Below, piece after piece: positions 1 through 64,000 of a stretch of 64,000 nt of DNA. The translations under genes and the position numbers were made by a program. Source of the stretch: Hexactinellida sp. DTS-2022 (taxonomy: Eukaryota; Porifera; Hexactinellida); NCBI GenBank assembly GCA_028753945.1, contig JAPNXP010000001.1, forward strand, positions 4,206,501-4,270,500, written 5' to 3'. The notes under the pieces were generated by a model. It did no database searches and had not been told where the DNA came from. It saw nothing but the letters and a program-made list of their open reading frames with translations. Numbering within the stretch: the first letter of the stretch is position 1; each line of letters starts with the position of its first letter.

Positions 1-96
1 TAGACTGGATTCAATTGATATCCTTGATTTTTCTAACCGTGGGAGTAAAAAATGAATTGAACTATCACTCGAATACCAAATAACCCAGTTCTAAAG
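1..96 (-). pseudogene. Unidentified coding fragment, downstream half (split by MULE insertion)
   Basis: Read on the minus strand, this stretch is open to the window edge. It continues in the same frame from the open minus-strand stretch at 5281-5153 if the transposon at 97-5152 and one copy of its 9-bp duplication are removed. The joined reading gives a charged, helix-prone peptide (motifs KADEKYCIATLDALK, then WVIWYSSDSS). I do not recognise the family. It may be a gene or an older transposon's ORF; only the open frame on both sides supports coding. Confidence 0.35.
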
Positions 97-311
97 ATGG
101 ATGTGAAGTTAGCAGCGCGAAAAGTGAGCACGACATAACTGGTTATAACTTTTCACTTAGGCTGAATATCCAGTTTAAATTTGTATCACAGCTTTATGAG
201 AGAGGTAGTTTTGCATCATTCCAATTTTTTGTCCCTCTCTTCAAAAACCACTTCACAATGACTTTGCAAAAATTCCCGATTTTCACTTTACAAACTCATA
301 TACAATTTGAG
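97..311 (+). repeat. Left terminal inverted repeat of the 2A-MULE
   Basis: This 215-bp sequence is the near-perfect reverse complement of 4941-5152. Shared landmarks are GAGCACGACATAACTGG near the outer end and CCCGATTTTCACT near the inner end. Confidence 0.85.
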
Positions 312-563
312 TTGCATATTTGTAGTACACAGTAGAGTTAGGTATAAAATGCTATTGTCATATATTGTTAATTGTCGTCATTTGTAGTTAATTTTGGACG
401 AATATTTTGACGTATCATTCTTTTGGCTTCTGTGACTATAGCATAATATTCTGATAAATACAATATATATAGTTAATAGTTAATACGATTATTCTTTGGT
501 TATTGGATAATATTGAACTTATTCGAATTTCACGCCTATAACATTTCAGTTTTGCATTTACTA

Positions 564-762
564 ATGGGAGTTGATCTTTGTACATTGCGCAACCACATTG
601 GGATATTCAATTCACGGAAATCTGCAAAATCTAGATGCTGCAAAATGATAGATATTCCTGGATTTGTTACATGCAACATTTTGATCTCCATCTTAACAAT
701 TTTATCTCTATTCCTTATTATTTGGGGAGATGTAGAAGTGAACCCAGGACCAAGATATAATG
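564..762 (+). CDS. Leader exon ending in a 2A ribosome-skipping peptide
   Basis: From the ATG at 564 the exon encodes about 66 residues. A basic/cysteine-containing stretch (FNSRKSAKSRCC) is followed by a hydrophobic segment (ILISILTILSLFLIIW) and immediately by GDVEVNPGP, residues 55-63. This fits the D-V/I-E-x-N-P-G-P consensus of 2A peptides, which make the ribosome skip the bond between the last Gly and Pro. The frame stops at 765, but a donor GTTAGT (763) and acceptor TTTATTATAG (ending 852) join it in frame (g+aa, Glu) to the transposase exon. N-terminal hydrophobic 2A leaders are known from sea urchin proteins, where they act as signal sequences when skipping fails; a similar role here is inference. 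An upstream in-frame TTG at 513 is not needed as a start. Confidence 0.75.
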
Positions 763-852
763 GTTAGTTATTTTACATGTACTACATACGTATTATTATT
801 GATGTTTCATATAATAAGTGATAATAAATTTGATTCAAAGAATTTATTATAG

Positions 853-2539
853 AAACTGGTGATGTCAAGCAAAGTAACGAGATTGTCTCAAAGATGACCT
901 ATGCCTTATCCAAGTTAACTGGACATAGTTCATTAATTTTGAATAATCTCGAATTGCTTAAAACACGAAATTGGCGGGATGCCTCTTCTATCTGGGGTAA
1001 ACTGGCAAAATGTGTTTATAGAAGAAATCGCTTGCAACTACGAGCGAAACTTATGAACATCTGGCGAAACAACCACTGGAATATCAAATCTCAGGTAACA
1101 CAAGCATTGACACTACCTAAAGATAAATTTACTCTACCTATCAGTATCAACATTTCTGAATTACCAGATACTCAGGTAACACAAGCATTGACACTACCTA
1201 AAGATAAATTTACTCTACCTATCAGTATCAACATTTCTGAATTACCAGATACTCAGGTAACACAAGCATTGACACTACCTAAAGATAAATTTACTCTACC
1301 TATCAGTATCAACATTTCTGAATTACCAGATATTCGTAATCATAGCGTGCTTTTCTCCCATTCTGATAATTCACTAGAATCAGACATCAGCTCAATTATT
1401 ACCTTTGAATCCACTGATCAGGTATCTAGTAAAATGCACATAGTTCAGTCGACAAATCGAGGTGAATTTGGATTGACAGTCCAAGAATGGAAAAAAAATC
1501 CAAATTTTTCAAATAGTGCTCTAAAGTCAGAATGGACAACCTTATTTAATGAGAAAATTTTCGTTTACTACCCGTTTTGTGTTCTAAAATTTTTATACCA
1601 TCGAATTAACAAAAGCTATTCAAGACGTGGATGTGCATTTCTTATTGCAGCAGCAGTTTGCAAGTTTAGCAATTGTTTTACCTTCAAATTTGAAATGGAA
1701 ACACCGCAAACAAACGCAAGCAATCTTTATCTCGTTAATTATACTGCTACTGGATCAATCTCTGAAGAACATTCATATAATTTAATTTCGCACAGCCGAT
1801 ATTTATCTGGAGACAGAAGAGAAGCCACTGCGAAACAGCTGGAACTTTCCAGTCCTTCTAATCTTCATTATTCTCTCTTTGTTGATTCACAAAATTTATC
1901 CGTTGCCACAAAAGGAAACTTCAATTATTTACACTCAACCGATGTCATTAGAAAGGTCAAGTCACAGCACTTTGAAAAAAGCCGATTTAATAATGATATG
2001 TGGCAGGACATCATTAGCACCCAAATGTCATATATGAGCACAATCATTGGGAATACTCTTAACGGCTACATTCAATTCATAAGTCATTCCCCATTCATCA
2101 TTCACTTGTATAGTGAAGAACAGATAATGTTGTTAAAGAAATTGGAAAAAGAATCTTTTACATTGCATTTAGATGCCACTGGTTCGGTTATCAGGAATTT
2201 AGATCATTTGAGAAAAAGAATCCTCTATTACGCTATCTCAGTAAAGCATCCTCTATCACATGTAAGCCCAATTCCACTTGCTGAGATGGTATCTAGCGAG
2301 CAGACAAACATAGAAATTTCACATTAGCTTAACCGATGGATATATGACGTAAAGAAGGTGACGAGAAGTGAGATATTACCAAATAAAGTTGAAGTAGACT
2401 TTAGTTGGGCCATGCTACACGGTGTCTGCAATGCCTTTAACAAACAAAACTTAGAATGGTATTTAAATAAATGTTGGGAAACTATTCACAAGAGCAATTC
2501 TACTAATTCAATAAAAGTAATAATACACATATGCTCGGC
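853..2539 (+). pseudogene. MULE-like transposase, N-terminal half (broken)
   Basis: The exon is open from the acceptor at 852 to a TAG at 2325-2327 and then continues in the same frame to the inserted MITE at 2540. An N-terminal basic helical region precedes three perfect 27-residue repeats (1092-1334). The RNase H-like core follows: first Asp in LDATG (codon 2172-2174), a conserved 'PIPLAEM' turn after it, and second Asp in VEVDFSWA (2397-2399). This D...D spacing and context match MULE/KDZ-type transposases. The single in-frame stop is the only lesion before the MITE, so decay seems recent. The product would begin with the 2A proline if skipping occurs. Confidence 0.7.
1092..1334 (+). repeat. 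Three in-frame 81-bp tandem repeats inside the transposase
   Basis: Three practically identical 27-residue units begin QVTQALTLPKDKFTLP and end ISELPD(T/I). The near-perfect identity points to very recent expansion. They lie between the basic N-terminus and the catalytic domain. Confidence 0.95.
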
Positions 2540-3062
2540 CAGTGCTGCCAAGTGAGTTCAGAAAAATTCCTGGAGATTGACCATAAAATTTACGAAGAAA
2601 CAAAGGTTTTTACGGAGCATGCTAAAATTTCCTTTGCGATCCAATAGTTCTTAATTTGCTTTTTCAAATCATATAAACTAACTATTTTGTATGAATAATC
2701 ATTTATAAATGTAGATATATGGGCGCTTTTTCGCTTGTAAACAATAAGATATACTCACTAATAGTATGTGTCAAACTATCAAAGTAAGATTTAATTTAAA
2801 TAATTTTTAATTGTGCAACTGTTTTGAATTAAGAGTATTCTGCGATTGGAATAATTCATCACGATGATATTATTTAACATATTATTAAACATAAATAATG
2901 ATATTGTGGTTCACTAGTAAAACAAAACGCAGTTATATGTTAAACAAGAAGTCTTAAATATATTTCGCTAGAAATACGTAGAAATAAGTCTTCATACGTA
3001 GACACGTAGATAGGGGTATATTTACGTAGTCTACGTAAATTTACGGAGACTTGGCAGCACTG
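2540..3062 (+). mobile_element. hAT MITE (CAGTGCTGCCAAGT family), copy 1
   Basis: This 523-bp element has TIRs CAGTGCTGCCAAGT and ACTTGGCAGCACTG and is flanked on both sides by the exact 8-bp duplication TGCTCGGC (2532-2539, 3063-3070). It sits in the transposase codons; removing element plus one duplication restores the frame (…CSAHIMNRFSYK…). A second copy lies at 59959-60594 in the opposite orientation. It has no ORF of note. Confidence 0.95.
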
Positions 3063-3070
3063 TGCTCGGC

Positions 3071-3987
3071 ACACATAATGAATCGGTTTAGCTATAAACT
3101 AAGTTCTAAGTTCAGGATGGATAAACAAAGGAAACAAAAGATCATGTTCATAATGGCTCGAATGACGAGTTGTACAACGATGGATGAAATGAATCAGTTA
3201 TTTGGCGCATTGAGTATGGTATGTTTATCAAAAAAGATCTATCCAAAAATTGAAAAATCTTTGATAAACTTAACACTCAATTTGTCTTGATAAGGCGTTC
3301 GATTTTGATCTCGAAAATATCACAGAACTAGATGAATCATTACCCAATGAAATGGGAGATAGCAAAACATATAAATCAAGATCTCCATTTGGTATACATT
3401 TTCAGAAAGAATTAATGAACTGCAAGTTGCTTGTTGGTATATTTGAAATGGAAGAACAACATGAAAGCACTCCTAAAAACAACTACTACTTTCCAGATTT
3501 ACCATCATTTCTTGTAACTCATTACATGCCAGTTTGTCCCCTCTGGTCAGGTCTTATACTAGGCTCATCCTTGCACCCAGATCAATATCATGTGACATCC
3601 ACGAATGCAATTGCAGAAAACTGAATGAGAATTGTAAAGATAACAATTTTGCAGAAACAATGAAAACTAAGACCGGGAGATTTCATTCGCAAATTAAGGG
3701 AAGGTATTGTTGGTAGAATAAAGGCATTCGAATTTGCATTCAATCCATTGAGCCTTAAAGTTCTCAAGAGACAAAAAACACAACAACTAAAAGATTATGA
3801 TCAAATTGATGAAATGTGGAAGAAGAAGAAACCAAGACAGACATACTTCAAACCAGGAAAGCCAATGAACTATAACAAACAAGCTTCCCTGAAAAATGTC
3901 AAGAATCAAACACAGGGAAAACTTAGTCATTTGCCTTCCATAATGGTCACTAGCCCTCAGGTCAACTCAAAGGCAGTAACATTGTAG
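3071..3987 (+). pseudogene. MULE-like transposase, C-terminal half (stops and frameshifts)
   Basis: Coding resumes after the MITE in the original frame to about 3285, then in frame +1 from 3352. Motifs include CSAHIMNRFS, the aromatic-rich YFPDLPSFLVTHYMPVCPLW, and STNAIAEN with a candidate third catalytic Glu (codon 3616-3618). TGA codons at 3622 and 3661 lie in the otherwise continuous frame, which continues through GIVGRIKAFEFAFNPLSLK and a Lys-rich tail to 3987. A frameshift (or unrecognised intron) lies near 3290-3350. The tail probably linked the transposase to the OTU domain downstream. Confidence 0.6.
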
Positions 3988-3991
3988 TGAT

Positions 3992-4652
3992 TTGTCTAAT
4001 GACGATTCTATTCCAGATGAAACTCTCTCTATAGTAGATGTCAAATCCTATTATCATGGAGAATTCAAGACTGTAACTCCGAGTTGGCAAAGGGAAAAGT
4101 GCAAGGTGATAAGACTAACATTTACAACAGGAATACTATATGCAAATGAAGCCGCTGATAAATCTCTTGAAATTCGACAATTAATTCCTACAAAAGAAAA
4201 AAGGATTTCACCTGATGGGAATTGCTTGTTTCGCTCTTTATCATACATAATTACAGGAACAGATTACAATCATAAAGAAATACGGGTGTTAATAATTGAT
4301 CAAATGAAGGGAGAATATAGAAAATTAGCCACCGATTACGTTCAAGCTCGAAAAGATTTATTGCCAGAGGAACGCTGCAATTCGATTGAAGATTATCTGA
4401 AAGCAAGCAAAATGGACCGAGTAGGATCTTGGGGTACAGACCTAGAAATATTTTTAGCAGCTATCATCCTGAGAACAGATATCTTTGTCTACAATGAGGA
4501 GGACCAATCCTGGTTGAAATTCTCAGGACATGGATTCAATGATGATGTCTACACATGATTTAACAGAACGCAGAGTTTATTTGAGATTAAACATGAGCCA
4601 CTTTCAGCCTGTCATCAAGGTTAATACCAGAACTCAAAGGCTTCCAAAATAA
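3992..4652 (+). pseudogene. OTU-family cysteine protease domain of the MULE
   Basis: The frame 3992-4558 contains the OTU signature DGNCLFRSLSYIITG, with the Asp-Gly-Asn-Cys nucleophile box, and later SWGTDLEIFLAAIILRTDI. The catalytic His motif (SHFQPV) is present but in another frame after about 4557, up to a TAA at 4650, so one frameshift separates it. OTU proteins are usually deubiquitinases; OTU domains are also seen attached to transposases, where the role is unclear (processing or removal of ubiquitin are possibilities). It was probably the C-terminal part of one polyprotein with the transposase. Confidence 0.75.
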
Positions 4653-4768
4653 GAAGTTTAGTTCCATAGTACTATCTATGAAGTTAGTCCATAGAATTTT
4701 AGAACTAGTACACAATTAGATTCTGATTTAGCGGTGTCAAGAAAATTAAATATTAGCATATTGATAAA
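4653..4768. other. Short 3' non-coding stretch of the MULE
   Basis: AT-rich spacer between the OTU stop and the inverted repeats; nothing recognised. Confidence 0.4.
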
Positions 4769-5152
4769 TTTGTATAGTGAAAATCGGGAATTTTTGCAAA
4801 GTTATTGTGAACTGGTTTTTGAAGAGAGGGACAAAAAATTGGAATGATGTAAAACTACCTCTCTCATAAAGCTGTGATACAAATTTGAACTGGATATTCA
4901 GCCTAAGTGAAAAGTTATAACCAGTTATGTCGTGCTCACTCAAATCGTATATGAGTTTGTATAGTGAAAATCGGGAATTTTTGCAAAGTCATTGTGAAGT
5001 GGTTTTTGAAGAGAGGGACAAAAATTGGAATGATGCAAAATTACCTCTCTCATAAAGCTGTGATACAAATTTGAACTGGATATTCAACCTAAGTGAAAAG
5101 TTATAACCAGTTATGTCGTGCTCACTTTTCGCGCTGCTAACTTCACATCCAT
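4769..5152 (-). repeat. Right TIR of the 2A-MULE, present as two tandem copies
   Basis: 4941-5152 matches the left TIR in reverse complement. A second, inner copy of most of it lies at 4769-4940 in the same orientation. The two differ by small changes, and the inner one lacks the outermost end (GCGCTGCTAACTTC). The right end thus carries a partial TIR duplication absent from the left end. Confidence 0.85.
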
Positions 5153-5641
5153 GTTCTGAAGAGATAGCAAATTGAGCTTTTGCTTCAATGCGTCAAGAGT
5201 GGCAATACAATACTTCTCATCAGCTTTGAATAATTGTTGACTTTCCTTTATTTCCTGAGTAAATAAATGCTCTTCTTCTCCTCAAACTTTAAACGTTTAA
5301 TATCTTTAGATCCTACGGGTGCTGAAAGATATGTGGACATCCTGGCAAGAAACATGGAACGGCATCATTGCGAAGGACTGGCACTTTACGAGGGAATTCT
5401 TGAAGGGATGCGTTTGGACCTGATGGCACCGAGTATGTCCGTGAGATGTCTTCACCGTGGAAATGTTTTTCACAAACAAAAGTGTTAGTATGGATCTGAC
5501 TTCTGGCTCCACAGGTAGTTTAAACACTGTTACATAACCATCAGTAGAACTGGTTTCCTTTACAGCCAGGCGCAGAACATTTGTTGGGCATAATTTGCTA
5601 ATTAATTGAATATTAAAAATTATAGTAAAGTGAATTATCAT
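5153..5641 (-). pseudogene. Unidentified coding fragment, upstream half (split by MULE)
   Basis: On the minus strand, 5281-5153 is open and encodes EEEHLFTQEIKESQQLF then KADEKYCIATLDALK. A one-base shift connects it to an upstream stretch ending VGSKDIKRLKFEE (5340-5283). A separate open frame covers 5641-5306 (including VLRLAVKETSSTDGYVT). The amino-acid make-up looks protein-like, but no family is recognised. A pyrimidine-rich ATCTTTCAG near 5325 could be a splice acceptor. Confidence 0.3.
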
Positions 5642-6213
5642 GAAATAAATCGAAAATATATATTATTGTAGACTACTTTATAAATTAAGGATACATATCA
5701 CAAGAAATAATAGTGAGACAGCCATATTTTTGAATTAAACTCTTATAAACTGATAGTTGAATGTGACTTTTACAACAAAATTTATATTGTGGTTGGATAA
5801 TAAAATGGCCTTCGCACTCATCCTTGGTGTAGTTTTCATTTGTAATGGTATATCCTTATACATGAGTCATCTATGGACTAGCATATTCTGATAAAATTCA
5901 AAGATTTCATTTCTTTATACATTAATTTCCCATTAACTCTGCTGATATTCAACAGACCGGCTAACTGGTCAATAAAATCTCTAACCGTTAACCGATGTCA
6001 GCAACGTTTAACGGGTTAGCCGGTTAACCGAATCCAGCCTTGTTCGAATTAAGAAAGCCTGAATGCATTACAACACTTGTTGGAAATTGGAACTCAAAAC
6101 TTGCCCTCTTATCTTGGCCAATTTAATCTTTTAATCACTATATTTTGTAACTTCCGAACATAAGTGGCATTGCATAATTACGTATATACAACAAAATAAC
6201 CAAGCTATAGCCT
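5642..6213. other. AT-rich stretch with a hAT-MITE-like end at 5952-6054
   Basis: No ORF is supported. Within it, 5952-6054 holds inverted GGTTAACCG/CGGTTAACC motifs and the motif CCGAATCCAGCCTTG, resembling one end of a hAT MITE of the CAAGGCTGGATTCGG type. No duplication was identified. Confidence 0.35.
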
Positions 6214-6948
6214 TCACAGAGGTAAGGGTCGCCTGCTAGAGTTTATATTGTTCAATCCTGCATATCTGCTGTGAAACCAGCTCCCACAAATCTCGAAGCC
6301 CACCCAATAGTCAATTCTTTGCTTGAGACCTATAGGACATACACAGGGGCGGCGCCAGCACAGCCCCATTGGGGGGGTGAACCAATGCACTGGAGGGGCA
6401 AACCCAATAGTTGTAAACATTCCAAAATTCACATTCAAACCAAAATCGATATTTTTAATGACAAACTTAGTTAAATAATCTGTCCTTAATATTATACGGT
6501 GGGCATCTCAGCAAAACAGCCAATTATGAACTCCCTGTCCAGGGCATTTAGCATTTCCGCATTAACATTAAGTACTCCTATAACAGACAAGCGAGTTCCC
6601 GCCCCCCCACAGGGGGGGCGGATCAAAAGCCCGGGGGGGCGGCCGCCTCCCAGCTCGCCGCCACTGGACATACATGTTTCTTGCATATTTCACAAAGTGT
6701 CCGACTCGTTTCCGATTTCTTCATGGTACCAAACTTGCCAGATTTATAGGAAGAAACAGATCCAGTTTTGGCCGTCGTTTACGTGAAGACTCAGTAGCAA
6801 TGGTGCGAACTGTCAGTTGAAGTCTAAGTCTCTTCTGAATGTCACGTATCACTTTTCTCTCTTCAGATTTAGATCCAATCTCTTGTGGTAAGATGCTAAA
6901 GTGTATGATAGGATGGAGAAACGGACATAGTTTCCAGGACAGATGCAA
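6214..6948 (-). pseudogene. PHD-finger ORF relic, minus strand, split by a MITE
   Basis: When the MITE 6344-6666 and one 8-bp duplication are removed, the minus strand reads LCEICKKHVCPIGLK then DYWVGFEICGSWFHSRYAGL. The C-x2-C, then W-x-G-x-x-x-C-x-x-WFH-x-x-x-AGL pattern is that of a PHD zinc finger. The expected Cys in 'WVGC' is Phe and in 'HSRC' is Tyr, so two zinc ligands are lost. Upstream codons (6948-6721) are rich in Arg/Lys (KSEERKVIRDIQKRLRLQL) but in a different frame. Similar PHD fingers end some Tigger/pogo transposases, so this may be a transposon relic. Confidence 0.5.
6344..6666. mobile_element. hAT MITE (CAGGGGCGGCG family) inside the PHD ORF
   Basis: TIRs CAGGGGCGGCG and CGCCGCCACTG are flanked by an exact GACATACA duplication (6336-6343, 6667-6674). 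It is G/C-rich near both ends with poly-G runs. A 125-bp relative sits at 63000-63124. Confidence 0.9.
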
Positions 6949-7654
6949 GAGTCATATCCATTGAATGTCTTTGAATGTACCAACTGCAAGTGCGGTACTT
7001 ACTTCAATGGATTTCTGGCCTAAAATTGGCCTTTGGAGAATTATGCCAAATGATAGACTTGGCATTTTGAGTTTGGCCCATTGTTAGAGCACCACACATT
7101 GAGAGAGAAGCAAGGATCAAAAACATCTTACGTTCGTCCATTTTCAATGTTAGCGAGGTAGGATTTCTGAAGGGAAGGAATAGTAATGGTTGGAGGCACT
7201 GCATTCTCAGCACGATAGCATCAAGATCCTTTCTGATAGCACCAAGATCCTATAGGAATAGGGAAATTTCCGTGCTTCTCTCCTTGAAAAGGTGCTAAAT
7301 TAAATTATCTATCGGATACAAATAAATTGAGTGGTGCTGCATTAGTGCGAATTTCCCAAGTTGTCATTAGTTCTACACTACTATTAGAGGATAGTCATTA
7401 ATACCACACTTCTACTCTATGGTACTATTACTTATTAGTTGACAGTTCTTTGCATTTACAAATACCTGTCGCACTAGTAATATACAAATGAATTTTAGAG
7501 GTCTTCTTCAATTTTGGCTACAAAGTATACACAATGATATACATACCACAGTTTTAAAATTCTTATAAATTTGATTATCATACCATATCCACTAAGAAAA
7601 TCGTAAAATGGATAACAAATTGAGAATTATAGACGTCACAATGGTCAGATAGTC
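6949..7654. other. No supported gene
   Basis: A minus-strand open frame at 7213-7004 could be part of the PHD-finger ORF upstream, but nothing in it is recognised. The remainder is AT-rich and unremarkable. Confidence 0.4.
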
Positions 7655-8055
7655 ATAACAGTCATAAATATATTAGACGAAAGTATACAGAAACTGCAGT
7701 CTCAAATGTGCTCTCTTGAGAGATGGGCGTAAAGCTACGGAAAATTGAATAGGGAAACAGATCTGATCATCCCGGGCAACGTTCATAACCACAATTTGAT
7801 AAGGTAAATTCAGAAACCTTTCAACTTAAATCAAAATGCAAAACTATTGCACTCACCTCACAAGATCCCCTGAGAAAAATATTTAATGGTGCTAAGCGAG
7901 ATGATCCTGTTGCAACTGAGATATCGTTCAGTCAATGCAAATCTTCGATGTATCGCTCAAGAAGATCACAGCCAAAAATACCCTCAAATGCTATTCAATT
8001 GTCTGATATATTACGGACTATAGCCTTTGGAAAGTTTCATAAAAGAACAGTTTAA
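7655..8055 (+). pseudogene. FLYWCH/MULE transposase N-terminal relic
   Basis: Broken frames spell pieces typical of the N-terminus of FLYWCH-type MULE transposases: a Cys/His region with KCALLRDGRKATEN and NVHNHNLI, then ISFSQCKSSMYRSRRSQPKIP, which matches the 'MYRxRRxxxPxxP' element following the FLYWCH finger. At least two frameshifts or stops are present and the DDE core is missing. It is distinct from the FLYWCH-MULE at 21-22.7 kb. Confidence 0.45.
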
Positions 8056-8159
8056 TTGAATAACAAAACAGCTCTAATCTTCACGAATAGAAATTTCGAT
8101 TTAATGCCACAGATGAATGATATTCAGTAGGGCAAGAGAACGTATGAATATTATCAAAG

Positions 8160-8474
8160 ATGAGTGCAGCAATTAGAGATTACTTGCTAAATGGTAAATA
8201 CACACCAAGGGAATATTTCAAAGGAATAAGTAAAACAATTGGAAAGATCGCAGATCATTATGTAGACACGGAACATTTGATTACTCTGACAATTCGGAAA
8301 CTGAAGGTAATTCCGAAAGTACAAGTACAACAAGCATTAATTGTATTAATGGTCTCAATCTTAGATTGTCCACATAGATCTTTTTACCATGCAGACATGC
8401 AAGTTGCTGTGAAGAATGCAGTAACAGAATTGAAGAACTTGGAAACTGATGTCCTACATGCCGTTCTCCAATAA
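8160..8474 (+). CDS. Hypothetical 104-aa ORF
   Basis: An ATG-started frame with balanced composition (MSAAIRDYLLNGKYTPREYF at the start; NAVTELKNLETDVLHAVLQ at the end) is predicted helical, with no transmembrane segment. It lies just after the FLYWCH/MULE relic and might be a remnant of the same element. No family is recognised and no splice context is obvious. Confidence 0.25.
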   Translation: MSAAIRDYLLNGKYTPREYFKGISKTIGKIADHYVDTEHLITLTIRKLKVIPKVQVQQALIVLMVSILDCPHRSFYHADMQVAVKNAVTELKNLETDVLHAVLQ

Positions 8475-9409
8475 AGGAAAAATTCCAAATATTTACTAAT
8501 TGATGATCAACGTATACTTACTAGTTAATCCGTTCTAATCTTACTTTCTTTCATATATTTTAATTTATTCCAATTAAATTTATAATTTCTCTGCACTAAA
8601 ATGAGATATGAACTACAAAAGTAAAAGTAATGACAACTTGGGAAATTTGTACTAGTGACAGCCACAGAAATTCGCACTAATGCACGTACCTCATATTGAA
8701 TAGAGGGCACTGTTGTATGAGATATTAATACTTTTAATTAGGGCTGAAACGAATATTCGAAATGTAACGAATGAAACTTTTTCTAAACGAACGAAAATAT
8801 TCGAATATTCGTTCGTTTTGGATGACTAAGCATTAAATCAATTTCAAGACACAAATACATTGGAAAAAGGTTATTATTAATGTTACAAAGGTTTAATAAT
8901 AGTTACAAAGTGTATTAGACACAAATTAACCAATTATCAGCTAGTATTGTCGTAAACAGCGTCAAATTACGATTTAGAGTGTCACTATGTTTATAACTAG
9001 ACTCAGATAGCTGATGGGAGTTGAACAAGGGGTCACTCGATTGGTTTATGACAAATTCGAGAAAGGTATGTTGTCACATTCCTAAGACATGCTTGCTTTG
9101 CTAGGGATAAACTATGGACAATTGACCCCTTAAATGACGAGGAATTTCACGTGGACAACGAATCTGGTCGTTAAAAGTTTACCAGAATAGATATTGAAAT
9201 AGTTCGCCTTCGGCGTAATATCGGCGATTTAGTAATGCGCGGCAATTTTAAAGATCCATGACATCGAAAACGTATCCGTTCGTCGGGGGGCCGCGGAATA
9301 ATTTGATGCCGGGGTCACAAAGATTACGTGTAAAATTTGGTGCTTTTGTCCAGCTTTTCCCGATTCAGGTTAAATTTGATGTCAAGAGACCTGACTATAA
9401 GTGCAGAGT
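8475..9409. other. Non-coding; one hAT-like MITE end at 8741-8825
   Basis: 8741-8825 begins GGGCTGAAACGAATATTCG and contains self-complementary CGAATATTCG blocks, a form common in hAT MITEs; the second end was not found. The rest shows no gene. Confidence 0.35.
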
Positions 9410-9580
9410 TTAAGTCATTACGACTATTTTCTACTGAGATACAGCCACATTCTCATTTGTGCCACTTATACCACAAGTGGCACGTGGCAGAAATACTTAT
9501 GTCACTTCATGGGTATTGGCTTAAATTATATGAAATAAAAAATTATAGCTATAGCAAGACATTTAGTCATTTCAGATCGG
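9410..9580 (+). repeat. Dispersed Tc1-like MITE core, copy A
   Basis: Shares the block TATTTTCTACTGAGATACAG, then GTGCCAC...GTGGCACGTGGCAG, then GGGTATTGGCT with 10365-10550 (inverted), 39110-39260 (inverted) and, more distantly, 11160-11290. Complete family members end in CACTnnCCGGCCAAAAGTATT with TA flanks. Confidence 0.6.
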
Positions 9581-9627
9581 ACCTGAGTTAACAATTAGGG
9601 TACTTTTGACAAGCCTGGCACTGCCTG

Positions 9628-9727
9628 CACATGTAGAATGGGATTTCTAGAGTTCTGCACATGTAAGAATGAGATTTCTAGAGATCTGCACATGTCAAAA
9701 TGAGATTTCTAGAGATCTGCCATGTTA
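9628..9727 (+). repeat. Short tandem repeat, about 31 bp x 3
   Basis: Units start CTGCACATGT and end GATTTCTAGAGAT, with a truncated fourth unit CTGCCATGTT. Confidence 0.85.
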
Positions 9728-9768
9728 AAAAGAAATTACAAAAGTTCTGAAAAGATTTTCGTCCATAG

Positions 9769-10169
9769 CAGAGTGGACCATGGGTCAACATTGGTGACCC
9801 ATGACCCATGACCCATCGAGTGACCCATTGACCCATGACCCATCGAGTGACCCATTGACCCATCACACAATTTTAAATATCTAAATACTATAGTGTAACA
9901 TTAACAGAATAACAGAATAACCGTTTAAATTACCTCAACAAACCTACTTGTTGCAATGTCGAATACGTTTAGTATTTCAATGCACATCAATGTTATAATA
10001 ATATTGATGATGATGAGTGAAACGTATTTTAACTGAAGATTACATTGAAATTCCACATGGGTCATGGGTCATGGGTCACGGAGCCGTGACCCATGACCCA
10101 TCTGACCCATCGATTTAGGTGACCCATCTGACCCATGACCCTTGACCCATCGACCCATGGTCCACTCTG
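9769..10169. mobile_element. hAT MITE built from TGACCCA repeats
   Basis: TIRs CAGAGTGGACCATGGGTC and GACCCATGGTCCACTCTG are flanked by an exact GTCCATAG duplication (9761-9768, 10170-10177). Both flanks are filled with degenerate (TGACCCA)n on one side and its complement on the other, forming a long imperfect hairpin around a unique centre. Confidence 0.95.
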
Positions 10170-10280
10170 GTCCATAGCTACCATAACTACGGATGGTGCA
10201 ATAACTCCCCAGCCAAAAGTATTAGAACAAGAATAATTGTATTTAAAGTAATTATTCCTAGCAGCATAATAACGTTTGTA

Positions 10281-10752
10281 CACTAACCAGCCATAAGTAT
10301 TTGAACAATAGGAATTTTTAATGAAGCACAATTTTCGTCTGGTACCTTATTAACGACTGTTTAAACTACTCTGAAATGAATATAAATATAATTATAACTA
10401 TAGTTATAATAAAAAATATTGTGATTTCAAGTTATTTAGCCAATATCCATGTAGTGGTATAAGTGTCTCTGCCACGTACCACTTGTGGCACAAATGGGAA
10501 TGTGTCAGTAGAAAATAATCGGAATGAGATTTGAAATTATCACTTATCGACAATGTGGTATTAAAATCTGCAACCAGAACTTGGTTCTTCTCATTACATT
10601 TTAATGATTTAAAATTTGTTATTTTATTATACTTTACATATCTTTTTATATAAATAGCCATGTTGAAGCATCTACTAATGTTATTATGCTGCTATAAGCT
10701 TGAATTTTAATATACAAATTATTCCTGTTCAAATACTTTTGGCCGGTTAGTG
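10281..10752. mobile_element. Tc1-like non-autonomous element, inner copy
   Basis: Ends CACTAACCAGCCATAAGTATT and AATACTTTTGGCCGGTTAGTG. TA precedes the left end; the right flank reads TTA. Contains the inverted core shared with 9410-9580. Confidence 0.6.
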
Positions 10753-10757
10753 TTAAT

Positions 10758-10910
10758 CAGGCGTGTCAAACTGGTGGCCCGCGGGCCATTTATGGCCCGC
10801 CGGTTGCTCAGATGTGGCCCGCAATCCATTAAAATATCTGGAATATGGCCCGGGTAAAGGGCTGGGGTTATGAAATTGGCCCACTATTCGAATCGAGTTT
10901 GACTCACCTG
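10758..10910. mobile_element. hAT MITE (CAGGCGTGTCAAACT type)
   Basis: TIRs CAGGCGTGTCAAACT and AGTTTGACTCACCTG with GTGTTAAT/GTGTAAAT duplications (7 of 8). It is inserted at the right end of the inner Tc1-like element. Contains repeated TGGCCCGC motifs. Confidence 0.85.
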
Positions 10911-11472
10911 GTGTAAATGCTTCTACAAGGGTGTTCATAAAAACGATATGTTAAGTATAATAAAATGGTAATTTTTTTAATTTCAATTTATGGAGGTGTT
11001 AAACTCATTAACTATATAATGAGCCGATTAAATAACCAATTTCCGATAATTTGAGTAAATTAGAATATACAAATTCTGATTTCGGATTTGTGAACGAATT
11101 AATCTAGGTGTATAATTTTTATTAATTAATTTTATTTTTTACTGAAAAATACATTAATATTTGTTCCATGTGACACAAATGGCAACTGTCAGGATATCTT
11201 AACCACTTTATTGATATTGACAGAAAATGGCTTTTAAATTTACTATAGCAAGATATTATGTCATCTCAGAGTAGTTAAGAGCCGTTAATAAGATGCCAGA
11301 AGATTATTGTGTCTGCATCAGCATTCGAATTGTTGAAATACTTTTGGCCGGGGAGTGTATAGCAATGTTATTATTAATTCAAAAACATAAAGATTTATCA
11401 AAAATAGTCAATGGAAAATGATATATTTTAAATTAGTTGGGAATATTAAAAAAAATCTAAAGTAGAGACCAT

Positions 11473-12253
11473 AAATATTTACCCCTACAAAATCTCACAG
11501 AAAATCAGTTTGTGATTGACAACTTTGTGGTGAATCTACATACATAATAGGCATATCATATTGAATTGTGGAAATGAATTTTGAATTTTACCTTTTGAAT
11601 TGGTGTTAAACTCATTATCTAGATAATTAGCTGTAAATATATTTGGCAGTTATATTTACTAAGTTATTGTGAATACTAAAATAATGAATTCAAATCTGAT
11701 ACCTATGCATTATATACCATACACTTAAAGCGAATATTCGTGACATTCTCATCATTCCTTGGAGAGATATTTGTGCCACAAGTGGCACGTGACAGCGAAA
11801 CGCACCACTTAATGTATTTCAATAAAATGGCTTCAAATATCTTAGAATCAATATACAGTACATTAATTTTTATATTGTCAAACTCAAATTCACTTAGATG
11901 CTGTGTTTGCTTGCAACATGTGCCAGATGTGGCACAAACAGAATAGTGGCTATATTTCTCCAAGGAATGATGAGAATAATATGAAAATTCGCGCTAAGAA
12001 CATATATAATTCAGAAATTTTAAATTTGATTCATAATTTGAAAATACATTACCAAATATATTTACAGCTAATTATCTAGTTAATGAGTTTAACACTTAAT
12101 CAAAAGGTAATTTTAATTTTGGCGATAGTTTAACTGAAGATATTCATTTCCACGATTCAAAATGCTATGCTATATTATTTATGTAGATACACCGCAAAGT
12201 TGTCAATCATCAACTAATTTTCGGTGAGATTTTGTGGTGAGTAATTATTTTAA
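11473..12253. repeat. Imperfect palindrome of about 780 bp
   Basis: The two halves are inverted copies. Outer landmarks are AAAATCTCAC...GATTGACAACTTTG (from 11490) and its complement ending near 12235; inner landmarks are CATTCCTTGGAGA (11754) and TCTCCAAGGAATG (11955-11967). The centre again carries GTGCCAC/GTGGCAC blocks of the Tc1-like family. It lies just downstream of the GTF2F1 stop codon. Confidence 0.8.
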
Positions 12254-12342
12254 TGGCCGCTAGTGGATTAAACAAATTTTTTGGGGAATGTCAATGCTGA
12301 ATATTGCTAATATTTCTTGTGTAAGGCATTATTGATTTGGAT

Positions 12343-12932
12343 TCACTTCAATAGGAATAATACTTTTCCATCTTTTGTTTGTTGTTTCTCAACATTACAA
12401 GATTTCATAATTTCACTTATGTTCTTCAAAAATTCTTCAGGGTGCATATCTGGTAATCTCTTTTTCAATTTTTTAACCAACGTTTTACTATTCATTGGCC
12501 CGCGGGCTAAATATTTCATAACTTCTTTCTCAATTAGTAAGAGTTCGTTCTTTTTGTGCCGTTTTCCTACAGGTGTAATAGAATCAGGTATAATATTCCT
12601 TTTATTCGCTTTACGTGGAGAAGTACTGTCCTTTTTGAGTAAAATTTTGGCTGCATTAACAGGAATCTTTACAGTTGTTTCAGTTCTATTACTTGGAATT
12701 GAAGTTTTATCCAAATTATCTGAAAAACCTTCAGAAGAAGAATTCAAGTAGTTTTCTTCATGTAGACAATGTGATTTATCAGAATGTTCAATCAAGGCTT
12801 TTATTGACCTCCCTTGGAGAGATAAATCTTCATCAGATGATGTAGTTGAAGATGGAAACATATTATTTTCACAAAGTCCTCGAGGTAAAGCTGTAATTGC
12901 ATCCTCCGGATCGCTTTCCTTGAAATTGATAT
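12343..12932 (-). CDS. GTF2F1: TFIIF alpha subunit (RAP74), last exon with winged-helix domain
   Basis: This minus-strand exon begins after acceptor ACTGTATAG and ends at the stop codon 12345-12343. It encodes about 195 residues: an acidic/serine-rich linker (SSTTSSDEDLS), a Lys/Arg patch (SPRKANKRN), then a C-terminal winged helix beginning EKEVMKYLARGPMNSKTLVK and ending DGKVLFLLK. This matches the RAP74 C-terminal domain that binds the CTD phosphatase FCP1 and TFIIB (family knowledge). TFIIF escorts RNA polymerase II into the preinitiation complex. Phase is right for splicing from 36945. It is the most gene-like, undamaged frame in the window. Identification rests on domain resemblance, not a search. 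Confidence 0.8.
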
Positions 12933-13311
12933 CTATACAGTTTAAATATAATTAAATATTAGATACACTAGAAAACTGTATAAAGAATTTCTTGATAGTA
13001 TCATCTAAGTATATTAAGGAATGTAAATGCAGGGCCGTGCCACTAATGCAAACTGACCAGGTCAAACCTGGGCAGAATTTTTCCAGACCAGGTTCTGACC
13101 AGGTTGACCTGGTCATATATATATATATATATATAAATATAACCAGGTAAACCTGTTCATTTAACCATGTCAACCTGTTCATATAACTAGGTCAACCTGG
13201 TCATTTAACCAGGTTCTCACTAGCTGATGAGTTTCAAAACAATTATTATTGTTATGAGTATTAAATAAATAATATACGTATAAAGCACTGAAAAGGGGAC
13301 TTCATCTAGAA

Positions 13312-13462
13312 CAGTGGTTCCCAACCTGGGGTCAATGGATCACTTGGGGATCCACGAGCTCTAGTAGGGGGTCCACAGAATGTATTACGGTCTATGGAAT
13401 GGGGTCCACAAAAACTGAGGGAATTGATATAGGAGTCCACGGCTGAAAAAGGTTGGGAAACG
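13312..13462. mobile_element. hAT MITE (CAGTGGTTCCCAACC type)
   Basis: The left end CAGTGGTTCCCAACCTGGGG and right end GGTTGGGAAACG form a short inverted pair. The right terminus is eroded and no clean duplication is seen. Confidence 0.55.
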
Positions 13463-13549
13463 TGTACATTGGCCTAAATACATGAACGACCCAAATTATA
13501 TTTTGCGCTCGCTCGTCCTGGGATTCCCTGCACACGTATGGTAGAGGAA

Positions 13550-13839
13550 CAGGGGTGATGAATCTGCTGTTACAGCCATTTTGGCTGTTTGCTGTTAACA
13601 GCCAATTCAAGCTGTTCAAATTCTATAATTGTATCAGTAAAAATTAAGGAAAAGGGACAAGCAAAGAAAGTTATACTCAAAAATGTTTAAATTCGAATTG
13701 TATATCGTATTTACATAACAATGAAATTTGAAACTAAATGATTATATTATAATATTTCAATTATTGCATTGGTCAGCATCTAGCTGTTAACAGCTTCGAT
13801 TTTCATTTGCTGTCAACAGCTTGGCTGTTTCCATCCCTG
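13550..13839. mobile_element. hAT MITE with CTGTTAACAGC motifs
   Basis: TIRs CAGGGGTGATG and GGAAACAGCC-bearing right end CATCCCTG, flanked by an exact TAGAGGAA duplication (13542-13549, 13840-13847). Near both ends are palindromic GCTGTTAACAGC blocks. Confidence 0.9.
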
Positions 13840-14034
13840 TAGAGGAATTAAGAAATTACATTCAAATACGTATATTTCAGATAATTAATAAAAATTACTG
13901 TGCACTAATAATACAAGATTTTTACTAAAGTTACTAAAAATATGTTAATGGGAAACTCATTAACACAGATGTTTTAGATGTTTACTCTAATTAGGTTTGA
14001 CCTGGTCTGGTAAAAATAGGCTCGCACGACCCTG

Positions 14035-14582
14035 GTTAATGTGATCCTAGTTTGTATTCACGTTATTATATTGGCGGCTCAGGAGGTCATAGCCCCCCCA
14101 CCACTCCCCCATATATGCTAGGAACCTCCCCTGGCTCAACCAACCTACATGGTAAACTATTAAAATGTTCAGAGCCAATTTGTAATATGCAGTGATTCAG
14201 AATAGAAGTCAAAATATCTCTTCTACAATAATATAATACCAGGCAACTTAGTACACTCAAATCTCTGTACTATTCCAATAATCACCTTGACTTAAGTCTT
14301 AAACTCATTTACCTTGACGCATCAAATTTCTGAGTATTTTCGCTGGGTTGGGGTTTTATAACAAATGTTAATATGGTGAAAGTCGGTAAGTCAAGAATAT
14401 GGTAAGTCAAGAAGTTTCCGGGTTCATGATTTGAACAGTTTTGCACAGCACAATATACATTATATCAATGAGTGATTCTAAAACATGCAATCAGGTATTG
14501 TGAAGCTGAAACACAGCAGGATTGTTTCAAATAATATGATAATATTGATTTGTTATAATGATTTCATTCAGAATACTATCAT
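14035..14582. other. No supported gene
   Basis: Contains a GT-rich palindromic patch (GTAAGTCAAGAATATGGTAAGTCAAG at about 14383) and a poly-C segment near 14093; neither is identified. Confidence 0.35.
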
Positions 14583-14722
14583 AGGCGCCGAACCCGGGGG
14601 GATGAGTCCCCCCTCCCCCCTGAGAATTCTTAGTGTCCAATTCAACTGGGCCGAATATGAATAGGGACTTTATAATATATGAGACTCAGCCCCCCCCCCC
14701 CTGGAATTCTCATAGCCCACCC
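14583..14722. mobile_element. Short C/G-run MITE
   Basis: A 140-bp segment starting AGGCGCCGAACCCGGGGGG, with long poly-C runs and two GAGAATTC/GGAATTCTC motifs, flanked by ACTATCAT and ACTATCAC. Terminal inverted repeats are weak. Confidence 0.4.
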
Positions 14723-15375
14723 ACTATCACTTTCTGGCTACAGGCCTGGAGCAGGGTGACCAGATGTCCTATTTTTAGAAGGAAGTCCTTTTCAGGCTAT
14801 CTGCCTTCTTACACTGTGTCCTTCAGTGGCGGACACTTTGGGAATTATTGGGGGAGCTGAGACCAAATATCCGGAGTCATAGCCTACTATATAAAGGCCA
14901 TTTCACTGCTTTGGACCAGGGATAAGATAAAAGTGGGTTTATTTTTCTAACTGTGACATACCTGATTAACATTAGACTCATTATTTCAACTACACATATC
15001 AAAGTCGTATATATGGTTCATAGTTGTCTCCCAACATAAATTCAAGCTCAAGTATATTATTACATGCAAACTAGATAGTAGAATTATGAAAACTAAACAA
15101 TTATTTAGAGGAATTTATTATGATTTTCTTTGGGGCAGGTAGTAAGAACATTAGGGTTCTTCGCCCTGTTGTTGTTACGTAACAATTGGCTACTGTTGTT
15201 AAAATTGAAAGTAATAAATTGCTTTACTTTTGTACTAAGCAATCTATACACTCATCAACGAAATCTTCGCACTTTACACTATCGAGTTTAAGGAGAGGGA
15301 GTTGCTTTAATCCGATTGGAAAAAAATGTAAACTGGTGAACACTCGATTATTGTAAACACCGCATTTAGCACGTA

Positions 15376-15532
15376 CAGTGGAGTTCGCTTAATAGCAACC
15401 CGTGTTTGCCACTAGATCTGGTTGCTAATAGGGGAATTAAATTAACAGTATTATCACGCTAAGACCCCGAAAAGCGGTTGATAATAAAGCAATATTGCTA
15501 ATAGGGGAGTTGCTAATAAGCAAACTCCACTG
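15376..15532. mobile_element. Pogo/Tc1-like MITE (CAGTGGAGTT)
   Basis: Inverted ends CAGTGGAGTTCGCTTA and TAAGCAAACTCCACTG are flanked by TA. Internal TTGCTAATAGGGGA motifs are repeated. Confidence 0.85.
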
Positions 15533-16924
15533 TAATTGAATGTCCATTTTAATCCGCCACGATCAAAAAGGCCAATCAAGGCAAGAGTTAAAATCTGAGT
15601 CTTCATTTCCCATAGTCCGTAGACATATTTTTAGTGAGTACTGAACAACAATCGGGGTACAAATCTGAGGTTTTAGATAAATTCCTTAATAAGAAAGGCA
15701 GCATATCCTCCGAAAATCTATGTATGAATTCAGAAAAAAAAGATCAAAAGAGTGACACACACATATAATGTGTGAAATCAAAATTCTCATGATGGCTGCG
15801 ATAAAGATCATCTTCATGGGTTTCGAAGCAGCTGATAAATTCCATAAACGAATGTCTATCTCTATGGACATAATCTTTCCTATTATACAACCTGATAATA
15901 TTAGACTGTTTAAGTGCCCTCTCATTTTCCAGGACATGACAAACCAATACATTGTAGTTTTACATCTGTTTGTATAATCCAAAATGGTGTTCAATAAGAT
16001 CAATTTGTATAAATTATGACAATACTTAGGTAATTCCACATTCGCCGATCAAAATTCTACAAGTTAAGGTAATGCAATAATTGAATGGTGAAAACTCGTG
16101 AATGTTTAAACTGTTAACTTTCCTATGAAGCTTCCCCAGACTCTAACCAACGAACTAGAGTAGACATTCAATTAAATCTGGCATCATTATGTATAAGTGG
16201 CAAAAAATATCGGTCCTTGTGACGAACTCCTTTCCAAGAGTGTTGATGAATCAATCAATGTCCATTTTCGGTTTTCAAACATACAGCTGAATGAGAGATT
16301 TGAGGGGTTCCACGATTATAACACTTTAACTTGAAGAAACTTGTCAATAGTAATAATGTTTGGACTGAAATCACTAGTGTATTTGATGTCATATTGACAA
16401 TATAAATGTGGTATCAAGGTGCTAAATAACCATCCTTGGGGGATCTTTAGATTTGTCGATTATTTGATCAAATGTAGAGATTTGATAATTTTCGCTGTAC
16501 ATCCTCGCAGGATTCAGCGCTTTTGTTTAATTAATAGTGAAGTCATCAAATAAAAACTGAAAAACTACCATCTCTAGGCAGAAACAGTTTCCATTTCTGA
16601 ACTATCACTTGCGGTCCTGAAAGAATGTGAAATATAGGAATACCACTATGAACATTGTGATATCCAGTAGTGTAACTAGGAGCAGAACAAGGCTATTTAA
16701 GCATCCAAGAAAAATATGAATAAGAAAGCTAACATCGAAAAAAGTAAAGTAAACTTTAGGAAAGTATGGAATAATTAAATAATATGTAATTTGTAATAAA
16801 TTGTACCAGTATTTTATGTATACAAATCCATAGAATGCTATGACAAATCCCATATAGTAATATTTCAACGGATTAGTCAATTGAGTTTCAATCAAAATGA
16901 ATATATTAACATTATGGGTATATA
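15533..16924. other. Inside of the P-type element; no recognised gene
   Basis: Minus-strand frames at 15947-15744 (MVCHVLENERALKQSN...) and 16895-16605 (very hydrophobic) exist, but neither shows a known motif. The former has a soluble, protein-like make-up and might be the remains of cargo. Confidence 0.25.
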
Positions 16925-18501
16925 CAGGGCCGGATTAAGACTGTGCGGGGCCCTAGGCCAAAAGTTTTTTGGGGGCCCCCTAAGACTAAATACATATTAA
17001 TGAAAATAAATCTATTAAGTATTATTTTCTTAGATACATGAATCATTACATATCCATCAAACAACTTTTTTCAAGCTTTATTCTTGCTAAGTCGTCAATG
17101 ATATCCGTGCGAAGACTGCATGTCTAACTAGTTAAACTTAAATTACGTACTATACATAATAAGTTGCCACTTCGAGACATAATTATTAAACATTCAGGTC
17201 ACATTATTAATTGACGAAATGTCAAACCAGTCAAAGTTTCTAAACTAAAAGTATCATTAAATAATTTAGATGTATTAAAATCAATCTAACTTCAATTACA
17301 AGGTAATATTTTGTTTAGAAATAGGTAACTGGTTCTCAACATTAGTAGTCCCTGTCACGCCAAAATTGGTCAGGGTCAAAAGTGGTCCGGCCGGACCAAT
17401 TTTGACTGCCAAAAATGGTCCGGGACCAATTTTGGCTGGAGATAAATGGTCCGGTCGGACTAGTTTTGGTCGCCAAAAATGGTCCGGCCGGACCGGTTTT
17501 GGTCGCCAAAGGCGGTCCCCATTGGCCAAAGGTGGTCCCTGCCGGACAGCCATTCCAAGACAATAATTAAAGAGCTTTTTATCATTCATCAACACAAGAA
17601 TAGATAGAAGATGCAAATGTTTTCACAATAGTCAATAATACACAATTACTAAGTTGATTCTTTACACCGTAACTCCATATATCACAATTACAAAACCAAT
17701 TCTTTTCACTATTATTCATGCCTTAATACCTACAAGGGACTCCTTTTTCCCCTGAACCATAGTAGACAATTAGAAAAAGATACATTTTCAATTTAATAAT
17801 TGATTGTCCTATACAATTTCGCACTAGTAGGCAGTCTGTTATAGCAAATATAGTGCGATCTAACAATGCGATCTAACAAAAAGTTTAGGCCGGACCTATT
17901 TTAGCAAGCTAGGACCATTTATAGCAGGCCAAAATTGGTCCCGGACCAGTTTTGGCCCGGACCAATTTTTTCGTGACAGTCCGACAGTGTAGAACTTCAA
18001 AGAACACAACAGATATTTTAAAAGGTAAAATACTTATTACAAATATATGTTCATTGAAAAAGAGTGTTTTAAACAACTTAGAGGGAGTGAACGATGAATA
18101 AATAAAGGATGTATGAAGTACAATCATATCAATGTTATAAAAACGTACCTATATTGAATTTGGTTGCCTTATAAATAATAGAAAATTCCATGCATCAATA
18201 TCAATTTATAATTTAAAATTAGTAACACTATATCCGATGATAACGGACACAAAATAAATATTGGCATACTTGCTTGACACGATGAGTCCATCTGCCCAAT
18301 ACATGAAGCCTCATTTTTAATAATTTCTCTAAAAATTCACCTAAACGCCCCGGAGCCGCTAAAAGCGCTGGGCCCCCAAATCCGCGGAGCCCTAGGCCAT
18401 GGCCTACTTGGCATATGCGGTAATCAGGCCCTGGGTGGGCCCCCCAGAACTGTGGGGCCCTAAGCCATGGCTTATTTGGCTTAGTGGTTAATCCGGCTCT
18501 G
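16925..18501. mobile_element. hAT MITE (CAGGGCCGGATTAA) with internal insertion
   Basis: TIRs CAGGGCCGGATTAA and TTAATCCGGCTCTG with an exact GGTATATA duplication (16917-16924, 18502-18509). Near both ends are GGGGCCCTAGGCC-type blocks. The element is 1577 bp, longer than a typical MITE because it hosts 17354-17977 and unrelated AT-rich DNA. Confidence 0.9.
17354..17977. repeat. Inverted GGTCCGGCCGGACC-repeat element
   Basis: Begins GTCACGCCAAAATTGGTC and ends GACCAATTTTTTCGTGAC. The left part (to about 17560) is an array of TGGTCCGGCCGGACCA-type palindromes alternating with AATTTTGG; the right part (17880-17977) holds a few complementary units. High GC contrasts with its surroundings. It spans several shadow ORFs that are only repeat translation. 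Confidence 0.7.
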
Positions 18502-18590
18502 GGTATATAGTAAAACCGCCTTTATCTTATCCCTGGTACACTGGAAATTTGCTAGGTGAGTGACCTTTATATAGTAGGCTATGCCCGAGT

Positions 18591-19220
18591 TTAATTAGAA
18601 TTTTAATTAATTAATTAATTAATTACATATGTTTTGTTTATTTATCCTTTATCTCTAAGTTTTATTGAATTAGATTTATTATGTTTCTTTTTTCATCTTG
18701 ATCACAATTCATAAGCTTACTTTGTTGACCATTATCAAACTTGTATAATATTTTTTTAACTCTCTAATGAAAACATACTTTACCGAAATATTGGGGTGCT
18801 CAAGCATCCCCAGGCGCCCCCTAGTGTCCGCCACTGGTATCCTTCTTTATCTCTAAAAAAACCATTCACAGTTTGTTCTCTCTAATGATCCACTTCTCTA
18901 CCTGTCTATAATATTTTTGTTGTTCAACCATACTCATTATTCCTAAAGTATGCTACTCGACGTCTTTATGCTATAGCCCTAGATTCTCAAATGTTCTACT
19001 TCTCTATACTGGATTTATCAACCTGGGGGATGGAATTTTTATTGAAATGTCCTTCTTTTTGAGTAGGACATGTGGTAAACATGCTGGAGAGGTACCTTAC
19101 TATGACAATCAACCAAAAACTATCTGGAAAATATTCAAGGCATTTCATGAGTCACGTCCTTACTACTAGAGTTACTTGAGTCCCCTAGTCACCTGATCCT
19201 GACTCGGGACAAAATTTAAT
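18591..19220. other. Right-hand shell DNA and GACTCGAG-type repeat
   Basis: To 18836 this is the right part of the hAT MITE, with an (AATT)n run at 18600-18627. From 18845 to 19083 it is the outer shell. From about 19145 degenerate GAGTCAC/GACTCGAG units appear, continuous with 23947-24290 once the inserted elements are removed. Confidence 0.5.
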
Positions 19221-19810
19221 GACTCGAGCATGGTTTCATCCAGGTGTATGCAACACCCCTGAATGGCGCGTAATTTTGGAAGGAACTTAATCTAGGCGTA
19301 AAAAATCGAGACATGCTCTCATAGTAATTTAGGCGCGTGTGAAGAGGTCAAACTAAATCTAGGCACGTGGTTACTTTTTGTCTGGATGAAAGCCTGGGGC
19401 CTTATTCACTAACATTTCTTAAACTTAAACTTAAACTTAGTTTAAACTAAGTCTAAACTAATTCTTGACTTAGTTTATGCAAGGTTATTTAACTTCTCAA
19501 AACTTATCCAAAAACTTAGTTTTGCTAAACTTAACTTAAACTTAGTCTAAATTAAGTATTGACTTAGTTTTGCTTAAACTTAAACTTAGTCTAAACTAAT
19601 TACGTAATTACTTACTTTTCTTAACTTCTCAAAACTAAACTCAGAGTGATACAACCACTATAAGTGATACAACCACGATAAGTTATACGTATAAATACAA
19701 TTTTCCTTTGCTATCTACAAACATTTTTTACTTCATCTATGTATATATCATCTTTAAATGGCAGCTGCTCTTTTTCTACTAGATTTCTGATCTTCTCGGA
19801 GTTTAGCACG

Positions 19811-20020
19811 GCAGGGAGTATTTCTAGATAGAATAAATCCTCTAGATATGTATGATGAAATCGAGTTTATCTCACGATACAGAGTTACAAGGGATGTTTT
19901 CATTCAGCTCGAAGAGAAGGTCTCAACCTTCCAGCATCGATCAACATTCTGATCATATGCTATTCCTGCTGCCACTCAATTAGCTGTTTCGTTACAGTTC
20001 TTGGATACTGGTTCTCTTTA
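19811..20020 (+). pseudogene. Harbinger transposase, N-terminal fragment
   Basis: Reads RQGVFLDRINPLDMYDEIEF then SRYRVTRDVFIQLEEKV, the region typically opening HARBI1-like transposases (R-x-F-x-D-R-x-N-P-L). After a frameshift near 19935, AATQLAVSLQFLDTGSL follows, the next conserved block. It stops at 20019. The catalytic DDE domain is absent. Confidence 0.7.
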
Positions 20021-20087
20021 AACGAGTTTTCAGTGACATTGCCATTATATTCCAAAATTAGTGATATTAATGAACAAGTGATCGAAT

Positions 20088-20460
20088 GCATGTGTATATT
20101 TTGATAGAATTTTATGTAGAACTTTGATCGAATTTTCTGATGTCGAACTTTGATCGAATGATGAAAAGTGCCAATTTCGATCAAAGTTCTTCCAAAATGT
20201 CCTGAGTCGAACTTTGATCGAAGATATGTCTAACTTTGATAGAAAAGGAGAACTTTGATAGAAAAAAGAGAACTTTGATCGAAAAGGAGAACTTTGATAG
20301 AAAAAAGAGAACTTTGATGGAAAAGGAGAACTTTGATCGAAAGATGAGAACTATGATCGAAAATCTGACACTTCAACAAAAGTAAGAACTTTGATAGAAA
20401 ATTTGATCGAAAAGGTAGAACTTTGATAGAAAATTTGATCGAAAATGTGACCACTAACTG
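20088..20460 (-). repeat. Left TIR made of tandem GAACTTTGATCGA units
   Basis: About fifteen variants of an 11-24 bp unit with core GAACTTTGAT(C/A)GAAA. The array is the reverse complement of 22915-23244, including variants such as the GTGCCAATTTCGATC block. Confidence 0.9.
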
Positions 20461-21058
20461 AAAAATGAAATATTGAATAAGGTTGGAGTTTTGACTTTGA
20501 CTTTGTAAATGTGTGAACTCCGAGGTAAGTTCACTTGGGTCTTTAATAAAAAGGTAAATAATTGAAATACGAGATAAATTGAGTCACAAACTATCTGAAT
20601 AATGGTTAAAAGTTCATCTATTTATGAAAAATGACATGTTAATGTATTGTGCCTTATACTAAGAAATGACCCCTTTTGTTAGTATAAGATATTAGGTATA
20701 CACTATACAGTTAAACATTCTTAACAACCACCACTGTATAAATTTCGGACTCTCAAAGCGGTCAACAGTATATAGAAATTATTTACCTAGTCCCTTTACC
20801 CCTTTATGTGGCTGTTATAGACAAGTCTAACCATATTGCCTGCTATTTAAAAAAATGTTCGATGATGTGCAATACCAATGATGTCTTATTTTGATCCCTA
20901 AATAATATAACGAATGTGTTATGACATATACTATATGTTAAAGGTCTAACATATGGCTATATAATACCTATAATGATTGTGTTAGCTTGCAGTTCCATTT
21001 GTGGAGATCGGAGAGTAAATAAGCTGAGTGATTCCTAACGAATCCTATATGTTTCTAA
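20461..21058. other. 3' non-coding region of the FLYWCH-MULE
   Basis: No ORF or family recognised; AT-rich. Confidence 0.4.
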
Positions 21059-22659
21059 TTACTGGAAAATCTGTAGTTTGGTTGATATTATTGATCGGCA
21101 AGTAGGACATCTATCGCCTTCATTAAAATTTCCTTCACAGTTCCCGCATATCTGTGATGTCCACATGGTAACATCACGAATGTAGCCGCTCTACTCATCA
21201 AACATATCACACAGGGATTGGACACAATATCATTATCAGAATGATTCGAGTCATCATTGCAACTTTCGTCTGAAAGCGTACTTTGAGAGTAACCATAATA
21301 TTGGGGGCTACCAATAGTATCCGAAATTTTGTCCAGATATTCAAGTATCGAATACTCTCTATTCTGAAGCTTATCTTTGCAGATCAGCCTTTGTCTCTCG
21401 CTATCGACATCCTTTTTCGATCGTCTACCGATTTCCAACCCATTTTCAATCTCTGAAACTCTAAGTCATACTTTATCAGATTATTTTCGAAACACTCCAT
21501 AAACGCCCATATGTTCGGCTTTTTCACACGAATAAGTGACTTCAAACTTTTGTGATAAACTTCATAACGATTGTTAGTTTTTTGCAATGAATTGTACACT
21601 GACATATATCATTTCTCATAATCCATTCACTTTTTATGCAAAAACGAAGTTTTCGAAAAAGTTTCATTTCAATAGAGGTGAGTTCAGGAGGTGGTGAATC
21701 CGCTAGAAATTGATAAACTGAAGCCATTTCTTCTTTTGGTAGCATGGGAAGAGCCATTATTGACCTGATCCACTTGTTAAGATGTGAATTTTGAGTATAC
21801 GCAGATGAAAGCTGAAACTTTTTCACTTTCTTCCAAATTGCTTGGGTATAATGGAATAGACAGCCCGAAACTTCTATTGTACTGAAGATGGTACGAAAGG
21901 AATTTCGGAATGCTTTCTCAAAGTCACCTATGGCTAATTTTGGCTTAAAATGGGGTATCATATTAGCAATTTTCTGCAGCACAGCCTCGTAAAGAAGTTC
22001 ATTCTTTTTAGACATCAAGACATGTATGGCTGGTATGGCATGATGACTCTCCTGAATGAATATGGTAAACAACTGGTAGAACAATTTGGGCACTACATAG
22101 AATGTTCCATCATAATTGATGAGGTCACATGCTTTCAGATATTCAAACATGCGATCTGACCAAAATATTGCAGCGAATCCATCTGTTAAAATGATCATCG
22201 ACCGAAAAACCTTTGAAAAACGGGTTTGCATGATCATGTTTTCAAATTCTTCAGCTGTCTTTGGATTCCCTGGTAATTCCAACCGTCTCCGTTTTACCAT
22301 CGTATTGCGAACGTCTTTATATGTTACTAAAGCACCAGCCTGATCTGTAGAGGTTACATCGTCAAAAACATGTCGAAGGTTGTCTGTTGAAGTTTCAGCT
22401 GCGCGCTTGAGTCTGTTATTTAGAGCAATGATATTCGACTTGTTGCAGCTTCAGTGTGATTATGTATCTGTTTAATATATAATAGATTTAAAATACGATC
22501 GATTCGTCCAGTACCGTGACAAAATCTTTCTCTACACCTCCAAAGTGTACATCTCAAATAGATGGATGTTTCGGATTGACTAGATAGCGTATACCGGTAA
22601 CCTTCGCATTCAAAATTTCGAGAGCCCAACTTCTTGCCTTCAATTATTTTATACTCCAT
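21059..22659 (-). pseudogene. FLYWCH-MULE transposase with C-terminal RING finger
   Basis: Domains run in order from 22659. The FLYWCH zinc finger is GSRNFECEGYRYTL...LRCTLWRCRERFC...IHNH. The MULE core has NYDGTFYVVPKLF (first Asp), AIGDFEKAF (second Asp) and VSGCLFHYTQAIW, with the third acidic residue in NNRYEVYHKSLK. The C-terminus has CVICLMSRAATFVMLPCGHHRY followed, one frame over, by CGNCEGNF...DRCPTCRS, giving a complete C3HC4 RING. Frameshifts separate the finger, the core, the NNRYEV block and the two RING halves. RING fingers act as E3 ubiquitin ligases; a transposase fused to one suggests interplay with ubiquitin, an inference only. Confidence 0.8.
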
Positions 22660-22914
22660 GATTTCTAAAATAATAGGTTCGAATACGTGTATAACAAGTA
22701 AAATTACAATTATCGGTTCTGAATCACAAAGACTAAAAGAAAGGTTGACAATCCTTTTAGAAAATGATTAATATACTATCTGGGAGACATATCAGGTAAG
22801 AAAATAGCAATCGCCATCAGATGAAGCTAGCATTTACATTAGGTGTTTGACCTCCCAAAAGTTTACAGATTTCAAATCTCACTGATAATGTATTTTTCTG
22901 TAAAAGATTAAGTT

Positions 22915-23244
22915 CCATCAAAGTTCTCACTTTTCGATCAAAGTTCTTACTTTTGTTGAAGTGTCAGATTTTCGATCGTAGTTCTCATCTTTCGATCAAA
23001 GTTCTCCTTTTCCATCAAAGTTCTCTTTTTTCTATCAAAGTTCTCCTTTTCGATCAAAGTTCTCTTTTTTCTATCAAAGTTCTACTTTTCTATCAAAATT
23101 CGACATATCTTCGATCAAAGTTCGACTCAGGACATTTTGGAAGAACTTTGATCGAAATTGGCACTTTTCATCATTCGATCAAAGTTCGACATCAGAAAAT
23201 TCGATCAAAGTTCTACATTAAATTCTATCAAAATATACACATGC
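22915..23244 (+). repeat. Right TIR made of tandem TCGATCAAAGTTC units
   Basis: Inverted partner of 20088-20460. Units CGATCAAAGTTCTCC/TTT repeat, then single-copy GACTCAGGACATTTTGGAAG in the same order as in the left TIR. Confidence 0.9.
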
Positions 23245-23943
23245 GATCGAGAATCAATTTTACAAACAAACGCACCATATTTTATATCTTTTCAAATGCT
23301 ATCTATCACGACTCGGAGGCGCAGTTACAAAGTGATTAGTTATACAGTTTCCGCCGCCCCTGGTACTATAAAGAACTTCAAATATATTTTGTCATAGTTT
23401 TGACACTTGACAGTGATTTCCCAATGTCTTCACTATTATAGAATATTTCGAAATATTGTATAGATGAGTTAATTGTTGATAGTTTATCGAGTTAACGCAA
23501 CCCAATATATACGAACTTCATCATATTACATAAAATGGAATTAATGTAGTAATGAAGGATTAAAATACAACAACTTAAGAAATAATACAGTATATTATGT
23601 TTGTATACTACAAAGAATGCGAGATATAATTCGTAAATAAATTAAATAATTGTCAAATATAAGCATATTATCGTGAAATATTCAGTTAAGTCTGGTAAGA
23701 AGTAGACTTAACATTTTCCTTACTTTTCAACAGAAAACTAAGCAACAACTAATTTTATCTCAAAACTAAGCACAAACTAAGTTCAAACTAAGTTTAGACT
23801 TAGTTTGAACTTAGTTTTGCTTCGTGAATACCGACAAAGTTTCAGACTTATTTTGGGCTTGAACTTAGTTTAAACTAAGCACAAACTAAGTTTATGCTTA
23901 GTTTAAGCAAAACTGAGTATAAGAAGTTCAGTGAATAAGGCCC
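23245..23943. other. 3' part of the Harbinger element, non-coding
   Basis: Contains the right sub-terminal array of inverted AAACTAAGT/ACTTAGTTT motifs (about 23735-23925). No DDE transposase motif is seen. Confidence 0.5.
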
Positions 23944-23946
23944 CTG

Positions 23947-24290
23947 GACTCGAGTCGCCGAGTCACTTGACTCGTGATAAAATTTGGTGACTCGAGTCAC
24001 CGAGTCATCTGACTCGTGATCAAATTCAATACTCGACTCATGGAGTCACCTGACACGTGACATGAATCAATGACTCGAGTCACCGAGTCTATCAGATGAC
24101 TCAGCTGAAAAGCTCTGGGTTTAAACTCGCGAGGCCTACTCGATGACTCGAGAGTATTGACTTGATGACACGCGAGTCATTACTCGAGTCACCGAGTCAA
24201 TTGACTCGTGATAAAATTCGGTGACTCGATTCACCGAGTCTGACTCGTGGTGACTCGTGGTGGCTCGTGGTGACTCACAAGTCATCGAGC
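23947..24290. repeat. Tandem GACTCGAGTCACCGAGTCA minisatellite
   Basis: Degenerate units of TGACTCGAGTCACCGAGTCA with inserted TGACTCGTGATAAAATT spacers and partial palindromy, continuing the array fragment at 19145-19228. The hAT MITE used the unit's GACTCGAG as its target. Confidence 0.8.
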
Positions 24291-24855
24291 AATCAAGAAA
24301 TTCGTGAAAATCCCTGAAAATTTAAATTTTAAGGAATTTTAGAAAACAAAGTGGTAAATTAGCCACATTTTTGTGCAATTTCGTTCAAATTTATAGCTTT
24401 TATAGCTTACTGTATCCTATGAATGATCAATACCCTCTGAATAAAAATACTGTACATAATTTTATTCTTAGCATCGATTATACATTGTTGTTATCAAAGC
24501 ATATTTAGGAGTATTTAGTATTATAGTAATTATGAATTATACAAATAGAAAGATGATAAAACAAGCTAATTAATAAACTAATACTAATGTTCTAATGATT
24601 AATATACTAATCATGAATATTTTTCCCATTGTTTCGAATAAAACAAAGAGTATCAATAGATCATCATTAAGTTTGGTCCTTAACTTGTGCAGAGGTAATC
24701 AGCTGATGAAAATACTCGTTCAGCCTCTACTGATGTTGTTGGGACAATGTACATTATTTGGTATATATTCTCTAATAAGATGCCTCTCTTCCCTATCTGT
24801 TCTGCTACTGTTAATTCGTATTTTAAATTTGTTGATAACGATGATTTACAAGGAG
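24291..24855. other. AT-rich, no supported gene
   Basis: A plus-strand open frame at 24595-24915 overlaps the antisense of the hAT relic at its end and has no motif. Confidence 0.4.
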
Positions 24856-25990
24856 TTATTCATGAGGCTTTCTAAGAGACGCATCAATGGCTATTTGAAG
24901 TTTATTCGCAATTGATATTTCTTCTGATCGGATAACTTCATAACTGTTTTCTGTAGCATCTGTGGGTTCCATTTCATCATCGAGAGTTTCTTCTCGATTT
25001 TCTCCCATCCTCAATAATAATTCACAACAGAATTTGTTAACTACTGCCTTTTTCTCTAGTTGGGCTCGAGGATTATGTAGATATTGAATTATCACAGATG
25101 CCTCCGTATAACGTTCTTGAATAATACGCTGATCTATTACTTCCAAGATGCGAGTATTATAATATGAAGGAGATTTCTTGAGCTCATTTACCAAAAATTT
25201 TTATCGTTGATTCTGCTGTTATTAAATATCATCTCGTCTACATAGGGCCTCTATAGCTATCTTCATTGGACTCAGAGCTTCAGTAATAGATTCAATTTGG
25301 AAGAATTCTATATCACTAAGGTTTATTTGGACCCCGTGGTCTAATAAAGCCTTTTGAATTGTTAACTTAATCTTAATTATTCTCTCAACATGTCTAAAAA
25401 CGAATTCCACCGGATTTGCAATCGAGGATCAAATTTAATCCATTATGATAATTCTCTTCAACATATTTTTGTAATGTTTCGTTTTTTAGAGGTGAGCGCT
25501 TAAAGATTTTGACAATTTGACGAACTCTGCGCACTATATAAATGATATCACAGCTTAACTTGATTTGGTTTTCTAGATCTGTTGCATTTTGGACAGTTAA
25601 TCCACTACTTTCTTCATCATCAGAAATTATTTCATATTCATCTGTCCCACTTATATAATACAACTCACTGGTGCTTGTAGATTGATCACGATAAAATAAG
25701 TCATGTATAACAAGTTGAAGTTCGTGAACGTAGCACAATTGTTGGAATGGGGTGTTATTCGACCTAGTTTTTTCATCGGTTGTAATAGCAACTATATCAG
25801 TTTGAAAATTTACACCAAATTCACACAGCTTCTTAGAGATTAAACTTGAACGTACCTCCGATGAAAAACTTCCCCTTATTCTAAATAACCCAAGATTCCA
25901 GAAATAACCTCTGCCATGGATAGTCACATTTATGTATCTTTTATTTTGCAAAGAGGTCCACTCGTCCAAGGTTAGACAAAAATTTTCTCC
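24856..25990 (-). pseudogene. hAT transposase relic (ZBED-like), minus strand
   Basis: Starts near LDEWTSLQNKRYINVTIH (25969 downward), the hAT RNase H first block, followed by NLGLFRIRG, CYVHELQLVIHDL, an acidic insert (ISDDEESSGL), and C-terminal helices (RYTEASVIIQYLHNPRAQL). A frameshift lies near 25400 and several stops near 25195-25221. The BED finger and the start are missing. The orientation matches GTF2F1, inside whose intron it lies. Confidence 0.65.
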
Positions 25991-26220
25991 AATTGATTTG
26001 TGATATGATAAACTTCTGAAAATCTTTTAAAGTAAATGCCTACAGTATTGCATCACTAGCCCTCTTATTACAGTTGCAGATTTGGGAGAGAGTGGCCTAG
26101 TGCAGTGAGAGATTTTAGTAAGTCTTGTGATGTAATAAAATCTTAAAAGAAAAAAGCCATCACAAGGAGGAAATTCATGCGAGTACTGAGGGAAAACCAA
26201 AATCAGTCAGAAAAATCCAA

Positions 26221-26323
26221 AATTGCAGCTGTGCCGACGCATATTCCTTTGGTGGCACTATATTTTGGTGGTGGTTTATTGATAGTGCCTCCAAAGGAAC
26301 ATGCTGTCGACACAGCTGCAATT
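26221..26323. other. Conserved stem-loop, copy 1
   Basis: Arms of about 40 nt: AATTGCAGCTGTGCCGACGC...GGTGGCACTAT and ATAGTGCC...CACAGCTGCAATT, around a short loop with TGGTGGTTTATT. Compared with copy 2, changes in one arm are matched in the other. Confidence 0.7.
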
Positions 26324-27469
26324 TTGGATTTTTTTTTCGCCATGTCATCATCACTATGGAGGTGTTAAATTATTTCAGAAAGGTGTTTCAAAAGGCAACG
26401 TCCCTTAGTGAGTTGGAAGTTTCGTTTTAGCTCACTTCATTTCAGAGTTATTCAAGTTTCATTCAATGTAATAGGTGATGACTCAGCATTTTTATGTGTG
26501 TGTTGGGTCATGACCCAACACCAACCAACCTATTCGAATTTATAATTCACAAAATTGTGAAATATCATTTTTTTTAACGATGTCATCATCACCTCAAGGT
26601 GTCAAGACCCACTTGTATAGGTGGTACGTGCCATAAGGACCAATTGATCAATTGAAAGTTTGTTTCTATCTGCTATCATTTCTGAGATCAAGGAAATTTA
26701 GCTAATTAGTATAAATATTTAATTAACGTATTCATAATTTAACACCATTATTATGACAGCAAAATAAATTACATTCAATTAATTGTAATACGTAATTATT
26801 AATTTAAATTGAATTTCACTAATATTTGAAAACAGCGCACTCGATAACCCCAATAATCTAATTGGAACCGTTTCTATAAAAATACAGGGAATTAATTGGA
26901 AATAATTATTAAATATATCAGTGTATCCATTGTGCAAGAATATTCTAGCAGAAATAAATATAACCACATAATCTGTTGTTATGGAATGTAAAATCTTAAT
27001 TTTCAATTAGAAAATAGAAGCCTATTCGATTTCACAAGTGGAATCAATATAATTATCGCAAATTTAAACAATAGTTAAGATTTAACAAGTTTAATCAATA
27101 TATTTTTTATAAGTAGAAACAATGGAATTAAATTTAACACTTTTACTGAACTTAAGTGTGAGTAAACAAATAAATTTCAACCCCCATTTATGGCATGAAT
27201 TGATCCCATTATAAAATGTGTCTTATCCCATCAGACACAGAATTTTATCGTGAATCCAATAATAAATAAAAATCGAGGGTTTAGTATAACATTTTTTGAG
27301 TCATGGACCAGACAAAATTGAAAGGTGTTAAAAATGTGTCCAAAATTTGTTAATCAAAAATCGTAACCCCAGGTGCACATCTGTAACCCATGAAACACTT
27401 GTCCTGAAAATTTCAGTTCTTAGTAAATAAAACTCTGTTCTGTGGACAATCTACGGATTAATAATAAAT

Positions 27470-27574
27470 AATTGCAGCCTGTGCCGACGCATGTTCCTTT
27501 GGTGGCACTATATTTTGATGGTGGTTTATTGATAGTGCCTCCAAAGGAACATGCTGTCGGTACAGGCTGCAATT
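27470..27574. other. Conserved stem-loop, copy 2
   Basis: Same structure as 26221-26323. The stem base has GCAGCCTGTG instead of GCAGCTGTG, and the opposite arm has ACAGGCTGC instead of ACAGCTGC, so the extra base pair is kept on both sides. Confidence 0.7.
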
Positions 27575-28280
27575 TTGGATTTTTTCGCCAAGTCATCAAC
27601 GCCTCAATGTGTCAAGAACCATTTGTTAATTGGTCCGAGTCACAAGGAACGGTAGATAAATTTGAAGTTTGTTTCTATCATAAACCATCTTGAGTTTACT
27701 GCCATTCATTCATTATGTATTGATAATAAATTATATTATTAGGTATGTATTTTAGCAATGTTATCCACGGTGAGTTGAGTAAAGTCAACAAATTCCTGAT
27801 ATTATATTATTTAATTTTATCCATTGTATAGTAATAAAAACAATTAAATAGAAGTCAGCTGGAATTTATAAGTTAAATCAATATAATTATCGCAAGTTGA
27901 AACAATAGAGTAGGATTTAATAAGTTAAATCAATATAATTATTACAAGTTGAAACAATAGAATTAGATTTAACAGTTTTACTGAATCTCAAGTGTGAGGA
28001 AATAGGAGTTTGGCACCCAAATTATGGCTGAAACTATGGTCAAATTTAAAATTCGTACCTTCCAAAAGGTGTAAAATTAAATTCTCTTTCCAAACATTTA
28101 AATTTGATCAATCTCATCATTATTAATTTAATGTTATGAGCCTTAATAAGCTTAATTAGGTGTTAAAATTATTTGATCAAAAATCGTAACCCCAGTGCAA
28201 ATTAAACGGTAACACCGCTTCTTCATTGGAAATTTCAGCCTAACAACTATAAAGCTCGGCCAGGGCACCGTCTACGTAGA

Positions 28281-29265
28281 AAAAATAAAGGCAGTAAGAT
28301 CAATACTGGGCCACTATACTATAGTATAGTCGGCAAAGTAAAAAATCTAATTTCTTAACAGCACTGGGTTTGTTTGTATTGTTTAGAGAATCTCCCTCTC
28401 AAATTTACGTTTTAATTAATCAATATTGTGCACTGACTTTAGGTGAACGTATAAACCTTTTGTAGATCCTCCTTCACATCTTAGAATCTTGGCACATATT
28501 TGACATTCTGCAAATTTCCCACATTTAGATCTTTTATAAAGTGTCCAAATTTGTACACCTTCAAATTTTAGAAATATAACATTTTTCTCTGCGATATTGA
28601 TAAATAGAGGAGAAATAATTAATCGTAAAGGTAATTATCCCGGTAAGATTGCAATAAAGATTGTAGACTTTGATTGTAATTTCTTAATGACTTAAATATT
28701 CGTACACCATATTTATATAATAGTATGTTATCAAATATTCACGTTTATGAATTCGTTGTGGTTTTATTGACAAACAAAACCACATGATTGAAGAAGACAT
28801 ATAATTTAGATATAGCTGAAACCAATGTGTAAATTGTGTATGCCTTATTAATCAATTTAAATATAATTTATAACCTTACAAAATATACTTTAAATAGGAT
28901 TATATATCAAGCCATAAGATAACATTTGACTATACCATAATTGCTTTGTTAATTTAGAGAAACAGATAGATCCCGGGATTCCAAAACCTAATCCCGGGTG
29001 AAAAGGGACCGGGATCCCGGGATTGGGACCCTACATCTGAATATACCAAAAAAGTATGTTTCCACTAATTTGTCGACAGTTCAACTCCCTGCAAAATTTT
29101 AAATCATCAAATTGATACCGAAATATTTGATACGAGCCCTTCGGTCTCGGTCACGTTGCGACAGATCGGTACTACGCACCTCAAGTTAACGGCCGCATAG
29201 CGGCCTTACTCCTCACTAAACAAATGATTACATAGTTAGTAACATTTGTCAGTTATACTTATAAT
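28281..29265. other. AT-rich, no gene; small CCCGGGAT element at 28970-29030
   Basis: 28970-29030 is a 60-bp miniature with ends TAGATCCCGGGATTCC and GGATTGGGACCCTA, related in motif to 55943-56584. A GC-rich patch at 29125-29215 (GGCCGCATAGCGGCC) is unidentified. Confidence 0.35.
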
Positions 29266-29690
29266 ACCCGTTGAAAGCTAACTTCTGGGTTGATTTTGAA
29301 TTTTCATTAATTTGTTTACCTATTTGTGTAAACAACAACAATCAAGATTCAAATTAGAACTTTAGAAATGCAAATTCGTGTTCAGCATACTTGTTTACCT
29401 ATATTACCCGTTGAAAGCTAACTTCTGGTTTGATTTTTAATTTTCATTAATTAGTTTACTTATTTGTGTAAACAACAACAACAAATATTAATAATAGAAA
29501 TTTTTTAACGCGAAATTCGTGTTCGGCATACTTGTTTACCTATAATACCCGTTGAAACCTAACTTCTAGGTTGATTTTGAATTTTCATTAATTTGTTTAC
29601 CTTTTTGTGTAAACAACAACAACAAATATTCATATTACAAATAATATAAACGCGAAATTCGTGTTCAGCATACTTGTTTACCTATTATAA
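29266..29690 (+). repeat. Tandem repeat, about 135 bp x 3
   Basis: Units run from ACCCGTTGAAAGCTAACTTC through TTGTGTAAACAACAACAA to GCATACTTGTTTACCTAT. A single related unit lies at 49136-49270, immediately 5' of the P element. Confidence 0.85.
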
Positions 29691-30840
29691 CATTTGTTAC
29701 CAATTATAACATTTGACAGTTAGTTTATATCTCATATATTAATGCGGTTTCTATCCCCCCGTCACTTTAATACAATCCGGACAAACACACAAACACACAC
29801 ACAACAATCGAGATTTAATAATATAGATTAGTCAGATCCTAAATGATAGTAAGCCATAAAGTCACTAGATTGGAAACTTCTCTCACAAAGGTTGCGTTTT
29901 GAGAAATTTATGAGTTGCTCTATTGTTCATTATTTGATATATTTACTGAAGTGGTGTATCTATTTCTAAAATAAAGTATTTGGTGCGCCTCTGTGCTCCT
30001 TTAAATGAAGGTCTATTTTGAAGAATAATATGTAAGCTGCTTCCTGAAACAATATAAACACCTGCCCACGACGGGCCACTATTAATTCCATCACTTCGTA
30101 AGTATTTAACTAAACAAAAAATGGTTGTCCGATTCATTGAAGTTAAAAGAGCCGCAGGGCTAATATAATATTTTTTTAATTGTTTCCAGTATCATAATAT
30201 ACTATTTAAAGCATGGTTTGAATAGACGTAATAGTATGTATACATTAGTCAATTTAATTATCCTCTAGTCTTTGAAATTCACTATAGAAAAACCACAGAA
30301 AGGAAATTATTATTGTTCATTTTGACGTACCACAACAACCAATATAATGGTGGATAGAATGTAAACATGCATTTCTATGTTATATTATATGCTTTATTCA
30401 ATGGTAATAATTAAACAATGAACTAAGGTGATGAAATTTATATACTATTTCCACCTAAATGCCCACTGTCTTATAATGCTTCGAATTGCAACTGAAATTA
30501 AACTGTAACTGAAATCCAACTGATATAGATTTTATCTAGAGCTGTACCGGATTAAAGAATTTCTGCTCCGAGCGGATCCGAATATCCTGATCCGCTCGGA
30601 GCAGAAATTCTGTCGCCAGAATAGCATTTAAATATCAAGGTGCATAAAGTAGATTATCAGGACGATAGGCTTCTTCACTGCTATTCTTATGTTTCTGGCA
30701 GAATAGATCATAAATGCGCTATACTGTACACATTGATATGTATGCACATTTAAATGTATAGCTGACATATAAATGGGATGTCTTTTCATTCTATTTATTT
30801 CCATATTTCATATGAGCGTAATTTGGTAATTCTTCTTAAT
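29691..30840. other. Non-coding; contains a perfect hairpin at 30566-30614
   Basis: The stem ATTTCTGCTCCGAGCGGATC pairs with GATCCGCTCGGAGCAGAAAT around an 11-nt loop, probably one end of a hAT MITE (preceded by TAGAGCTGTACCGGATT). 29712-29825 is a dispersed repeat shared with 56808-56922 (GTTAGTTTATATCTCATA...CACTTTAATACAATC). No gene. Confidence 0.5.
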
Positions 30841-30844
30841 TTCT

Positions 30845-31275
30845 AAACACGACTCTTCGAGAACACTGTGCAAGGAGTGTGATGCCAATATATCACGTGG
30901 GAAGAATCCCAAAAACATACAGCACATCCCAACTCAGCACAGGAATCATATAAAAACATCCGAAAACTTTGAAACTTTTTTCAAATCAAAATCCGCTCTT
31001 CCCACATGTCGAATGCAGAACATAGCAACTTTGCACATATCAACGAATGTTAATGAATGAACCAGGGCACAGTATGACTCTGATCCCGCATACTCAATCA
31101 GATCTAAATGCAGCTACTCAAGAAACGTATACCAGACGTTCGAAAAACAAGGTAAATGGCGAATTGACGATCCTCGAGCAATGGAAATTCATTATCGAAT
31201 CGGAGATATTATAGCGATTGATAGCCAACCAATTTCGATAGTTGAGAATATCGGATTCCTAAGATTTATCAATTA
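30845..31275 (+). pseudogene. BED/hAT transposase relic, 5' part
   Basis: The stretch CKECDANISRGKNPKN then IPTQHRN (from about 30867) resembles a BED zinc finger (C-x2-C...H...H). After frameshifts, 31137-31275 reads KWRIDDPRAMEIHY and AIDSQPISIVENIGFLRF, the conserved segment before the hAT catalytic core. The LINE 31276-34864 interrupts it. Confidence 0.6.
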
Positions 31276-31379
31276 AGGCTTTACTAACTTTACAAAACTC
31301 TTCAAATAAAAACTAAACAGTAAAGCCTAGCTATTTATCCGCGCCTAACTGGCTGCCAGATGTCCCTGTTATTGTCTAC

Positions 31380-31629
31380 GTGTTTGTGCTCTTTGTGATG
31401 TTACTGCTTCAGCGAGGACTTTTCAACTCCGCGCTCCGCCACCGCTCTCTCAGCCCCTTTACGCCACCTAACTCCCTTCTACACTCTCCCTTTCCGACAG
31501 ACTCATTCCGCCACTGCCTCCACACCCTTCTATACGCCACCCAACCCCGGAGGATTCCTGAGACGCCAGCCCCGCCCTTACAGACGGAAGCGTGCAGGCA
31601 TACGGAAGAAGAAAACTATTCCCGTCATC
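31380..31629 (+). CDS. Possible ORF1/leader of the LINE
   Basis: An 85-residue frame, without an ATG at its 5' end, is rich in Pro/Arg/His (SLSPFTPPNSLLHSPFPTDS) and overlaps the start of the endonuclease frame. No known ORF1 domain is visible. It may be 5' UTR. Confidence 0.25.
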
Positions 31630-32535
31630 GTGACTGATGTATCTGAGCGTAAGCTTAATCGTGTTAATTCATTTTCTTATAGTGAACCTCATAACCTGGT
31701 CTGTATACCTACTACCAACTGGCATCTTCCCACTATCCTGAAGTTGAATTCTAGGAGCGTGGTGAATAAATTAGATGAAATTACCCACCTCCTTGATTTC
31801 CACTGTGTCGATATAGCCGGTGTCACTGAGACATGGCTATCCGACACGGTCCCTCCATCCATCACTACAATTGATGGATACTCCTGTGAGAGGAGGGACA
31901 GAGTGGAAAAGAAAGGCGGCGGTGTGCTAGCCTACATTAGAGAAAATATTCCGTATAACAGACTGGGTTATTTGGAGTGTAATGATGTTGAGTCTCTCTG
32001 GGTCTTGGTTAGGGACAAATGTATGCCCCGCCAATTCTCACATATTCTGATTGTCGTTATTTACGTTCCGCCCAATGCATGTGATTATACCACCATTAAT
32101 CATATTGTGGCCGGCGTTGATGACACCCTTAGAAAACACCCTCACGCAGGCGTTATGCTAATCGGCGATTTTAACCAACTTAACGACACCCACCTGAGGA
32201 ATTACCCGCTCAGGCAGGTAGTCCGACGGCCAACCCGCGGTAGGGCAGTACTTGACAAGATATTCACTAATATGAGTACCTTGTATTGTGAGCCAGTTGT
32301 ACTCGCACCTACGTCTCATTCCGACCATAACACCGTCATCTTAGAACCAGCTTCCTCCTTTAAGTTTGAGAGGGGCAAAGTTATTTCCCTTGTCACGAGG
32401 GCGAATAGCCCGCGGGATAAGGAGTCTCTAACATATTGCCTTTCTAACTTCGACTGGACTCCATTATACCTTGAATCAACTTGCCAGTCGAGGTTTGAAT
32501 TCTTTCAGAACTCAATGATTTCTCTCATTAGGTAA
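31630..32535 (+). pseudogene. LINE ORF2, APE endonuclease domain
   Basis: Motifs in order: LNSRSVVNKLDEI (metal-binding Asn region), VTETWLS (catalytic Glu), GGGVLAYIRE, YVPPN, LIGDFNQL (Asp/Asn) and SDHNTVI (SDH). This is an AP-type endonuclease as in CR1/L2/Jockey LINEs, which nicks target DNA for reverse transcription. A TAA at 32533 interrupts the frame, which otherwise continues (WVTDHFRYLINRRQ) to about 32800. Confidence 0.8.
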
Positions 32536-34369
32536 CACCTCCCTACCAAACAGGTTAGGCGCCATTCCACCGATAAACCTTGGGTTACTGATCACTTCCG
32601 CTACCTAATCAATCGGCGGCAGTATGCATTTATGTCTGGCAATATAACACTCTTCCGAAGCCTCCGTAATAGAGTAATTAGGGAGGCTAAAACCATCAGA
32701 GCCACATACTACCATCAGAGGATCCAGTTACTCCGTAACTGTGATCCTCGTCGCTGGTGGAAGCATACCAAAGCATTACGGGATTGGGTAAGACAACCAA
32801 TGAATTTGCCGCGATGGCAAATTCATTGTGCGATGGAAAGATGAGTTTGCTCGCTGAGGAGATCAACTCGTTTTTCGAATCAGTTTGTAGTGAATTGAAC
32901 CCTCTTGACATGGGTACTCTGCCTACCAACTGCAGAGTCCCTGTGAAGTATATCATTAACACCGATACAGTTTTAAAGCTGCTAAATGCCATCAAAATCA
33001 ACAAGGCTATAGGCCCTGATGATATACCTAATTGGATTCTCAGAGACCATGCCATTAATTTGGCACCTCCTATTTGTGCCATATTTAATGCGTCAATCAG
33101 AGAGGGGTATGTTCCAGCACTCTGGAAATGTGCCACCGTTATCCCCATTTCTAAAGTTACCCCCGCTCGTAAGATAGAAGAAGATCTGAGACCTATCTCG
33201 CTCACTGCTGTGCTATCTAAGCAATTAGAGAGCATTGTAGGTGGGTGGATATTTGATATCATAGTTGATAAGTTAGACGTGCGTCAATATGGAGGTATGA
33301 AGGGCCTGTCCACCACTCATGCTTTGGTTGACATGGTTCATAACTGGCTCGTCGCTGCCGATGAAAGGATGGCCTCTCAATAGTACTATTGGATTACCGA
33401 AAGGCTTTTGACCATGTTGACCACACAGTGCTGATCAACAAATGTAAGATGTACGAATTACCCGGATTCATCATCAGATGGATAGGGGCTTTCCTTTCCG
33501 ACAGGTCCCAGAGGGTGAGACTAGGTCAGGAGCTCTCTGACTGGGTCCATCTGAAGGGATCTATACCACAGGGAACATGGCTTGGGCCGCTCCTCTTCGT
33601 AATCTTGATTAATGACCTGACTCCTCCATGTGCTACTCACAAGTACATGGACGACACAACGTTAACGGTCAGGGTTGGGAAGGGGAGTGTTAGCTCAATG
33701 CAATCCATCATGGACCTTACCACCTCATGGTCCTCTGCTAACAACATGGTTCCCAACATTAGAAAAACGAAAGACATGGTCATCTGTTTCCATAAACAAC
33801 CAACCGCTATCCCGCCTGTAACCATCCAGGGGATGGAGATAGAGCGAGTGTCTTCCTTTAAATTGTTAGGTGTCGTTATTAATGACAAGCTAACCTGGGC
33901 CGATAACACCAACTATATATACTCCAAGGCCTCTAAACGCCTCTACCACCTAAGGCAACTTCGCAGGGCTGGGCTAGACAGCCTAGACCTGCTGATGTTC
34001 TACACAGCTGTAATAAGACCGGTTATTGAATATGCCTGCCCCGTTTGGCATAACTCTCTGACCGCAGCCGATTCCGCTAACCTCGAAAGTATTCAGAGGA
34101 GGTCGATGAAGATCATCGAACCGAATCTGACATACGAGTTGGCTTGCGCTAAATACAAATTAATTAAGACATCCGCTCGGAGGGAGAAATTAACTAAAAG
34201 ATTCTTCTCGACAATCTGTTTGAATTCAAGCAGATTGCATTACCTTCTACCGCAACCTATTAACACCATGTACTCCCTCCGAAATAAGCGTAAACTGCCG
34301 CTCCCCAAAGTCAAGACTAACCGATTTAAAAATTCTTTGATCCCGTATGGGTTATTTAACTATCAATAA
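32536..34369 (+). pseudogene. LINE ORF2, reverse transcriptase and C-terminal part
   Basis: Three frames join: to about 32800, 32757-33383, and 33389-34366. RT blocks seen: AIGPDDIPNWIL, DLRPISLTAVLSK, YGGMKGLSTTHAL, LDYRKAFDHVDH, SIPQGTWLGPLLF, the catalytic KYMDDTTL, and LLGVVINDKLTW. The C-terminal region (HLRQLRRAGLDSLDLLMF, PVIEYACPVWH) is typical of CR1/L2-group LINEs. It has two one-base frameshifts (near 32800 and 33385), so it is inactive though otherwise well preserved. It would copy the element's RNA into DNA. Confidence 0.85.
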
Positions 34370-34864
34370 AACACCATTAACCCCTCGGTCTGAGTCTCCC
34401 CTTTAGATCCGAAACACCTTGAGTTGAAGAAGACTAAGCGGAAGTTTCGGAGGTGCGATGAACTCGTTGTAGCAGTGTATTCGTGTTGTTTGTGTCATGT
34501 AACTTTTTGTTTTGTTTTGTTTTGTTTTATTTTTATTTTTATTTTTATTTTTATTTATTTTTATTTTATTTATATATTTTTACTTTTATTTATTTTTGTA
34601 TACATATTGAAATCCGTCGAAGGATTCCTGATCAAGGTGCTATCTGTGGGATAAATCCTGGTGCAGATAGATAGCTGGTTTTCCAGCGTAAACCCTCCAG
34701 GCTCCAGGGGATCAGGATTCCTGCCTGTTAATTGGCAAAGTGATTTATTTTTTGGGGGATATTTGTTTCTGGTTTTTGTTTTTTGTTTTTTATAAGTATT
34801 TTCGATAATAATGTGTAAGAGCAATTTAGCCTACGGGCTACTAATTAAACCTTTCTTTTCTTTT

Positions 34865-35430
34865 CAGACGTTCGAAAAACAAGGTAAATGGCGAATTGAC
34901 GATCCTCGAGCAATGGAAATTCATTATCGAATCGGAGATATTATAGCGATTGATAGCCAACCAATTTCGATAGTTGAGAATATCGGATTCCTAAGATTTA
35001 TCAATTATATTTCTCCTAGATATTAAATTTCAAGCAGAAAGTATTTTCAAGAAAATATTATTGCGAATATTTATGAAAAACTAGCACATTATATCTACAG
35101 CTGTTCAAAGATCAGAAACACATTTCCTATACTTCAGATATCTGGAGTGATATACATTCAAACATGTCATATATTAGTTTAAGTGATAACTTCATAGATC
35201 TATCGTTTCAGAGGAAGGATGTTGTTCTAGATGTCAAACATTTTCCAGGTAGTCTTACCAGCATTTCAATTTCTGATATTCTTCAAGAAATGAGAGATGA
35301 GTTGGAAATTTCTAATATAAAATGTCATCTCATTCGCGATAATGCCGCGAACATAAGCCTAGAGCGGAATTGTCCAATATTGATAATGAATTGTTATATA
35401 CACACTGAAGGGATATTGGAAGCATAATTG
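34865..35430 (+). pseudogene. BED/hAT transposase relic, 3' part
   Basis: Begins with the second copy of the 143-bp duplication and reads on through FLRFINYISPRY, then (other frames) SDIWSDIHSNMSYISL, LSFQRKDVVLDVKHFPGS and IKCHLIRDNAANISLE. These are the hAT blocks around the first and second catalytic Asp (DIWS; RDNAAN). The frame breaks at 35028 and 35425; later sequence decays quickly. Confidence 0.65.
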
Positions 35431-36700
35431 GAAGTAAATTTTGTCAAAAGATCCTGAGATATACTCTCCAAGCTTAATAATAGTTTTGTTAATGTGTTTG
35501 CAAGATTTCGTAATGTGCTACTGGACAAAGTTGGAGGAAGAGAGAACTTTAGATTCATTAGAAATTTCTCTGAGTAGAAGTTCAATTTGTCTGATGTCAT
35601 TTATCGCAGTTAAGGAAGTGTTACAGGTTCTTCACCATGGCATGCTATTAAATTTAGTGTTGAATCGATAGTCAAAGAATAACTAAAATATGGCCATGTG
35701 TTTTAGAAAGTGGTATGAAATGGAGTTCATCATCAGTTAGACACCAAGAAAACCGATTACGTAGAAGGAATATTTTGTGTAGATAACTTCAGTTTCAATT
35801 CTTTCAAAGTTTTAACGCTATTTCTCTTTCTGTTTTCCATGTGTGAACTGTGAAGTGCGGCTAAGTTGTATTACCTTAGTAAATTGTTCTACCTACTTAG
35901 CCTCAAGGGATAAACGATGTATAGGAACTGGTGCTGAATAGTAAGAAGGGCAACCAGGTAGGATAGATGGAACAGGGCCAGTGAGTAATTTGGGATGATC
36001 TCGAGTTATTTCTTGAATGTGCCATCAGGATACGGTACTTTATATGCACGTTTTATGTCTTATTCCGAATGATTAACACAAATGAATATGTTTAAGGTCA
36101 GTTACGTTCTCTCGGTGATGAGCTTTTATCCTCTCTTGGAGTAATTCATGGGGGCTTGGAAGAAAGTATAATACTGGTTCATAAGGATCTATACTATGGT
36201 AATAATTACTCGTATAATTGGTGCAGAACACTTGTTAGGCATAGTCAAGTAGCTAGCAATAAAAGAATGGGATAAATTGGCTAATTACAGAATGTATTTA
36301 CTATTAGTTATAGTTATTGAATAAGGGAAAAGAGATTCAAGTCTAATTGGCATATAATTAACGAAATAAGATAATATTTGAATACATTATTGATAATAAT
36401 TATAAAGAATATGGGTACACTAAAATATTTTTAGTAATTCATTCTCAACATCTGACCAATGACTTCTTTTCAATCCTTGTCAACATTTACATTACATTGT
36501 CAGGCCTGAGTATAGTAGGCTATGTCTAAACTTAAGTTGGCATTTAATCGAAAATTTTATCGTAGTTAGAAAATGATCGTAAGCATATTTACTGGGATTA
36601 GATGGAAAATTATTCAAGTTGTAATTTGTTGGAAAATAAGTATTTTGATGTTTATAGTATTGTCAACAATCATGCAATAAATAATACGATTGAATGCACG
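35431..36700. other. Decayed hAT 3' region and non-coding DNA; solo P-element end at 36501-36524
   Basis: Weak traces of hAT reading continue to about 35700. 36501-36524 (CAGGCCTGAGTATAGTAGGC) is like the right end of the P elements, but no left partner was found. Confidence 0.4.
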
Positions 36701-36702
36701 TA

Positions 36703-36800
36703 CAGTAGAACCTCGTTAGTACGAACACAACCGTAAAATGTGTTCGCGGAATTCGTATCAACCAATATCATTTATGTTAAAAAGTTATGAAGGGGACTTC
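36703..36800. mobile_element. Pogo/Tc1-like MITE, one end only
   Basis: Starts after TA with CAGTAGAACCTCGTTAGTAC and shares ATTCGTATCAACCAATATCATTT with the complete relative at 38051-38200. The right end is lost. Confidence 0.6.
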
Positions 36801-36944
36801 CAACTTTGAAGAATTCGAATAATTTGCATCATAATTTAGTGTGACATCACCGAAAAGAAAGTTAAGTAGAGAAAAGTTTATTAAAAAGTATCTAAGAAAT
36901 ATAGCAGCAATTCTTATCAAACTAAATTTAAGAAATTGATTTAC

Positions 36945-37145
36945 CATCATTTATTGCTGAAGAATCTGGTTTTGATTGCGGTAGAAATCCACGTTCATTA
37001 GATGATGAGTTAGGAGTATCAGAGAAATATTCCAATTCTCTTGATTCAAATTCTCCTTCGCCTAGTTCATCTTTTGCCTCTGAATCTGATCCTTCATCAT
37101 GATATTTAACAGGACGTGATTTATATTTAGATTCTCGTTCGTTTT
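36945..37145 (-). CDS. GTF2F1: TFIIF alpha subunit (RAP74), acidic middle exon
   Basis: This 201-nt exon lies between acceptor TTTTTTTATAG and donor GTAAAT. It encodes an acidic/serine-rich region: ENERESKYKSRPVKYHDEGS, then EGEFESRELEYFSDTPNSSS. The 'E-x-D/E-Y-x-S-D' element is recognisable in RAP74 proteins of other animals (EVDYMSD). Entry and exit phases (2 nt, 1 nt) fit the exons at 48662 and 12932 exactly. The region is predicted disordered. Confidence 0.75.
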
Positions 37146-37792
37146 CTATAAAAAAAGCATCAAACATCAATAAATATGGAACACATAGGTTGAATGAAGG
37201 TTGAAGGCATTTTAGACAGCAACTACAACAAAAAATCATAACATGTATTATACAAACAATGCTTAATTAGTAATTCTAGAACTTGTCGTTTATCTACTAA
37301 TTCTTTAACTTGCGTAAAATGTAAAATTTAGTTTATATAATACATTTAATACATATAATGTCAATACATTTGATAGTAAACTAAAAATTAAGACAATCAA
37401 ATTCTGAATAACAAGGAATTAGTACTTAAATGAAAATAAATATGTTTGGTCTCACAACAAATATATTATGTACAGCATGAGGTCATATATATATTCACAC
37501 TCTATTAGAGCAGCATTTTCAATACAACCAAAAAAGCATTTGAGAGAAACCAAAGAAATATGGTAATTTTAGGTTGTTTATATATAAAGTAAACCCAAGC
37601 AAAATATAACATGTGGTTTAAATCATTTACTTGAGTTATGACCCCTTGTATCAGGATTCCGAAGTTTATTGAAAACTATTAAATTTAGCTTTGCTACAAT
37701 GAAGAATCTGATGAGCAAGAACACTCTATTTTATTACATGATTGATGTATGTTAGACTCTAGAGTATTAATACTAATCAGCCTATTCATGGT
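37146..37792. other. Intron sequence, nothing recognised
   Basis: AT-rich, no ORF or repeat recognised. Confidence 0.4.
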
Positions 37793-37972
37793 TTTATCCA
37801 GGAGCGCCATTCACCTAAAGGCGTATAATTGGGATATGTATGGTTTAGGAGCGCGAAAACAGCCGAAAGTCTCCATACAGTAATATAAAAACTAACCTTT
37901 TAGGCGTACAAATTCATACTCTAGTGATCTTAGAACAATTAAGAGTGTTTACTTCTAGTCCTATATAATACC
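37793..37972. repeat. MITE relative of the TTTCATCCAG/AGGCGTA family
   Basis: Shares TTTAGGAGCGCGAAAAC and TTATAGGCGTACAAA-type blocks with 48195-48370 and with the complete MITE 47124-47337. Starts TTTTATCCAGGAGCGCC. Boundaries are approximate. Confidence 0.6.
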
Positions 37973-38050
37973 CTGAGCCTATTGACAATGGGTTGGAAGC
38001 AAAATTATTTATTTCCAATTTGTCCACCATAAATACAAAACACCAGAGTA

Positions 38051-38200
38051 CAGTATAACATTGTTAGTACGAACACCAGTGGGAAATGCGTTCGAATTAT
38101 GCGGAATTCGTATTAACCAATATCATTTGTAATGAAAAAGCTTTGAAGGGGACTGAAATAGTGTTCGGATTAACGTGTTCGTACTAACGAGGTACTTCTG
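38051..38200. mobile_element. Pogo/Tc1-like MITE
   Basis: Ends CAGTATAACATTGTTAGTAC and GTACTAACGAGGTACTTCTG between TA dinucleotides. GTTCGTACTAAC/GTTAGTACGAAC blocks are inverted. Confidence 0.85.
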
Positions 38201-38227
38201 TATATGCCAAATATGAGTAATATATAC

Positions 38228-38652
38228 CAGAGATGCAGCGGTCCGGAAATTTCATGGACCGGACCGGACCGTCATGATTTTTTACTGGACGGTCCATTAC
38301 GGTCCAGACCGTATGATCAAAGTATTGGATCGGTCTGGACCGGTCCAGACCGATGAAGCTGTCCAGACCGTTATGTCCCTTATTTTTATTTAGACCGTTA
38401 CAGACTGCCTAGTAGAGTGGCTAATTATATACACTTGTGTTTACAAGATACTTATTACTTATGTGCTTGTAAACAATGGGAAATAAGGATTGAAGCCCGA
38501 TCGTTTGTCCAATTTAGGATGAGTCCAGACCGATGAACTGATCGATACCGTTATATCGTTAATTTGGGCTGGTCCAGAACGCACTTGAAAATAAGCGGGC
38601 GGATCGACCTGAGACCGGTCTGTACTGTCCGGTCCAGACCGCTGCATCTCTG
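38228..38652. mobile_element. hAT MITE of GGTCCAGACCG repeats
   Basis: TIRs CAGAGATGCAGCGGTCCGGA and TCCAGACCGCTGCATCTCTG; flanks ATATATAC/ATACATAA agree at 6 of 8. Inside are many GGTCCAGACCG/GGACCG motifs arranged as an imperfect hairpin. Confidence 0.85.
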
Positions 38653-39413
38653 ATACATAACATTAAGTACAACGAACGCTGTTATAGTTATAAATAAAAT
38701 ATAGAGTAGTAGCCGCTTATGGTTAGATTTCGGTCGATTAATACTAAATTTTCAAATTGATCCCAGCTATCTTGGTATCTACATATACTAACATAAAATC
38801 TCAAGACAAATCATATCTATCTATTATAGTTTTGATTTAGTGCCTAATTTATTGCTCCCTAATACAAAATTCCCACAGAGAATAATTTCGAAGTGAAACT
38901 CCTAAAAAACTGACATCAGAGTACAAGCTCCGGCCAATCAAATGTATTGGAACAACAGGTAATTTAATGCAGACACAATATTCTTCTAGCAGACTATCAA
39001 AGGCTATTTACACGATCTTGAAATAACTATAAATATATTATAGTCTTGACCTATTAACGGTAGCTCTATTAAGCAGAGTCGACTGCACTGCTTAATTTTA
39101 CAATTTAAAACATTTCGATTTTAGGTCATTTCAGCCAATATCCATTAAGTGGCATAGTTTCCCTGTCATGTGCCACTTTTGGCACAAGTGGCACAAATGG
39201 GCTGTATCTCAGTAGAAAATAACCGTAATGATTATAAACGGATAATTCGACCATATTATAGGTATTCAAATCTGAAATCTGAATTTTTATAATCTAAATG
39301 CTTCACAAGTACTATAAGAGATTAAATATTTAATTAACTCATTATATAGTTAATGAGTTTATAACCTCCATAAAAATTAAAATTAAAATATTTGATATTT
39401 AACTATACTGAAC

Positions 39414-40507
39414 CGTGACCTTCGTTATATAAGGCCTTACTACTGAGTAGATTTTGCTGGACCATGGATTACTTAAAGGCCATTGAATATTATCTAACAT
39501 ATCTTTTTCTCAATAGCTAGTATTGACAGACCTGAGAAATGCATTATAATTGTATAGGAAGTTAGGAACATGATATCAAGGCATACATAACAGTGATAAC
39601 ACCCTTTAGAATTGTGATATATTACCATTTGATTACGTAATCGCTATTTTTCGTGGGAATTATCGTGTTTTTAGAGCATGCTTTTAACATAGTAAACGCG
39701 TTATAAATGTTCAAAATTCGAACATGAGGATGTCCATAACTCGTTGAATGAAATATATCGAAATTATAAATGGAATATTGACACATTCCTCGGTTGCCAG
39801 GAAAATGCATATTTCTTAAAATGAACCATAACTCAAAAACTATCTATTTTATGTAAACTATGCTAGTACTGATCTATCCGCAATTGGTAACTTCCTATTC
39901 ATTGATAATACATTTTCTAGGGGCCTAACTTCAATAATCTTTGAGATAATGAGATTATTAGCAATAAATTCTTTATATGGTAATACACTCATTATCTCAA
40001 AGATTATTGAACTTAGGCCTAGAAAATGTATTCACAATGATAGGAAGTTACCAGTTGCGGATAGATCAGTGCTAGCATAGTTTACATAAAATAGATAGTT
40101 TTTGAGCTATGGCTCATTTTAAGAAATGTGCATTTCCCTTGGCAACCGAGGAATGTGTCAAAATTCGATATATAATTCAATATATTTAATTTCACTAGTT
40201 ATGGACATCCTCATGTTCCAATTTTGAACATTTATAATTCGTTTAACTATGTTAAAAGCAGGCTATAAAAACACGATAATTCCCACGAAAAATAGCGATT
40301 ACGTAATCAAATGGTGATATATCACAATTCTAAAGGGTGTTATGTATGCCTTGATATCATGTTCCTAACTTCCTATACAATTATAATGCATTTCTCAGGT
40401 CTGTCATTACTAGCTATTGAGATAAAGATATGTTAGATAATATTCAATGGCCTTTAAGTAATCCATGGTTCGGAGTACCAGTAAGGCCTTATATAACGAA
40501 GGTCACG
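39414..40507. repeat. Long palindrome, arms of about 530 bp and 34-bp loop
   Basis: Left arm 39414-39953 begins CGTGACCTTCGTTATATAAG; right arm 39988-40507 is its reverse complement with scattered mismatches and small indels, estimated by eye above 90% identity. ACTGAAC flanks both sides (39407-39413, 40508-40514), suggesting insertion as a unit. No ORF of note. Confidence 0.9.
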
Positions 40508-40539
40508 ACTGAACATATATTTTTACATAAATAGCCATT

Positions 40540-40657
40540 AGGGCCTGCGGAAGCGGTCTGACCACTTTTATCAAGTAGTCAAGTCATTAGCCTGATTAAT
40601 TTCACGTCACTAGTTAGGCCATGGCCTGACCACTTTATAACTGCTTCCGCCGGCCCT
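40540..40657. mobile_element. Short MITE (AGGGCC..GCGGAAGC)
   Basis: Ends AGGGCCTGCGGAAGC and GCTTCCGCCGGCCCT, with internal GGTCTGACCACTT and GGCCTGACCACTT copies. It is the same family as 46282-46430. The duplication is unclear. Confidence 0.6.
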
Positions 40658-40753
40658 GGCAATGTAGAATCATCAATAAACGTTATAATGCTGCTTAAAA
40701 CATTATGTTTGATAATAATTATTGTTGTTCAAAGATTTTTGGCAGGTTGAGTG

Positions 40754-41139
40754 TAGTTTAACGGGAAAACTCTGATTTCCTCAAATTATTTTGTATGGAA
40801 AGATCTACATTAGGTGAATTGATAGGAATTTTGACTCAATACAATAATAATATCTTTTGGTCACTTTTGAGGTGAAAATTGAAAGAGGAATATCTCTTGA
40901 TTCTTTTCCAGCAATTTCTTGGCAAATTTTTTGGTCAAAATCAAAATTCCATACCGATCACCTGTCGGAAAATAAATTTTCTTCAGATAAACCCAAGATA
41001 TCGAATTTTGACAGAGCATGAAGTAACTTTTATGTAGACCTTCAATAAATAGACCACTTTTACTTAAATACCAATTACCCATAGAGTTTCTAGACCGTCA
41101 ACATATAAGGAAGCTCTATATGCATTTATTTGATAGTAT
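40754..41139. other. Intron sequence, no gene
   Basis: A minus-strand open frame at 41082-40861 shows no motif. Confidence 0.35.
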
Positions 41140-41360
41140 GTTCGGAGTTCATTGAAGAAACTGGACGGTTTCCAAATTTGATTTTTGGCATATAGGGAGG
41201 GAAACTTTTGGCCCCGACAACAAGTTGAGGTTTTCACTCGAAATTTCTACTCCTCACATAATTTGACGTCATTGAAAAAATTTGAGAAGCGTGAAAATTC
41301 ACTTAATGCACATAATTCGCGATTTATAATTGAAAAGCTTAAATTTAATGGAACATGGAC
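41140..41360. repeat. Dispersed repeat, about 220 bp
   Basis: The block from CTGGACGGTTTCCAAATTTG to ATTCACTTAATGCACATAATTC recurs at 55700-55920; its first 40 bp recur inverted at 46225-46262. It has no TIR visible and could be part of a larger element. Confidence 0.7.
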
Positions 41361-41781
41361 ATTAATTAATTAATAATTATTATGGTTGGATGACAGTTTA
41401 ATGCTCCATTACTCTAAACATTATTGAAACAAGTCTTTAGGCTCATGAAATGGTATTTAATTAATAAGTTAACTTAAAGTACAATTCATAAAAATTAATT
41501 AATCGGGATAAAACACTGACTGACCAGGATTCGGCCACCATATATTAAAGCCACCCTTTCAGCATTAATTAACAAACTTTATTGATTATAGGGCTATAAA
41601 CTAAAATTTACAGTTATCAGTAAAAATTTATTATTAAGTATTACAGGTAAAGGTAACTGAATTTACAAAATATAATTTAACACAATAATGGTATAGTTAT
41701 ATTATAACTTGCTTTTGTCATTCGATGCTTTGTGCAGTAAACAAAAAGACTGCTCTTAGGCGTTGAACGCACCATGGTAAT

Positions 41782-41883
41782 ATTACAACTATGCCGACAG
41801 CATATCTTTTGGAGGCAATATATTTTGTTAGTTGGTTGGTTAAAAGTACTTCCATAAGAAAATGATGTCTGCATAGCTGTAAT
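41782..41883. other. Conserved stem-loop, copy 3 (diverged)
   Basis: ATTACAACTATGCCGACAGC...GGAGGCAATAT opposite a right arm ending GTCTGCATAGCTGTAAT. It has the same layout and following sequence (ATGTCATCGTCACC, GGTGTTAAG) as 26221 and 27470, with weaker pairing in the upper stem. Confidence 0.5.
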
Positions 41884-41889
41884 TTTAGA

Positions 41890-43320
41890 TCTCTTCGTAA
41901 TGTCATCGTCACCATAAAGGTGTTAAGCTATTCATAAATATGTTTGGAAGGTAATAATCCTGCTACTTTTGGAGGTTTCCTTTAAACCCAATTAATTTCT
42001 TAGCTTTTCTAGTTTGAGTATTTAGAGTTAATAATTGCTGAGGAGTAAATTTTTTTAGGAAATGCTGGGTGACACCTGCCTACCAATACTTTCGAAACAT
42101 CGAATTCACAAAACTGAAAAAAAATTCAGCATGAAGTGTGAGCATAAATTATTGTAATGTAATGATGTAATCTTATATGGATTCAATAACATTGTCCGAA
42201 CAACAATTACGCTATCATATATTCTTGCACTATAAAATACCTGAACATATTTACCAGTTTAACTAATTTGTCAATTTACGATCATACATATACTTTGAGT
42301 CCAATCGCATCAAGCATAATACTTCTAACCCAACTGTATACACTTCAATTAATAATTTTAATAAAATGCGACCTAGGACTTGCCCAATTTCAACTTTAAA
42401 AATGCCCAATTAATTTTGACAAATTATCAGACTATTTAATTAAGCTCTCTCACCAGTATGATGAGTAAACTAAAAAGCCATCAAACAGAAAGAAGCATAC
42501 GGATGATATTTATTCATCGCATAATTGGAATTATTAGGATGTAGTTCACCAAATAATCGAAATCTTTCCTTAACAGAAGATCACTTTAAACCCCTGCTGG
42601 AGACTCATAAATCTTTGCAAATCCAGAGATAAGTCCCGTAAGAGTAATAACTGAGATGTTTGGAGGGAATGGATATATATTGAGTGAATAGTGTTGATTC
42701 TGGATCGCAAATGTCGGTTGACAGTTGAATCTATCCCTGTGCAGCATTCATTTACTGAATACTTCAAAAGAGATAAGAAAACCTTTGTTAAAGCTCACAA
42801 TGAAAGCAGCTCGAAATTATCTCTTGAATTAATCTCTAATCAGGAATATGATCGGGAAACCTCAAAAGTATGCCAGGAAATAATTACTATTGGTATATAT
42901 GGTAATGCCATAAAGGAGGTTTAAATCCCAACTTCTTGATATAGTATATATCCTTGAAATTGGTGCATCGAAGTATACACAACTGAAGAAATTGCTTAAG
43001 CAAGATATAAAGTTTCAAATCTTATAGATAAATATCACAATTCCGCCAAGAAATTTCACTTTTACATTCATACAACCTTAGTAAACCCCAGATATAGATA
43101 CACAGAGAATTATTCTATTTGAATTTAAGTTTCTCAGTATAACAGATAACACAGGTTTACCATTATACAAAAGCCTAATTCACCTTTTTTTTCATTCAGA
43201 GCAGTCTACTTAGTTGCGTTGAAGGAATAAATGCCGCTACTAAATGACTAGCAGAAGAAGGAATTAATGTTGCAAATGGTCATGTCCAAGTAGAAATTAT
43301 ATGATCGATATTTGATATTA
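41890..43320. other. Intron sequence without a supported gene
   Basis: The start is the third copy of the 26-28 kb repeat. A plus-strand frame at 42691-42924 (VQHSFTEYFKRDKKTFVKAH inside) looks protein-like but has no known motif and no clear splice signals. Confidence 0.3.
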
Positions 43321-43329
43321 AAATGGCAG

Positions 43330-44075
43330 GTCTACTTGATCATGGCCTACTTAATATACGGCCGTGTATGTCACCGAGAAGGCCAAAAAAATACAAGGCC
43401 AGTTTATAAATTTCATTCTAGGATAAATTATGCCTCTTATTGTTATTATTTGGGTTGTAAATGGGGTAATCAACCATTGCGAGTCAAATGGAACCATTTT
43501 TGAGAATCTCAGATTTGTGGTTAAGCTGTTTAGGCGCCATTTCCTGGTGACGGTAACAATTTATGGTAAAATGAAATTTTTTCAAATATCATAAATTTCA
43601 TTTTCTTCCTACTTTCTAGTAATTTTATGATAGGAATACTAAATAGGGATATATTTCATACCCCAAAGGCTACTATATCACAAAATGGCGACATTCTAAA
43701 AAAATTTAAAATTTTTAAAGCAATCCGAGTTACAACTTACTATTTTCGTCCATAAAACGTATATAATTGCTGATTTATATATATTCATACACATTATATG
43801 TCAGAAAATGTATACTAAGTATATTAGCAAATTATCTTCATCTTCTTGTATTCTTTAGACTCGAATTGTATATCTCAACAGCTTAACCACAAATCTGAGA
43901 TTCTGAAAAGTGGTTCCATTGGACTAGCAATTTTTGATTACCCCATATACAAACCAAATAAAAACAATAAGAGGCATAATTTATCCTAGAATGAAATATA
44001 TAAACTGGCCTTCTATATTTTTGGCCTTCTCGGTGACATACACGGCCGTAAATTAAGTAGGCCATGACTTGATGG
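43330..44075. repeat. Inverted repeat, about 200-bp arms with 320-bp spacer
   Basis: The left arm from CTACTTGATCATGGCCTACT to CTCAGATTTGTGGTTAAGC is matched in inverse by 43868-44073, with about 85-90% identity by eye. The spacer is unrelated AT-rich DNA. Looks like a foldback/MITE; the target duplication is not identified. Confidence 0.8.
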
Positions 44076-44147
44076 AGCGGGTGGTGCATTATGCCAACTT
44101 ATCACGGAAACGGGGAAAGAAATCAACAGTTTAGAATGGGCAAGAAC

Positions 44148-44465
44148 CAGGGGTTTATCTAGGTGCCTGGCGGGCACTTTTAGGTGCCGGCCAGGCATCA
44201 GTTGTGGTCAAAAAGTGCGTGATTTTCGATTTGATTTAGGTGCCGGATTGGCACTTAATTAGGTGCCGGGTGTATGGCCAGATTTTCTGGTCCATAAATG
44301 ATTGGATAAACAACAGTTTGTGCACTGTAGCAGTTTACCTCTTTAAAATAGTGCCGCATCATTGTATTGTATTGATTTTATATTATGGCTAATACCTCTA
44401 GGGTGCCGGAAAATTTCTACCCCCATAATAAGGTGCCAGCCACGAAAATCCTAGATAAACCCCTG
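44148..44465. mobile_element. hAT MITE (CAGGGGTTTATCTAGG)
   Basis: TIRs CAGGGGTTTATCTAGG and CCTAGATAAACCCCTG (one mismatch) with an exact GCAAGAAC duplication (44140-44147, 44466-44473). Several TAGGTGCCGG motifs lie inside. Confidence 0.95.
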
Positions 44466-44473
44466 GCAAGAAC

Positions 44474-46281
44474 AGTATAAATATCCAATTAACAGATACT
44501 ATATTATTGATGCCAATCAACTATTTGAGGAATTTGAATAGAATGAAGTATTTCAGCTACCATCTATAAAATGCTGTGGCATTACCCTCATCCTACCTCA
44601 GAAATTAATATAGTTACTGCTTTTACATTGCATGCATATCTCTGTGTTTTTAGGTGGTAAATGTTAGTCATCTATCACTTAGACGCCGATTATAAGAAGT
44701 GGTCACCTACAAGCACAATTGTACAGAAATTGAAGAAAAGGTGATAAAAAATGGATTTTCAGATGGGCAACATATATCAAGCCAATTGATAAACCAAATC
44801 TTAAAAGCATTCAAAAGCACCTTTCCGTTATACTAAGGAAAGTAATAGCAAAGACGGCAGTGACTGCGATGGTCTTGAAAATGTTTGCAAGGAACCTAGA
44901 AAACTTTATTGATAAACTTTCCAAGGGTAAGCATTTCCCTTCTCTGCACAAACTGCTTGCTCATTCTTAACAATAAATTTCCTGGTAAAACAAAGGTTAC
45001 GGAATACAAAATCTTTCTGAGGAATGCTTATAAGCATGTAATAAAATATGTCAGGAGATAAAGAGAGAACTTATCAAGAAAACATCCTTTCCGACAACTT
45101 TCGTGACATTTTAATAACACTTTTGTGCTGTAGTGACCCAATTTTGATTGCGAATCGTCTGAAGACTGCTAGAAAAACTAAACCAAACGAAGATACAGTT
45201 TAGAACAATCTCAACAGGAAAGCCTTTACGAGTCCCTGATAATACACAAACAATTCAAACTGAATGACGTAAATACGAATTATTTTTTGTGTTTTTAATA
45301 AAATGGAACTAGTATATTATTTCCAGGTTTACCTTAAGAGTTGCGGTAGAAACACTATTAACAAGCATAATGAGCATTCCATTCCTTAATCATATAATTT
45401 GGCACAATACCTTCAAGTTGCAGGTTATCATCATTATGTTGATCCAATAATGATAGGTCAAGGAGTCAAAATTTTACCCAAGGTAAAATGGCGACTCGGC
45501 AATCTAAAAACTAGAGCAAACCTTCACGCTTCATAATTGGCATATGCTATGCAATTGAATAATTGATAAGTTGAGATCTAGTTGAAGGCCGATAAATTAA
45601 TTCAACGTAAACGGTGCTGTGTCAGAGTGCTCGGGGAATTCTTTCTTGGGGATATTTCTTAAGGAGGAAATTACATTAGATAGCGGGTTTAATTTTCTTG
45701 CTCGAAAAAATGAAAATCCGATTTAATTGTTACTGTGTTGACAACCACGCATAGGGTCAGAAATCATTGCTTATCGTTTGCTTTTGTCTATCTCCCATAT
45801 CCTCTGGACCAGTTATAGATAAAATTCCAAATTTTCAAAATAGGAGTATCATGGATTACATTTGTTTACCTGGGATCACGATTTTGAATATATACCTTTA
45901 AGGCACTCTTAAATTTGCAGTGTGGAATAATTCGGATAGAGAATTTTTTGACATAATGTTAAATAGCATGAGTGCATTTGCTTTAACAATACTGGAAACG
46001 TATAAAAATGTAATTATTCGTTGTCTGGATAAATAAAATATTCTTACATAGTCCCAAAAGTCAAGCATAATTTGAAAATTAAGTGCCTTTATTGTTGACT
46101 TACTTCGATATATTTCATCATGCTTGATTTAAATGTGTTGAGAGCATTTATGTGAATTCTTCACTATTTGATTGAATTTAGATAGTTTGCAAAACGAAAT
46201 AATAAAAAAGTTAACCCAAAAATCAGATTTCTAACCGTCCAGTTTCTTCAATCAACTTGGAACATACAAAAAAATATATAC
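44474..46281. other. Intron sequence, nothing recognised
   Basis: About 1.8 kb with short broken frames only. No TIR pairs found by eye. Confidence 0.35.
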
Positions 46282-46430
46282 CAGGTCCGGCTGAAGTGGA
46301 CAGGCAAGTCAGGCCATGGCCTGACCACTTGTATCTAGAGTTCAGGCCAATAGCTTGACCGTTCTTACGTCACTAGTTAGCCCTGTCAAGCCATGACCTG
46401 ATCACTTCATAACTGCTTCCGCCGGCCCTG
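46282..46430. mobile_element. Short MITE, same family as 40540-40657
   Basis: Ends CAGGTCCGGCTGAAG and CTTCCGCCGGCCCTG. Shares CTTACGTCACTAGTTAG and CATGACCTGATCACTT-type blocks with the other copy. Duplication poor (5 of 8). Confidence 0.65.
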
Positions 46431-46484
46431 TAATACACATATATCTAAATCTTTTGAGTTTAATAGTAAGATTAATGTAAACTA

Positions 46485-46665
46485 CAGTGGAACCTCCACA
46501 AACGGGGCCTGTGGAAACGGGGATCCTCTGAAAATTGGGTAAAAAAAAGAGCAAATTCCTAGTCCCACATAAATGAACCTCCACAAAGGGGGAATCGGCA
46601 GAAATGGGGAATCGGGGTGGCTAAGACCTTGCGTCTCTGGCACCCCGTTTGTGGAGGTTTCACTG
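46485..46665. mobile_element. Pogo/Tc1-like MITE
   Basis: Ends CAGTGGAACCTCCACAAACG and GTTTGTGGAGGTTTCACTG between TA dinucleotides. Confidence 0.9.
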
Positions 46666-47123
46666 TAATAAATTATGATGTGTTTTAAGCAGTTTTTAGA
46701 CGAGTTAGAAAAAAATTAACAAGGTTTTTGGAATGTATGAATCGCTTTCCTAACTGTGTAAATACAAACTCATGCGTACTATTGACGTAATACTTATTCT
46801 CCATTTTGCCATCATTGATATGTCTGCCCCATTACAAGAACGTTATAATTAACCCACATTTGCATTTCCTTTGTTCACGCACGCTTGATAATTATTTATT
46901 AAAGAGGTTAATTTACTCTCTAAAGTATAATTACTTGCGCATTTTGATTGATTAGTTACTCTGCGTCAGAACATAACCACACAACAACCGCTTTGCGGTT
47001 GTTGTGTGATTTAATTCTTGCAAAGTTAAATATCGCGTAATTAGGCATAAAATAAATTTGAATGTGAATTCTAATAAGGTAGATATTCTGGGAACGCCGG
47101 CTTCTTGGTGGTAGAGTGCTGAC
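46666..47123. other. Non-coding with a perfect hairpin at 46978-47009
   Basis: CACACAACAACCGC-TTT-GCGGTTGTTGTGTG is a 14-bp stem. A similar hairpin (ACACCAACCGC-GAA-GCGGTTGGTGT) is at 56728-56755, so it is probably part of a dispersed element; Helitron 3' ends carry such GC hairpins, but no CTRR end with the right context is established. Confidence 0.4.
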
Positions 47124-47337
47124 CAGGCTTTCATCCAGACAAAAATTTCTGCGCGCCTAGATTTAGTTTGAGCTCGTTCATTTTTCATTTTGTACGCCTA
47201 GTTTGCACATTTTGTATTAAGTATATGGGAGCATCTCTCGATATTGTACGCCTAGACACGATGTTTGTACGCCTAGATTAAAATCCATCCAAATTACGCT
47301 CCTTTAGGAGCGCTCAATACGCCTGGATAACACCCTG
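47124..47337. mobile_element. hAT MITE (CAGGCTTTCATCCAG)
   Basis: TIRs CAGGCTTTCATCCAG and CTGGATAACACCCTG with an exact GTGCTGAC duplication (47116-47123, 47338-47345). Internal TGTACGCCTAG motifs. Best-defined member of the family at 19229, 37793 and 48195. Confidence 0.95.
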
Positions 47338-48194
47338 GTGCTGACCTTCCAGATATCAATTTAATAGTCTTGTCTTGCCAGATATATTTTAAAATCTAAA
47401 TTTTCAGCTGTGACGCAACATTTTTTGTGGGACACTATTTTAGTGGTTGAGCGAAGTCATTATATGTTCCGTATCCTGAAAAATTTGTAGGGGTAATACT
47501 TTAAATAGCATTATTAATCCATTATATACTATAAACAGTATATAATAAGTTGGCTTCATTATTTGAACTCTGCGAACACAAAATTATTGTGTTAAAAACA
47601 AACTCACAGAAGAGATAATTTGTTTTCTTAAGATTACAAAAAAAATTAACTATGGTGGAGAAGATTTATGTTGCACTAAAAAAGTTATTGTTAGCAAAAT
47701 CTGACTAATTTTATGAAGGCTGTAAAAACAACTGATTCATAATTGATGGTGAATCATAATCATATTGTGAATCACGATCAGAAGAAACAGCACTAATCGA
47801 GTGTGTATAAATTGTATTCACACAGGGGAATAAATGCGAAAATAAAATAATAAAAATTGGGTCAAGTCATAGTCGTGTCAAGTACAGTCCAATCTAGACC
47901 AAGAAACTGAATAGTGTTCCGGCGGTTCCTAATTTTATTCATTGCTATAACAAATGTCACACAAAAATAATATAGCTTTCAGAGCAAATTGTAACTAGTA
48001 CTCGTAGATCCAGGAAGTAATTTTAAATCTTTAGAATTGGCAAGTTCACCATGCACCTAATCGTAGGTAATTCACAATATTATAAGACGAAATTCTGGCA
48101 AATTAATATAACCATCTTGACTAACTTATCGAACTTCAGACGTGTGAATAAGACACCTGCAAAGCGAGTGACTATGTGAGTGTGCAGTGTTCTA
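47338..48194. other. Intron sequence, nothing recognised
   Basis: AT-rich; no ORF, no obvious inverted ends. Confidence 0.35.
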
Positions 48195-48370
48195 TCCAGG
48201 AGCTCGTCATACACCTACACCTAGAGACGTATAAATGGAGATGTGTTTGCGTTTAGGAGCGCGAAAACTGCCGATAGTTATTTCTAAAAATAACCTTATA
48301 GGCGTACAAAATTCATACTCTAATGACCTTATGAGAGTAATTCCAGTCCTGTATAATACCCTTTGAATGT
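48195..48370. repeat. MITE relative of the AGGCGTA family
   Basis: Starts TCTATCCAGGAGCTCG and shares GCGTTTAGGAGCGCGAAAAC with 37793-37972. Confidence 0.6.
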
Positions 48371-48661
48371 GTTCTACCTCGAAGCGACAGGACAATCAAA
48401 GCGCGCTAGTTGGATAGACAAAAAAGTTGTATGTATGCATATAGTAGTATATACGTATCTTTTTATAAAATACATTAAATGAAAAGGGCTTGTTCAAGCG
48501 CTGCGTATTGACAAATTCCAGAAATTAGACACCCGAGTTTCATGTCAAGCTTTTGAACATTTGTGATAGAAATGATGGTCTGTTACACATTGGCAAATTA
48601 ACGCCCACCCTATTGGAAACTCTACTTACATTTGAACGGCCCCTAATTGAGTACGTATTAC

Positions 48662-48834
48662 CCTGTGATGTCTCCGAATCTATGTCTTCAAACTCCTGAA
48701 ATCTGGAGTCCTTACTACGGGATGGGTTCAATTCTTCATCGGTTATTGGCTTCAAATCTTTCATTATTAGAGAAAGGTTTAAAGTTTTATTTCGAGATTT
48801 AAACTTTTCTTCAGCTTCATCTTCGTTGAGGTAT
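48662..48834 (-). CDS. GTF2F1: TFIIF alpha subunit (RAP74), middle exon
   Basis: This 173-nt exon lies between acceptor CTTTCTTTTCAG and donor GTAATA. It encodes NEDEAEEKFKSRNKTLNLSL, then IMKDLKPITDEELNPS and an acidic end (EFEDIDSETSQ). The first block corresponds to the conserved 'EEAEEEWERRNKVLNHFSIM' stretch just after the RAP74 dimerisation domain that pairs with RAP30. Phase 2 in, phase 1 out, matching 37145. The preceding N-terminal exons were not found. The gene is split by introns of about 11.5 and 24 kb. Confidence 0.8.
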
Positions 48835-49276
48835 CTGAAAAGAAAGGAATCGATAAAGAGCTGTCAATAATAATTTTCAGCCCATAATATGGACTGTATA
48901 CACATTAGTACACTCAAACCTCAATTATCCAGGCATATCGTTTGTGGTTCTAACTACGGGGAATTTTCCCAGATTTATGAATAATCCATATTTCTAGACT
49001 CATATAGTGGCTATTCCATATTTTCTATATTCATTCAAAAATCTAAAACTGATGCTTTTAAGATGTAGTGGAAAGATTTAAGATAAGCGTTTGTAAATTA
49101 ATTTCTGATCAAAACTTAATTATTAGCTTTGCTGATAGCAATAAGGGTCATTTTGAACTTTTATTAATTTGTCTACTTATTTCTGGTAAACAACAAAAAC
49201 AACTACGTAATTTCCACATTAGAAATGTATAAATGCGAAATTCGAAATTAGTATACTTGTTACCTATTATCTATAC
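48835..49276. other. Intron; single copy of the 135-bp repeat at 49136-49270
   Basis: The repeat unit abuts the target site of the P element. The remainder is unremarkable. Confidence 0.5.
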
Positions 49277-49397
49277 CATAGCCTACTATACATAAGGCCT
49301 AACATCAAAATGTGGATTTCGGACCAGGGATGGGTTAGCCGATATGAATTGATTTCGAAGGGAATATCATTTATTGGCCATTTCTGATACTAAATAG

Positions 49398-49795
49398 CAA
49401 GGTTGCAACCGAATAGTTGACCGAATAGTTGCTTGCCCATTTGCTAAGAATCGGTCGCTTACCCAAATTCAGGTTTATTGGTTTTATAGGAACCCTGGTA
49501 TATTTAGCTCATCAAATATAAGCATTCGGCTTACCTGATGATAATATTTCCTGATCTAATATTAGTTTTCGGTTGACCAAATAGTATTATTCGGTTGACC
49601 GAATAGTACAATTTGTCAACCGAATACTAACATATATTTAACAAAATATCATTAGCAGGTGAAGCAAATACTTGTATTTGTAGACACTGATATATATGCG
49701 GTCCAAAATGGCAAATAATACTGGGTTTTGGTAAGCGACCGATTCTTAGCTAATGGGCAAGCAACTATTCGGTCAACTATTCGGTTGCAACCTTG
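49398..49795. mobile_element. hAT MITE (CAAGGTTGCAACCGAATAG)
   Basis: TIRs CAAGGTTGCAACCGAATAG and CTATTCGGTTGCAACCTTG, exact CTAAATAG duplication (49390-49397, 49796-49803). The inverted match continues inward (GACCGATTCTTAGC). Confidence 0.95.
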
Positions 49796-49893
49796 CTAAA
49801 TAGTCTATAATATGCCAAACCAACCATAAAATTGGTCAATTTGCAACCAGGGTTAATTTTGAAGATGAAATTATTAATAACCCATAATGTATA

Positions 49894-50062
49894 CAGTAGA
49901 GCCTCTGAACAACGGACACCTTGGGACCGGAACCGTTGTCCGTTATTTAGAGGTTGCTTTTCTATTAGCCATATGCTAAATAAATAAATCCGTGCCACGA
50001 GGGTTGTCCGTTAATTAGAGGTTGTCCGCTATTTGGAGTGTCCGTTAAGGGAGGCTCCACTG
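49894..50062. mobile_element. Pogo/Tigger-like MITE
   Basis: Ends CAGTAGAGCCTCTGAACAAC and GTTAAGGGAGGCTCCACTG, flanked by TA. Contains repeated TTGTCCGTTA(T/A)TTAGAGG. Confidence 0.9.
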
Positions 50063-50066
50063 TATA

Positions 50067-50326
50067 CCGTATGTACTCTAATAGTAGCCCCTATTCGAAT
50101 AATCGCCTACCTCCAATAATAGCCCCCCCAAATAAGCAAATACAAATTTACTACCGGTACCCTGAGTAAATTTCTTCATCTAATATCAGTCGCAATACGA
50201 TTATCAACCGACTATACTAAATAAATTGTATCAACATGTGATATTCTCGAAAAGTCACATAAATTATTGGTCAGAAAATGGCCTAAAAAATAATAATCGC
50301 CTAGGCTACTATTCGGATAAATACGG
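50067..50326. mobile_element. Tc1/pogo-like MITE (CCGTAT..TAGTAGCC)
   Basis: Left CCGTATGTACTCTAATAGTAGCC-type end and right GGCTACTATTCGGATAAATACGG between TA dinucleotides, directly abutting the previous MITE. Confidence 0.75.
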
Positions 50327-50463
50327 TATTATTAATGTACATATATAAACATTTATCTAAAAATTTGTATTTCCACTAATATCTCGTTATTTCTCACTAT
50401 TTCTCTATATTAATCAACCTTTCTGATACTTTCCAATCTGTTTCCGTTAACCTAGCTATTATC

Positions 50464-50785
50464 ATGCCCAACAACTGTTCTGCACCAGGTTGTAAAAGCA
50501 ATTTTTATGACCCAACCGACAGAATGCCTGTGTTCAAGATGTCACAGAAGCCTGATGAACTGAGACATGCTGGTTACGAGCGCTGCACAGAGATGATATA
50601 GATGAACTGAAAGTCGTGTACGTGTGCTCATAACATTTTAGAGAAGATGAAGTCGAAACAACACACAAATTTCCCAATGGAGACGGGAGTTTTCGAGAAA
50701 TACCAAGAAACCGTCCTAATCTGAAAGATGGAGCTGTGCCAACTATTTTACCAGGATGTCTACGGTATTATTCATCTCATACTGC
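50464..50785 (+). pseudogene. THAP DNA-binding domain of P element P1
   Basis: Starts ATG with MPNNCSAPGCKSNFYDP and MPVFKM, then, after a one-base shift, LHRDDIDELKVVYVC, a stop where 'K' is expected before HF, and finally NLKDGAVPTILPG. This is the C2CH zinc finger (C-x4-C...C-x2-H) by which P transposases bind their own ends. Disrupted by the frameshift, the stop codon and the MITE at 50786. Confidence 0.8.
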
Positions 50786-51047
50786 AACGGCGGATTCCTG
50801 GGGGGGCAATTGCCCCCCCCCCCCTCAGTTTTTTCAACATTAGAATAACTGAAATTAAATTAATTAGTGAACAAGAAGGATAATATAATTTATTGGAAGT
50901 TCTAATAGAATGAATACGCACGTATGCTAGCATGGACAAATTGTAGTTTAGTATGTGTACTATGTAGTATTATATAATGGAATCAAAAAGTAGCTCTGAG
51001 AAGGTTCAATTCCCCCCCCCAGAATCTTTTAAAGAATCCGAAACTGT
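50786..51047. mobile_element. hAT-like MITE with poly-C runs in the P-element exon
   Basis: Left AACGGCGGATTC and right GAATCCGAAACTGT, exact CATACTGC duplication (50778-50785, 51048-51055). Contains CCCCCCCCCC and GGGGGGG runs near the ends. Confidence 0.9.
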
Positions 51048-51055
51048 CATACTGC

Positions 51056-53664
51056 CACAAAACGCACACGTCTATCTCTAGAGGACAAGGATGATGAACT
51101 TCTCTATCAAGCAGTTAAACTAAGTCTAGAGTCAGATGTCGAAGAGAATGAAAATTTCAAGATCCACAGTTTCCAATGATTTACAAGCTAAGTTACCCTT
51201 ACTCTCAATTGCTAGTATATGGTCTGCGTGGTATCCCGACGAATATACATTAATTTTTATGCGTCCTCGTATAGATAGTTGTAAGATTGAAGTTAATACG
51301 TACTTATCGGTAAATATTGACTTGTCCGTCAAAGTTTTTCATAATGGTGTAAATCTTTCGATTTCTATCGTAACGCTATGTGATGTTCGACAAATTGATT
51401 CGCTTCTAATTGAAATTTCTATTCCGCCATCTGCACCAAAAATCTCTGAGAATATTTCCACTAATTTTGATAACACATCTCATATCGCATCTGCGGAAAG
51501 TAATATCCAGCAAGTTATTGATAACATGTACGACGGTAAATCTGATGATGACTTGGTTCCTTGTCCTGAAGTTTCAAGGCTCCAGTTTGTTATTTGTCAG
51601 CTTCGAAATAGTCTTGTTCCAAAAAAGAGGCGGAGGTATAACGTATTGACGCAGATCTTAGCTCTTAAAACACATCTCATTTCTCCTGCTTCTTATCACT
51701 ATCTACAGAGCATGTCTTGCATTTCTCTCCTCATTCCAATACCTTACAAAAATTGTATTCATCCTTTGGACTAGAAAATGAATTCTTTATGTTTCTTAAG
51801 GAATCCACACATTCCTATTCTCAGGAACAGAGGCATGTCATTATTCAAATGGATGAAATTCACGTGAAATCTGATATTTCTTATAAAGGAGGGAGAATGT
51901 TTGCTTCAACCTCGATCCAGATAATCCTACCAAGACAGTTTTCGCCATCATGGTGTCGAGTCTGTATAAGAAATGGTCTTGTATTGTTCGTCTATTCCCA
52001 TGTGCTTCTGTAACAGCTGAAAAGTTATTCGACACTATCAAATCTTGTATTCATGATGTTGAAGATTGTGGCTTGTTCGTTGAAATCATCTCCACTGACA
52101 ACTATCCCCTTAATGTGAAACTTTTCAAATTGTTTCCCCCTAATAGAAAGCTGGAAACTCGAGTATCACACCCTTGTGATATACGCAGAGGTATTTTCCT
52201 TACATTTGACTTCGTACATATTCTGAAAACTATTCGCAATAATTGGTTGAATCAACAAACTGATAATAAGCTCTTTTCTTATCCTGATTTGAACTGTTTT
52301 TCTATTGACCGATGCGCTTATCCATTGAAAATCTGTCATGCTTCTTTCCGTGATATCCGTATACTATATAATTCTGAGATAGATAGCCTTGCTAAACTTG
52401 CCCCTCGTTTGACTTCTAAGGCTTGTTATCCATCCAATTTAGAACGTCAAAATGTTAAGTTGGTCCTAAAAGTAGTACACGAATCTACAATTGCTGCTCT
52501 AGCTATCCAGGATGAGCAGCGTTCTCCTGCATTCAAATGCAACACCTCTGATTTCGTTGAGATTCTCCTATCTCTCTGGAAAATTTTCAATATCAATATG
52601 CCATATAAACATATCAGGTTGAACGACCCATTGTCTAATCCAATAAGATTTAACGATGAGCGTTTTCTCTTACTGACTAGGATTGTCTATTGGCTAGAAG
52701 CTTGGGAGTCACTGTCTGGGAAAGGTGGCAAATTAGGCAAGCAGACGTTTACCAGCTTCAAACATGCATGCCTCGTGTTGCCACAGATAGCAAATTTTCT
52801 AACTCAGGACTGTGGGTTTTCATACCTCTTGACATCTTTCTTGCAGACTGATCCATTGGAACATCATTTTGGACTATATCGTATGATGTCAGTAGCTAAT
52901 TATCATGTTTCCTATCTTCAGATCTTAGAATCAGAACGTCGTCTTAAAGTATCCAATATACTACGTCTATTTTCCAATCAGAATGATTCTAGTACTTCTT
53001 TGCAAGAGTTCATTCAATCATTTTCACCATCGGATAGCGCAGATTCTACCAGTGAAGTTGACCTAGATCCTTTCTTGAGCGCTATATCAGACCTCTCAGC
53101 CATTGACTGTAAATTTCAGGTACTTCAGTCATTAGCCTTTATTGCTGGCTATTCAGTACATCAATACTTGAAACGTAGTCAACCATGTCGTATATGCCGG
53201 GATTCTTTGACTATTGAAAGAGATTTACTCGTCGATGAATCTGATACTATATCTAAGTTCAAACTATTAGAACTCTCTGATCGAGGAGGTTTGAAATATC
53301 CATCGGAGGTAGTCCTAGAATCTATTGTCACTGTTTGGAAGATCTTATTTGCATAGAAAATGATAGCAAACTAATGGAGATATTTGTGAAAGGTCATTGT
53401 AGAAAAATTCTTGTTGACTTATCTATGAATGTATTATTAGATGCTGATGGTTGTAAATTATGGAGAGAGAAGTGTTCATCTTGTAGTGTGAATGGTTCCC
53501 ATGTCCTTCAGAAGATTGCATTCGTAACTGGGAATTGTTTCTTAGCGAATAAGGTTAAAAATTACAATTCTATGGTGATTTTCAAGAATACTGAGAAGCG
53601 AAAGTTAAAAAAATCCATTAAAGCATACTTATTCATGTGTGTATTCTTAGTTGATTTGATTTGA
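51056..53664 (+). pseudogene. P-element transposase (P1), catalytic and C-terminal parts
   Basis: Frames join across shifts near 51730, 51920 and 53335. Motifs: YNVLTQILALKTHLISP; IIQMDEIHVKSDISYKG with the first catalytic Asp; IISTDNYPLNVKLFK with the second; a GTP-binding-type insertion region; ERFLLLTRIVYWLEAW with a candidate catalytic Glu; and the family hallmark TDPLEHHFGLYRMMS. The C-terminus has CRICRDSLTI and NKVKNYNSMV. These are P/THAP9-type transposase features. The product would cut and re-insert DNA with 8-bp duplications, using GTP as cofactor in the Drosophila enzyme. Damage is limited to frameshifts. Confidence 0.85.
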
Positions 53665-55094
53665 TGTATTGTTAATTGGAACCACAAATATATTTTTATC
53701 ATTTTACACTAGGTAACAGAAAGATTTAGTGATGTTCCCGTCAGAATAATAAATAGTAATGAGAAGTTCTATGCTGTTGCGAGATGTTTGATGAAACTAA
53801 TAAGTGATGAATGCACCGTGTTGCCTCTTATAATGTATTTGCGATCTGTAATTGTAAAATTATGTCTATAACTATTAAATATATGTTGAATTATATATCT
53901 TATATATTAAATCACAATGATTTTTTGTATTTTTTTGTTCGGAATTGATTGAAAAACTGGTAAGAGCTGCAGACTTGAAATTTGGCAGAGGGGTGGGAAA
54001 TAATGTTTCTAGGAAAAAGTTCTAATATCTAAGAAAAATATTCATGTCTTCCCTCTCAAAAGGTGTCAAAATTATCAGTTGTTAAGTATGCATTATAGAA
54101 AGCCTAACTGAGACTGCAATTTAATTGGCTGAAAAAATAAATACAAATAATTCTGGGTCAATACATTTGACCAATAAATTTTACCCTATAAGTTAGTACT
54201 TCAATAGTCTCATTAATCGCATAAATAGTCCATTTAGTAAAAGTTAAACTCAAACCTTTCATTCCACCTTATAAACTCTTCATTTCCAAACTTTTGATTA
54301 ATTAATCAATTAGATTTCAGATTTGCCACTCATAAACCCGAAAAAGATATATTTGTTAGTTAGGAATAAATTTCGTATCAATGACTTTTTTTAGCATGAA
54401 TTAATGTATTAATTTACCGAGGATCATGAGCATATATTATTATGATTTAGTCTAAAAGTCTTTCTTTCTGAAATATCAAATTTGTCTATTCTAATTAAGG
54501 AATCAAAATTGTTGTAAATTCACGCGAGGGCCGAAGGCTCGAGAATAAGTTGTGAGAACGCGCGTATTGCGGTCGGTCAGCTTAAATATACTGCTTAGGT
54601 CTGCTAAAGGTTATACTATACACGGTCATTTGTATATAGGCTAGCGGACAGCTATTATAATTCCTGAATGATTCCCGTAATATAATTAACCTGCGTATGA
54701 GGCCTTCGAACGTTACGAGGGGGGAGAAGGATTAAGAATGTCACAGATCGTACTTTTTATTCCAAAATGGCAAAAAACGTGACGTAAGGAAAGGGATGTA
54801 TAATTTTCGTTAAATTTCCGTGACACTCCACAGTATCTAAATACAACAGGCAAAACATTTGAAAAGGTATTTGCCATGAATACAAGCGAGGGCCGCAGGC
54901 TCGAGTGCAAGTTGTAAGAACGCGTAGCGCGGACGAGCAGCTTGTTAATATTAAATCAGTTGTATTCAATTTTAGTATGCTTATGGGGTGGAAACCGTAT
55001 TATCAGTGATATGATGGTTCTAAAGCTTTTAGAAAGGTTTAACTGACTTAAAATATACATCTTCTCTAAATTTGCTATTGCCTGTATTTTATCG
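53665..55094. other. 3' non-coding region of P1; two copies of a GC-rich motif
   Basis: GCGAGGGCCGAAGGCTCGAG (54522) and GCGAGGGCCGCAGGCTCGAG (54888) are each followed by AAGTTGTxAGAACGCG and CAGCTT, about 365 bp apart. Probably a dispersed element. No gene. Confidence 0.5.
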
Positions 55095-55180
55095 TTTATA
55101 TCGGCTAACACATCCCTGGTCCAAAATCCACATTTTGATGTTAGGCCTTATGTATAGTAGGCTATATCTATACTCTATAC

Positions 55181-55432
55181 CAGTGGTTCTCAAACTTTTT
55201 ACAGCGCGGACCACTTCAGCAAATATTAGGATCTCCGCGTTCCTCCATAATGACCGATATTTATATACTCATCTGAAAACGAAGTACAGCAAAACGTGCT
55301 ATAAAGTACAATTGCATTTGCATTGCATACATTACAATTTTAAATATTTTAAAGTAAAATGAGATACCTCCGCGTACCACTAGAAGGAGCTCGCGTACCA
55401 GTGGTACGCGTACCACAGTTTGAGAACCACTG
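55181..55432. mobile_element. hAT MITE (CAGTGGTTCTCAAAC)
   Basis: TIRs CAGTGGTTCTCAAAC and GTTTGAGAACCACTG, exact CTCTATAC duplication (55173-55180, 55433-55440). It landed 8 bp beyond the P element, so its target overlaps the P element's own duplication. A related right end is at 63150-63222. Confidence 0.95.
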
Positions 55433-55440
55433 CTCTATAC

Positions 55441-55942
55441 TATTAATACACAAGGCTGGGTGTAGGTGTCCAGATCATGTCCCTAAATCTCGGATTTAGG
55501 GACATATGTCCCCAAAATACTCCATAAAAACACACTTTTATGGTGGATTTCCTTATAGGGAATTGAGCTTTTTTTTACCTAAATTGTGTTGTAAAAAAAG
55601 CTTAGCTTTTAAATTGTGTCCCTAAATGTGCGATTGAGAGACACTTTCTGGCGGTGTATATACGTATATATACATATATATATATATATATTTGTTTGTA
55701 TGTTCCGGGTTGATTGAATAAAGTGGACGGTTTCCAAATGTGATTTTTGGCATATAGGAGTAACTTTTGGCCCCCACCAACAAGTTGTGATTTCCACTCG
55801 AAATTTCTCACACCTCGACAAGTTATGACGTCATTGTCACATTTCGAGAACCTTGAAAATTCACTTAATCGCACATAATTCGCGCCTTCTAAGAGATAAA
55901 ATCTGAAAATTTAATAGAATATGCACATTAATGATGCGGACA
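55441..55942. repeat. Non-coding; dispersed 220-bp repeat at 55700-55920
   Basis: Same block as 41140-41360. An (AT)n run at 55660-55691. 55480-55600 has repeated GTCCCTAAAT motifs. Confidence 0.6.
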
Positions 55943-56584
55943 TAGGGCTTACAATCGCGGAAATATTTTGCAATCCGGATTTCGGGATTGACATTTTTTC
56001 TAATCCCGGGATCCCGGGATTTCGGGATTAGACAAAGAAACCCAAGGGTGCCTAGTAAGCCACCTTCACACTTTATATTTTGTTACATGCTTTGCATTGA
56101 GCCAGCTTACCACATACAGATCTCAGAAAATGTTTCCATATTTCTGCAACAGTAAAATTTTGAAATTTAGTACTTTCAGCATAGGAAGATAATTACATAT
56201 TTATAGAATTCTATAATATTAGTCATAATTTAATTAAATAGGAATCTTCGATTCATCGATCATCGTTTGTTAAATTTTAACAACAATGACCACAAAGATT
56301 ATCATTCAACACTGTATCCAAATAAGAGTTGATAATAAATTATATGCATCTTACAAGTGGGTGATTGTTTGTCTAGCTAGGGAATCTAATTAAATATGTT
56401 TGGATCATACAAGCAAACTTGTCCCATTCTTTGACTGCAAATAAAGCCATTAGATACCAAGTTCGGAATCCCGGGATTGAGAAATAATCCCGGGATTGGA
56501 AAACGGGATCGGGATTAAAAAAACAAATCCCGGGATATTACCCCGGAGGTGAAATGAATCGGGATCCCGGAATTGTAAGCCCTA
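55943..56584. mobile_element. hAT-like element of ATCCCGGGAT repeats
   Basis: TIRs TAGGGCTTACAATC and (one mismatch) GAATTGTAAGCCCTA, exact TGCGGACA duplication (55935-55942, 56585-56592). Subterminal ATCCCGGGAT palindromes lie on both sides of an AT-rich centre. Confidence 0.9.
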
Positions 56585-56592
56585 TGCGGACA

Positions 56593-57386
56593 CGTTGGTC
56601 ACACCAGATTGCCAATATGTTAACTCATTATCGCAAGATGACGTAATCACTAAAATTTCACATCGTTAAATTTGACTATTTAGGCCTATTTACGCTTTAT
56701 AATGCATGTTAGAAGTGTAGAAACCACACACCAACCGCGAAGCGGTTGGTGTGTGGTTGTGTTCTGCCGCGAAGCGACTAGCAAGCGAAGCGCGCTTATT
56801 TATATTGAAAGTTAGTTTATATCTCATAAATAAATGCGGTTTATATTCCCCCATCACTTTAATACAATCTGGACAAACAACAAACAAAACAAACAACAAT
56901 CAAGTTTTAGTAATATAGATGTTATGTTTCAGGAAATTTCCCTAATTATCTAAAATCTATGATCTAACCAAGAAGAAAGTTGCCCAAGAAAAGAAGTAGT
57001 ATTGCGCATCGGATAACAAAGTGTTATCAAAGTTTCTGAAGGTGTCTTCAACAGTTGTATCAATATCTATCAGATGACGCGGAGGCAATGCCAAAATATT
57101 GAGACAATCTGGATACGCCACGTGGTTAAGCGGTATCCATTTTAGGTCATATAAAATAAATAACTTGTTTATCATCCCCGTCAGACCCAATTTTTACCCC
57201 TCGTTCGGAATATTGTATTATTATTTAATGAAAATAATCGTAAAAATATTAGCTTTAAACCCCCTGAAGTATTCCTAATATATCAATTTTTAACAAGTCT
57301 TAATTTTTGGAGCACTACTTTAATTATTTATGTATTAGCATGTGATTTTCTAATTATATTAAATATTAATATTTATGGTTTTGTTA
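56593..57386. other. Non-coding with GCGAAGCG hairpin; unknown minus ORF 57190-56957
   Basis: 56728-56790 holds the ACCAACCGCGAAGCGGTTGG hairpin and further GCGAAGCG copies. The minus-strand ORF at 57190-56957 (77 aa; PLNHVAYPDCLNILALPPRH inside) has protein-like composition but no recognised family. Confidence 0.35.
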
Positions 57387-57659
57387 GGATAATGTATGGC
57401 CTACTCTATATAAGGCCTACCATCAAAGCTGATATTTTGCACCAAGGATGAAGTAGTGTACGATATTATTATTGACCCATAGTTATTTACATTTATCTCT
57501 GTACAGTTAGAAATATTTTAAAAATAGTTTGGATCAACTTGTCACTGATTTTTGTTAATTTTTAGTATTTAATTAATACAATTCTCCCTCCACCGATATT
57601 TTAAGCACTTCCTAGTACTATATTTGACCTTTTAATAGTTAGATATTTAATTTTTCTCA

Positions 57660-57915
57660 ATGCCGAACTGTTCTACCCCTGATTGTAGGGGTAATTATAC
57701 CACAGAAGAGCGCGTCCCAGTTTTAAACTTCCAGATGGTCCACCTGAGTTACGACATGCCTGGATACGTGCTCTCCATCGTGAGGATATTTCTGACCTCA
57801 AAATGGTGTATGTGTGTGCTAAGCATTTTCCGAAGGAAGATATTTAATATTTTCACACGGTACCCAGAGGAGATGGCACATCCTATGAGGTCCCGCGAGG
57901 AAGACCCAAATTAAA
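57660..57915 (+). pseudogene. THAP domain of P2
   Basis: MPNCSTPDCRGNYTTEERVP, then after a one-base shift HAWIRALHREDISDLKMVYV and CAKHFPKEDI. Good C2CH THAP match. No intron is needed, in contrast to P4, whose THAP region is split. Confidence 0.75.
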
Positions 57916-58535
57916 TCCTGGCGCTGTCCCCTCTCCTTCCTGGTTGCGTCTTTTTATTCCTCTACCCCTTCAATTAGAATCAAACGAACTCAGTTCTCTT
58001 ACGACTCCAAAGAGGAAGATTTATAGAACCAAGCAACTAATCTCAGCTTGAGATCAGAGAATACAGAAATGGAGAAGTTTCGTGTTGGTTGTATACAAGA
58101 AATACGAGATAAGTTAGCTTTGATAACAATCCCAACTGACTGGTTAGTTTGGATTTAAACAGATAAATAATTGTGTGAGATTTTTTTGCCTAAGATGGAA
58201 AATAATAATATTTGTGCAGATGTTTCTCTTGAAATAAATTCTTTTTATATGTGAACGGTTATGTATATGGAGAGTCCATTTCTCTCTCACTTATCTCTAT
58301 CACTGATATCGACAAATTGAAACGATGTTTACAGATATTACTCTGAAACTTAGCTCTTCCCCTCAGAAGAAACATCCTCACCATATCTCTAAAGCAAAAT
58401 AACATATTGAGGAGGCCATATGTAATCTATTAGATAGTGATGAAACAGAATCCAATTAGATAGTGATGAAACAGAATCCAAACTATTGATGCTCTGAAGT
58501 TACAGAATGAACTCCATAACCAAGAAGACCGAAAC

Positions 58536-59354
58536 AATGCACACGACTTTGTTGAAATGCTTCTTCAAATTTGGAAACTGTTCAACATAAATTCCCCACT
58601 TAAAGGTAAACGTTTGAATGATGATATTTCAAGACCTCTAACATACCAGGACGAACGATTTTCATTCTTAGCTTGTGTTGTTATTTGGTTAGAGGCTTGG
58701 CTGGCCTTGCCAGGAGATGTAGGAAAGTTAAGTAAACAAACGTTTACCAGTTTTAAACATTCTTGTACTGTATTGCCTCAGATAACTAACCATTTAACTG
58801 GATTTTGTGGATTTAACCTTTTACAGACAGATCCATTGGAACATCACTTTGGCCTATACCGTATGATGTCAGGTTCAAACTATCATATCTCGTGTCTTCA
58901 AATCGTTGAAACTGAACGCCGCCTCAAGTTATCCCACATATTAAAGATTTTTGCTTCACAACAAGATTGTGGCTTATATTCAATTCAGACATTTATTGAT
59001 TCATACTCATCCCTTGATAAGAATAATGGCGATGAAATCGATGTCCAACTAGTCTGGGATGAAATTGATGATCTAACTTCCATTGAATGTAGTTTACAGA
59101 CTCTTCAGTCATTAGCTTTTATTGCTGGTTATGCAGTACATAAATATATTTTAAAAACTCAACCATGTCATGTTTGCATTGATCTTTTGACCATTGACAA
59201 AGACTTTATCTTTGATGAAAGCAAAGAAAACTTGTTGGCGATATTGATGCAAGGATCATCCAGAAAAATTATTGTGGAAGTAACCTTGATATTCTTAGAA
59301 GAGACTGATGCGATTGCTAAATCGAGTTGCATTTCTTGTGGTATCTCTATTTGA
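58536..59354 (+). pseudogene. P-element transposase C-terminal half (P2)
   Basis: The open frame contains LLQIWKLFNINSPLKG, QDERFSFLACVVIWLEAW and QTDPLEHHFGLYRMMSGSNY, closely parallel to P1 (52550-53330). The first catalytic Asp regions are deleted, joining the THAP part to a non-coding stretch at 57950-58530. A 24-bp direct repeat (TTAGATAGTGATGAAACAGA) lies at 58431-58482. Confidence 0.85.
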
Positions 59355-59958
59355 CTATCCTAAAAATCATATTTTCACTTGCGCCAACAGTTTACTAGCT
59401 AACAAGGTTAAAACTTAAAAAGTATAACTCCGCTGTTGCATCTTAATGAATAGAAAAGCGAAAACTGAAGAAGTTCTCACACTAATGAAATACACCAGAA
59501 GGCTACTCTTCGATTAATATTATTATTGTTATTATTATTGTTATTTGAACCCACATTATTCTTTATGTATTCTTATCATTGTTGTTAAGTGAGCAATAAA
59601 GACTCAATAGAGTTGAAAACATTGAACTGTGTTTAGCACTTTCTCATCGTACACTACTTCATCCATGATACATTTGATGGTAGGCCTTATATAGAGTAGG
59701 CTATGGATAATGTTATTTGCATACGAATATGAATAGAATAAAAAATAAAAATAAAATCCCGTCCGCCGTCCGTATTTCTGAAAAAATCCGAATGATAAAC
59801 AATTCAGTGATTTTACCAGACCTTAGCTGAACATATTTTGCCAAAGAATTGACATTATCCATAGAGTTTATATTGATTGAATTTTTAATACTGACAATAC
59901 AAATCAATGAATTATTATGTATTTCCACTAAACACATGAAGTCTCTCTTAGGATGTAC

Positions 59959-60594
59959 CAGTGCTGCCAAGTCTCCGTAAATTTGTGTCTACGTTTGAAG
60001 ACTTATTTCAACGTATTTCTAGCGAAATAAATTTAAGACTTTTTGTTTAACATTTAACTTCGTTTTGGTATTAATAGTGAACCATCTTATCATTATTTGT
60101 GCTTTATAATATGTTAAATAATAAATAACATAGTGATGGATAATTTCAATCACAGAATACTCTGATTATATTACATATATATTTCTATTCAAATTATGTT
60201 AGATTTGGGGGATAGACTCAATTGACAAATTTCACATTCAATCTTCATACAGGACTTGACCCTAATACTCTAGTAAATTCAATACAGTAATCATACAATG
60301 TTTGTTTCTAGGTGATTTAAAACAGTTTCACAATTCAAAATTAGCTAATTAAATATTCCATTGATAGTTTGTTATATGCTATTAGTAAGTATATCTTATT
60401 GTATATAAACGCGAAAGGGTCCATATATGTAAATGATTATTCATACAATGTTGTTAGTTTATGATATTTGTAAAATCAAATAAAAACCTTTTGGGTCATA
60501 GAGAGAATTTTAGAATGCTCCGTAAAATTTACTGTTTCTCCGTAAAATTATGGTCAATCTGCAGGAATTAATCTGAACTCACTTGGCACCATTG
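59959..60594. mobile_element. hAT MITE (CAGTGCTGCCAAG family), copy 2
   Basis: Ends CAGTGCTGCCAAG and CTTGGCACCATTG, exact GGATGTAC duplication (59951-59958, 60595-60602). It is 636 bp, in opposite orientation to 2540-3062, and shares subterminal TGACCATAA and CGTAAAATT blocks. Confidence 0.95.
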
Positions 60595-60602
60595 GGATGT
60601 AC

Positions 60603-61138
60603 ACAAGTGTCTCACTGCGCAGCTGAACTGGTCTCACCCAATTTTGTCACTAATTAATGGGTTGTTCATTTGAACAACCCATTCATTTGAGAGTTTAGAG
60701 CCTTATTATATATAGTATTTGGTGGGGTATTAATTATAGATATAACACATCCAATTTTTGAAATTCCTCGTCATCATGGTCCGAAAAAAACATATTATTT
60801 AGCAAATATTTGATATACTGTAAGGTAAGAATAAGTATTTAATTTCGAAAATGAAAGTGTTTTTCTATTTTTAACTTGTAATCCAGGGCATTAGCGTGTT
60901 TAATTAATTAATTAATTAAGACATACGTGTAGATGCCCTGGGGTCCAAGGTATAAATAGAAAAAAAACACTCTCATTTTCACTTTCAATTGAAATTAAAT
61001 AAAATTTCACCATCACTATCAATTGGCAACTAAGAAATAACTTATTAATAAATTAAATGTAACCACTTCGTAACCAACATTCTACATTAAAAATACAACA
61101 TTTAATTAATTAATACTAAAGTTACTATGAAATAAAAC
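60603..61138. repeat. Non-coding with two palindromes
   Basis: A perfect 12-bp-stem hairpin AATGGGTTGTTC-ATTT-GAACAACCCATT (60656-60683), and a longer imperfect palindrome at 60846-60985 around (TTAA)n, with arms GAAAATGAAAGTGTTTTTC... and inverse. Confidence 0.7.
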
Positions 61139-61581
61139 CAGGGTTGCTAATCCAATCCAATCGAGAAGATTTTCGATTGCCGATTGATGCATTTTTCATC
61201 GATTTGATTGTCGATTGGATTGGTTCGATTTTTATCGATTGAATTGCAATCGATGAATTTTCATCGATTTTTTTCGATTGTTTGTTTTTTCAATTTCTAA
61301 ATAATGCCAAAATTTAAAATCCTCAATTGCTCGTCCATTAAACCCAATAATATATGACATATTATATGTTTTAAGTTTGAACATAGGATGAAACACAACT
61401 CTTTTTGATATAATACTGAGGAGTAATCGATCGAAAAAAATCGGAGAAACAATCAAAAAATCGATGATATTTTGGATTGTCGATTGCGATTGGATTGTAA
61501 TCCGAATAATCTATTGTCGAAATTTGGATTGCCGATTGTCCAAATTTGGCTCGATTGGATTGGATTGGATTGGCAACCCTG
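61139..61581. mobile_element. hAT MITE of TCGATTG repeats
   Basis: TIRs CAGGGTTGCTAATCCAATCC and GGATTGGATTGGCAACCCTG with an exact AATAAAAC duplication (61131-61138, 61582-61589). Filled with ATCGATT/TCGATTG motifs. Confidence 0.95.
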
Positions 61582-62242
61582 AATAAAACTTCTTGACATC
61601 TAGAACGGCCCTCCAAGCTTTCCAAGAATATACTCAAATTTGATGAAATATATTGGGTGCTGCAAAAAAATCAAATTTTGAATTTGCAACTTCCTCCAGG
61701 TAATAAATAATTTTGTATTTCACAAAAATCCAAACCAGTCCAATATTGAAATCTTCAAAATATATTTTCAAATAATTGAAATTTGAAGCGTTTCAAATTA
61801 ACAATTCTTATTTCTTGAATCATTAAAATGGAATGTTTTTTTGAAACTATTAAAAAATGATTTGAAAATGATTTGAAATTTTTCCAAAAAGAATCAAATC
61901 AAATCACTTACCACTTTTTTTTCTAGGTCTTAACCTTAAAAAAACCCTGCATTAGAGTCAAATAGGAAGTGGGTGGTCAAATTACTGTAGTAGCAACATT
62001 TTTACAGTCCGTTGGTGTTCGTATGAAAGTGGTTCTACTATAGTAGAAACATCCGAAAATTTTACTCAATGTATTGAGTAATTTTAGATTCATAAAATTC
62101 AGCATTGGGGTGATTCCACTTGAAATCGACGGAAAATTTCAAACAAATTCTTCAAAATCTCAGAATCGCTTATTAATTTGTATGTGACATATATCACTTC
62201 AGATATATCTATACTATTAAAACACAAACCTTTAGATGTATA
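61582..62242. other. AT-rich, no gene
   Basis: Repeated TTTGAAAATGATTTGAAAT motifs near 61858-61885; otherwise nothing. Confidence 0.4.
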
Positions 62243-62506
62243 CATAGCCTACTATACATAAGGCCTATTCACTCACTAAGACCAGGGATAACAGGAAGGC
62301 GATTTTATTATTCACCCATAATAAAAATTATACAATTATAGACAACAATAACAACCATTTCCTGTTATAATATTACTTGTGTACCTACTTATACTAGGAT
62401 TTTGGTTTTATTTCTCACTTTCCTTCTTCTCAGTACATTTATTTCGTCTCTTCTACCTTTTGACTAATTTCCTTATACGTAGTTATTTCTCAATTTACGT
62501 ACTAGT

Positions 62507-62638
62507 ATGCCAAATTCTTGTTCTGCACCCAGATGTCAAACTGGTTACTACAATGATCACAGTGGTATACCAGTCTTCCAGATGCCGTCTAACTGTCCAG
62601 ACATTGAGCAGAAGTGGAGACTTTTTTGCACAGAGATG
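62507..62638 (+). pseudogene. P4 THAP exon 1
   Basis: MPNSCSAPRCQTGYYNDHSG, then IPVFQMPSNCPDIEQKW, up to donor GTAAGT at 62639. A T-run just before the end (CTTTTTTG) is probably one base short, because the P1/P2 reading (HRDD) lies one frame over. Confidence 0.8.
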
Positions 62639-62769
62639 GTAAGTTATTTATTTACCAATATACAAATTCATTTCTATAAATTTGTAGATATTCCTCAGGG
62701 AAGTGGTACTCAATCTTTTATACTACGTACTCCTTTGTATAATCTGATGCCTTTATTTATTAACACAAT

Positions 62770-62954
62770 CAGTGTTTTTTTTAAGGCAAATTAGAGGCCC
62801 AAAATGGTCTTCTAATTTTTCTCAATGGGCCTCTAATTTTTAACGTGCTAAGTACTCAATATCATGAAATGTAGAGTGAGGGCCTCTAATTGTTGGGGTG
62901 AGGGCCTCTAATTGTTGGTAGGGCCCTCTAAGCAAATCCTTAAAAAAAACACTG
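62770..62954. mobile_element. hAT MITE (CAGTGTTTTTTTTAAGG)
   Basis: Perfect 17-bp TIRs and an exact AACACAAT duplication (62762-62769, 62955-62962). Repeated GGGCCTCTAATTxTT motifs inside. Located in the P4 intron. Confidence 0.97.
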
Positions 62955-62999
62955 AACACAATACACAGCATTGAGTAATATATAACTATTACATATAAA

Positions 63000-63124
63000 C
63001 AGGGGCGGCGAGAGGGTGGGGCCTGTGCCCCACCTGAGTCGGGCACAGGCATAAATTAATGTTAGTGTGCCCCACCTAAGGTAGGCTGTGCCCCACCAGT
63101 GGTACCGCGCTAGCGCCGCCACTG
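63000..63124. mobile_element. hAT MITE (CAGGGGCGGCG), short copy
   Basis: Ends CAGGGGCGGCG and CGCCGCCACTG, with CATATAAA/CGTATAAA duplication (7 of 8). Contains GTGCCCCACCT copies in both orientations. Relative of 6344-6666. Confidence 0.9.
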
Positions 63125-63149
63125 CGTATAAATAATACTTACTAGTTTA

Positions 63150-63222
63150 TTACAGAAATAATATTCGCGTACGTACCCCCTAGAGAACCTCTGCGTACCC
63201 CGAGGTACGTATATCCCCAGTT
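63150..63222. mobile_element. Right end of a CAGTGGTTCTCAA-type hAT MITE
   Basis: GCGTACCCCGAGGTACGTAT then CAGTTGAGAACCACTG, like 55181-55432. The left end is missing. Confidence 0.6.
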
Positions 63223-63271
63223 GAGAACCACTGCCTTAGAGTTTGCATTTATAAAAATTGTTTAACTTCAG

Positions 63272-63825
63272 ATGCTGACCAACTAAAAAAGGTTTACCTA
63301 TGTGCCAAGCCATAGGCGTCATTAATGGGGGGGGCAGGGGGGCAGGCCCCCCTAGTTTTTAAAACTGGGGGGGCCGAGTATCCCAGGCCCCCCCAGTTTA
63401 TTAAACTCGATGTTTCATAGATTGATTGTTTTTTACAATGAATGCGACTATTCATTCTACAGATTCATTCGCAAGGTGTTACAAAAACAAATTGTTAATT
63501 TATTGTTAATTGTGTAGTGATATTAATAATGAGATAATATTAATAATGAGGTATAGAGATAAACCTTTTTTGGCCCCCCCAGATTTTGAAGGATACCAAA
63601 AATATCGACGCCTATGTGCCAAGCATTTCGATCCCCAGGACATAGTCAATTACCCAAACATATTTAGACGTTGATGGCATGTATAAAACTCGAAGTATAC
63701 AAGCTAGATTGAAGAAAGGAGCATTACCTAAATATCTTCCTAACTGTCCTACTTACTTTAATGATACTTCTATAAAACAACAGCGCCTTGATAGGGATAG
63801 AAGGGAATCTGAGCTGCAGATTCAG
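63272..63825 (+). pseudogene. P4 THAP exon 2, split by a MITE
   Basis: Acceptor TTTAACTTCAG, then DADQLKKVYLCAK, interrupted by 63311-63616, then HFDPQDIVNYPNIFRR and, one frame over, LKKGALPKYLPN, up to donor GTATGT at 63826. Removing the MITE and one 8-bp duplication restores the C-x2-HF of the THAP finger. One more base shift lies near 63674. Confidence 0.8.
63311..63616. mobile_element. hAT MITE (CATAGGCGTC) in the THAP exon
   Basis: TIRs CATAGGCGTC and GACGCCTATG, exact TGCCAAGC duplication (63303-63310, 63617-63624). Contains several GGGGGGG/CCCCCCC runs and two AAACTGGGGGGGCC-type blocks. Confidence 0.95.
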
Positions 63826-63893
63826 GTATGTAGAGAAAAATAATTTCGTTTTTATGGCTAACTGAATTTAATTTCTGTTCTATTTATCTTTAG

Positions 63894-64000
63894 GCAATAC
63901 ATTTAAGTAGTGAGTGTTTTGAAGCGGAACAGAGAAAGTTTGCAATAGGAAGTTTTGATGAACTCATTATCAGATTATCTGATATACAAGTTCCCTCTGG
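63894..64000 (+). CDS. P4 transposase exon 3, start
   Basis: Acceptor TTATCTTTAG, then an open frame AIHLSSECFEAEQRKF and FDELIIRLSDIQVPSG to the window end. The 'F-x-x-G-x-F-x-x-L...VPSG' pattern occurs in the linker before the P-transposase catalytic domain. Confidence 0.6.

Follow-up and report, generated by a model that had tools for sequence, protein, structure and literature searches.

At one locus of the sponge Hexactinellida sp. DTS-2022, a hydrophobic leader ending in a 2A (StopGo) core stands ahead of a MULE-like transposase with an OTU protease domain. This raises the question of whether a DNA transposon could use ribosome skipping to release its transposase. We analysed the window, that is, the whole stretch of 64,000 nucleotides (contig JAPNXP010000001.1, positions 4,206,501 to 4,270,500), and searched 112 Mb of the same genome on 18 contigs for relatives. 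The window copy is dead, and our reading, to which we assign a probability of roughly 70%, is that the 2A leader exon of its family would skip and thereby free the transposase for the nucleus.

Structure and state of the window element

The element is MULE-like, bounded by terminal inverted repeats (TIRs) and 5.06 kb long (97-5152; Table 1). The two TIRs are 96.8% identical across a 219-bp blastn alignment. MULE target duplications measure 8-11 bp. Both the TIRs and the 9-bp duplication of the original prediction were recovered, the duplication with one mismatch. The 2A core lies inside an open frame (480-767) with an ATG at 564, and exon 1 ends in NILISILTILSLFLIIWGDVEVNPGPRYN followed by one base. 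It is the single GDVEVNPGP-type match in the window, compared with a mean of 0.00 in shuffled windows (n=100), and the hydrophobic leader ending in this core is present as first described. The in-frame splice proposed with it also held up on comparative grounds: the donor GT and the acceptor AG would give a phase-1 join to a 491-aa extension, and an alternative in-frame acceptor is possible 12 nt upstream.

Table 1. Features of the MULE-like element, in window positions
Feature	Position	Strand	Remarks
Target duplication, left copy	88..96		GTTCTAAAG, 9 bp
Left terminal inverted repeat	97..312	+	Outer end ATGGATGTGAAG; relative L063 has the same end
Exon 1, leader	564..762	+	66 codons plus one base
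Hydrophobic segment	675..728	+	NILISILTILSLFLIIWG; mean hydropathy 2.32
2A core GDVEVNPGP	726..752	+	Predicted skip between Gly and last Pro
Predicted intron	763..852	+	90 nt, phase 1; comparative basis only
Transposase part of exon 2	853..2327	+	Ends at premature TAG (2325-2327)
Inserted element	2540..3062		523 bp; inverted ends CAGTGCTGCCAAGT, 8-bp duplication TGCTCGGC; breaks transposase
Transposase C-terminal remains	3071..4558	+	Several frames
OTU-like cysteine protease domain	4211..4510	+	PDGNC motif present; Pfam PF02338, E 5.9e-10
Right TIR sequence, second inner copy	4764..4940	-	
Right terminal inverted repeat	4938..5152	-	blastn against left end
Target duplication, right copy	5153..5161		GTTCTGAAG; one mismatch to left copy (8/9 match)

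The window copy is dead because its transposase is interrupted by the premature TAG, by the 523-bp insertion, which we take to be hAT-like from its 8-bp duplication and ends, and by frameshifts that leave short broken frames. Of the transposase said to run into an OTU domain, the domain was confirmed by Pfam and the continuous frame was not found. The word 'polyprotein' was also too strong for what is a single transposase-OTU protein preceded by a short leader. A Pfam search of the catalytic part of the window transposase gave no match.

Relatives in the same genome are better preserved. The transposase search returned 99 matching stretches, several of them in open frames of more than 1000 aa. 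L062 (contig C13), whose transposase is 44% identical to that of the window, combines a 2A leader and a donor with an open transposase-OTU frame of 1077 aa. L063 (contig C1), 3972 bp long, is flanked by a perfect 9-bp duplication (GTATAATAC) and retains leader and donor; the flanks of L002 showed no matching target duplication. OTU domains scored above the Pfam cut-off, and the L062 region matched PDB sequence 6dwx (E 2.9e-4). In a structure model, the catalytic region of L062 had a fold closest to ISCth4, which may indicate a DDE-type fold for the MULE-like transposase; this fold reading uses the model of the catalytic region, the model of the full L062 frame being poor (pLDDT 41.8).

The 2A core and leader exon across transposase families

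A strict pattern, the (D/G)(V/I)ExNPGP core, was found at 52 sites genome-wide, compared with none for the reversed pattern and one for a Pro-to-Ala version; the looser ExNPGP gave 160 versus 15. With these counts and the window shuffles, we rejected a chance motif. The core is carried by ten transposase families whose bodies were confirmed by tblastn, down to ~37% identity. Its first residue is D in nine families and G in one, its second V in two and I in eight, and E, N, P, G and P are present in 10/10. Third codon positions vary, with GAA/GAG, AAC/AAT and CCA/CCT each at 5:5. A core may begin with G as well as with D and still function, according to the available portions of two papers (PMC6249498; PMC12846837), and the latter, in the part available, lists G(V/I)ExNPGP and D(V/I)ExNPGP as prevalent viral cores among which no codon dominates. 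For L039 (fam8) and L090/L095 (fam11), no downstream body was confirmed, the L090/L095 search covering 499 nt downstream.

Because the strict pattern itself fixes the core residues, the survey was also started from the transposase, after merging of the 99 stretches into 80 loci. Where every ExNPGP match on a contig had been listed, 18/51 loci had one on the same strand no more than 2.6 kb upstream, compared with 0/51 downstream within 5 kb and 0/51 on the opposite strand. On the remaining contigs, searched for the strict form only, 7/29 loci had it upstream. Overall, a core lies upstream in 25 of the 80 merged loci, 29 of which were searched by the strict form only. Seven of the ten families were reached from this side (window, fam2, fam3, fam4, fam5, fam6 and fam10). 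The core stands in frame between coding parts, either with a phase-1 join to the transposase or as a direct fusion (L077, L104/L111).

In the window's own family, eight copies were compared, and the leader changes were mostly nonsynonymous (8 vs 2), so that the leader outside the core gave no sign of constraint at the sequence level. Retention of the core in these eight copies is no evidence, because they were cut out by the core pattern; we therefore used the transposase-first loci that reach query residue 1, and in 7/7 of these, at 94% or greater identity to the query, the core lies 83-105 nt upstream.

The first candidate donor after NPGP was in phase 1 in 14/14 sites and exactly 10 nt past NPGP in 10/14, these sites being chosen representatives and the donor expression including forms already seen by eye. 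Clear acceptors with long joined frames and short introns were found for the window (90 nt), fam3 (54), fam5 (62), fam7 (52) and fam10 (58). L062, L043 and L037 had weaker or unclear acceptors, and of the 15 loci tried, two (L039 and L095) yielded none.

The motif could be a fossil, or a DNA-level sequence with no translational activity, as the dead window copy and the decay of the L008 core to NTGP might indicate. We consider this very improbable in view of the 52 strict sites against 0 and 1 in controls, the ten families with fixed amino acids and varying third positions, the in-frame donor in the same phase, and the open 1077-aa frame behind the leader of L062. We regard a genuine 2A-type leader on the MULE-like transposase-OTU protein as well supported by these sequence comparisons; this central claim of the original prediction was upheld by the recurrence of core and phase-1 donor in divergent families.

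Segments ahead of the core are hydrophobic. The 12 MULE-labelled leaders, among them those of fam8 and fam11 with unconfirmed bodies, had a mean hydropathy of 1.76 against a background of 0.01 (p 3e-8), and all 20 chosen leaders a mean of 1.68 against 0.01 (p 8e-12), the background consisting of 27,563 overlapping six-frame windows. The hydrophobic stretch directly abuts the core in 20/20 leaders, most of them above the background 90th percentile. This placement would also suit a 2A acting as a translational brake only, in which pausing and drop-off lower output and the hydrophobic stretch serves as context with no targeting role; 2A activity depends on upstream context of more than ~10 residues, according to the accessible text of PMC6249498 and PMC12846837. 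The leaders, however, are often 40-60 residues or longer, beyond the need of the core, and some have basic residues ahead of the hydrophobic stretch, as expected of a signal sequence. We judge the brake alone to be somewhat unlikely, and skipping that frees the transposase to be the most likely outcome by analogy with known 2As.

Leaders on other transposon types, and their possible gain and loss

Leaders with a hydrophobic stretch and a 2A core also head Ginger-like integrase frames and Mutator-type frames of PF20700. In L034, L059 and L060, the frame that the leader opens encodes H2C2 and rve integrase domains, the cut-off being reached for rve only in L034 and L060; L077 combines the leader with H2C2 and rve domains and a SCAND3-like zinc finger. 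The PF20700 transposase L111 (E 3.5e-39) follows the L104 leader, both within one open frame of 912 aa. Among 36 public proteins compared, ExNPGP was found in one, the Ginger-like P0027, several of the others starting at an internal Met, so that a leader exon would be missed. No ExNPGP occurs in a Ginger-like protein from the glass sponge Oopsacas minuta.

One leader type, MISIExWRxRIG...GG(V/I)ExNPGP with the hydrophobic stretch in between, has 93 genomic matches; it heads fam10 MULE-OTU elements, the PF20700 type and, in the L098/L094 elements, at least one further type. The fam10 leaders are similar in sequence to those of the PF20700 type (E 8e-6 and 2e-5, in a comparison run with neither low-complexity nor composition correction), whereas the PF20700, Ginger-like and L098/L106 proteins gave no match to six MULE-OTU bodies at E 1. 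Conversely, the bodies of fam10 and the window family match at E 2e-54, and their leaders gave no match at E 0.01. This discordance between leader and body suggests that 2A leaders may have been exchanged between transposons; alternatively, leaders may diverge fast, and the likeness of hydrophobic stretches may be due to chance or convergence. A wider proposal is that the leader is a portable control module swapped among unrelated DNA transposons, which would limit dose by splitting the transposase between nucleus and membrane; we put this forward as tentative. The 93 matches heading several element types could also mean that the released leader peptide is itself a useful product, such as a small membrane peptide, with the 2A yielding both products from one mRNA. 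That appears improbable to us, since the leaders of families whose transposases are homologous have no recognisable sequence in common beyond the core, and changes in the window-family leader are mostly nonsynonymous.

The original prediction held that copies lacking the leader would speak against it, and such copies do occur in some deep subfamilies, the window's own family having the core in every transposase-first locus that reaches the start of the query. In the 1255-aa subfamily, the 2.4 kb preceding the L061 frame contain no core, and in the 1349-aa type four loci have no ExNPGP within 2.6 kb upstream, so this type of transposase does not require the leader. L010 had no core in the ~1.5 kb of sequence examined, and its relative L068 (53% over 234 residues) has one; the leader of L008, with its decayed core, is shared by L056, in which the core is intact. 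In a 21-row tree, 2A families occur not only in a large clade with the window but also on the deeper branch of fam10, and at least two changes of state are required by branches with good support. These sequences would be compatible either with a single gain followed by losses or with several independent gains.

Proposed role of the leader and comparison with known systems

We propose the following mechanism, in which skipping itself is drawn from known 2As, and motif, conservation, splice phase and hydrophobicity were computed here. The transposase-OTU mRNA would begin with a separate exon encoding the hydrophobic leader and the 2A core. When the spliced mRNA is translated, no bond would form between Gly and Pro at the core and the ribosome would release the leader peptide; translation would then continue and yield a transposase-OTU protein with an N-terminal Pro, free to enter the nucleus. 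Skipping would probably be decided before signal recognition, because the hydrophobic stretch should still occupy the ribosome exit tunnel. More tentatively, ribosomes that do not skip would make a fusion in which the leader could act as a signal sequence or anchor, and the fusion, kept out of the nucleus, might cap the transposase dose. Secretory targeting of the unskipped product is plausible, and by analogy with sea urchin leaders we infer that unskipped molecules would be excluded from the nucleus. The leader may in this way limit the amount of transposase that reaches it.

One close parallel is found in the NLR genes of sea urchins, whose 2A signal sequences are described in the available part of PMC4981915 as short N-terminal hydrophobic leaders ending in D(V/I)ExNPGP. 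There, skipping of ~80% (a qualitative estimate) was reported, with the unskipped product entering the exocytic or secretory pathway; in both systems, what becomes of the downstream protein would depend on whether it is separated from the leader or stays fused to it. The sea urchin leaders, in the same portion of that paper, belong to host immune genes and have measured activity and localisation, whereas those of the transposons are known here from sequence.

A 2A core inside a mobile element is shared with non-LTR retrotransposons, whose 2A sequences were reportedly treated by Odon et al. in 2013. Those elements are RNA-based and their 2A is described as internal in the proteins, in the part of PMC4981915 available, whereas the elements here are DNA transposons with an N-terminal 2A, which in the MULE-like families is mostly on a separate exon. 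With MULE and Mutator-like elements the window family shares long TIRs and a 9-bp duplication, and it may share a DDE-type fold, modelled in its relative L062 as closest to ISCth4; it differs in the 2A leader exon, the fused OTU domain and a catalytic region lacking a Pfam match. The adjoining protease, which the original prediction considered unusual, is not the odd part, because the accessible portion of PMC2836005 already reports Ginger1 transposases with an OTU or Ulp1 domain and Mutator-type transposases with Ulp1. Ginger1, in that description, resembles these elements in a C-terminal OTU protease on the transposase, and the second 2A-led type here has the H2C2 and rve domains of Ginger; the portion of the description available makes no mention of a 2A leader. 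Among the matches listed from the open literature, no 2A in a DNA transposon was described; the survey of eukaryotic and viral 2As by Rao et al. (2025, Cell Rep 44:115822), outside that scope, may include cases. In this finding a known leader design appears on a new kind of carrier, and there is a hint that the module is shared.

Strict cores number 52 in this one genome, and many sit on DNA transposons that represent three or more transposase types; transposase dose and nuclear access therefore become testable as a question of translational recoding. The genome also provides many naturally occurring 2A sequences from outside viruses, and it raises the question of whether the leaders of sea urchin immune genes and those of transposons have a common origin.

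Repeats and an insertion within the window element

Internal duplications and an inserted sequence were located in the window element. The stretch matching the 81-bp unit occurs once in the related public protein P0006, whereas the window transposase carries it three times. The insertion is flanked by an 8-bp duplication, TGCTCGGC, and resembles a non-autonomous element of the hAT type.

Positions of repeats, insertion and leader replacement
Feature	Sequence	Position	Description
81-bp unit	window	1090-1335	three in-frame copies within transposase
Inserted element, 523 bp	window	2540-3062 (site region 2532-3070)	interrupts transposase; inverted ends CAGTGCTGCCAAGT
Right TIR sequence	window	4764-5152	tandem duplicate (two copies)
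Repetitive MG-rich sequence	L031	1501	in place of leader, upstream of GDIEINPGP

2A leaders on other protein bodies

At four loci of the same genome (L034, L059, L060, L077), a hydrophobic leader plus 2A core opens the Ginger-like integrase frame and reads directly into the integrase with no intron between them. The MISIExWRxRIG 2A leader heads a PF20700 Mutator-type transposase in two pairs of loci, L104 with L111 (Pfam match in L111, E = 3.5e-39) and L102 with L105. In the pair L098 with L106, a 2A leader of the MISIE type continues into a protein rich in near-identical short repeats resembling KRAEHNIAVAERLKDP, for which Pfam comparison returned no family above its cut-off.

Leader replacement and a possible retrotransposon 2A

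A hydrophobic leader is present in the copies L038, L043, L064, and L073; in the copy L031, the MG-rich sequence takes its place. In L047 and L051, GDVExNPGP is followed by a cysteine-rich, weakly PHD-like sequence; these two loci are possibly a non-LTR retrotransposon, a kind of element in which 2A is already known.
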